Assembly: GCA_963678705.1 (NCBI GenBank)
Contig: OY783207.1
Span: 22,914,001 to 22,978,000 of the forward strand
DNA length: 64,000 bases
Direction: 5' to 3'
Origin: Panorpa germanica
Lineage: Eukaryota > Arthropoda > Insecta > Mecoptera > Panorpidae
Part shown: positions 1-64,000 of the stretch, piece by piece
Layout: each line of letters opens with the position of its first letter
How positions within the stretch are numbered: the first letter of the stretch is position 1
Made by a program: the position numbers and the translations under genes
The notes under the pieces: generated by a model
Databases searched by the model: none
Seen by the model: the letters and a program-made list of their open reading frames with translations, nothing else
Told to the model about the DNA's origin: nothing

Positions 1-59
1 ATTCTGACTGCAACAGACTTGTGGACCATGTTTTAACTTTTATAAAATTGTACTATATA

Positions 60-469
60 TTAATAAAGGTGGCTAACAGAACCCCAAATGTCCAATTATT
101 TTCTCCCTATAATCTCACAATTAAAATAGATAGTTTGTCTCTTTAATTATTGAAGGGATTCAATATTATAGAAGATTCCAATGCATTGTTCACATTGTAA
201 ACAAGTGTGTGATATGACATTTACTACTAACAGCTGAGTTGTGTATCCCGTGAACTTTTATATTATGGTGGTTGTGAAAAAGGAAAAATAATCTCGATTT
301 CTTATTTCTTCTTTGACGTATTATGCAGAGTTAAAACATACGTCAAAAATGAAATATAACTCTATATATGTATAACTCCGACAAATTTTGAATTTTAAAA
401 CGAAAACGTCAATATAACGTATAAAGACCTCTAAAAACAGATCTCTAAAAATGATTTCACAAGCCCATT
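60..469 (-). mobile_element. MITE-A copy, reverse orientation, diverged
   Basis: The right edge (458-469) reads CACAAGCCCATT, the reverse complement of the MITE-A terminus AATGGGCTTGTG seen at 1362 and 43580. Internal sequence near 136-175 matches, inverted, the segment near 44150-44195 of the copy at 43580. The left boundary is not defined. The bases from 470 to 1361 are AT-rich and I see no gene there. Confidence 0.4.
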
Positions 470-1361
470 AACTACTAACTTTGAATACAGAATGCAGCGT
501 AACCATAGATAGACTGGCGTGTGCAGCAGGCTGACAATAGAAACAAACCTAACATAAGTGCAAAGAGTTTGTTATTAGAACCAATATGATTTGGCACTAT
601 ATTATTAAATTCAAGATTCAAAAGCTAATAATTACGCAGATCAAACGACATTTATAAATATTGACTCGATCTAAATTAGCTGATTTGTTTATCATCGCAC
701 ATTATGTTATAGATCTGTAATAATTACAAGTATTCTGCAATCGATCAATCTGTGTTTATCGAATTCAGTTTTAGTGCAGAATTTCCGTTTCAATTTCCGG
801 TGTGACGTAAACTTATAATTACGTATAGTACCTGCCAACTACCAACTGCCAACATAACGCGTCATCAATCTTGCCAGCTGTCAAAAAATAAAAACAAACA
901 TCTGGGTGGTTCACTGTTACAACACAAAAAGACACCATAAATTGTGTTTGCGTATACTCGAATACCAAAGCGCGCAACGCTCTGAATGCACTGAACTGCG
1001 ACCTGTCAATAAAGCACATGACATATTAACATATCAACGAGATCTCTGACTTATTCAATACGGAGAGTGTCTTGAGCTGTAAGTCGTAAACCCTTCAAAC
1101 GATTGACACGTCCATTCCATGTCCCAGGGGTAAGGTAAGGTTGGGTCAGGTGTCTCGTAAATCATCGTGTACGAAAATAGGAGCAACTTCAAAAAGCAAT
1201 GGTGCGTTACGTTTATTGCAAGTTCAGTCAATACTAGTGAAATAAAAACACAACAATATCATAAAAGAGTCCCGCTGGATGTACACTGTGTATAATATTG
1301 TCTTCTAGACATTCTGAGTATTCAGTACGGGCCATATTGTGGCACATACTTTTGATAAGAC

Positions 1362-2000
1362 AATGGGCTTGTGTCCTTATTTTTTAGTGGTCGATTTTTC
1401 AATTGTTGATTGAAATTGATGTTAATAAATGTGTATTGGCGTGTCTATTTTATTAAATATCTAAATATTGACGGAGATATATCAATTAAAAGTTTGAATT
1501 GTAGTTTTAGCGCTAGAAATGGTCGGCCATATTTGTATGACGTGAAATGCATTTTAACGTTAGTTATTTGTTGAGTAGGTCAGTGCTGTGGTAATGTTCT
1601 GTAGCTGTTGGTAGTCAAATAATCAAGTCAAATCAAAGAATAATAAGTTTTTATTTTATTTAACCCTGCTAAGGCAGACATAATATTGAAATTTTATTGT
1701 TCCTTGAAATAGCTGTAAATAATATTTGATATTTTGATATATAAATACATATAGCAGAGATTTATGAGTTGTAGGGTTGGTAACCTTACACAAGGACTGT
1801 GATGTCACATGCACTTGGTATGTATGCAACGTTGAATCTCTTTAATAATTAAAGAGAAAATATGACTTTTTTAACTGTTAATATCTCTTAACATATAAGG
1901 AGTTATTAAAAAATAATAGAACATTTGAGGTTCTAGTAACCCACTGCATCAATATATGGTACACTTTTATAGAAATTAAGACATAGGACACAAGCCCATT
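1362..2000 (+). mobile_element. MITE-A, full-length copy (639 bp)
   Basis: The element is bounded by inverted termini: AATGGGCTTGTGTCCT at the left and its complement AGGACACAAGCCCATT at the right. It has no coding capacity. The same sequence, including the internal piece GTCGATTTTTCAATTGTTGA, recurs at 43580-44267, 46461-46556 and 63930 to the window end. I could not identify a target-site duplication, so the superfamily is open. The stretch from 2001 to the first channel exon holds nothing else I recognise. Confidence 0.75.
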
Positions 2001-2696
2001 CGCAAAGCATAGTTACGCGTAAAAGAAGAAAAGTTAACTGTTTTTGATGTACTGCTATACTGACATGCGCCTATATTGATAATAAAGGCTTTTTTAACAA
2101 GAACTTTGTTTTTTCAATAGGGGCAATATCAACAACATGACAGTTTTTACATTTAGTTTTTTGACATATCAGTAGTAGATGCTTTGGCAATTGTTACAAT
2201 GAATTCAATTTCGCTCGAAAATCGCATTAAAATAATAAAAAATCACAATGAAAATTTGGTCGATCTGTAAAAGTTGTGTAATTTTTTCATTTTCACTTGT
2301 CTTGATACGTCAGCAAGCAAAATTGCCACCTTTGCGCTTCTGAAAATCCAAGAGAGATTGTTGAGAAGCCTTTGCATGCTCAACGTGTCACTGCATGGTG
2401 TGCTATGTGGTCTGGAGCCGTGATTAGACCTTATTTTTGAAGATGAGGCTGGAGGCTTCTGATTTAAAATTTTGATAAAATAATCGACATCTGTCCGCGT
2501 GGTCGTGGTGGACATTTGTCCGATATCATTTTTCATTCATAATTGCCAAACCGTACTCTTTCTAATACATTAAAAATTTGAATATATTCTTTGTTTTATT
2601 TTGTTTTAAAAAACAAAGTTCTTGTTCAAAAACCCTATACATAAATATGGACATATGCAATAACAAAATGTAATAAATATGAATATTTCTTTTCAG

Positions 2697-2855
2697 GATA
2701 TGGCAATATTACCCCCGCTACATTTTGGGGTCAAATTTTTTGCATGTTTTTTGCACTTGTTGGAATTCCGTTTACGTTGACGGTGATAGCCGACTGGGGA
2801 CGACTGTTCGCGACGGCTGTGTCAGTTTTATCGCACCATTTACCTCCGATGCCAA
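2697..2855 (+). CDS. K2P channel exon: pore 1 filter and TM2
   Basis: The acceptor is TTTCAG at 2691-2696 and the donor GTAAGT at 2856. The first two bases complete the first glycine of GYGN. The residues that follow are NITPATFWGQ, then the hydrophobic TM2 with the family-typical run FALVGIPFTL, and a cytoplasmic loop ending in PPMP. The exon ends in phase 1. Confidence 0.88.
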
Positions 2856-5800
2856 GTAAGTTATGGTTTGAATCATTAAGTTAACCCCAAAGGCGGATTT
2901 AGGTCGGTGGAAACCCTATGGACTGTTGAATTTTTTGGTCAATACATTGAACTTAAATGGATTAAATTTTTCAAGAAACTTTTTAGTCCCGTAGAGTGCT
3001 GAGCACAGGTGCTCAGTATTGAAATTTCTTAAAAACTCGTATCTGAACCTTGTATTCAGTTAAAAATTTATTCCGAAATTATAAAATTTAAAAGATTTAC
3101 AGAACATTGAAGTAATAGACGTCAATATTAATAGAATATGAAATTCATATTTTGATCTTAATTTATTAATTGCTTATCTAATATTGTTAACTATTGGATC
3201 AAATATAATAATTTGCTGCATTTACAAATAACTTTAATCCATACTGAAATTTATTAAAGTTTTGGTAAAATAATTAAGTGCCGCTAGATCGTAAAAATAA
3301 CACACTGTGACGCCTCGAAATCATGGATATCTAGTCACAATTGCTTTCAGTCCAACCATAAATTATCTTTTTTTATCTTTTCCGTAAGAAATCAATTTTA
3401 TATCATCATCTAGTCGGAAATTGTATTTCGGCGAAATTGGAGTCAGTAAAGTTAGTGAAAAATCGGCGTTGGTTAACTGCAATCCTTATCTATTACGATA
3501 AGATTTTATTTAAACAAATTAAAAAAAAATAATTGACCCCGACGTGATTTGAACACGCAACCTTCTGATCTGGAGTCAGACGCGCTACCGTTGCGCCACG
3601 GAGTCTTATATTTATTTTTGGTTTCTGTGTGGCTGCCGGCGTTTATTGCAGCACATTATTTTAATTATTAGTCAATTATGTATACTGAATTGTTTACAAA
3701 CAAAACCATAGAAAAGAACGTAATGAAATTTCTTTTAAATATTATCAGACATACAAACTAGATACAATCGAATAAGACAAATTCAATCGATTCAATTTAT
3801 AATTCAAATATCTTCTATCGTTCCATTTTTGGACACGTTGGGAAGAATATTTGAAAAGTTTGTCTCCGGCCGTGTGTGTTAACATAGTAAAAACCAATCC
3901 AAGAAATGCTTTGTATTGGTCACTCACGTCCCTTCTATACTGCCAAACTGAAAGACGTCACTCCAAAAATGTGTCGTTACTGTCTTAAGCTTACCTCTTC
4001 AAATTGCAAGAAAGTGGAACCCGCAAGAGTAATCAGCAAGGGGGGAGTAAGGTTTCAATTTTATTTTATTTATTTATATTAATGTACAACATATTAAGTT
4101 TATTGTGTGAAAATTTGGATTGGAGTAAAACTGTTGGAGATATAGAGTTTTAAGTTTTCATCTCTGTGGTCTGGTTTCGTCTTTCTTTGAAACTTTCAAA
4201 CGCGGTTTTCTCACACTTAGTTTTTTCAGAGTCAGTGTCATCTCTAGATTCATTCTTCACATTCTTTCTTTACATAAATGCCGAGGTTACGCCGTCGAGT
4301 TTTTTATTAATTTTAACGTATTTTAAAATAATAAAGTTTCTGATTTTTATCATGAAAAATCGGAATTTTGACTTCTAGGTAGATAAAAAATTGAAAAATT
4401 GGTTACCTGCGGAAACTAATCAACTAATGAAATCATTTTGGTTTTTTAATTTCAAATAATTCAGTGATGAGTTATGAGGGACACAGCAATGAAACTTTTT
4501 TTGTGACGTCTGCGGAGATTCGCTGTCAATGCCACATTTCTTGATATTTATTTATGAAATTCTTTTTACAAAGTAATCTATAAATATTAATCTTTTCATG
4601 TAGTAATTATAGAAATAATTATATATTAATTGTGTCGTCAAAAAACATTATCGAAAATATACTTTTCTTGTATCGATTTGGCCTTATCTGCCTCCCTTAA
4701 AATAATTTTGTCGTTGTCGTAGATGGATATGGATAGCACCATAAGACAGTGCTGTTTATTTTGTCTTAAGATCTAAAGTGTAAAATATATTATGTTTAGG
4801 TTACTGCCGTAATACTTCCAAGCAGACCCTATCAGGCCGCAGGTGGCTCTACGCGTTGTCAGCAGTGGCGTTCCTGGGATTTTACCTAGCAGCAGGTGCA
4901 GCGCTCTTCATGCTGTGGGAAGAAAACTGGAGCTTCTTCGAGGGCTACTACTTCTGCTTCATCACGATGACGACAATCGGATTCGGGGATCTCGTGCCGA
5001 GTGAGTTGTCCCCTAGTCTACCATCCATCACCGCCACAAATATCCTATTTAAACTTGTCTTCTTCCAGAACAACCGGACTACATGTTGCTTTGCACGTTG
5101 TACATTCTGGTGGGGCTTGCTCTGACGTCCACGATTATTGAACTGGTGCGGCGTCAGTACGCGCAATCTTGGCAACGTCTGCAGGCGTTATCGGGACCAC
5201 TAGCAGATACACTGCGCCGGCTTGGGGAATCTGCTGGAGGCGCTATGGACGTCAACGATTTGAGAAAAATGCTCACTGTGGTATGGCTTCATTTATATTT
5301 TCATTTAAACTGTCACATATTCTTTTTGTCGCGGTAATTAATACTAACGAGTGGTTGATCTAGCAGTGGCGGCTGCTGGCTTCGAGAACTGGTAGAGCAC
5401 GTTACTAGCTTATAGAGAATTAATACTAAAAATTACAATAAAATGATATCTGCTTATTAATAATTTTATTTTTTATATATTAAATCAACCGATGCCCCGG
5501 TAATTTTCGGTCTCAATTTTCTTAAATTGCGACGCACGGGTCAACACCAGATTCTTCATATAATTTGCACTGAGTACCTTTTGTCTCACGCGCTATGCGA
5601 GGTATCGCATATTCCATAGTAGTTATATTGAGCAGCTACTTGTATTGTGGCGCACGGGGAAAATTTCTTCGAGCGAAAATATGCTTTAATTAATTCGGTA
5701 TAGAGATTAAGTTGATTCCTTACAACTCCTTAAGTATAAAGTCAGTATGCCCAGTGGCGTAGCTACCGCCGTATCAGCATACGGGGCCCCAAATGTGTGT

Positions 5801-8800
5801 AAGCAAAAAATCGTAAAATGTTATTCACAATCTCACTTAAACTCTTAGGCCGTACTTCCCGAGAAAAACATCATATAGGATATGGAATTGATTTGTCCAA
5901 AGTTAGAGGAGAGGGTTATGATGAAGCAAATGTTATGTCAGGTGTATATAGAGCATTACAAGCCCCAAATGCCGATTATGTTCATTGTCCAGCACACGCA
6001 ATAAATTTAATTTTAAACGATGCTGCGAAACGTGTTCCTGAAGTGTCAATTTTTTTCGATAATTTGGGAAAACTATATACTTTTTTTTAGCAACAGTATA
6101 AAATGCTGGTCAATGTTGAGTAACGTTTCATCTGAAAAATATAAAATTACTATTAAAAAGGTGTGTCCTACTTGATGATCTTCAAGAAACTACGCTTTGT
6201 CAGCTATAAGGAAAAGTTATTCAATAATAATGAAAATTTGCAACAACTAAATTTAATTTCCACTAAAAAAGATTGTGACTATGATTGTGTACAAAGATTT
6301 CACAGCCTCTTTGACCTAACTCTCATCTTTTTCAAAAGAAATAATAAAAAAGTATATAGAGGCAGAAAATTTAGACAAACTGAAATTGTATTTAGTAATT
6401 AATAAATAAGTTCGCTGAACAAAAGACAAGGAAAGTATATATTTGATTTGAATTGTTTGGCTTAGATTAGTTTCTAGGAGTATTAATTGAAAGTAATAAC
6501 GTATAATCAATATATTATTATTTTAATTCAATGCAAGCGCTTTTGTTCCTTTTGGAAAAAATCTTTGCCCATTACTTGCCCTTCCTTCCCCCCTCCCCCC
6601 ACACACATTTGGATACGGTGCCCGTCTAAGACACGCTACGCCACTGAATATTTCCTATTTCGTAGAGAAAAAAGTTCTAAGACTTTTGGCGTCCCCGGAT
6701 TTTTCCCTGAATTTCCTGGAAACCCGTAATTTTGGAAAAACTGGAAAAAAATTGACCCCTTTTTTGCTGTATTACTTTTAATTTGTAAAAGATATAAAGT
6801 TGAAATTTTGCATGTGTATTAAGGTATTCAATGCTGACATTTCTCAAAAATTAGAAATTCAAATATTGAAAAAGGGGGGGTTGAAGAAATTCGGGGGCCC
6901 GGTATGGAACTTTGTAGAAAGTTCATATTCTGGATTCTAAAATAATTAAGTATATGATTAATAAAAAAAAATTCAAAATTTCAAAATTTTATTTGGGGGC
7001 ACGGGGGGCAGTATTTGCCGAGAGTAAAAATTGTGCTAGAAAGTTTAAATTTTGTATATAGGCTAACCTTGGTAACTTATTTACGAATCGAAAAAAAGAA
7101 TTCCAAATTTTGAAAAAAAGTTGGTCAAATAACGCATAAATTGAAAATATTTTTTATTTTGATAAAAAAAATATATTTTTTAGTCAATTTATATGTGTCA
7201 ATGTATATGTGCGAGTTTATTTATTATTTCAATTTAAAAATAGAACAGTGAAATATGAAATTTAATTACGAATTATTTTATTGGATTCAAATGATACACG
7301 CCAAAAAGAAGTCACTTTGCGACGGGGGTAAACTCTAGACGTTAAAAGAGACTTTAAAGACTTTAAAGAGAAAAAAATTCTAAGACTTCTAGCGTCCACA
7401 GATTTTTCCCTGAATTTTTTGGAAACCCGTAATTTTGGAAATGATGAAAAGGTTCAATTTAAGATTTTAAAAAATCATAAATTGTTTGTAATTTATAACT
7501 TTTGTAACTTTCTTTTCTAAAAAATTTGTTTGGATTTCTTGAAATTTTTTGATGCAGTTATGTTCATTAGGCTTTAAATTAAAGAACTGCTTCATTACAT
7601 TTTAATTATCTCCGCGATTCTGGCTTTTAAGCGACCTTTTTTAAATTCATGACAATTTTTTTCTAAATTTTTTTTTAATTTCTTGAACTTTTTTGATGCA
7701 GTTATGTTCGTTAGGGTTTAAATTAAAGAACTGCTTCATTACATTTTAATTATCTCCGCGGTTCTGGTTTTTATGCGACCTTTTTTAAATTCATGGACTT
7801 TTTTTTCTAAATTTTTTTTTTTTTTGATTTCTAGAAATTTTTTGAAGCAGTTATGTTTGTTAGGCTTTAAATTAAAGAACTGCTTCATTACATTTTAATT
7901 ATTTCCGCGTTTCTGGCTATTATGCGACCTTTTTTAAATTCATGGACTTTTTTTTCTAAATTTTTTTTTGGATTTCTTGTTTTTTTTTGACGCAGTTTTG
8001 TTCGTTAGGTTTTTAATTAAAGAACTGCTTCATTACATCTTAAATATCTTCGCGATTCTGGCTTTTATGCGACCTTTTTTAAATTCATGGACATATTTTT
8101 TCTAAATTTTTTTTTGGATTTCTAGAAATTTTTTGAAGCAGTTATGTTCGTTAGGCTTTAAATTAAAGAACTGCTTCATTACATTTTAATTATTTCCGCG
8201 TTTCTGGCTATTATGCGACCTTTTTTAAATTCATGGACTTTTTTTCTAAATTTTTTTTTGGATTTCTTGTTTTTTTTTTTCGCAGTTTTGTTCGTTAGGT
8301 TTTTAATTAAAGAACTGCTTCATTACATCTTAAATATCTTCGCGATTCTGGCTTTTATGCGACCTTTTTTAAATTCATGGACATATTTTTTCTAAATTTT
8401 TTTTTTGGATTTCTTGAAATTTTTTGATGCAGTTATGTTCGTTAGGCTTTAAATTAAAGAACTGCTTCATTACATTTTAATTATCTCCGCGATTCTGGCT
8501 TTTATGCGACCTTTTTTAAATTCATGGACTTTTTTTTCTAAAATTTTTTTTTGGATTTCTTGAAATTTTTTGATGCAGTTATGTTCGTTAGGCTTTAAAT
8601 TAAAGAACTGCTTCATTACATTTTAATTATCTTCACAATTCTGACTTTTATGCGACCTTTTTTAAATTCATGGACCTTTTTTATCTAAATTCTTTTTTGG
8701 ATTTCTTGAAATTTTTTGATGCAGTTATGTTCGTTAGGCTTTAAATTAAAGAACTGCTTGATTACATTTTAATTATCTCTGCGATTCTGGCTTTTATGCG

Positions 8801-11800
8801 ACCTTTTTTAAATTCATGGACTTTTTTTTCTAAAAATTTTTTTTGGATTTCTTGAAACTTTTTGATGCAGTTATGTTCGTTAGGCTTTAAATTAAAGAAC
8901 TGCTACATTACATTTTAATTATCTCTGCGATTCTGGCTTTTATGCGACCTTTTTTAAATTCTTGGACTTTTTTTTCTAAAATTTTTTTTTGGATTTCTTG
9001 AAATTTTTTGATGCAGTTATGTTCGTTAGGCTTTAAATTAAAGAACTGCTTCAATACATTTTAATTATCTCCGCGATTCTGGCTTTTATGCGACCTTTTT
9101 TAAATTCATGGACATTTTTTTTCTAATTTTTTTTTTTGGATTTCTTGAAACTTTTTGATGCAGTTATGTTCGTTAGGCTTTAAATTAAAGAACTGCTTCA
9201 TTACATTTTAATTGTCTCTGCGATTCTGGCTTTTATGCGACCTTTTTTAAATTCATGGACTTTTTTTCTAAAATTTTTTTTTGGATTCTTTGAAATTTTT
9301 TGATGCAGTTATGTTCGTTAGGCTTTAACTTAAAGAACAGCTTCATTACATTTTAATTATCTCCGCGATTCTGGCTTTTATTCGACCTTTTTTAAATTCA
9401 TGGACTTTTTTTTCTAAAATTTTTTTTTGGATTTCTTGAAATTTTTTGATGCAGTTATGTTCGTTATGCTGTAAAATAAAAAACTGCATCATTAGATTTT
9501 AAATATCTACGTAGATACTCAAAAAATTGCATTGCTTTTAAAATCATAAAAGTGAACCTTTTCATCATTTTTAACAAGATTATAGTCTTCTTTCTATATG
9601 GAGATTTAATATATTGATATATCACAAACTAAAATACTTATTTAAAAATGAATTATAAATTTGAAATCAGCATTCAAAATTAAGTTAAAATTCGTTATAA
9701 AATCACAAATATATTTTCTTCAATTTTTATGAAAAGTAAGAAGGTTACACTCTTCTTACTTTTCATAAAAATTGAAAATAAAAATCACTGGTTTTTTTAA
9801 CGGTTTTTTAACATAATTTTTAATGCTGATTTCAAATTTATAATTCATTTTTAAATAAGTATTTTAGTTTATAATATATCAATATATTAAATCTCCATAT
9901 AGAAAGAAGACTATAATCTTGTTAAAAATGATGAAAAGGTTCACTTTTATGATTTTAAAAGCAATGCAATTTTTTGAGTATCTACGTAGATATTTAAAAT
10001 CTAATGATGCAGTTTTTTATTTTACAGCATAACGAACATAACTGCATCAAAAAATTTCAAGAAATCCAAAAAAAATTTAAAAAAAAAAGTCCATAAATTT
10101 AATAAAGGTCGAATAAAAGCCAGAATCGCGGAGATAATTAAAATGTAATGAAGCAGTTCTTTAATTTAAAGCCTAACGAACATAACTGCATCAAGAAATC
10201 CAAAAAAATTTTTTAGAAAAAAAAGTCCATGAATTTAACAAAGGTCGCATAAAAGCCAGAATCGCAAAGATAATTAAAATGTAATGAAGCAGTTCTTTAA
10301 TTAAAAACCTAATGAACATAACTGCATCAAAAAATTTCAAGAAATCAAAAAAAAAAAATTTAGAAAAAAAAAGTCCATGAATTTAAAAAAGGTCGAATAA
10401 AAGCCAGAATCGCGGAGATAATTAAAATGTAATGAAGCAGTTCTTTAATTTAAAGCCTAACGAACATAACTGCATCAAAAAATTTCAAGAAATCCAAAAA
10501 AAATTTTTAGAAAAAAAAGTCCATGAATTTAAAAAAGGTCGCATAAAAGCCAGAATCGTGGAGATAATTAAATTGTAATGAAGCAGTTCTTTAATTTAAA
10601 GCCTAACGAACATAACTGCATCAAAAAATTTCAAGAAATCCAAAAAAAAATTTTAGAAAAAAAAGTCCATGAATTTAAAAAAGGTCGCATAAAAGCCAGA
10701 ATCGCGGAGATAATTAAAATGTACTGAAGCAGTTCTTTAATTTAAAGCCTAACGAACATAACTGCATCAAAAAATTTCAAGAAATCCAAAAAAAATTTTT
10801 AGAAAGAAAAGTCCATGAATTTAAAAAAGGTCGCATAAAAGCCAGAATCGCGGAGATAATTAAAATGTAATGAAGCAGTTCTTTAATTTAAAGCCTAACG
10901 AACATAACTGCATCAAAAAATTTCAAGAAATCCAAAAAAAATTTTTAGAAAAATAAGTCCATGAATTTAACAAAGGTCGCATAAAAGCCAGAATCGCAAA
11001 GATAATTAAAATGTAATGAAGCAGTTCTTTAATTAAAAACCTAATGAACATAACTGCATCAAAAAATTTCAAGAAATCAAAAAAAAAAAATTTAGAAAAA
11101 AAAAGTCCATGAATTTAAAAAAGGTCGAATAAAAGCCAGAATCGCGGAGATAATTAAAATGTAATGAAGCAGTTCTTTAATTTAAAGCCTAACGAACATA
11201 ACTGCATCAAAAAATTTCAAGAAATCCAAAAAAAATTTTTAGAAAAAAAAGTCCATGAATTTAAAAAAGGTCGCATAAAAGCCAGAATCGTGGAGATAAT
11301 TAAATTGTAATGAAGCAGTTCTTTAATTTAAAGCCTAACGAACATAACTGCATCAAAAAATTTCAAGAAATCCAAAAAAAATTTTTAGAAAAAAAAGTCC
11401 ATGAATTTAAAAAAGGTCGCATAAAAGCCAGAATCGCGGAGATAATTAAAATGTACTGAAGCAGTTCTTTAATTTAAAGCCTAACGAACATAACTGCATC
11501 AAAAAATTTCAAGAAATCCAAAAAAAATTTTTAGAAAGAAAAGTCCATGAATTTAAAAAAGGTCGCATAAAAGCCAGAATCGCGGAGATAATTAAAATGT
11601 AATGAAGCAGTTCTTTAATTTAAAGCCTAACGAACATAACTGCATCAAAAAAATTCAAGAAATCCAAAAATAATTTTTAGAAAAAAAAGTCCATGAATTT
11701 AAAAAAGGTCGCATAAAAGCCAGAATCGCGGAGATAATTAAAATGTAATGAAGCAGTTCTTTAATTTATAGCCTAACGAACATAACTGCATCAAAAAATT

Positions 11801-14800
11801 TCAAGAAGTTTAAAAGAAATTTTTAGAAAAAAAAGTCCATGAATTTAATAAAGGTTGCATAATAGCCAGAAACGCGGAAATAATTAAAATGTAATGAAGC
11901 AGTTCTTTAATTTAAAGCCTAACGAACATAACTGCATCAAAAAATTTCAAGAAATCAAAAAAAAATTATAGAAAAAAAAATCCATGAATTAAAAAAAAAT
12001 CGCATAAAAGTCAGAATCGCGTAGATATTGAAAATTTACTTAAACAGTTTATCAATTAAAAGTGTAGCGGATATAGATCAATTAAAAAATTAAACACATT
12101 TGAAATATTAATTATGTAAAAAAGAAATACATAACTCACACTCGTTGTCTTGCGACGGGCCGAACAGCTAGTATATTATAATGTCCCTGGTGAATATTTA
12201 TATTCTTATATGTTATGTGTTTATATGTTTGGTTCGAATTTTGTATGGCATCTCGAAAACGGCTCCAGGGAAGTTTTTAAAAATTTCCTATTTCGTAGAG
12301 AAAAAAATTCTAAGACTTTTGGCGTCCCCGGATTTTTCCCTGAATTTCCTGGAAACCCATAATTTTGGAAAAACTGGAAAAAAAAGTGATCCCTTTTTTG
12401 CTGTATTACTTTTAATTCGTAAAAAATAGAAAGTTGAAATTTTGCATGTGTATTAAGGTATTCAATGCTGATATTTCACAAAAATTAGAAATTCAAAAAT
12501 TGAAAAAGGGGGGGTTAAAGAAGTTCGGGGGCCCGGTAGGGAACTTTGGAGAAAATTCATTTTCTGGATTCTAGAATAATTAAGTATATTATTAATAAAA
12601 AAAAAATTCAAAATTTCAAAATTTTATTGGGGGGCACGGGGGCAGTATTTGCCGAGAGTAAAAATTGTGCTAGAAAGTTCAAATTTTGTATATAGGCTAA
12701 CCTTGGTAACTTATTTACGAATCGAAAAAAAAATCCCAAATTTTTAAAAAATATTGTTCAAATATCGCATAAATTCAAAATATTCTTTATTTTGATATAA
12801 AAAATGTATTTTCTTAGTTAGTTTGTATGAAAAATTATTTGTTATTAAATGTAAAATCAATATAGGACGAGTTTATTTATTATTTCAATTTAAAAATGGA
12901 ATTAAATTTTGACATGAAATTCAAGCCACTCACAAAAAACAAACGTCGCTTGCGACGGGGGTAAAAGCTAGTATAATTATAAAGAATAAGTACTAAATAT
13001 ATTGAAACTACTAAAGTATATTTATTATCTAATCTATGATAGATATAAAAAAATTGATTACGTTATCAATAATGTTTCAACGAAAACATAAAAAAGTATG
13101 TGACCCCGACGTGATTTGAACACGCAACCTTCTGATCTGGAGTCAGACGCGCTACCGTTGCGCCACGGAGTCTTATATTTAGATTTGTTTTTCCTATATC
13201 TGTAGATATTTATTAGATATAGTCAATAATGATGCTATAACACCATATGGTTTCAACGTATTATAGTGATGAAATAAACTTTCACATATTCACATCATAT
13301 GTATGGTTAGTCGTATAAATAACTGGCACTTTCAACGAGATTATTTCGAAAAGCAACTCGATCTCAAATAGTTAATTGGAACCCGCTCTCATGTTGTTTC
13401 AGCAGATTCGTAGCCGGCGCTGCACAACTTTTTTTCCGTTTTCCTTTTCTTTCATATTTGATACTATAAATTCAGTCAGTCTGATGCGACCATTGCAGAC
13501 CGGTGTATGCTTATTTTTTAGTCAAAACTGTCAGCGTTGTCTCGCTGTGTTCATTGTGTACATATAGTGTTCAAACAAAGTATTGTATAGATTATTATGC
13601 AGAGATGATATTTGTTCCTTGCTTTGTGTCTTTCTTGTTGTCTGTGCCAGGCTTCAAGCAAAAACCTTTTGTATAGATTTTTTAGTTGTTAAATAATGGT
13701 CCTCCCTTCTCCAGTGTCCATCGTAATTTGTCGTTGCGCCAGGTTACCAGGCCACCATTCTGCCATTTTTTTAATCCCATCTGATTCCATCCTAATCATC
13801 CATCATTGTGTGTAATTAAAGGCAAAGTATTCTAGAGTAGGAGCACACTCGAGTTAAGTGCACATTTGAATTTATTTGTTTAAATTCTTAAACAATTTTA
13901 AGTATTTCAGTATCTTTTAAGAGTTAATAAATGAATCTACAAAGAACTATCTTGGCATTCTTAACAAAACTGATGTAAACAATCTAAATTTACTGACGGC
14001 GTTTAAACAGTCCTGTCCCTACCCCTTCCACCCACTCTCCTCTTACTCCACCAGGAAATCATGCAGCAACGTGATTAGATTCAAACATTTCTAAAATTAA
14101 GCGAATATGTTTGAAATCAATGATTTAGGGAATTAGTTTCGAGTAAATAATTTCAATTAAATGAAAACAACGTATAAATATCAGTCACAGATCGCTGTGT
14201 GTGTGTAGGAAGGAGTGCGGTTGAAGAAGAGGGAGGAGGAGGTAAACGGATATTGCATAGTGCGGAATAAATGTTTGTTTCTAGGAAAATAATTAATTTC
14301 ATCAATGTTGAAAATTAGATTAGTTATAAATAATTTTAATAGGCTAAAAAAAGCAAAAGAGCAGTTGTCTTTGTTTGTTAAATGCGTTCCCATGGAATGG
14401 TCTTTATCTTTCTATGACAAAGACAAGGACAAAGACAAAGACAAAATCGTGTTAAGGCAGTCGTGTCTGCAATGTGACACCGTCCTAAATACTTAGTTGA
14501 CTACAAAATTGTTTTGTGCCAATGTACGTTCTGCTCTTCGGGGCACAGGTGGAGGAACAGGTGAGCCATGGCTCAAGTCAACATTTTACAGAGGCTCAAA
14601 ATTTAAGAATACCTGTATATTCTTTTGTCGCAAAAAGTAGGTAATGAAATTTTAGTAAGTTAGAAGTTTTAAAGACGTACTTGTGGTCTCCGTTGAGACA
14701 AGAACTCTAAAGTGAACTAAGAAGATTAGATCCATTACCATCTAAATCTTTGCTTAGTCAAAAACGAGTCGTGAAAAATTCAAAATCAAAAATTCAAAAA

Positions 14801-17800
14801 TCCTAAATCATTAAAGCATATATTAACACAATTGTAGTTTATGATTATGCCTGATGTTAGTCGATATGTAAAAATAAAAACCAGGCGAATTTTGCTACTA
14901 AAATCTAACTCCCATTGGTCGTTTTACAGGGATAGATTTCTAAAATGTAGTAACTATTACGGCATACTTTCTTAAATTTTAAAACATTAAAAAGTATTAT
15001 TTAAGTTCGAAATTAGAAAGCAACGACTAATTTTTAGAATTTAGAAGTTAGATGCCTGAACTTTATATATAACTAACTATAGATTAGAAAGCATTTATCC
15101 AGTACTTTTCTTTTCTTCTTTGTAATCTTCTATTTTTAACACGACTTTATTATACTAGTTTTCTGTAAATTCGAAAACTTACCGATGAAGGAAAATAAAC
15201 AATTACCCCTCAATCACCCTAGATGTCTCTTCCTTTGCCTGCGAAATAATGATTGATTCTAAAGTATTATCAATAATTTATATTCATCAAATTATTGTTT
15301 AGTTATTAGTTTAGTTAACGATATTTGAGCTACTGGTTTGGTTTGACCTGCCTAATACCATAATAATTTAATTTAAACGTATGAAGCCATATGTCGTTTT
15401 AGCCAAGCTGAAATTTTGCGAATAAATAGTATAATATGTTGTTAAGAACCTATGCGTACTTGCTAGCTTGAAGGCGGGGTTCTTTTTTAGGTAGCGGGTG
15501 CAATAGATACGTAAAAACCACATTCTCCAAAGTGAAAGTATCATGGCTGTTTTTTTATATGTTTTGTAGAATATTGTTAAATCGAACATTCATTATTGGC
15601 AGAACCGTCCCGTTAGTCCTAAGATTGTCAGAAGTTAGATACTACATGACGGGTCTTGAAATAGTGAATGTTGCTAATAGTGGAATATTTCACTTTTTAT
15701 TCTGAAAATTTCTACTTTATTAAAAGACAGGTCCCAGGGCTCTGGGATCTTTGACTACAATGATCACTGTGTGCGACCCAATTCATTATCAGATCTATTA
15801 AATTACTAAATCTAAACTTTCAATATCCATTTTAAATTTGTATTTTAAATACAGCCTAAGAATTAATTAGGCACTCAGCATCATCCTCAGTCGACTCCCT
15901 GTTCTTAGGGTTCTAGAACGTGACCCATTGCCGGGCCAGGCCGGATCCAGACATTTGGTTAAGCCTCTGGAATCTGGATTGCATTAAAGTCGACTGGATT
16001 TATGTGTATAAGCCCGCTGTTCTATTATTTAGAAAGAAAACGAAGCAGAAATCGGTGGTGGGGCTGTGGGTGCTGTGGGTGGAGGCGCTACACAGCCAAT
16101 TTGTATTGTAAAGTTTATTAGAAAGAATTTTGTTTTTATTTTAAAGAAAGATAAATGTCTTCTGCAAAATTTACCGTGTTTGTAAACACCCATTAATATT
16201 TCCATTGGCTAGTAGATGGTTTGGACATACCGCGCAGTGAGGCGGGGTGAGCTGATTGCGGGGTAATTGTTTATTTCGCTCCATCGGGAAGTTTTCGAGT
16301 TTACAGAAAACTAGTATTAAAAGTCGTGTAAAAACTAGAAATAACAAATAAGAAAAGAAAGAAATTAAAAAACACTGAATTAATGGTTTCTAACCCGTCT
16401 TAACATCTTAAGCTGTTCTCATACCGGAATAGATTACGCTAGCCTTCGAACAGCAGTCTTATTCTGACTTGCAATTTTCATAGCTTTTATGTATGGTGAA
16501 AATAATTGTATTATAAAATGAACCTTATATATGCTATTTCTGCTATAAATTTCATATACTATGGTGACACTAATGAATCTAAAAATAAGTTATACAGTTA
16601 ACAGAATAGGTGATCCTTAAGTATTATTAGCACTCACTGTTTTAATTTTGTATTTAATTTAAATTTTATAGCTTATGGGAATATGCGTAGTCATTCCCTG
16701 CTCCATTTTTAATTTAAAATTGAATGTACGTTTTCATTGTTTTTTTTAGAACCTTACAAGATGCAATGTTTTTAAATTAAAAATACTAAATTAAAATAAA
16801 CTATATTATATTATAAGCTTGAAAATGTGACAATCTGTCAAAATGCAGTAGGATTTATTTTTAAAAGAAGTTCAATGTCAGTTTGTAAATATAAAGAAGT
16901 AAAACCAATTTCTATTACTAATTGTAATTAAAAACAGCATTTTAAAGATTCCAAATTTAATTTAGTCCAACTGTCAAAATTTATATTACTAACGAGTAAC
17001 GACGCATGCGCACCAACTAAATAAACTAAACTCAAATTAAAACACGAATGTGACAAGGAAAACTTATTCTGAAAACCTGAAATTTATTAATATAATAGAA
17101 TATTATAAATGTTAAATAAAAACGTAAATTAAATATCAAAACAGTGAGTGGGAATGAGGCTTAAGAACCTGAAATTTACCGCCATTGGTATATGTAGTTA
17201 CTGTATAGTTTACAGGTTCCCAAACTAGAGACCCCGCTAAAAAGAATATAAATGTAAATGAATACAAAATACAAAATACTAAGTGATAGTACAGTGTGCG
17301 AGAGAACTGATGCTTGACGCTGACTGCTGTGTCTTCGGTTCAATGCCCAGACCAGAGTTCTATTTTCTGGGTTTGGTTGCTATTAAGTTAAATTGATTTG
17401 TACTTACATACCATAATCATAAACTTATTAAGCAGCGGCATAACCCACATATATGAGCCCACGACATCACTAAAACTGCCAACATAGTAGGCGGTCGTAG
17501 GTGATAAGTAGCATTTACAAACCAATTCCAATACGCTTACACTTCTGAAATATTTTATATTTGAAACTTGTCATGTCTAATGTTTTTTCAACAGTAAATT
17601 ATTAAATTAGTCAATTATTCAAAGAAATGGTTTTGGATCATCAGTTCAAAATTTGTTTTAAAATTCTAAGCTGGGCGACTCATTTTATCACAGTGATATA
17701 CGAGGATAATCTGGTAAATTGATAACTTGAACAGCAATTTTTCTTAAATTCAATTTATTTATCAACATTCTTTTCCTTTGGCTTTATTGTTCCATCCAAA

Positions 17801-20800
17801 AAGTGTGATCCCAGTAAACAATTTGGTGAAGTGCCCTATTTAGTGACGTTTCTATCACTATTTCACTTCAATTATAGTTCGCATCAACTTTATCTTCATT
17901 TGTATTCCGACAGGTGGAGTAATTTCGCCATTTGTAGCCGATAAAGTAGATATTTTATATGAAAAAATGTGAGAAACTGAACTATAAATGAACTCTTTTA
18001 TGACAAAAAAATCATGACGCATCTTCAATATGATGTCAAAGTGACTCCAAAATGTTTACTGGGATTTGTCCTCAACTCCACAAGTTGTTGCTTTTATCAA
18101 TGTTTACCAGCTCGACTCGCTTAGTACCTTCAATGCATCAATGTGCCCGCGGGATTCAAAAGTTTGGGGACACCTGGTGTAGTTCATCATTGGTTCTACA
18201 CAAGAGGTTAACTCAGCAAGGGGATAACACACAGGCATGTCTGAGTTGTGAGTGCGTTGATAATAATAACTTAAAATATGAATATTCTCGGATGATTCAC
18301 ACAGAACTCGTGTTATTTCGTACGCAATATTTTGTGTATTTCAGCACCAGCGTCCTAACGTAATACATCATATTTTGTTTTTAACAGATCGTTAAAACGA
18401 CTGTTATTTCAGTTTTATTGGAATGAAAAACACTCTTGAAAACGATGTTTAATTTATTCTTACATTGAAAGTATAAAATCAATCAACAGTTTAAATTACA
18501 AAATACAAAAGCTTCCCGCTGGACACCAAGTACAACATTTTAGTAGAAGTTCATTTGATTTGCAACTAAATTTTTATCACACAATATCACAAGTGGGTCA
18601 CACTATTAACATTTAAAGGTCAACCCGTCCTTACCGTAGTATATGACGTATAAATCTACAGTAATGTGCCATTATTTTTCACGGTGTATGAGTTTGACTC
18701 CGCCCGAGGAGCTACAAGCGTCCCCATAATGTTAGTGCACTGTGTTGTTCAAATTTATCGCCCCCTTTGGGATAATATTGTAACAGCATTTGTAAAAATG
18801 ATTCAACTGCAGCAATTTGAATAGAACCCCACCAAATCATTTCGTTTTGACTACAGACGAGAGACATGGGGGCACCAGACAATAATTCCATGGTCTGTGG
18901 TTTGTCCAGGACTGTATTTAAAGGTTCTATACGCAACGAAATACGTGACCAATATCAGACAACAAGCAAATGTTACGAGTCAGTTAAATTAAAATTAGAA
19001 ATAATAAAAATTTTGCTAGTGAAAATAGGGGGAGATGGCGGTTAAACAGTAATCGAAATATTTTCTTATTTTAAGGACTTAGTGTAAAAGTAACTGACTT
19101 TTTACAAAGCTTATATTTAGTGGACTTTAGATAAATACGATACACATTGTCAATCTATTAGGCGTTTGTTATTTTTCTATCTTTTTTTAAAACCCTTCGT
19201 TGACCCGCAGGTTGCGGATAATGGCGGTCAACTATTGGGGTATTACTGTTCATTCGAAATTACTCAATCCTTAATACTTTATTTCATTCCATAATGTTAC
19301 AAATGGTCTTAAGATATGGTTAGGTAGTAAATTATCAAAGTTTTATTTCTAAAATGAAGTAAATAATAAAATAAAATAACCTTTTTTCTGTTGTAACCAT
19401 ACATGTTTTTTATTTTTTATATTTTTACCAAAAAATTCTTTTTTTATAATAAACCAAACGTATTATTATTATTTTTACACTCGTACTATGGAAATTACCT
19501 ACAGATCAAGACGCCTAAGAACTCTCCCTTTGCTCTCACAATAATCGCACTGATTCAGTGACCGCTATTACCCGCTAAGAATGACTGCCATTACCCTAAA
19601 AATCGATAATGGTTTTTTGATTGATCACTAAAAACGTAAAGAACTTTCGTAAAATCCAATAAACTCATGGTATACACTAATATGTGGGTAATATTGAACA
19701 TTTAGAAAGATATTGATTTGTATAAATCACTTTAAGCTTACCTTCACCGAATTTTTAATTTTTAATAATAAAGCACGTCGTTACTTTTACACAGCTGTCC
19801 AACTCACTGCGCGCGATGTAAAATGACGGTGTTTGGTAAATAAGTATACTCAGGCGTATACTAGACGGCGGTACTAGTAGCGTTAGCGGAATGTTTTTGA
19901 AAGTTTTAGATTTCGATGTGTTCGGCATTACCCACTGACCACCATTCCCCCATCTTCCCCTATATGCTATTATACAGAGTACGGCGAGGAAACTTTCTTA
20001 TTTTAAAAAAATAATAAAACAAAAAGTAGATACCACTTTTATTCTTTTTCCTTTACATAGAGGTACATTTAAAGTTTTTTAATTACTTCTTGAAAATGAT
20101 ATCTTGAAGGTGGCTTCCGTTCTGGTCAATACATTTGGTGAGTCGAAATCTTAAGATTCGCTCCACCTTTTCCAGCATGTTTGTATCTATGTTTGTAATA
20201 CCAGCACGAATATTGTTCTTCAGCTCACTCAGGATCTTTGGACTATTGGCAAATCAAGGATTTAAGATATCCCCATAAAAATAATCGCCTCTTAAAGAGA
20301 GGAAGCGTTAGGAGAACTGTTCGCGTTCGCGTCAAGAGAGTCATTGACGTTTGTGCAGTGTGGCGCTATCATGTTGAAATCACACATCACTTACATTTAT
20401 TTTTTCAAGTTTCGGAAGAGAAAATTCGTGCTGATTGCTTAGGAAATTTTCTTACTAACTCCACGTTTTCTAGTGTCCTGGCTTTTTTCACACATTAACA
20501 GTATTCGTAAACGTGTCCACCCAGTGTACTGCCGCGACAAGTTCACAAGTAGGTTGTGTCACTGTTCAATGGTAACGTATTTCCTTCACCAACATTTAGG
20601 TTTATTATGCATTCTCACTCCTTGCAAACTTTACCTAATAGAATCAAATGTATTGACTTCGAATCCAGTAAACAAACAAACATAAGCTAAAACGCAGGAC
20701 AAAGAAGCTCCTATAGAAAAACCAGCTCCTGCACTGACCCAGAAAACAACTTCAAACTAAGAAAATAAAAGGAAAACAAGAACAAGATAAATGGTGAACA

Positions 20801-23800
20801 GAACGCAAAAAAGATCCCAGAACAAACTATTTCACACACAAGAACAGCCAAATGCAGTAGAAACGATTGGTGAACAAAAAGAAACCACTCTGTCATTGAA
20901 AACTAGTCACGAACAGAATACAATAATCCCCGTGCTCCGGAACTCACAAAAGTGGATAGGATGGGCACAAATGCATCAACATGCAACAACAAATGTATGT
21001 AACTAACTTATCCGTAGAAATCAGGAAAATTGCAGAAAACTTTTTGTCAATGCCACTATAAGATAACAACTGGATGTTGTTTTAAGTGCACCACTCGAAT
21101 TTGCAAGGAATTTAGGAAATTCGATTTCTTCTAAAAGGAACAATAAACAAGTCCAGAAATTCAAAGAAGAAAATCCACACGCAAGAAAAGAAGAGACCAG
21201 GAAGCTGAAATAGACCACTCCATTGTAAGTTCAACCACAAAAGAAGGAAGATCTTCTACCTCCTCTCCATCACTGAAAGAACTAAAATAACGTCAACGAC
21301 GCTAAATATACGTCAGAGTCGAAGAACCAGACAGTAACTTAGAATTAGATACCGAGTAAAACTGAAATCGAGTTTTAATTAATTAACTTTAGGTAACACA
21401 AAAAGTCGAACAGTGCCAAAACCAATTTTAACAAATCTTACAACTTCAGAAATAATACCGAAAGATGCCTAATATGAGCCTCATCCGGGGATTGGGGCAT
21501 AATTCTACCTGCGATGGGTCCAGTATGTCCATCGTTTAATCGTAACATGTTTAGATTTCTGTATTTCGAATGTCAGTCGAAATTTGCTTATAATAAAAGT
21601 AATAAATCATTTTCCAAAGAATTATCCGTTTCGTTATTTAATTAGCCTAAATATTAGACCTTAGGAAATGTTATTCAGAATAGTAACAGATTCACAATCC
21701 TAGGCCAAAAAGTTTAATTGAGTTCACTATATATCAAGTTCAATTAAAGAATCGATTTTCACATTCTAAGCAGTAAGAAAAAATAATACTTTTACTTTTC
21801 TTAAAATATATTTGTCTTTGACATTATTATCCCCCAATGCTTCTAGTTATTTTCTCCTTGTGACTGTCAAACTTTCCTCTACCCCACCGAACCGTTCAGT
21901 TTGCTTCCCCCTGCCCTCATTACTCGTCAAGTCATTTGTATTTCAAACCACTTTGTAATTTTATATTACAAATGTTTTCTTCTTTTTCTAAAACTTATTC
22001 ATTTTCCAACAGATCGATTTCAGCAATAATGGAAGTTAAAGTAGTCTGCTGGCCTGTGCTGTGCTGCGCTGTGAGTTCTGCCAAACTATCTTGTGCCATA
22101 CATTCAAACTTAGTTTTCGAATCCAGTTGGTTTAAAGTTTGTAGTTTTTTGCTGGAACTGCAACGTGAATCTACTACAATGGGAGAATGGAAATTGTAAT
22201 CCATGTTCAATGTTCAATGGACCGAGAAATGTTTTTATAAAACATTATTCAATAATAATGGAGAGGAGCACTCTATTATATAAGTGATACTTTTTATTTC
22301 AAAAGATAGTTAAGTCAATAGTTTAATACTATTTTATTGGATATTTTAAATTTTATTAAAGGACAATTACATTGCTTGGAATTCAAAGAAGTAAGAGAAG
22401 ATTACATCAATGTTTTATTCAGTTTTTACCGGGGTATTTGTTAATTATAATTTACTTTCAGCGATAGCCCTACAAACATTTTTTCGTATCGTAGTAATGT
22501 CGAATATGTCTGATAGAGCCTTTGCGTAACATTTTTCAAAGCAAGCTCTATACCACAATTTGAAAATATATTTGGTTACCTTCACGATAAGAAATTTTAT
22601 ATTTTAAAGCTTAACTTCTTAAATGTGCGTGTGGCCTATTTACACGATTTGAAATATCTTCGAAATAGAGGTCCGAACATTTCCGATTCGAGTCTTTTTT
22701 GTCCCTAACTCACTCAATATCGTTCAAATGTCGATTCAGATAATAGGTCATATCTGAGAATATCGAATTCGTATTTTACACTCTTCTGATCCATATTGTT
22801 TGTGGGAAGATTACAGAAATTTCAAAAAGAAATTATATTTATAGGTTATTGATGTTGATGTCATCATTTCCTAATTATGTTACATGCAAACATATTTTTG
22901 GTTTAACATTTAATTTATTTTACAACACATGTAGTATGTTAACAATATTCGCTGTCACTTGTTAATCTGTTACTCTCAAATGATATTAACGTCATTACAA
23001 CGATTTGGTATATCTCACATTATTTGTAATAATATTATTATTATTTTATTGCAATGTTTTTGCCATTAGGCGCTACATTCTTCCGCCTTAAATCATTAAA
23101 AAGAAAATTCCATAGAAAAATACAAACAAAACAGATAAATTTAAACCCCTACTGCTTCTCTCTTCCTGCTACTCTTCCTCCTGTTTCTACCCTGCCCTTC
23201 TTGGTTTTTCCTTGCTCCTTCTCCCTATCTCCGAATAATAAGAATATTTAAGTGTTAGAGTGTACGACCTAACTACCTCAGCCATATATATGACGAAGTC
23301 AGATACTGTGTTGCCCCCAGTTTGGGAAAATCACAAGTGAAATTTATTTAAGACCCTAAAGTTCAAATTATGTCATCACTATTATAAAATATTCGGTGAA
23401 GCCCTCATATCACAAAAACTGTTAACATAGTTAAGTGATCGTCGGTAATAGGACTCAGTTTTGAAAATAGGCCGACGTTAAATAAATTAAATATAGAGAT
23501 GTATAAAACATCATTAATTTTCTTTTAAAATGTTGTAAATATTTTTAACTATGTATTTTTCACAAAAGAATGCTTTGGAGAAAAGTATTCACTGTAATAT
23601 TTTTGTCGCACTGAAGGAAGCCGCGTTATAATAGGGTCTACTGTAAACGTATTGATCATTTTGTCTTTTACATTTTGTTCACACAATTCTTGAAATATTT
23701 TACATACTCGTACTATATTTTGTCAGTGGCTGTACGTACGTCTATACGGACGAGATGTAGTAGATTAAAATATTATAATCTTTACAACACAAAAAGTAAG

Positions 23801-26800
23801 ATCGCAACATAGAAGTGTTATACATAAGCGCTTTTCCACGGGGTTTTCACAGGGTTTCCACAGGGTTTTCACAATGTATAAGGCATCATGAATCTCTCAG
23901 GAGATGTTTTTGTTGGAAATATGTCGGAGGAAAACTAACATTCAGGTCGCACGTCATGAAAGATTATCGTCTTTAAAAGAAAACATTAAGCACGGAAAGA
24001 TGGAAAATGTGGACTAGGCTTCCCGGAAAATTAGCATTCAGCGTGGCTACGATTACAGTGATAGGCATCGTAGATAACGCCTGAAAAAGGGAAACTCGGG
24101 AAATGATAGAATGATTGATAATGTTGGGCTTTTTCTATTCAGTAAAATACAAAGGGAGATATATTTTTCTAATTTCTTTAAAAACCTTTCCAGTTCCCAT
24201 TTCTATGCTATGTATTGGCGTAGTAAATCATTTCGACTCCATTTCAGTTCATATTAAATTCAAATCATAGAAGATTCTATAATAAAGTGTTCGCCCAGAC
24301 TTCGTTGTTTCACAAAAAATGTCTCGGTGATATGCTATGTTATTTTAAAAAAGTAGTAAGTCGAAACATGTTTTCCATGAAAGAAATAGGGTTCACACAT
24401 GAGTGTTCGTGTCTGAATAATCTTTGTTCGAAGACGCATGTGTAGATACAAAGTTCGTGTAAACATTTGGTATTCGTACACCAGCACTTTCGGTTCAGCA
24501 TCGGTAAAAATAACAGATCAAAGCGGGCGAATATTTGTTTCAGTCATGTTCGAGGTACCATACACCATGATTTAGAGGTGTGGAGGCCCTGAGTCAACAA
24601 AGGAGCGGGGGCACCTAATTATTTTCCGAAGAAAAGTCTTTCAAAAATTTATTACTTTTATCTCTATTGTGAGGGCTCCTTTCTTGTGGAGGCCTCAGTG
24701 CAGTGGCCCCGCCTGCCTTTCCTCAAATTCGGGCCTGCCGTACATACTATGCGTTGACGACTATTGCATTAAACCATAACCTACATTTGAACGTATATAA
24801 ACATTTATTACACAATGTTAACAATTTTTGCCAAGTATTTTTGTTATAGTATAAGTATATAGTATAATATAGGAATGAAATGTATAGGAATGAAATGTAT
24901 TAGAAATATAATACTGTAGATTGTAAAGCCGAAAGGCATACACAATTAATATATAAATAATAAAGTATAGTATAGTATAGTATAGTATAGTATAGTATAT
25001 TTTTTTTTATTTATTTAGGCTTTGGCTTATTCAGCCTTCTTGCCATTGCTTTTATTTGTAAAATTATATAAAAATTTACATATAAATTATAATTGTTCTA
25101 ATAAATACAAAACAAAATGATTCTTTTAAAAAATTAAACTTAAAATTAAATACATACTAAATAAAATATTTTAACTTAAATTACACTTCTATATTATTTT
25201 CTATCACAAAGTTTGTTAATATTTCCGCCGTTGCTTCACTTGTCATTAAACAGGACATATTGACTGGGAACTGTGTTACATTACATAAATCATTTAAAAG
25301 TCTATCAATTTTTGATGTTAAAAGATGACACCCTAGAATTATATGGTCCAAAGACCCTTCTTCTCCACATCTACAATTTGGTGTGTCTTTTATATTTATT
25401 TTGTATAGATGAGCTGGACATCTAGAATGCCCAGATTTCATTCGACAATTTGTTGAAATATATCTCCGTGAATGATTTTTATTAAACCATGTGGTTGTTG
25501 GAATTTTTTGATTCGCTGCAAAAAACAATTTTCCAGTACTTTGACTTTTCTCATTATATATATTCTGCCATTCTGCCATACAATTTTCTTTAATTATTTT
25601 TTTGGAATCATTTATTGACCAATTTATTTCGATTATTTCCCCATCTACACAAGCTTCTTTGGCCAGTTTGTCAGCCATTTCGTTTCCTTTTATGCCTACA
25701 TGTCCAGGAATCCAAATAAGTTTAACATTGATATCATTTTTTTCCATTTTTAAAAGATATTCTTTAATTGAACATATTTTGTTATTATTATTGTTTTTGA
25801 ATTTATTGTTATTTAAAGATACACAAACACTACGAGAATCTGTGAAGATTAATATATTTTTATTGTCAGTTTTTTGTATTATTTCTAGTAATTTCATAAT
25901 TGCTGTTATTTCTGTATTATAAGAATTTGTGATGTTGTTAAGTTTGTATTTGTACTGTTGATCTGTATTATAATTGAAAATGCCAATTCCTCCAGTTTTA
26001 GAGTTTTTTTCGAATGAACCATCGGTAAACCATATACTCCAGTTTATATCATCTTTTGTTATATATTCCATATATTTTTGATAAGTTATTTCCTTACTGT
26101 CATTCTTCTTGAACAAATTTATTTCTGTATGTATTGTTGTCATGCTTATTTCTAATGGAAATTTGAAAAAAGGTATAATGTTGTGTACCTCTAAGTTCAA
26201 GTTATTATATCTATCAAAACTAGTTAAAAGTGCCGGTTTTTTATGAGTTGTCCAATATGGTTTATTATAAAGAACATATAGTTTAGATAATCTTGTATTT
26301 AAGGGGCCACATGAGTTATGTCTGTTTTTACAAAAGAAACTGTCTGATATTTGTTGTATTCTGATATTTACCGGAGGAATATTAGTTTGATAGTTGAGGA
26401 TTTGGATTGGTGTTGAAACCATTGCACCTAATATTATTCTTAAACATTTGTTTTGTATAATTTCAATTTTTTTTAATCTTGAGTTATTTGCGGTGCAGAT
26501 CATAGTACTAGAATAGTCAATATGCGGTCTAACAATAGCTTTATATATTTTTATTAAGGTTGTTGGGTGTGCGCCCCATTTGTATCCTGCTATACATCGC
26601 ATCAAATTTAAGCCTTTTTGACATTTGTTAATAATATGTGCAATTTCTTTCGCCCAAGTGCTTTTCGTATCAAAGAATATACCCAGAAATTTGGTATTTG
26701 AAGTAACAGTTATATTTTTATTTCTGATGGTTATTTTTGGACTGCAGTTTATTCTATGCCTTGTAAATATAACTATTTTACTTTTTTCTGACGATATATT

Positions 26801-29800
26801 TAATTTGATTTCCTTTAATAAAATATCTAGTTTTCTTAATTTCGATTGTAATCTGTTTTGAGCTATATCTTGTGTATGACCCATACTATAAATAACCATG
26901 TCATCTGCATACATCAGTACTGTTGTGTTGTTATCTGATAATGTTGTTAACTTTTCTGTGTATATGTTGAATAATAAGGGAGATAATATTGAGCCTTGTG
27001 GAATTCCGTGATTACATAGTATAGGACCAGTTAACTTATTATTGTATCTAACTGTTATTTCTCTATTTTGGAAGTAGTTTATAATCCAGTTGGATATTTT
27101 GGAAGATATACCTATGTTTTCTACTTTTTCTTTTAATATTTTTAGATTAACATTGTCATAAGCAGCTTCAATGTCAATGAAAGCAGCTATCATATAATGA
27201 TTTTTACTGTATGTTCTTTGAATATCGATATTCAATATGTTTAAGTTATGCTGTGTACTTCTTGTTTTTCTAAACGCAAATTGTAACTCAGGTAATCTTT
27301 TATGATGTTCGAGATACCACTCCAGTCTGTTTTTGATGATGGATTCCATAGTTTTGCCCATACATGATAGTAAAGTAATTGGTCTGAATGATTCTTCTTT
27401 GTTTGGATCTTTTCCTGTTTTTAATATAGGAACAACGATATGTTTTTTCCAGTCTAATGGTATATCAGCAGTGTTTAATGACAGATTGTATATTTGTGTA
27501 AGATGATTTATTGCATTGTCAGGTAAGTTTTGTATCATTTTGTAATTTATTCTATCAAATCCTGTGCTACTGTTTTTATTATGATTTAACGCGAATTTTA
27601 CTTCATTTTTATTTATGTTATTATCTAGAAAATTATCTTTTACGATGGTGGTGGTAGTAATATTTAAATTGTTGTTCTGTGGAAATTTTTTTTTAATGAA
27701 TTCTTCTATTAAATTTTCATTATCACTTATCCTTTTAGTACTATAGCTTTTATTGTTAATTTTTCTTATATTATTCCAGACAATGTTGGTTGTTGTGTTT
27801 GGGTTTAAATTCTCGCAGAAATTTTGCCATTCTATTTTTTTTCTGGCTCTAAAATATCGTCTGGTTTTAGCTTGATGTTTTTTATAATTTAAATAATTCG
27901 CCATTGTCATGTTTTTATTAAAAATAGTTAGTGCTAATTTTCTTTGAGCTATCATTTTATTGCACTCAGTGTCCCACCAAGACGGTTTTATTTTATTAGG
28001 AGTTATATTATACAATCTGGTAGATGGGATATGTATGTCTGCCGAATTATTAATAACATCTCTAAATTGGTTGTATTTGTTTTCAACATCTTGGGGATTA
28101 CTTGTGATTCCATTTGTGCTAAGGTTTGAAATTCTGCTTTCTATTTCAAGGCTATATTTCTCCCAATCTGCTTTTCGGAAATTTCTCCTCGTTAAATATT
28201 CAGATGTACGGTAACGGTCTTTATTATAGTCATTCAAACAGAAAAAAATTGGGTAGTGATCACTACCTAAGCAATCTGCAAGAACTTGCCACGAAGTAAT
28301 TTGTTGTGTTAACGTCATTGATACCAATGTGAGATCCAATATACTGTCCCTTGTACTGAGATTGCTTACTCTAGTTGGTTTATCATCGTTGATAATATTT
28401 AGATTTTCGTTTTCTATGAAATCTAACAATTCGTTACCTTCATACTGACTACCTGGACAATTTATATCCCAAGCAAGATTAGTCGCGTTAAAATCTCCAG
28501 CAAGTATAACAGGAACATCTATTTGTTGTTTTATCTGTGACCAATTAGAATTAGATAGTTTATGATTCGGTTTAGCATAGATTGATAAAATACATATTAC
28601 ATCAGTTTCGTTATGTGTTAAAATTATTCCAACTATTTCGACCGAATTAAATGGGTTATTTAGCATTACTCGTTTATATTTTATAGATTTATGAATCAAG
28701 ATAGCAACACCCCCGTGGGGATTATAGTTTGTATTCTGTATCCTATCTTCTCTTTCAATAAAATAACCTTTGATGTTGAAATTGATATTTTTTGTTAAAA
28801 ACGTTTCTGATAGTATGCATATATGTATGTTATGCTTCTGTAACATATGTTGTAGTTCCTCTTTAATATATCTGACTCCTCTGCAATTCCATTGAATAAA
28901 ATTTATCATTTTAACTGTTTTAATTAATTATTGATTTTTATATCTGTCCTTGGTCTTGTTGTTAGATTTATTTATATATTTTATTTTATTTTATTTTCTC
29001 TCCGTTTATATAATTATTGTTGATTTAATATTTTAGTAAATTTATTAAACGATTAGGTTTAGTGATGTGAATAGATTTTTTTAAAAATAAACTTAATTTA
29101 TATATCGATGTTTTCTTACGAGTTTGGCCATTGTACACTAGATATTTGTTTCTTGTAGCTTCTAAGGGATTGGGATGTAATATTTGGGTCTTTGTTTGTA
29201 TTTTTAATTTTGTCATCATTATTTTTATTATATATTGATGTATAGCAGGTATCATTATCATTGTTTTCCATTGTAATATCAGGTGTCTCTTGGTTGATTT
29301 GCTTTCTGTTTTTTCCTTGATTAGTTATCTTAAGGTATGTGTCGCTTTCTTCATTGTTAGGTTTCTTTTCTTCTCTTCTTCTTTTTGGAATTGGTTCTTT
29401 AGTGGATGTCGTAGGTTGTGGTTGACTGTAAGATCTTTGTAACGAGTTACCTGTATTTGATTTATTCACTCTGGTATTAGTTCTTCTGGTTAAAGGGTTT
29501 GGTTTGTATGTTGGAATTATGTTGATACTATTGTATTTATTAGTGATATTGGGAAAAGTCTCATTGTAGTTTAGAGCTTCAAAAGAGTTTTGAGTTCTTA
29601 CTGAGTATAAATAGTCTGTATTTTTTTCTGTTAATTCTAATTTTGCTTCATAAAAACTGAGATTGTGTTGGGCCATGAGATCTTTTATCTTGATTTGTCT
29701 TTTTTTTTCAGGACATTCATTGTCTGTAGCCTCGTGGTTAAGTTTACAATTTATGCATGTCGGATTAGGAGATGTGCATGCAGTACGTAAATGATCTTCA

Positions 29801-32800
29801 CTTCCGCAGAATTTACATTTTGCTACTTTTGCTCTACATTTTGTGGCTGCATGTCCAAATTTAAAACAATTATAACATTGTATCGTCTGTTGTACAAATG
29901 GTTCACATGCTCGTCTCACTCTCCACATGTAAACATAAGCAGGAATAGCAAGTCCTTCAAAGAATAATTTCACTGTTGTACTGGGTTCATATTTAATAGC
30001 TCCGTCAACTCTTAGTTTTCGATTTAACCTTTGCACTCTCGTTACTTTAAAAGGTGGACACTCTATATTATTTAAAATTGTATCTTCCGAATATTCAATA
30101 TCAACACCTTTTATAATAGCAACTTTTGTGCACCAGTAAAATGGGATAAACGCTTCATACCCATTGTTTTTCAGCAATGTTGATTTGGTAATTTCGTTAG
30201 CTAGTACTGCATTAGCACATTGAACGATTACTCTATTTCTTCCCACTTTTTTAATTTCTATTATATTAGATTTATTGCTAATTTTACATATTATTTCTGC
30301 TAATTTAAGAGAACTAAAAAATGTATTTCCATCACTATTATTTTTAACTATCATTACTTTATACGAGTCATATTTTGTTTCTGTGTTGTATAAATTATTA
30401 AATATTTTTTTAACATTGTCACTATTGTTATTTAAGTTTTCTGTTATATCACTGGATGTTTTATCTGTAGGAATTGATTTGTTAGTCACAGAGTTGTTTT
30501 TATTGATCGGATTTTTATCGGGAGGTTCAACCTCCATATCCATATTGTTAATTAACCAGTGATAATTAAATAGAAGTTACTTCACTTCTAATTAATAACA
30601 CTTAATAATAATATAAATTATAATTTAAAAAAAAAATAAATCACGAAAAAAAAATATTATAATTTGCAAAAAAAAAAGATAACTATTTATTTTATTGTTT
30701 TGTTTATTGTAAATACGTGCGCTCACCAAGAAGACTCGATGTAAACTGTAGTATAGTATAGTATAGTATAGTATAGTATAGTAAAAACAAATTACTGTAA
30801 TACTCGTAATCTAACTCCTATTTTATTTAAAGGAATATGTCATAAGATTAAACAAATGTTCGGGTGTTGAATATTTGCTATATTTTAAAAACAAGTGTGA
30901 CAGGTTGTTCGGTAAATAATCATGCACGTTCACTTGATCTTAAATAATTGTATATGCCTCGGGCGGTCATTAATTCTCGTGGGCGCAAAATTCCGGAAAA
31001 CACTGGGTAATTTTTAAATAACATTTTTTTAGTCCCTATGATGACTGTGAGGGACAACTAAGCAATCCTATTACTTTGCTTTAAAATTATTATTTATCAC
31101 CAATGAAAAGTGAAAATTAAAACTTAAAAAGTACGCTGTGTGTAGCGAGTAGAAGGGTGCCAATGTCAAGATCTTGTCCCGGTTCGAAAAAATCGTAGAT
31201 CCGTTACTGCGTAGTCTTGATTGTTGATATTAGCACCACTATTTTCTAACTTTGTGAATGCAAACTGCGCTCTCACACTAGAAGCTACAAAGCCGTTCGA
31301 ATACATACGTTTATTTGACTTTACGACTTAGGGACAATAACACCATACTGAACCCCAAAATGTGGTTCGTAACAACAACCACCTGTAAAGAATAAACGAT
31401 TCCATCAAATATACTCGATTGTGAGAGCTCTAGCCGGTCAACCAAGTCAAGATGACCGGCGATCACTAGAAGTCTGTTTCAGCGTGAGTGCAGCCTAAAC
31501 AAACATCACTCAGAGTACAGATGAGTGGACGTCGCTAAGCGTAGCTATAATAAGGCGAGTACTGGACTACTTATAGTGAACAGAAAACCGATACAAGAAG
31601 TCATCTTGAAATTTTTAGATAATGAATTATGATGCTGATGCAACGTAATGACAACAACACAAATAACAATTCAGTAAAATTTTGTTTGAAAATTGAAAAA
31701 TACTTTATATTTGTAACTTAAAACCCAAACAGTAGTGCAGATATGATCGTGACAACTACGCTGAGTGTTGCTGCATATCTTGTTTGTGTTCGGTAGTATA
31801 GCTTGTTTCATTGCACATTTATTTCGTTGCCACATCACTACTACTGTTCGATTCATTACTGAAGGTAATTAAAAAATTAATTACTTACTACTTAAAATTA
31901 ATTAATAACGTTGTCAATAAAATTCATTTTTTTTAATAAGGTCTGTGACCACGATTTTTATATTTTTTTTTTTTTTTTTTATTTAACGTCGGCCTATTTC
32001 CGATGCTGAGTCCTATCACCGACGACCTCCTTCAATGTTGGCAGTATTTATGGTGTCGTGGCCTCATATATGTGGGACGATTTTTATACCATAACAAATT
32101 TTAATGAAGTTCCTGCATTATATTTGGAATTTACACAAAAAAAATCTCAAAGTAAAAATTTGTTTTCTCAATAAGAGCCCGTATTAAAATTACAAAATTT
32201 GAATTTGTTTTTTTTTTTAAATGGCGTCAATTTTAAAATATTTAGGCTCATATGATTTGTATTTAATCAAAGAATAATTAAGCAAAGTTTTATTAAAAAC
32301 TGTCATTAAATGCAACCAGTGAACATCTATCTTAACTAAGCCATGTATTCTGTGGACACCTCCTAACAATATTTTCGTAATAAACTACAAATGAAACATC
32401 ATAAAAATTGACAGTGTTTTTATTTAACAAATACTCGCATATATCTCGTAGAGTGACATTAGAAGTTAATGGTACTGTGCTTTGAGCAGACTGACTGAAC
32501 TGACATAGGTCTTGTAGACGCATTTAGCGATCTTGAACGACCTGTCGTTTTGATCTTCAACATCTGCGTTTTCACATTTATTCAATACTTCGATAGCCTC
32601 TTCGATTTCGCTCTCAGTGGGTTGCAAGTCCAATTTGCTGGCCGAAAATTCAACGTACTTCCTAGGGGTGAAGGCGCCCTCTGCGTCTATTAACTGGAAT
32701 GCCTCATTGACGCATTTGTAGTAGGGCTTCCACTCAGCAGGGACATCAGCGTCGTCCTTAATGTAGTTTCGTAAGGATGTTATTGATTCTCCTGCAATTC

Positions 32801-35800
32801 GGTCGGCAGAGAAGCACCGATATTGTGTTTCCGCTTCGAAAGGAAGGGGAATATATGGGGGACTCGTCTGCAAGCAACATTTTAATTAATATTAAGTTCA
32901 TTTAATATTAAGGTATACAAAATTGAATCGAGATTGTATTTACCGACTTCACCACCACAGCCAGCGCCAAAATCAAAACTAACTTCAGCATTATTGAACT
33001 GATGCAAAGAAACTATTGAAGATCTATCTGACGATATACTGCCCGCAGACGTAGATAAGCCGGCTTATATACTAGTACATATCAGATGTTTTTGGATGTT
33101 AAGCATCGTCCAAAGCAGTGCGACTGCAACATGCGACATTCAATATTCACAGATATTAATTCAAAAGATGACGTTTTTTTTTAGACAAGAGTGTACTAAA
33201 TTCGTTAACTTTATATATAAGTTGAACATATATATTATATATGCAATCTTTAAAACCGTAAGACGCTGTAGGGAATTGTTATTACTTTCAAAAGTTTTCA
33301 ATGGGAACTCACTATTTGTATTTGCATTATCGAACATGGAAATAGGGATGGCGATTCTTCTTAAAAAATATTTATTCAAATAAAAGTCAAGAAGATCGGT
33401 TTCTTAAAAATCGATTTATCGATTGTTTTTGATTTTTTATATAAAAAAAAACACTAACAAAAAAAAAACCGATCTTTTTTTTAAATATAGTTTCTCGGGC
33501 TTCCTAGGCACGTAGCCTTTTATTGCCCCTAATATATTCTGCTTCTTCTTATACTTTGTATCCCGACAACAAGAATGATCTATTCATGGCTACTGCAGTT
33601 ATAAATCTCGGTTTCTCAATCAAAAAAGCGGTGTTAACAGGAAGCGTCTGCGAAGTCTTTAGCACCGCCCTTTGGAGTCCATTTCTTGCCATTGCTGTAT
33701 TTTTACATTGCCACAGAATGTGGTCAGGGTCTGCCTCTTCTTCACCACATTCGCACTTATAGTTTGGAATGATTTAGTTTCTTGCTAGATGTTTCGGAGC
33801 TCCAGTATGATTCATTCTTAGTCTTGAGGTCATTGTTATTAATCTTCTTGGCCATGTTAATTTGCAAACCATGGCTTACGTCTCAGTATTGGTTGTATTG
33901 TATAAAATTCTCTACCTTTATCAGAATTATCCCACTTGTCTTGCCAATTTTTCATTTAATTTTTTCTAATTCTGCTTTCATGTCTGATTTTATAAAAAAT
34001 GAAATATATTTATCACAGGAAGTAGCTACCTTAAAACCGATCTTTTATTCAATTTATTTTTATTAAATGTGTAAGAAAATTCAAGTCTTTCTTATAATTA
34101 AAGAATAGTGAATACAGTGATTTTTGACTAATCAATAAAAAAGTTATTTATTATAGAATAAAATAATTATAATTCCCAGTATATCATGTCCAAGCTTATA
34201 AAAAACAATGTAAATAATAGAATAGTGGCATGACTTACAAAAAAAATCGAATTTCGATTTTCGAGTGTTTGAGATCGATTCACGGGATCGATCCATTGTT
34301 TAAAATCGATAAAAAACCGTTTCTTTCGAAAAGAATTTCCACTCAAAAAATCGATTCTTCGATTAATCGATCTCAGATCGCCATTATTACATGAAACTGA
34401 CGTTTTAAAAAATTAAATTAATAAAATATTGCCTCTCTTTAGTATACCAGAGGCACATATTAAAGAATTCGACTGACTTTATTACATAATTTATTACTTT
34501 TTTTTCTAAACATATAAAACTATCTCGTGAATACGTAGTACCAATAAAAGATGTTAATGTATTAATTTACATGTTGCTTCGGTTTGAATTGTGCAGTACA
34601 ACCTCTTCTATCAAATGTTGGAGTCGCTCAGGTTTGGACAGCGCATAATATAAGCGGTTGTTAGCACTTACTAATCTGTAAATATAATATAACGAAAAAC
34701 ATCCGGGTTATCAAGGCCACGGGTCAAGTTATTTTTAGTGGGATCAATTTATTTATCATTCTTTATATTTTTTGGTAATAAGACTTTTTATTGTACACAG
34801 TGGCGAACTGTCTAGTGTGTCGCCTTATGTAATAGCAAGTGTTTGTTGAAGTGGCCTCCCAATGGAGGAATATTGACTGGATTACGTTTGTTTTCTGGAC
34901 TTTGCTCCAGGCAAACAAAATACTGACGAATCTCAAAGTTGCATAAGTAGCTTCTACAGCCTTGATGTGACTTACCTTGGTATAGGTGCGAAAGTACGTG
35001 TTTCTGTTCTGTGACTTGCTATTGAAGAATAACATAAATAACCGAATAGTGTTAGTCAGAGCTGAACTAAGTTTATGCTGTGTTTGATTGGTTCAAAAGA
35101 CCATGGGCTCTCAACATGGAAAAATATATTCTAGTTATGGCAAGCGGGCACAAGTTCACATGGCTCGCATCAAACGGGTTTAAATATTGGATTTATCTTA
35201 TATATGAAATTTCAATTTCTTGCCAATACATTTGCCAAAGATAAGGGAAGAAGGAAGGAATGTATATGCAGCGAAGATTACGGCTTTTGTGGTATCTATA
35301 TGGTTACTCGTATAAATGTGTTACCGTATCATTTCCAAAGAGTTACTCGATCGCAGATAATCGATTTCAGTTGTTGTCACAATAGACCCGCAGCGGTCGT
35401 TTGTCAGCCTTTTTGCTCGCTTTCCTTCCCTTCCATGTTTTTTTTTAAATTTAGAATCTGAGGCGAATTCAGCAACATGGTCATGTCTGTCTTGTATGAT
35501 ACTTGTCGTGTTTTGTATGATAAATCCAATGCGATTGTTGTGAGTCATGTGGACCTGTGAAGGCTAACCTTTACGCAACCAATATATTTGTCTAACTTAT
35601 CTAGTGTAAATTTGTAAAATCTCTGATTCAACCTCAAATATACGATTTGATTCGCTCTAGTAAATTTATCACATATCTGTTTATATTTCATCTAGTATTT
35701 ATTTATGTACATACACCAAATGAGCGACATCTTAAAAAATGAGGCAGAATGAGAATGAATTTACTGAATTACAGAGACTCACAAAATTGAGGATTTTTTG

Positions 35801-36921
35801 AGAAAGTGCTATTGCAAATATGTAACAGTAATAGAAAGTACTGTTTTCCCGACTTTTTTTGTTCCCAGGAACGGGAAATGTAAAAACAAATTTTCCGGGA
35901 ATATTTAAATATAAAAATTTAAATACGGCCTACTAATTATACAAATTATGAAATAAAAATGCGAATCTTCCTAAATTGTACTGAAGAAATATTATTTTCA
36001 ATTAAAAAATAGTTGTTATTTAAAAGTTATATAAGTTTTTTAAAGTATAAAACATTATACTTATTCAAATAAAATGATTTAGTTTTACAGTACAGTACAA
36101 ATGGGGTCTTGCATAAGGTCTTTCAACAACAGCGGTCATTTTATACATGTTTCAACAAGAGCGATCATTTTATAGATGATTCAATAACGGCAGCCATTTT
36201 AAATCAATAGAAAAGCGCAATATTTCCGTGACATTTGACAAATGTTATGTTTGATTACTAACCTCTATTTGTACTTTAGATTAAAATAAAAACATCACCA
36301 TGTTTCACAGAAATATTTCAACATGGCCGAAGCAAATATTTGGGCACTTTGATATCTTCTATTTTATTTACACTGACCCGAAAATATTTGTTGTTGTGTA
36401 CGGATACAAATGTTGGCCAAATGAACACAAATGTATCCACACATGTGTCTTCGTACACAAAAACCAAATGTTTAGAACCGACCGCGCAAGAGTGAACGGG
36501 GCCGGTCACTGAAGGCATTATGCTATCGATGTTACAAAAAGAAGAAGAAAAATTTCGTATATTCTTGCAATTAAATAAACACTAATTTTAAATAATTAGT
36601 GTACATAATAGAATCACTTATTACCAATATCGTCCGCCTATGTCTAACGTATATTAAATTAATTTTGGTTTTTTTAAACACTAGCATATTTTTGTTTATT
36701 TCTAATCAAAATTTTGTACATCAGTTTATATAATTAATAACATAATAATTTTTCCTTATTTTCAGATTAATATGCCTAAATTTTCATCGGGGTCTTCTTC
36801 GAAGAATGACAGAGAATTGCAAAAAATGTTTGCCGAGATGGTGCTTCAGAACATTGAGAGGGCCGCCACCAACAGACAGCAACCCCTGGTGCAGATCGTC
36901 ATCTACGAATCGTCTGTATAG
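2697..36921 (+). CDS. Two-pore-domain (K2P/TWIK-type) potassium channel, 3' part of gene
   Basis: K2P channels are dimeric plasma-membrane leak potassium channels with two pore loops per subunit. Exons seen: 2697-2855, 4800-5000, 5069-5280 and, proposed, 36766-36921. Phases agree throughout (1, 1, 0), giving about 241 residues. The first exon enters in the middle of pore 1 at the filter residues GYGN, followed by TM2. The second has TM3, an extracellular turn and pore 2 with filter TTIGFGD. The third has TM4 and the start of the cytoplasmic tail. The fourth ends in ESSV and a TAG stop, a class-I PDZ-ligand pattern. TM1 and the front half of pore 1 lie upstream of the window; I found no candidate between 1 and 2696. 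The last intron would be 31.5 kb, so extra exons in it cannot be excluded. Family assignment is firm; the subtype is not. Confidence 0.75.
2856..4799 (+). other. K2P intron without further coding sequence
   Basis: Apart from the antisense tRNA-Trp at 3534-3605, this 1.9-kb intron is AT-rich and shows no exon-like composition. The short open frames in it have no recognisable motif. Confidence 0.6.
3534..3605 (-). tRNA. tRNA-Trp (CCA)
   Basis: A 72-base cloverleaf. The 7-bp acceptor stem pairs GACTCCG with CGGGGTC (one G-T pair), the discriminator base is A, the D-arm contains GGCGCAACGGTAGCGC, and the anticodon CCA (3571-3573 on the plus strand) sits in CTCCAGA. The T-arm reads TTGCGTGTTCAAATC, which also serves as B box. 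No intron is present. A run of T for Pol III termination follows on the minus strand (3522-3530). The sequence is identical to the gene at 13101 and lies antisense within a K2P intron. Confidence 0.96.
4800..5000 (+). CDS. K2P channel exon: TM3 and pore 2
   Basis: The acceptor is TATGTTTAG at 4791-4799 and the donor GTGAGT at 5001. The exon runs from phase 1 to phase 1 and has higher GC than its surroundings. It encodes a basic cytoplasmic segment, a TM3 helix with FLGFYLAAGAALF, a turn with WSFFEGYYFCFITM, and the second selectivity filter TTIGFGDLVP. Confidence 0.92.
5069..5280 (+). CDS. K2P channel exon: TM4 and start of C-tail
   Basis: The acceptor is CTTCCAG ending at 5068 and the donor GTATGG at 5281; the exon ends in phase 0. 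It continues pore 2 with KQPDYMLLC, then TM4 with LYILVGLALTSTIIELV. A charged cytoplasmic helix follows and ends in DLRKMLTV. The short intron before it (5001-5068) is 68 bases. Confidence 0.92.
5752..6646 (+). mobile_element. Decayed hAT-type transposon (ZMYM1-like transposase)
   Basis: The ends are perfect 12-bp inverted repeats, CAGTGGCGTAGC and GCTACGCCACTG. The interior holds the remains of a hAT transposase. The same outer sequence, without the transposase, forms the 298-bp element at 62138-62435. The flanking octamers AGTATGCC and AATATTTC agree at only 5 of 8 positions, so the target duplication has decayed or been lost. Confidence 0.75.
5869..6390 (+). pseudogene. hAT transposase fragment (ZMYM1 / DUF4371-like)
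   Basis: The translation shows the family run KVRGEGYDEANVMSG followed by YVHCPAHAINLILNDAAK, which resembles the zinc-finger MYM-type-1-like hAT transposases. The frame is broken by a length change in the T run near 6080. A conserved-looking P-T-x-x-S-S-R-N-Y-A-L segment near 6168 carries two adjacent TGA stops where the family normally has Arg-Trp. Both the N-terminal DNA-binding part and the C-terminal dimerisation part are missing. Non-functional. Confidence 0.75.
6650..7338 (+). mobile_element. Non-autonomous Helitron, 5' truncated
   Basis: The sequence is collinear with the element at 12210-12971 from TTTCCTATTTCGTAGAG onward. It ends in GCGACGGGGGTAAACTCTAG, a Helitron-type CTAG terminus preceded by a GC-rich segment; here the hairpin is degraded. 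Its 5' end abuts the hAT element at 6646. It has no coding capacity. Confidence 0.65.
7365..7440 (+). mobile_element. Helitron 5'-region fragment bordering the foldback array
   Basis: The bases from AGAGAAAAAAATTCTAAGAC to CCCGTAATTTTGGAA match the 5' part of the Helitrons at 6660 and 12295. Homology stops at 7440, where the foldback structure begins. Confidence 0.55.
7480..9480 (+). repeat. Left arm: 14 tandem monomers
   Basis: The monomer, in this orientation, runs through TTCTGGCTTTTATGCGACC, an ATTCATGGAC segment, a T-rich run, GATGCAGTTATGTTCGTTAG and AAAGAACTGCTTCATTACA. The pair of monomers around 7874 and 8019 is repeated at 8165 and 8309 with the same private variants (for example TTTCTGGCTATTATG), which shows a local duplication of a ~290-bp dimer. 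Confidence 0.92.
9485..10009. repeat. Palindromic centre of the foldback
   Basis: Single-copy sequence, nearly identical when read from either side. The innermost stem pairs TTTTTATGAAAAGTAAGAA (ends 9742) with its complement (starts 9753) around a ~10-base loop. The matching halves carry ATCTACGTAGATA and AATGATGAAAAGGTTCAC. The AATGATGAAAAGGTTCA segment also occurs at about 7440 on the outer left edge of the array. There are differences of a few bases and small indels between halves, including a TTTTTTAACGG stretch present only on the right. Confidence 0.9.
10010..12060 (-). repeat. Right arm: about 15 tandem monomers, inverted
   Basis: Marker GCAGTTCTTTAAT occurs at 10153, 10289, 10437, 10583, 10729, 10875, 11021, 11169, 11315, 11461, 11607, 11753 and 11899, with decayed ends at 10010 and about 12045. 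One unit near 10200 is about 10 bp short. A five-monomer block at about 10240-10960 recurs at about 10970-11690, offset 732 bp, carrying the same private variants (ATCGCAAAG, ATCGTGGAG, GTACTGAAG, AGAAAGAAAAG). Confidence 0.92.
12120..12171 (+). mobile_element. Helitron 3' terminus downstream of the foldback
   Basis: The sequence TTGCGACGGGCCGAACAGCTAG, followed by T, has the form of a Helitron 3' end (GC-rich segment about 10 bases before CTAG, insertion before T) and resembles the termini at 7338, 12971 and 58444. With the 5'-type fragment at 7365 it brackets the foldback. Confidence 0.55.
12210..12971 (+). mobile_element. Non-autonomous Helitron, most complete copy
   Basis: The 3' end has the diagnostic layout: a hairpin CGTCGCTTGCGACG, then GGGGTAAAAG, then CTAG (12968-12971) followed by T. 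The body matches the copies at 6650-7338 and, inverted, at 58444-59130, starting from GTTTATATGTTTGG and ATGGCATCTCGAAAACGGCTCC. I could not fix the 5' TC end. It codes for no RepHel protein. Confidence 0.75.
13101..13172 (-). tRNA. tRNA-Trp (CCA), second copy
   Basis: The 72 bases are identical to those of the gene at 3534-3605, with the CCA anticodon and a T run just downstream on the minus strand (13091-13095). The 5' flank (GAGTCTTATATTTA on the plus strand) is also shared with the first copy over about 10 bases beyond the gene. It lies antisense within the proposed long K2P intron. Confidence 0.96.
13173..15379. other. Intronic stretch without recognised gene
   Basis: AT-rich, with a short imperfect GACAAA microsatellite at 14416-14445. 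The open frames here (about 60-70 codons) have no motif or coding-like composition. Confidence 0.5.
15380..15560 (+). repeat. Dispersed repeat, pair with 55040-55200
   Basis: The shared string runs from TGTCGTTTTAGC(C/A)AAGCTGA through AATAAATAGT and TGCGTA(C/A)TTGCTAGCTT, with clear but imperfect identity to the other copy. There is no coding content and the ends are unknown. Confidence 0.6.
17275..17525 (+). mobile_element. tRNA-derived SINE, copy 1
   Basis: The left part contains a B-box-like CGGTTCAATGCCC. The body has TTCTGGGTTTGGTTG, ATAAACTTATTA and AACATAGTAGGCGGTCG, shared with 62740-62985. Related 3' parts occur at 23385-23495 and, inverted, at 31979-32093 and 59478-59620. Confidence 0.55.
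17810..17850 (+). repeat. Short repeat shared, inverted, with 57940-57978
   Basis: CCAGTAAACAATTTGGTGAA and the following AGTGCCCTATTTAGTGA recur on the other strand at 57940-57978 with very few differences. They are probably fragments of an unidentified element. Confidence 0.55.
19025..19963. mobile_element. Possible MITE with imperfect inverted ends
   Basis: The left end ATAGGGGGAGATGGCGGT and the right end, read in reverse, ATAGGGGAAGATGGGGG are similar. Related internal motifs (GATAATGGCGGTCA, GACTGCCATTACCC) suggest further inverted structure. No open frame and no target duplication were established. Confidence 0.4.
20083..20400 (-). pseudogene. Mariner-like transposase relic (C-terminal part)
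   Basis: The minus-strand translation ends ELKNNIRAGITNIDTNMLEK, then VERILRFRLTKCIDQNGSHL and a short tail before TAA (20083-20085); this is the usual C-terminal pattern of an insect mariner/IS630-type group. About 100 bases upstream, FQHDSATLH matches the family's QQDGAPPH motif carrying a catalytic Asp. The part between them is deleted and interrupted by stops. Non-functional. Confidence 0.7.
20401..23100. other. Intronic stretch, no gene recognised
   Basis: AT-rich sequence with scattered 60-90-codon open frames on both strands. None has a motif, splice context or composition that supports coding. Confidence 0.5.
23100..23250 (-). repeat. 3' relic of the LINE family also at 48940-49460
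   Basis: A pyrimidine-rich segment with CTGCTTC(T/G)CTCTTCCTGCTA matches the 3' region of the better preserved relic at about 48955-49030. On the minus strand it reads as a basic tail, GRVAGREKQ, followed by a stop. Confidence 0.5.
23385..23495 (+). mobile_element. SINE 3' part
   Basis: Contains AACATAGTTAAGTGATCGTC, GGACTCAG and AGGCCGACGTTAAATAAATT, the shared 3' module of the SINE copies at 17275, 62740, 31979 (inverted) and 59478 (inverted). Confidence 0.5.
24890..24964 (+). repeat. 3' end of another, plus-oriented LINE-like repeat
   Basis: The sequence TTGTAAAGCCGAAAGGCATA contains a small GCC-GAAA-GGC hairpin and is followed by AATTAATATATAAATAATAAA and then the GTATA repeat. This is the form of a LINE 3' terminus with a simple-repeat tail. 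No body of the element was found further left. Confidence 0.4.
24965..24999. repeat. (GTATA)7 microsatellite at the LINE 3' junction
   Basis: Seven perfect GTATA units followed by the LINE tail (T run on this strand). The same pentanucleotide begins again at 30751, on the other side of the element. Confidence 0.95.
25181..28909 (-). CDS. LINE ORF2: endonuclease, reverse transcriptase, RNase H
   Basis: A 1242-residue polyprotein that nicks target DNA and copies the element RNA into it. The APE-type endonuclease spans about residues 1-225: QWNCRG with N8, SETF with E35, AGDFNA (D139, N141) and the closing SDH (216-218). The reverse transcriptase spans about 480-760: FRPITLL, FIDIEAAYDNV (D579, D585), GIPQGSILSP and the catalytic YADD (667-670). 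RNase H spans about 955-1090, with a complete acidic set: D963 in FTDGS, E1000, D1024 in FTDSRS and D1080 in GNEMAD. A C-terminal CRCGEEGSLDHIILGC motif, a Cys/His cluster common in this group, follows. The frame is unbroken, and the start fits because MINFIQWNCRG opens the endonuclease as usual. Confidence 0.95.
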   Translation of the reverse strand: MINFIQWNCRGVRYIKEELQHMLQKHNIHICILSETFLTKNINFNIKGYFIEREDRIQNTNYNPHGGVAILIHKSIKYKRVMLNNPFNSVEIVGIILTHNETDVICILSIYAKPNHKLSNSNWSQIKQQIDVPVILAGDFNATNLAWDINCPGSQYEGNELLDFIENENLNIINDDKPTRVSNLSTRDSILDLTLVSMTLTQQITSWQVLADCLGSDHYPIFFCLNDYNKDRYRTSEYLTRRNFRKADWEKYSLEIESRISNLSTNGITSNPQDVENKYNQFRDVINNSADIHIPSTRLYNITPNKIKPSWWDTECNKMIAQRKLALTIFNKNMTMANYLNYKKHQAKTRRYFRARKKIEWQNFCENLNPNTTTNIVWNNIRKINNKSYSTKRISDNENLIEEFIKKKFPQNNNLNITTTTIVKDNFLDNNINKNEVKFALNHNKNSSTGFDRINYKMIQNLPDNAINHLTQIYNLSLNTADIPLDWKKHIVVPILKTGKDPNKEESFRPITLLSCMGKTMESIIKNRLEWYLEHHKRLPELQFAFRKTRSTQHNLNILNIDIQRTYSKNHYMIAAFIDIEAAYDNVNLKILKEKVENIGISSKISNWIINYFQNREITVRYNNKLTGPILCNHGIPQGSILSPLLFNIYTEKLTTLSDNNTTVLMYADDMVIYSMGHTQDIAQNRLQSKLRKLDILLKEIKLNISSEKSKIVIFTRHRINCSPKITIRNKNITVTSNTKFLGIFFDTKSTWAKEIAHIINKCQKGLNLMRCIAGYKWGAHPTTLIKIYKAIVRPHIDYSSTMICTANNSRLKKIEIIQNKCLRIILGAMVSTPIQILNYQTNIPPVNIRIQQISDSFFCKNRHNSCGPLNTRLSKLYVLYNKPYWTTHKKPALLTSFDRYNNLNLEVHNIIPFFKFPLEISMTTIHTEINLFKKNDSKEITYQKYMEYITKDDINWSIWFTDGSFEKNSKTGGIGIFNYNTDQQYKYKLNNITNSYNTEITAIMKLLEIIQKTDNKNILIFTDSRSVCVSLNNNKFKNNNNNKICSIKEYLLKMEKNDINVKLIWIPGHVGIKGNEMADKLAKEACVDGEIIEINWSINDSKKIIKENCMAEWQNIYNEKSQSTGKLFFAANQKIPTTTWFNKNHSRRYISTNCRMKSGHSRCPAHLYKINIKDTPNCRCGEEGSLDHIILGCHLLTSKIDRLLNDLCNVTQFPVNMSCLMTSEATAEILTNFVIENNIEV
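29116..30543 (-). CDS. LINE ORF1: gag-like RNA-binding protein
   Basis: A 475-residue protein expected to coat the element RNA. The N-terminal ~60 residues are Asn/Ser-rich. A gag-type fold probably occupies about 60-215. Three CCHC zinc knuckles follow at 223-236 (CYNCFKFGHAATKC), 243-256 (CKFCGSEDHLRTAC) and 263-277 (CINCKLNHEATDNEC, a slightly longer spacing). The C-terminal third is basic and Asn/Thr-rich without a fold I recognise. ORF2 begins 206 bases further on, so ORF2 must be translated by reinitiation or from its own start. There are no stops or frameshifts. Confidence 0.92.
   Translation of the reverse strand: MDMEVEPPDKNPINKNNSVTNKSIPTDKTSSDITENLNNNSDNVKKIFNNLYNTETKYDSYKVMIVKNNSDGNTFFSSLKLAEIICKISNKSNIIEIKKVGRNRVIVQCANAVLANEITKSTLLKNNGYEAFIPFYWCTKVAIIKGVDIEYSEDTILNNIECPPFKVTRVQRLNRKLRVDGAIKYEPSTTVKLFFEGLAIPAYVYMWRVRRACEPFVQQTIQCYNCFKFGHAATKCRAKVAKCKFCGSEDHLRTACTSPNPTCINCKLNHEATDNECPEKKRQIKIKDLMAQHNLSFYEAKLELTEKNTDYLYSVRTQNSFEALNYNETFPNITNKYNSINIIPTYKPNPLTRRTNTRVNKSNTGNSLQRSYSQPQPTTSTKEPIPKRRREEKKPNNEESDTYLKITNQGKNRKQINQETPDITMENNDNDTCYTSIYNKNNDDKIKNTNKDPNITSQSLRSYKKQISSVQWPNS
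30751..30783. repeat. (GTATA)6 microsatellite at the LINE 5' junction
   Basis: Six GTATA units plus GTA, then AAAACAAATT. With the seven units at 24965 this either forms a target-site duplication of repeat sequence or reflects insertion into a pre-existing microsatellite. Confidence 0.95.
31979..32093 (-). mobile_element. SINE 3' part, inverted
   Basis: ATTTAACGTCGGCCTATTTC, GAGTCCTATCACCGACGACC and CATATATGTGGGACG are the reverse complement of the SINE 3' module at 23385-23495 and 62890-62985. A poly-T run (the SINE tail) sits just to the left. Confidence 0.55.
32215..32330 (-). repeat. Dispersed repeat, pair with 51358-51470
   Basis: The reverse complement, including TTTGATTAAATACAAATCAT and the flanking GTTCACTG and TTTTTAATAAAAC strings, matches the plus strand at 51358-51470 over about 110 bases. 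It lies just 3' of the odorant-binding-protein gene. Confidence 0.7.
32418..32423 (-). other. Poly(A) signal AATAAA for the OBP gene
   Basis: AATAAA on the minus strand, about 43 bases past the TAA stop of the odorant-binding-protein gene. Confidence 0.55.
32466..32991 (-). CDS. Odorant-binding protein, Minus-C type
   Basis: A small secreted protein of the insect PBP/GOBP family, which bind hydrophobic ligands such as odorants in a six-helix fold. Two exons, 32944-32991 (16 codons) and 32466-32867, join in phase 0 through a 76-base GT-AG intron and give 149 residues. Exon 1 is almost entirely a signal peptide, MLKLVLILALAVVVKS. The mature part has four cysteines, C34, C68, C114 and C132, spaced 33, 45 and 17 residues apart. 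This is the classic six-cysteine pattern with C2 and C5 missing, the hallmark of Minus-C OBPs. A TATA box lies upstream and a poly(A) signal downstream. The gene is nested, antisense, in the proposed last K2P intron. The ligand and tissue cannot be told from sequence. Confidence 0.85.
33064..33071 (-). promoter_or_regulatory. TATA box of the OBP gene
   Basis: TATATAAG on the minus strand, 73 bases before the ATG at 32991. It would place the transcription start about 40-45 bases before the ATG. Confidence 0.6.
33343..34386. mobile_element. hAT-like MITE with ATCGAT-rich ends, split by a LINE fragment
   Basis: The ends share ATGGCGAT (left AGGGATGGCGATTC; right, reversed, TAATGGCGATCTGAG) and both subterminal zones are dense in ATCGAT-type motifs. 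The interior between 33479 and 34032 is a later LINE insertion. Without it the element is about 475 bp. No target duplication could be fixed. Confidence 0.45.
33479..34032 (-). pseudogene. 5'-truncated LINE ORF2 fragment with target duplication
   Basis: A 554-bp insert flanked by perfect 14-bp duplications, AAAACCGATCTTTT at 33465-33478 and 34033-34046, with an A-run at its 3' end. This is the signature of target-primed reverse transcription. The minus-strand translation gives the end of a LINE ORF2: SRLRMNHTGAPKHLARN, then the Cys/His cluster YKCECGEEEADPDHILWQC and about 50 more residues before TAA at 33549-33551. A TAG stop interrupts the frame near 33770. Dead on arrival by 5' truncation. 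It is related to, but clearly different from, the intact LINE at 25.0 kb. Confidence 0.85.
34387..36765. other. End of the proposed K2P intron, no gene recognised
   Basis: AT-rich. A segment at about 36300-36500 (GTATCCACACATGTGTCTTC) looks related, inverted, to about 24400-24480, probably a decayed repeat. No exon-like stretch was found before the acceptor at 36765. Confidence 0.5.
36766..36921 (+). CDS. Proposed last K2P exon: C-tail with PDZ-ligand end
   Basis: A strong acceptor (TTTCCTTATTTTCAG, ends 36765) precedes 51 codons and a TAG stop. Composition rises to coding-like GC against very AT-rich flanks. The phase is 0, as required by the donor at 5281, so the joint reads DLRKMLTV-INMPKFSSGSS. 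The peptide is polar, with a helix-prone DRELQKMFAEMVLQNIERA stretch, and ends IVIYESSV. The last four residues fit a class-I PDZ ligand (S-x-V). A poly(A) signal follows at 37254. The alternative is a 49-residue independent protein from the ATG at 36772; the phase match and tail make the channel more likely. Confidence 0.65.
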   Translation: MNMPKFSSGSSSKNDRELQKMFAEMVLQNIERAATNRQQPLVQIVIYESSV

Positions 36922-37253
36922 ATGTAGATGATGATGTACATCAGTTCGCGCCGCAAATCTCCTAGAATTAAGTCACTTAGTCAACCACTTTAACGCCTTG
37001 TAATAGATCCACGTCAAAGGGACACCGCGACGTGTTCAAACCTGCAGAATTACTTGATGTTGTCTGCAAAATGTCATATTTGTGATAGTCTAGAAAATCT
37101 TAAATCTATTTTCATTCAATTTTTGTACGTGATAATTTTTTATCAATTATTTTTCTTAATCATCGCGTTCAACAGAACGCCCAAACATAAATGTTACGTA
37201 AATGCTGTGTTTACAGGGAGGTTAGTTGGTTTTAAATCTATTTATTAAAGTGT

Positions 37254-37259
37254 AATAAA
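37254..37259 (+). other. Poly(A) signal AATAAA
   Basis: AATAAA 333 bases after the TAG at 36921, consistent with the 3' end of the K2P transcript. Confidence 0.4.
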
Positions 37260-40200
37260 AAAATTACTGAATTTATACAAATGTTAATAATGAAATTATT
37301 AAAGTTTATAAAATTACACAAGAACTTTTGACATTATCAAAGTTATCAAGTAAACCAAATGCAACCCCTTCTTTTGATTGATGTGATTTTCTTTTCTTTT
37401 TTTAAAATTTGACAAGCTTCTAATAGTACAAGAACTACGATATCTACAAACATTACTTTATATGTTGTTCTTTTTAACCCACCTCGTTCCAGATCTATTT
37501 AGATAGATAGATTCAGACTGGATAGATTCAATCCCTAATAAATCGTTTTAAAGATTTCCGCGCTTATTCATTTCAATAATCTTTATCTCTCCTCTTATTT
37601 TTGTTTCGTTGTCTTTCGTTTCTGATTTCTTTTCTTCATCATCGTTTTTCATCTTCATTTCTCTTCATTTTCTACGCCTCACTTATTTTCTTCTTCATCT
37701 TCTTCCTCCGCATTTTCTTTTTCATCTTCACTAATCTTCTTGGAGGACATTTTCATTTATTAATTCTCATAACACCTCATGTGCTTCCACTCATATGTGT
37801 TCCATTGTCTAGTTCTGCCATGCCTCTTACTTCTTACTTTTCTAAATTACATAATCATGTAATAATAAAAGAAACCAGAGATTATCTCATTAAAACGGGA
37901 CTTACGACAGGACTTTGATGGTATTTCGTTTTTATAAGTGCAAAGCTTTCGCTATAATGTTTATGTTATGCCATAGAACTTTGTTTGGAAAGAAAACTCA
38001 GTGCTCTTCACTCACTTTTAGATCACACGTGAAAGCCTTTTGTGCGAAACCAATTGCCTTCCACACTATCTGAACTTACCTTTTCTACTTCACCTCAAAC
38101 CCATGAGTTATCGAAACATCCAGATGACATGATATATATGTGAAAATATGAAAGAACCTATTCACTCAGATGACAATTAAAAAAACCCAGATTTGGGTGG
38201 ATAACACAGTCGTGAGAGTACTGGAAAAACGAACTACATAAAGGCAAAGTTTCTCACAAAATGGTTTATTTTCTATTCCAATTTTATCACATAAAGAACC
38301 AGAATATCTCCTTTTTCTTACATACTTATTTATAAGAAAAGGGAAATGAAAAGTGGTAATTGCAGCTGAATTATTTAATCTTTACATTTAATGAAATATA
38401 ATAGAATGTTTTTGAAAGGGCAGCAATTATGATTATCACTTTTATTTAAAAATCTTAACATTTAACTATTTTCAATGTTTTGAACAAATAATAATATATC
38501 AACATCCTAGCTGCTGCCCAAATTTGAAACATCAAAAAATGGATTAAGAGTAAGCGTCGACATATCCGCATCGCTCGCATCAAAGCATTAGATTTATCAT
38601 ATTAAAACAGGAAGAGAAGAGAAACAGGAAGCATGACGTGTGTAGCGAGCACTATGGTTTTTACTGGTATCTTTATCAGAAGCCGACTCAGTAGATCCCA
38701 AAAAGTCGTGCGTACGGCTCCCATTCATCCCACTTCTGTTCTCTTCCACTTTTGGTGGTCTGCTATTTCTTCCATGATTGATACGATAAATCAAATGCCT
38801 CTGATGAGGTCATGCGGACGTTCACCTTCAAGCTTTGATATTTAGAACCTTATCACCTAGTCTTATCACCAAAAGAAGTTGGGTTTATGGTGCCAGGCCT
38901 TATACATGATAAACTATAAATTTATGATTATATTTTGCATAGCTCTGGTTCAATAACTCACCTTGAACGCAGCTGCCTGGGGTCAACATGTCTGAGGTTA
39001 AGGTTTATTTTGGTTTGTTTGTTGATAAATTATATAATATTTGAATTGATAATGTTTACAAATTTGATAATATTTGAACGAACGATACACAACAAACTAA
39101 CCCAATCTCTTTTACTATTTAAATCGTAAGTCTTAAGCGCACACTGTCAAGAATACTATTTCTAGACAATGACATATACAAATGCGCTTGTGTGTTTCAT
39201 CTTTTCAAATTATATTTTCTCAGTTTTGTTGTTACAAACACAAGACTCTCATCTTGTTTATATTGTGCGCGTAGTCTAATAAATAATGATACACATACAC
39301 AATGATAGTAGAGCGAGACAGCACATCTTCTTTCCTTGTCTTGATTACATTTGACTTTATCATCATGACTATACAACCAAAGAGGTAGCCTATTTAAAGT
39401 TTAGAATATTATTGTATTAAAATATGTTAAAATCATATTTAGCACTGTTATAATAATTATTAAAAATGTATTTAAAAACAACAAAAAAATATTTTGTAAA
39501 TAACACAAAAATATATTTAAATAAATGATATTTAAAAATTTATTATAATTTTGAGTTTTCTTTAAAAGTGGAATCAGTATGCAGGTTCTAGGCTGGTGTA
39601 TCACAGAACTATTCATTGCAGAAACCAATTAACGTAGAGCTTTTATTAAATTTTAATGTGCATTTATACTACCTGTAATATAAAGTTACATTATACGAAC
39701 ACCTGAAATGATACCACAAATATAACACTATTAAGATGTACTACATTTGTGTTTTCTTGCAGTGAGTATAAACTAATCTCTCATTTTTATTGCAAATAAA
39801 CTTCGTTTTTAAACACCTTAACTAAAAATTAACTTAAAAATTAATGAATAATAAGAAATATATAAAAGAAAACATTTTCATAGGTTCTTTCTCTATAAAT
39901 GTAATTTTATTTTCTGCACAACCTTTTTATGGGTTTAAATTTCCCAGTTCATAAAGCAACCTCTGAAAGCGTACATTTTTACTACTTGCAATTTACAATT
40001 ATTTGTATGAACACCAGCCTGAGCCTATACCACCAATATAACACAATTTAACAAGGTATTTTTTTCTTTAACACAATCACATCGTAACTCATGTACCATA
40101 AAACGAGGATTATGGCCCCGGAAATGGACCTCGGCAAGTCACAAGATACATCGTTGTTAATGAGATGTCCTTCGCAGAGTTGAGATCGTGATGTTTGTGG

Positions 40201-40408
40201 CCAGTGACGGATCGGAGCACAAGTTGCGATACAGTGAAATCACATTGTCAGAGGTCTTCCAAGCTTAATTGACATACTATTTTATTTCTTACGTTGCCTT
40301 GTAATGATGCGAAAAGCTGGTATGAAATCCACACTCATCCCTCGATTTACACGGATTCGAAATAACACAGTTCACATAGGAAAACAAAGCACGAATTATA
40401 TTTTTTAA
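37260..40408. other. Intergenic, no gene recognised
   Basis: Holds a strand-biased C/T-rich tract at about 37561-37745 (purine-rich on the minus strand, TTCTTCATC-type motifs) that produces long but low-complexity open frames. The rest is AT-rich and featureless. Confidence 0.5.
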
Positions 40409-41077
40409 GGAGGTACAGGACGTACCGTCAATGCCAAAAGTTTATCTCTCGGTAATACGAAATGCAAAATACGAAGTTCATGAGGAACGATCAAATATTG
40501 GGACTGTACCTTTGAAAATGAATTTTTCAATTCCCTATTAAACTGCTTTTTGCTTGTTGAAATGATTTTTTATGCATACAATAGTTTAATAAATTAAAAA
40601 TTACCTATAATTAATATCAAATTTATATTAATTCAATTTAGATACAAATTAAATATTTTGAAAAAGGAATAATAAATTTTGCGATTTTGAATTTCCCACT
40701 CAAATTGGCATTTGCATCGTTGCTGGCTTATAACCTATACATTTACTGTTTCTTAAAGGTTTTATTTAAATATTTTCGTAAATAGGTATCCTTTTGATAA
40801 TTTTCTTTTTGCAATAGCTACAGAAAAGATTATTTTATATACACCTAGTTTTTGAAAGCTGTGTCACCATTTTTTATAGTTAAAAGTTATATTATGTGGT
40901 GAAATTGAGCTAAAAATTATGATTTGTATGGAAAATGACTATTTTTAATCATGTATAAAAAGAAAACTATGAACCCTAGGTCTCTAAAATTTTGAGACAG
41001 CATGTATTTTAACTATTTGTATCGACCCTCCAAATTTCACAACGTTTTCATCATTTACGTTAACGTCCTGTACCACC
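40409..41077. mobile_element. piggyBac-like MITE flanked by TTAA
   Basis: A 669-bp element without coding capacity. Flanks are TTAA on both sides (40405-40408, 41078-41081), the piggyBac target duplication. The inverted ends are GGAGGTACAGGACGT at the left and ACGTCCTGTACCACC at the right, one mismatch in 15. Single copy in this window. Confidence 0.75.
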
Positions 41078-41369
41078 TTAACACGAATTCCAAAATAGTT
41101 TTACTATGTAAAAAAAATATTTAATTTTTACGATGTCTTTTACAATAAATTTTTAAAATATTTTTTTATTTTATGTTTTGTAAATGTAATAAAGTTGTAA
41201 AGATACCAGAGTTTATGTGGATCAGTTGTAATTAATTAATCCATCAATCCTTCTTAATCCACTACACGTAACATTGTAAACTATTTGGAATATCTATGGT
41301 TTTTTAACTTTACGGAAAGTGATTTTGAATTCTCGGATTAGAAGAAGTTAAACTTTCATATATTTGAAA

Positions 41370-42180
41370 CGATTCTATATGCTATACGTTAGATTGAACA
41401 ACTGTTTAATTAAAAGTTAATTAAATATCTACACTTTTATGACATGTATGTCATTTTTTAATATTCATGAACCTTCTGTTATAAAATTCAGATTTTTATA
41501 TTTTTTAAATTTTTTGATAGGATTATGTATGCTGCACATGCAATTAATAAATTTTGCTATTAAAATTAAAATATCTGTCATTTCTGGCTTTTGTATATCA
41601 AAATTTTTTAGACAGTTCTTTTTTTAGATAAAAGTTTAAGAAAAGTATATATATATATATATATACGGTTTTTAACATAACTATGAATACTGATTTCAAA
41701 CTCGCAATTTTTCGATAAATGTTTTGATTTGATTTTTATTCAGAATAAAAATTAATTTTTAAAGGTCAATGACTTTAATAACAGTTGCTATAAAGCCAAT
41801 ATCGCTTATAGATTTAAAATAATTAAGAAACTTTTCATTTTGGAGCATAAGAAACATTACTGAAACATTATCAAAGAATTTAAAGAAATGTAATTTTTTT
41901 CTTAAAAAAGATTTTAGGAATTTAGAACTTTAAAAAAGAAGTCATAAAAACCAGATGAACATTGATATTAAAAACGTAAGAAAACAGCTCTTTAGAGCAT
42001 AACGAAAAAAATACGAACAAAACTTTAATTCAATTTTGGAAAGAATGTGAACAAATCTTCAAAGAAAGGAAAATTTAATTTTGTAAAAATTGTCCATGAA
42101 TATAATAAAAGTCACATAAAAAACAGAAAACTGTAGTGAAAAATGTATTCTACATTTTATCAATTTAACGTTTATATTTA
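41370..42180. repeat. Small, diverged member of the foldback family
   Basis: The order of parts is the same as in the large foldback. An outer end (TCTATATGCTATACG, matching GTGTAGCGGATATAGA inverted) is followed by about 1.5 left-type monomers (41430-41640; TTCTGGCTTTTGTAT corresponds to TTCTGGCTTTTATGC). A TA-repeat and a centre segment (CGGTTTTTAACATA, ACTGATTTCAAA, matching about 9793-9845) come next, then about 2.5 right-type monomers (41810-42140; GTCCATGAATATAATAAAAG, CAGCTCTTTAGAGCATAACG). Divergence is high, so this copy is old. Confidence 0.7.
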
Positions 42181-43297
42181 TAAATTACGAATTAGTATAA
42201 ATATTGATTTTTTTAACATTATAAATAGTAGAACAACCATGGGTATGCTTATTTCGCCTAGGATCCGTGTGCGGCAACCACAATAACACGCTGTTATTAT
42301 TAGTGATCACGTGTAGATTTATGTCATGAAGAAGCTTTGTTATGTAAATACATAGATGTACCAAGCAGAGGTAATACAGTAGTTCTAAGCTGTACATGCA
42401 TGGTGTACTTTAATATTAACTTTCATCTGCTGACATAGTTGACAGTCTTACAATATTTAATAAATATTAAATTATGTCTAACAAGATGTAATCCCTGAAG
42501 TTATTTGAACGTCAACGAAGGCGGCATCGAGGAAATAAACACGCTGACACTAACTAAATAAAGATCCAAGGAAGAGGAACTTTGCAAACGTTTACATAGT
42601 CTTTAAAATAAATAAATATTCTGTGTATTAGTAGTAGCATTCACAACAGGCGCTTTGTTAACGTGATTAATTTAGTGCCATCTACCAATCAAATCTATAG
42701 TAACTGCTTCTTTTACATCTACCATTCAAGAGATAGCGCATTTGATTGAAGAATATGCTAATAATATCTATTGTTAATTATTTGTATAAGGTTTAATTTG
42801 TTGTTTCCAGTGTCAGCTGGAAAATCAGGTTGACAATCAAGTCGTCATTCGATTTATTTACGGATCAAATTTAATCAACTAAATAAAATTGACGTTATTA
42901 TGAAGGATTTCTACGACATTAGGTGATAAAAAAAGTGCTGGATTCTGTAATAAAGTTTTAATAGTATGAAATAAAAGACACATAATAATATCGTAAAAAT
43001 TTATTAATATAATAAATTGTTAAACATTGTCAACTTTAATACGGTATAAAAAAACTAATTTTATATTAACAATATTAAAACTAAGTAAAAAAATATTTTT
43101 GTACAAAATTTTTATCCAGAAATTATTAAGTTGTACCATTTTTATAAAATTTATAAATATATTTTAATAATTTCAATTAATTCGACTTAATACGACAATG
43201 TTGAAAAGAAATAGGAAAAATAAGAATTTATGCTATAATATCAACGACGCAAACCACTAATTCTATACAAGCAAATTATGTATACTTATATTTTATT

Positions 43298-56352
<13,055 letters not shown>

Positions 56353-58443
56353 GGTAATTGTAATTTAGGTCACGGTTCACAGATGGCACCACATTGCTTA
56401 ATTATCAAGTCAAAACACTTTACCAAACTTATTAACAACTATTTAAATAATTTAGACCAAATTTAATTTAATTTGGAAAATAAATACACAAAATAATTAA
56501 CAGTCATTGTACTTTAAATATTAAATTGCTACCGAAGAGAAAGATGTTAAAAACATAGTATTTTACAGAAAATTAATTTAGTTTAAATATGTTTTACTTC
56601 GGCCTACTTTCGATTCGCGCCCAATCACTAAAGACTCTTATTGATAGATTAAAGCTAGGGGCACACTAGAGACAAGGCTGTTTTAGACAATATATCACGA
56701 TAATACATTAGATCTGCAAGGTGGAAGAAGTTCAATATGAAGAACTAAATAATTGAAGGAAAAGAAAATGAAATCAAAATGAAATTAATATGTAAAATGA
56801 TAATAAAATGAATGAAGAAGGGCGAAAAAAGGACCGTGATCCAAGGAAGCCCGTGAATTATTATTAAAAAAAATGAAAAGAAAATTAATTTAGTTTGATT
56901 GACTTTTTAAAAAATAAGAGGTATAGATTGAAGAAATGGACAAAGAAGAATACACGGCTGGAAGCTCAGGCAAAAAACGTTTATGTTCCGTACTGGTAAA
57001 GAAATTCCTCACTCTTTCTATGGCAAAGAGAAGTCTGTCTAAACAGTCTTGCGTACAGTATGCGCCTTTGAATGTTTATATCAAATCCTCGTATGGGTAC
57101 TGCATCGTTGTTTAATATTATCTCCCAGTAAACATTTTGGAGTAAATTCTACTTAATTTCTATTACATATCATGAATTTTTTGTCTGGAACGTGTTCGTT
57201 TTCTATTCAGTTGTTCATAGGAAAGGCCCTTTTTATGACCTACAGACATTGCAACGACGGTTCACTGCTGAATTAAAAGCGGAGTCGGTTTATGATTTAT
57301 GACCGGAGTTATAATCTTAAAACTAGCAGGGGTATAAAACTTAATGGAATTCTACTTTTTAGAGTCTGCAAAATATAAATATTTAAATGAAGAAATAAAT
57401 AGATGTAATCTTTAGTACGGATCGTGATTTTTTTAATGAATATTATTCATCTTCAACAATACTCGTTATATTAGTTTTTTACATTGTTTTGGTGATTCAA
57501 AAATCCACGATCGGCAGGTCTGCGTTAGGTTTAAAACCTCTGTCTTACCATCGCTAGGTACTATCTTCGTTTATATACATTCTATTCGGGGATTGAGGGA
57601 GATAGCGTCTGTCTATTACTATTAAAGAAATATGTGTTGAAAAAGGATAGCATATACTTTAAACATCTGTACTAAACGAAATATTATACAAGTATACAAG
57701 TGTAACGGTGAAAAATATATTTTACTTGTCTAACCGCATCTCGTTTCTCTCCCACTTTGGAATAAATGAGATGAAAGTGAACTTAAGAAAAATATATCCA
57801 TGTGGGAAAGAAACAGAAATACTTAATGAATGATGTTGGAAAAAGAAAGAATACTAGAAAGAATAACTAACACAAAATCTGTGACAGGTAGAGAACTTGT
57901 AAAGCGTTAGAATTGAATTGTACGAGTGACTCGAACTTCACCAAATAGGGCACTTCACCAAATTGTTTACTGGGCTGTTACACGAATTACATTTTAAAAT
58001 ATTATAACAAATGGACATTCCCTTACGTTTAAGAAATTTTGTTCACGTAAATAGCGTAAGACGGCCAACAATGAGTCTTTGCTATGTGAATAGTAAAAAA
58101 AAACAAAAATATTGGCAGATATAAAAATGTTATAATGTACGTCTTTTCTCTACACAAACACACAAGGCAGAAATTTAACACACGTCTTTTCTTAATTTAA
58201 TGTTTCTATATGGCAGCAGCTACCGATACATAAATAAATATATTTTTTCAAAAAAAAACGAAATTTTTATTTTAAATGTATATTGTTTAAAATAAACCAT
58301 TATTCAAATATTTTTTTTATTTTACATGTGGATAAAGGATGTATTTAAATCTTGGTTGTTTTACTTTTTCAATATATGCCATATATTCATTTAAGTGATG
58401 CATTAAAAGTAGATATTTTTCGATTCGAATAAAATATATTATA
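56353..58443. other. Intergenic, no gene recognised
   Basis: AT-rich, with a purine-rich plus-strand stretch at about 56740-56960 and the short repeat at 57940-57978 shared (inverted) with 17810. No TATA-like element clearly placed for the esterase. Confidence 0.5.
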
Positions 58444-59130
58444 CTAGAGTTTACCCCCGTCGCAAGCGACGGCTGTCTTTTGTATGAATTGAATTTTGTT
58501 TCAATTTTTAATTCCATTTTTAAATTGAAATATTTAACTCGTTCCATATTTATTTTACATATAACAGCAAATAAATTTTCATATAAACTTACTAAAAAAA
58601 ATTTTTTCATTATTTGAGCAACTTTTTCTCAAAATTTGAGATTTTTATATTCGATTTGTAAATTAGATACCAAAGTTAGCCAATATCTAGTCCAATTTTT
58701 ACTCTCGACTAAAACCTTGTGTCCCCAAATAAAATTTTTGAATTTTGAGTTATTTTTTTATAATATCATATTCAAAGATTACACAATCCAAAATTTGAGT
58801 TTTATTCAAAGTTTCATACAAGGCCCCCTAGTTTCTTCAACGGTCCCTCTAGTTTTCAAAAAATATTATTATATTATTATAATATTATTAAATATTGAAC
58901 ACCGTAATACATATGTAAAATTTCAACTTTCTATCTTTTACGAATTAAAAATTATAAACCAAAAAGTAAAAACTTTTTTTTAGTTTTTCCAAAATTACGA
59001 ATTTCCAGGAAATTCAAAGAAACATCCGAGGACGCGAAAAGTCTTAGAATGTTTTTCTCTACGAAATAGACAATTTTTAAGAAAATGTGCGGAGCCTTTT
59101 TCGAGCCACCATACGAATCGCGTAAACATA
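58444..59130 (-). mobile_element. Non-autonomous Helitron, inverted and diverged copy
   Basis: On the minus strand it ends in hairpin CGTCGCTTGCGACG, GGGGTAAACT and CTAG (58444-58447), followed by T. The body matches the Helitrons at 6650 and 12210, including TATTTCGTAGAGAAAAA and GGCTCC. The 115-codon frame across it is incidental. Confidence 0.7.
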
Positions 59131-59477
59131 TAAACATGTAAACTTTCAGTTGAAACATTTTAATATAAGAAGATAAGTTCAAAAATGAAAATTTTAAAAC
59201 GATTGAAATTTTATTTTGTATATTTCAAAAAATATGTACTCAGTACCGAAACAAATTACCGCGAAAATAGTACTGAATATCGGTCTAAAAAAGAGTGAGT
59301 GACGGGGTCTTAACTGTTACTATCATTATTCTTACTTTATTTAGCATCATTGTTTATTCTACTTCTTGCTCCTCTGGTTATTGTCCTTCATCCATAATTC
59401 ATAGATTACCAACAAAACCAAGACAACATGTCTTAAACATGTGTTAAACAAGATTAAATGCATTGATTTGTACATTA

Positions 59478-59620
59478 ATGTTAAATTTATTTAACATTGG
59501 CCTTTTTCAGATACCGAGTTCATTCACAACCGACCTCCTGCAGTATTAACAGTATTTATTTTGAGATGGACACATATATGTGAACCACATCGCTGCCTCA
59601 TAAGTTATATGATTGTGAGA
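59478..59620 (-). mobile_element. SINE 3' part, inverted
   Basis: ATTTAACATTGGCC, ACCGAGTTCATTCACAACCG and CATATATGTGAACC are diverged matches to the SINE 3' module at 31979-32093. Confidence 0.5.
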
Positions 59621-60932
59621 GCACGTAATAAAATTAATTTTGATACCCGCCAAACCCATAAAATATAGGACTGACTTTTTGCATTTTATAGAAAACAATA
59701 TATTTTTGGTTTGGAAAAATGGGGTACTTCCAAAAATTTTGGCGAGACCTAAAAGATTAGCATGAAATTTGTTATTAAACATAAGCAAAACCATGGAAAA
59801 AATCAGATCCATGTTAAATTGTAGGTGCAAATCTGAAGATATATTTTAAACTATCTTCAACGTTTAGGCTATAAGAAAATAATTGAAGGAGTGTTTTTTT
59901 TTTAATTTAACTATTAGCATTTACGAACTATCAAATCTAATGATATTGAGTAAATTTTGTGACACTGAACTACTGGCTTGTGAGTAGTGGATCCAGCGAT
60001 TAAGTCAAGAAACATGATTTTTTTAAATTTTCGCAATACTTGCAAACCCATAACAATAAACAACCCCTGATGTTTTTAGATAGGCAACTATTATTACATA
60101 TTTAATCTATATTGAAATTTTCTTTTAAGTTATCATCTGTAAATAAAAATCCAAATTAAGTATAAAATTGTACCTAATTACTGATAACACCTAATACCTG
60201 GATATACAACCAAACTCCAACAAATATTTTAGAGTGATTGCTTAACTGCATAAACCATTTTACAATTTAAATTTAACTGTGTTTTTCAAACCTTGCTAAG
60301 ATTATTTCATATTTTATAAAGCGGTTGTTTATTTCTCACAGAGTTCTTTATCAATTCGACATTACACTTCGTCTGCACGAATTACACACACTGGACACAG
60401 TAACTAATAATTGAACGGTTTGGTTTCACTATTTCAACGCGACCTTCCTCAGCAGCGCTTGCTGGTGTAGTGACTGCGATGTTGGGCCCCATGCACCATG
60501 CTAATGTACCAAGAGAACACAGCCTTGGTGTTGGGGAGGACCTGAATAGAATTGACCAGACAACGTGTGAAAGTGTCATTCACGGAGAAATGTAAAGATT
60601 ACGTTAGTACTTGTTAATTAATTAAATAATAACAATTAGTGACGAGGGATTGACGCGCGCCGATGTTTGTGAAGCAGCTCTGTGCCGGTCTAAACAGGAA
60701 GTTCTCATGTGTACATTGCAACAATTTAATTTACATAAAAATACTTGCAAAGAAATTTACATTATTCGACATACGAATAAGTGATTTTAGTAAAGTGCTT
60801 TGTTACGTCAGAACAGAAAGCAAATTTATTAATCATATGTGGAGGTCCTCCTATAACGCGGTAAAGGAGGTAGTGATGCAGTCATATGGTGGGTTTGTGG
60901 GTTGTTACACAAAACATGTCCGCATGTTATTA

Positions 60933-61352
60933 TACAGTGTGTTTGGTAGCAAGGTGCAAAACCTTAAGGGGATGATAGTTGAAACCATTCAGAACATTTT
61001 GTCCATACATATCTTAGCCGAATTCTGATCATTTATTTTTCTAAATGCCATAAATGCCATAAAAAAGTTTTTACGACTTCAAAAGTGTCTAGTATTTTTT
61101 TTAAATAACACAGATGCTTGGAACTTTATTTATTAGATTAGGTACAAATCTGACAAACTCCAATACCAACTTAAATTGGGTCACTGTTGGCATTTAACTC
61201 TCAGAAATTGGATTTTTATAAAAATAACATAAAAATAGATAAAAAGAAATAAATAATCAGACTACGGCTAAGACATGTATGGCTCAAAATTTTCTAAATG
61301 GTGTCAACTATCATCCTCTTAAGGCTTTGCACCTTACTACCATACACCTTGT
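60933..61352. repeat. Inverted repeat with ~110-bp arms
   Basis: The left arm (60933-61042: GTTTGGTAGCAAGGTGCAAA, GATGATAGTTGA, TACATATCTTAGCCG) and the right arm (61238-61352) are reverse complements at about 80-85 percent by eye, around a ~195-base spacer. The arms end abruptly at the outer edges, as in a MITE. The 121-codon frame at 60663-61028 overlaps the left arm and has no coding support. Confidence 0.7.
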
Positions 61353-61641
61353 AAAATACATTGTGCAAGAATCGCGTTGTATAAAAAGTCGCTTCAACAA
61401 CTCCGTTGCGTTGTAAGAATTCGCGTTAAACTATAGCTGTAATAAGTGAAGCACTATTAGTAAAGGAACTATAGAATTTAAACAGTGCTTACTTAGTGTT
61501 TACTATTTTTAATTCAGTTCTATACTACTTTTTCCTTGTGACACTGAATACTGGCATTACTTTGATCTACATATATTTCACATCATAATTATTATGACAC
61601 ATTTCTTCCTTTTTCGACTGAAATGCAATCATTTGTGTTCC

Positions 61642-62490
61642 ATGGGCTTGCAAACTAATTTTTATGGGTCGTTTTTATTAATTTTTTATTGAAAAATAGG
61701 TTAACATATGTATATTAATTTAATATTTAATTTATTTTAAATATAAATTTTATTTAAAATTTAAATTTCAGTTTTACCGCTTATGCTAGCTCTGCGGATG
61801 ACGTCACAGAAAAAATAAGTAATCGAGATATTATTTTTTACAACAATTATAGTATAGATCTTTATGGAATCCACGACCTAGCTGTTAGTAGTTCATGACG
61901 TATCACACACACTCCTGTATGCACTTTTGTTGTATAAAAGAGATGGACAATCATCGGATATGATATTACACCCGGAATAATTTTTTATAATTTTGGATCT
62001 CTTTAATGATTTATAAAATGTCAAAAGGTCAAAAATGACTTTCTTTTAATTATTAATATCTCCTATAATATTACGACTTATTAAGAAATATTTGGATATT
62101 TAAGGCTAATTTTAACAATATATAGTAAAGTTTGTTGCAGTGGCGTAGCTACCGCCGTATCAACCGTATCAATGATACAGGGCTCTGGGCTACAAGGGCC
62201 CCAAATGTGTGTAAGCAAAAATTCGTAAAATGTTATTTACAATCTCACTTAAACTCTTAGGCTTCGCTTAATTCATAGGAGTATTAATTATAAGTAATAA
62301 CGTATAATCAATATATAATTATTTTAATTCAATGCGAGGGTCTTTGTTTTTTTTTTTGAAAAATCTTTACCCATCATTTGGGCCCCCCAACAAATTTTGA
62401 TACAGGGCCCGTCTAAGGCACATTATGCCACTGGTTTGTAGAATAACTCGTAGTTCACAAATTTATAGAGTTATTGGGAAAATCTTACTG
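61642..62490 (+). mobile_element. MITE-A, diverged copy holding a nested hAT
   Basis: Starts ATGGGCTTGC. Internal stretches (CAGTTTTACCGCTTATGCTA, TGGATCTCTTTAATGATT, CAATATATAGTA) follow the order of the copy at 1362 with considerable divergence. The hAT derivative at 62138-62435 is inserted near its right end. Confidence 0.45.
62138..62435. mobile_element. 298-bp hAT deletion derivative of the 5.75-kb element
   Basis: The left end CAGTGGCGTAGCTACC and about 130 following bases, plus the right ~170 bases, match both ends of the element at 5752-6646; the transposase part is missing. The target duplication is GTTTGTTG / GTTTGTAG (7 of 8), the 8 bp expected for hAT. An extra CCGTATCAA-type duplication lies near the left end. 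Confidence 0.88.
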
Positions 62491-62739
62491 ATCACTGATT
62501 AGGGTACCCATTCAGATTATGATTGTGGTGCTTTGCGAATAAAGGATAAATCCGTACGAACACACTTCACTGATATCCATATTAGTTTGAGTTGAATCTT
62601 CCCATGCTACATACCTAAGTTCTGTCTTCCGTGTACACATACAAATGCAATTTGTGCACAATATTTCACCAGTTTATACCAATATAGGCTGGCATCGCAA
62701 ACCTCTAATAGCATAGGAAAATCAACTAAAATTTACTGC

Positions 62740-62985
62740 ACCTAGTGTAGTGTACAACTCGTATTCCGGACTGCCGCAGGTTTGGATTCGATCACAGTAT
62801 CAGAGCTATATTTTCTGTGTTTGGTTGTTATTAATTTAAATTGATTAATATACATACTCATAAACTTATTAGGCAACGATGTAGTAGTCATGGCATTACA
62901 ATTTCTGCCAACATAGTAGATGTCATCGGTGATAGAACTCAGGATCGTTCATAGTCAGACGTTAATTAAATTAAAGAAATAAACA
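62740..62985 (+). mobile_element. tRNA-derived SINE, most complete copy
   Basis: B-box-like GGATTCGATCAC near 62795, then TTCTGTGTTTGGTTGTTATT, ATAAACTTATTAGGCAACGA, GCCAACATAGTAGATGTCAT and a 3' AATTAAATTAAAG tail. Collinear with 17275-17525. Confidence 0.6.
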
Positions 62986-63929
62986 AATAAAAAACGCTTA
63001 ATTTCGTATCCGTGCTTACACACTATCTTTTGCCTTATCTATTGCCTTTTCTACACTATAGATGGCATTACTTATACGCTTTTGGTACTTGATGAAACTG
63101 CAGAATATAACCTAACCCATCTATTTATGTTTGGTAAAATTCTAAAACAAAACCACTATTTTATTACAATACAATATAATACTTTCATCATCATGGCTAT
63201 CCCTATTTCTATCAAGCCATCAACGTTAACAATCATATTTCTTAAGCTGACATGAACTTCGTGAATTCCCAGACTTGATTCTACACGGTCCAGCTAATTA
63301 CTGCTATCTGGTTCTATCGTGCAATACTCGTAGACGGTTCGGTTAAATGTTATATTGTAATTACCACAACGGCTCGGGCTTATTACGTACTTTACATAAC
63401 TAAACGAAACGAAACGACTTCCCGCGCCGGGAGTTCATAACCATCACGATTCATAAACGTACGCTTATCTGCTGGTGTGCTGGTCTTCATCGCGCAAAAG
63501 AGAAATGTATTGAGTCAACAGGTCTGGCCATCATTGAATAATATGTACACGGATTGCCAAAGTTGTATCACTCGAAATTGTGTGTGTGTCCTACGAATTG
63601 CATAATCTGAGCGTGTTCAATGTTTACACAGAAATGTTAAATAATGGGCTGACTTTAAATTGGCCATAGCAGTGCCATTACCGTTGGCCCGGGCCATCTG
63701 ACACACAAAGAACGGCTTCCGTAATGAATATAGTTGTAATGCTTCAACAAAAAGTGAGTAACTGGTGGTGTCAATAAGAGAGTATATATAAAAGAATATA
63801 TTTATTAATTTACATAAAGAATATAAGAAATCCTATGATTTCGATTTGAAAGTAACACTGGGGAAGTTTTCAAATCTTCTAGCCCAAACATGAAGATGAT
63901 GTAAGTTGTCAAAAGGATTTTGGTAATAC

Positions 63930-64000
63930 AATTGGCTTGTGTCCTCATTTTTAGTGGTCGATTTTTCAATTGTTGATTGAAATTGATGTTATTAAATGTG
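63930..64000 (+). mobile_element. MITE-A left end, cut by the window edge
   Basis: AATTGGCTTGTGTCCTCATT and GTCGATTTTTCAATTGTTGA match the left 70 bases of the copies at 1362 and 43580. The remainder lies beyond the window. Confidence 0.75.

Follow-up and report, generated by a model that had tools for sequence, protein, structure and literature searches.

The window analysed here, a 64,000-nucleotide stretch of the Panorpa germanica genome, contains at 7507-12091 two opposed arrays of ~146-bp units that flank a central palindrome of ~0.5 kb. Two K2P pore exons lie upstream of the element on the plus strand (2645-2881 and 4784-5122), and Rfam at the gathering threshold returned two tRNA matches only. 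TRF detected a left 146-bp tandem array at 7507-9508 (13.7 copies, 90% matches) and a right one at 10191-12049 (12.7 copies, 94% matches), and self-BLAST matched 7509-11979 to its reverse complement (92.6% identity over 4502 bp). Segmentation of the window copy gave 14 unit starts in each arm, corresponding to 13 units of approximately full length and one innermost unit that is diverged and shortened (units L14 and R14, 100% identical over their aligned part), with one further partial or degenerate unit at the outer edge of each array. These results bear out a preliminary description of about 29 monomers in two opposed arrays around a near-palindromic centre. That description placed the structure at 7441-12085, where the arrays do lie, but its exact bounds did not hold, as the arrays span 7507-12091 and the mobile unit 6647-12171. 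A position inside a K2P intron and a role as siRNA source, both also suggested there, are putative. The features of this copy, which has lost its 5' end and is joined to a second Helitron (the F module), are as follows.

6647-12171, plus strand: whole composite Helitron copy, 5'-truncated, from alignment with full copies L010-L013; right end CTAG; left end lost where a hAT-like fragment joins
6647-7338, plus strand: F module, a second non-autonomous Helitron, similar in part to 12280-12901
7317-7338, plus strand: the F module's own 3' end, TTGCGACGGGGGTAAACTCTAG, now internal and folding poorly
7339-7441, plus strand: junction segment, a spacer followed by 75 bp of F present for a second time (7367-7441)
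7439-7472, plus strand: outer copy of the IR module, oriented as 9926-9960; in L025, homology runs on into X
7507-9442, plus strand: left array, a partial unit and 13 units of ~146 bp
within 7507-9442, plus strand: dimer duplication, units L03-L04 and L05-L06, 97-98%
9443-9535, plus strand: innermost unit L14 (diverged, shortened) and tail, identical to R14
9536-9575, minus strand: IR module left of the axis
9576-9920, no strand: X arms and the axis between them; a perfect stem of 25 bp lies within 9718-9777
9921-9960, plus strand: IR module right of the axis
9961-10053, minus strand: innermost unit R14 and tail
10054-12091, minus strand: right array of 13 units, degenerate at its edge
within 10054-12091, minus strand: pentamer duplication, units R03-R07 and R08-R12, 99-100%
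12050-12171, plus strand: 3' terminal region, ending in TTGTCTTGCGACGGGCCGAACAGCTAG, with T next

Within the F module, 6647-7245 is 89.6% identical to 12280-12901. At the centre, arms 9443-9752 and 9743-10056 were identical at 292 of 305 aligned bases, with no mismatch in the outer 180 and most mismatches in the innermost ~75, outside the perfect 25-bp stem at the axis; the fold of 9721-9775 had an energy of -21.2 kcal/mol (z -10.7).

The same architecture recurred elsewhere in the genome. All 20 further loci fetched by similarity (L010-L029) carried opposed arrays, with 4-24 units per arm; as the 20 best matches to a palindromic query they form a biased set, from which 12 further scored places were left out. 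Plus-oriented units preceded minus-oriented units in 21 of 21 loci, the window included, apart from a second element starting in L021 and with the caveat that L015 lacks a 3' end, which leaves its orientation unset. Because the query was itself palindromic, this count shows that the two-armed form recurs and not how frequent it is. Indeed, just one of five elements chosen by end or module (two in L030, and one each in L059, L060, and L061) was two-armed, and elements not picked by whole-length similarity do not generally have two arms. The central modules of the window copy recurred at the centre of other loci, with rearranged centres in L019, L021, L022, L025, and L028, so the axis, contrary to the preliminary description, is not single-copy. 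A 28-mer from the 3' end occurred at 100 places with ≤2 mismatches, 25 of them exact, and its reversed control at none. In a sample of 20 of these places (16 exact and 4 with one mismatch, two of them at loci already scored), a 146-bp array lay directly upstream in the same orientation in every case; CTAG and the following T belonged to the search pattern, and their presence at these places is therefore not independent. The IR module occurred at 1352 places, the first 100 of them listed. We also considered whether the left half was an element of its own, bounded by short inverted IR modules, and rejected this candidate, as the modules recur in other arrays and no element ends were seen. In viral contigs, the 146-bp unit had no matches and the 3' motif had one (L001), the latter without a control.

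Near-identical inverted pairs are a known shape of artefact, and an assembly or read-level foldback would produce a pair like the one in the window. However, the arms are not mirror-identical, with units L12 and R12 only 94% identical and distinct unit duplications in each arm, arm lengths vary both between loci and between arms, and the structure is shared by many independent loci. An artefact is thus next to impossible, and the inversion is not a product of the assembly.

A second non-mobile explanation holds that a satellite array was duplicated in inverted orientation at this locus, without transposition. The degenerate edge units do resemble those of a satellite, and both arms of the window copy contain recent unit duplications, but opposed arrays with shared central modules at the 20 other fetched loci, and dispersed copies with fixed ends, contradict a purely local event. 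Comparisons of the arms bear on the same question. In eight recent copies (window, L010-L013, L017, L023, and L026), the cores of left arms were closest to other left arms, and those of right arms to other right arms, so that a recent left arm is closer to left arms of other copies than to its own right arm. At the level of single units (170 in these eight copies, after dropping units that aligned over less than ~120 bases), all nearest neighbours lay on the same side for 140, and no unit had its nearest neighbour solely in the opposite arm of its own copy, although mean distances barely separate the arms (8.85% to the same side of another copy versus 8.93% to the opposite arm of the same copy). 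The match between same-side arms of recent copies indicates that the palindrome moves as one unit, and its inheritance as a whole places its formation before the spread of those copies. Across all copies, arm comparisons within a copy averaged 3.3% (n = 17) and those between copies 5.7% (n = 686), a difference that may stem from subfamily structure and is also compatible with conversion between arms; in older copies (L014, L016, L020, and L027), some arms were closest to their own opposite arm. Local duplication is accordingly extremely improbable, and the preliminary proposal of a mobile element with a foldback layout, rather than an ordinary satellite, was correct.

Multiple features of the termini match those of Helitrons. 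First, all six intact 5' ends (L010-L013, L017, and L018) began with TCCTATATT, or in longer form TCCTATATTATAATG, and had the TC of Helitrons; the first ~35 bp of the element were doubled in L012. Second, the 3' terminal region was present in 17 of 21 loci (20 fetched plus the window), with its last bases changed in L026, and the 16 intact 3' ends finished in CTAG in 15 cases, as expected for the CTRR end of Helitrons, and in TTAG in L027. Third, A preceded five of the six intact 5' ends, L017 sitting instead on the CTAG of another Helitron, and T directly followed all 16 intact 3' ends amid mutually dissimilar flanks, an outcome with a chance of ~5e-8 at the T content of the window. Finally, in L018, the only copy for which an empty site could be tested, the joined flanks matched window positions 16645-16995 and L012 (reverse complement, 8943-9253) at ~72%, and the insertion point was uninterrupted in both paralogues (between A and T in the window, between G and T in L012), with no gap and no target duplication. 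Helitrons, too, insert between A and T and duplicate no target sequence. A preference for TATAA in the flanks was spotted post hoc. The 3' hairpin was weak (-2.4 kcal/mol, a short stem with wobble), and 151 of 200 shuffled sequences folded equally well; a 3' variant, GCAACGGG, found at 17 of the 100 places with the 28-mer, would pair better by eye (with CGTTG in one reading).

The preliminary description had favoured an FB-type foldback transposon, and a classical foldback DNA transposon of the Mutator kind (FB/Tetris) or the P kind (Galileo), which a transposase moves through its terminal inverted repeats, would account for the layout. Long tandem units in foldback arms have precedents in the excerpted descriptions of Tetris, with ~220-bp units (PMC4079207), and of the longest Galileo copy, with ~140-bp units (PMC4168063). 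In the excerpted account of Tetris, a foldback transposon of Drosophila virilis that its authors suggest belongs to the Mutator superfamily, two arms of long tandem units surround a middle domain, as in the window element, and the copies are non-autonomous and differ in unit number, as in the family here, but the arrays lie within terminal inverted repeats and insertion creates target duplications of 8-10 bp (PMC4079207). Likewise, the excerpted account of Galileo, a P-superfamily element of Drosophila, includes one D. willistoni copy whose inverted arms, 4.2 and 4.7 kb long, contain tandem repeats of ~140 bp, but Galileo has terminal inverted repeats, target duplications of 7-8 bp, and a P-type transposase (PMC4168063). 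At its outer ends, the window copy had no terminal inverted repeats, the only local match being 20 bp of low complexity, and in full copies the 5' terminus was unlike the 3' terminus. Moreover, no duplication of 7-8 or 8-10 bp was present at the single L018 site by comparison with its two paralogues, and copies with both ends have TC at one, CTAG at the other, and flanking A and T. We therefore rejected the FB/Mutator-type and P-type assignments, which are highly improbable.

Assignment to the Helentron/HINE branch instead of canonical Helitrons is very unlikely. Helentrons insert between T and T, whereas the family here inserts between A and T and has TC...CTAG ends. Internal satellite-like arrays do speak for that branch, which, as far as the excerpted text goes, contains the best-described array-carrying forms; its members carry subterminal inverted repeats (PMC7492417). 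According to the excerpted text, Cg_HINE of the oyster Crassostrea gigas resembles the family here as a non-autonomous rolling-circle element whose central satellite-like arrays have spread through the genome, but it is of the Helentron type with subterminal inverted repeats and has one central array between left and right modules, with no opposed pair described there (PMC7492417).

The family is thus dispersed, with fixed TC...CTAG ends, variable array length, and common central modules, and the element is very probably a non-autonomous Helitron in which two satellite-like arrays form a foldback that makes up the body. Candidate drivers are plentiful in the same genome. A search for Helitron (Rep/PIF1) genes gave 893 first candidates, all 150 of the 150 scored were above the cut-off, and two open reading frames, 1119 and 1489 aa long, each encoded a Helitron N-domain and a PIF1 helicase. 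The ends of the family were absent around the RepHel gene at two loci read over 9.9 kb and at six read over 3.5 kb, with a partial exception in L055 (one 15-mer resembling the 5' end, with two mismatches), and no autonomous partner sharing these ends was found among the eight RepHel loci inspected; L058 had an F-type end upstream. We propose that the RepHel protein of autonomous Helitrons in this genome would replicate one strand of the element by a rolling circle, that unequal exchange or slippage would lengthen and shorten the arrays, and that the palindrome may have originated when a strand switch copied an array and IR-X module back onto itself. The window copy would represent a composite subfamily formed by read-through from an upstream Helitron, F, whose stop signal had weakened, into the foldback unit.

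No Helitron with a foldback, a palindrome, or opposed arrays was found in the titles and abstract beginnings listed by searches of an open-access library. DINE-TR1 of Drosophila is reportedly a Helitron with tandem repeats that are connected to satellite DNA, and we know of no opposed arrays in it. The element looks like an unusual variant of Helitrons rather than a new system. Tetris and Galileo, as their excerpted descriptions present them, have long terminal inverted repeats and are assigned to cut-and-paste superfamilies, and here the same topology occurs in a rolling-circle element.

The transposition intermediate of Helitrons is thought to be single-stranded, and a foldback inside such an element therefore provides a natural test of how rolling-circle transposition copes with, or creates, palindromes of multiple kilobases. 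One improbable idea is that the foldback is more than cargo: a single-stranded intermediate with long self-complementary arms would snap into a hairpin, and this hairpin could serve as a primer for the second strand, shield the single strand, or stall the replication machinery, yielding new palindromes and arrays in each round. The hairpin at the centre and the X-IR-L14 module, which has been duplicated repeatedly, would then be by-products. If the foldback were not simply cargo, then Helitrons would themselves produce pairs of inverted satellites, an origin of palindromes not assigned to them in the literature compared. The family would also be a route for scattering paired, opposed satellite arrays through a genome, and these could give rise to rearrangements and to double-stranded RNA.

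The foldback element of the window (6647-12171, forward strand) has relatives across the genome. When the genome (464 Mb, 249 contigs) was searched with window 7441-12085, 33 of 1569 first candidates were scored, and 20 other loci were fetched with their flanks and compared together with the window copy (n = 21), a sample biased towards foldbacks because the query was itself a foldback. Plus-oriented units precede minus-oriented units around a single centre in 21/21 loci, each arm having 4-24 units; L021 contains a second element after the first.

The ends of the foldback element are Helitron ends. First, the right boundary (...CACTCGTTGTCTTGCGACGGGCCGAACAGCTAG) was retained in 17 of the 21 loci, with the last bases altered in L026. 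Fifteen of the 16 intact 3' ends finish in CTAG and one in TTAG, the next base is T in all 16 (by chance ~5e-8 at the window's T content), and the flanks beyond are mutually dissimilar. Second, six loci preserve the left boundary, TCCTATATTATAATGTTCCAACTG, and in these the element is 3639-6419 bp long; the preceding base is A in five, and the sixth end is placed on the CTAG of another Helitron. The first ~35 bp of the element are doubled in L012. Third, the insertion site of L018 has two uninterrupted paralogues, one of them in the window at 16645-16995. Both align across the L018 flanks once these are joined (~72% identity), without a gap where the element went in; at that point one has A/T and the other G/T (slash, insertion point). 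Finally, in the window copy, neither outer end was an inverted copy of the other when the two were compared. The preliminary description had taken this structure for a foldback transposon; its layout and mobility stand, but its class does not, because the ends are of Helitron type.

Of 25 distinct flanks, 11 had TATAA in the first 20 bp downstream of the insertion and 2 in the 20 bp after that, against 68 of 987 sampled A/T sites in the window; this motif, picked after the flanks had been inspected, may reflect a target preference. Near-identical downstream sequence (TAGTAATAAATTGTTCTACTT...) follows CTAG at two ends in L030 and in L037, L043, L049, and L050, which points either to duplication of one insertion or to an element that extends past CTAG in these loci. 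A similar common 3' flank joins L031-L034 and L046.

In the window copy, opposed arrays of the ~146-bp unit occupy 7507-12091. Segmentation of both arrays gave 14 unit starts per arm (L01-L14 and R01-R14, numbered inward), 13 of near full length and one diverged, shortened innermost unit. Each array also has, on its outer side, a partial or degenerate unit. Units 3-4 recur as 5-6 in the left arm and units 3-7 as 8-12 in the right, and the innermost units of the two arms are identical. Some variants are common to both arms (L03/L05/R01; L04/L06/R07/R12; L13/R13/R06/R11), so the array had probably diversified before the second arm formed. At the axis lies a palindrome in which 292 of 305 aligned bases match; the outer 180 are free of differences, and the centre contains a perfect 25-bp stem.

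How was this palindrome inherited? In eight recent copies (window, L010-L013, L017, L023, and L026), each 248-bp arm core is closest to arms on the same side in other copies, every nearest neighbour was same-side for 140 of 170 array units, and the sole nearest neighbour lay in the other arm of the same copy for 0/170; mean unit distances are nearly equal (8.85% to the same side of another copy, 8.93% to the own opposite arm). The palindrome therefore predates the spread of the recent copies. Across all copies, arm pairs differ by a mean of 3.3% within copies (17 pairs) versus 5.7% between copies (686 pairs), and some arms of L014, L016, L020, and L027 are nearest to their own partner, which leaves room in older lineages for arm-to-arm conversion or separate origins. 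At its left outer edge, L025 retains a longer part of X (the module forming the arms at the axis), so the left array is bounded by oppositely oriented X-IR modules, IR being the ~40 bp beside the axis. These boundaries fit a strand switch that would have copied the array and X-IR back on itself.

Composite in structure, the window copy lacks its 5' end, since it starts at 6647, the point at which a hAT-like fragment stops.

Further Helitron and hAT-like copies in the window
5752-6646, hAT-like fragment ending in GCCACTG; DUF4371 match below cut-off within 5803-6087
12172-12971, F-type Helitron copy directly abutting the foldback element, its 5' end without TCC against CTAG
58444-59136, minus strand, F-type Helitron copy
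62138-62433, second hAT-like copy, with sequence like 5784-5850 joined to sequence like 6448-6646, as would be seen in an internal deletion derivative

L010-L013 show the order 5' end, F module, junction, and foldback unit, and L017 is a short form from which most of F is absent. The F module resembles a Helitron and has a 3' end of its own. In the window copy, the predicted fold of this internal end (7300-7340) is poor (-0.9 kcal/mol), that of the separate F copy at 12932-12971 is somewhat better (-4.7 kcal/mol; equalled by 17/200 shuffles), and that of the foldback family's own 3' end is weak (-2.4 kcal/mol; 151/200). A weakened F stop signal that was read through could have fused F to the foldback. 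Another neighbour pair occurs in L058, which has an F-type Helitron end (1-267) upstream of a Helitron gene of autonomous type.

Candidate mobilising genes are abundant: a search for Helitron N-domains gave 893 first candidates, all 150 of those scored were above cut-off, and two open frames carry both this domain and a PIF1 helicase. The foldback family's ends flanked a RepHel gene of this type in 0 of 8 loci, two inspected over 9.9 kb and six over 3.5 kb; one RepHel locus, L055, contains a 15-mer resembling the family 5' end with two mismatches. The window itself is insect-like, with a PBP/GOBP-family exon, carboxylesterase exons, an RT/RNase H retroelement, and K2P pore exons. The retroelement (25181-30576, minus) has open frames of 486 and 1248 aa, the longer matching endonuclease, reverse transcriptase, and RNase H. 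Two minus-strand tRNA-Trp genes, identical over 81 bp, flank the foldback element, one per side (3534-3614 and 13101-13181).

Tetris and Galileo share the layout and long units but differ in having terminal inverted repeats and target duplications. Cg_HINE resembles the foldback element in machinery type and carriage of satellite-like arrays but is described as having a central array flanked by two modules. No foldback Helitron was found in the open-access literature searched.

The central modules were found in 21/21 loci. They are rearranged in L019, L021, L022, L025, and L028; extra copies occur in L016, L018, L020, L024, and L028. An X-IR-L14 module of ~196 bp is duplicated near the axis in both arms of L016 and L024 and in one arm only of L018, L020, L028, and L060. 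The 3'-terminal 28-mer occurs at 100 genomic places with ≤2 mismatches (reversed control, 0), and the ~146-bp array lies directly upstream in the same orientation at 20 of 20 places sampled; the IR module occurs at 1352 places (control, 0). Five elements picked by 3' end or IR module and seen at length have mixed forms. In L030, the first element is two-armed and the second has one array; L060 contains the axis and, to its left, a different repeat; and in L059 (1886-4490) and L061 (642-3179), IR modules stand in direct tandem at spacings of ~227 and ~173 bp, forming another kind of repeat from the IR module. Thus, the foldback is one recurrent form in a wider set of array-carrying elements.
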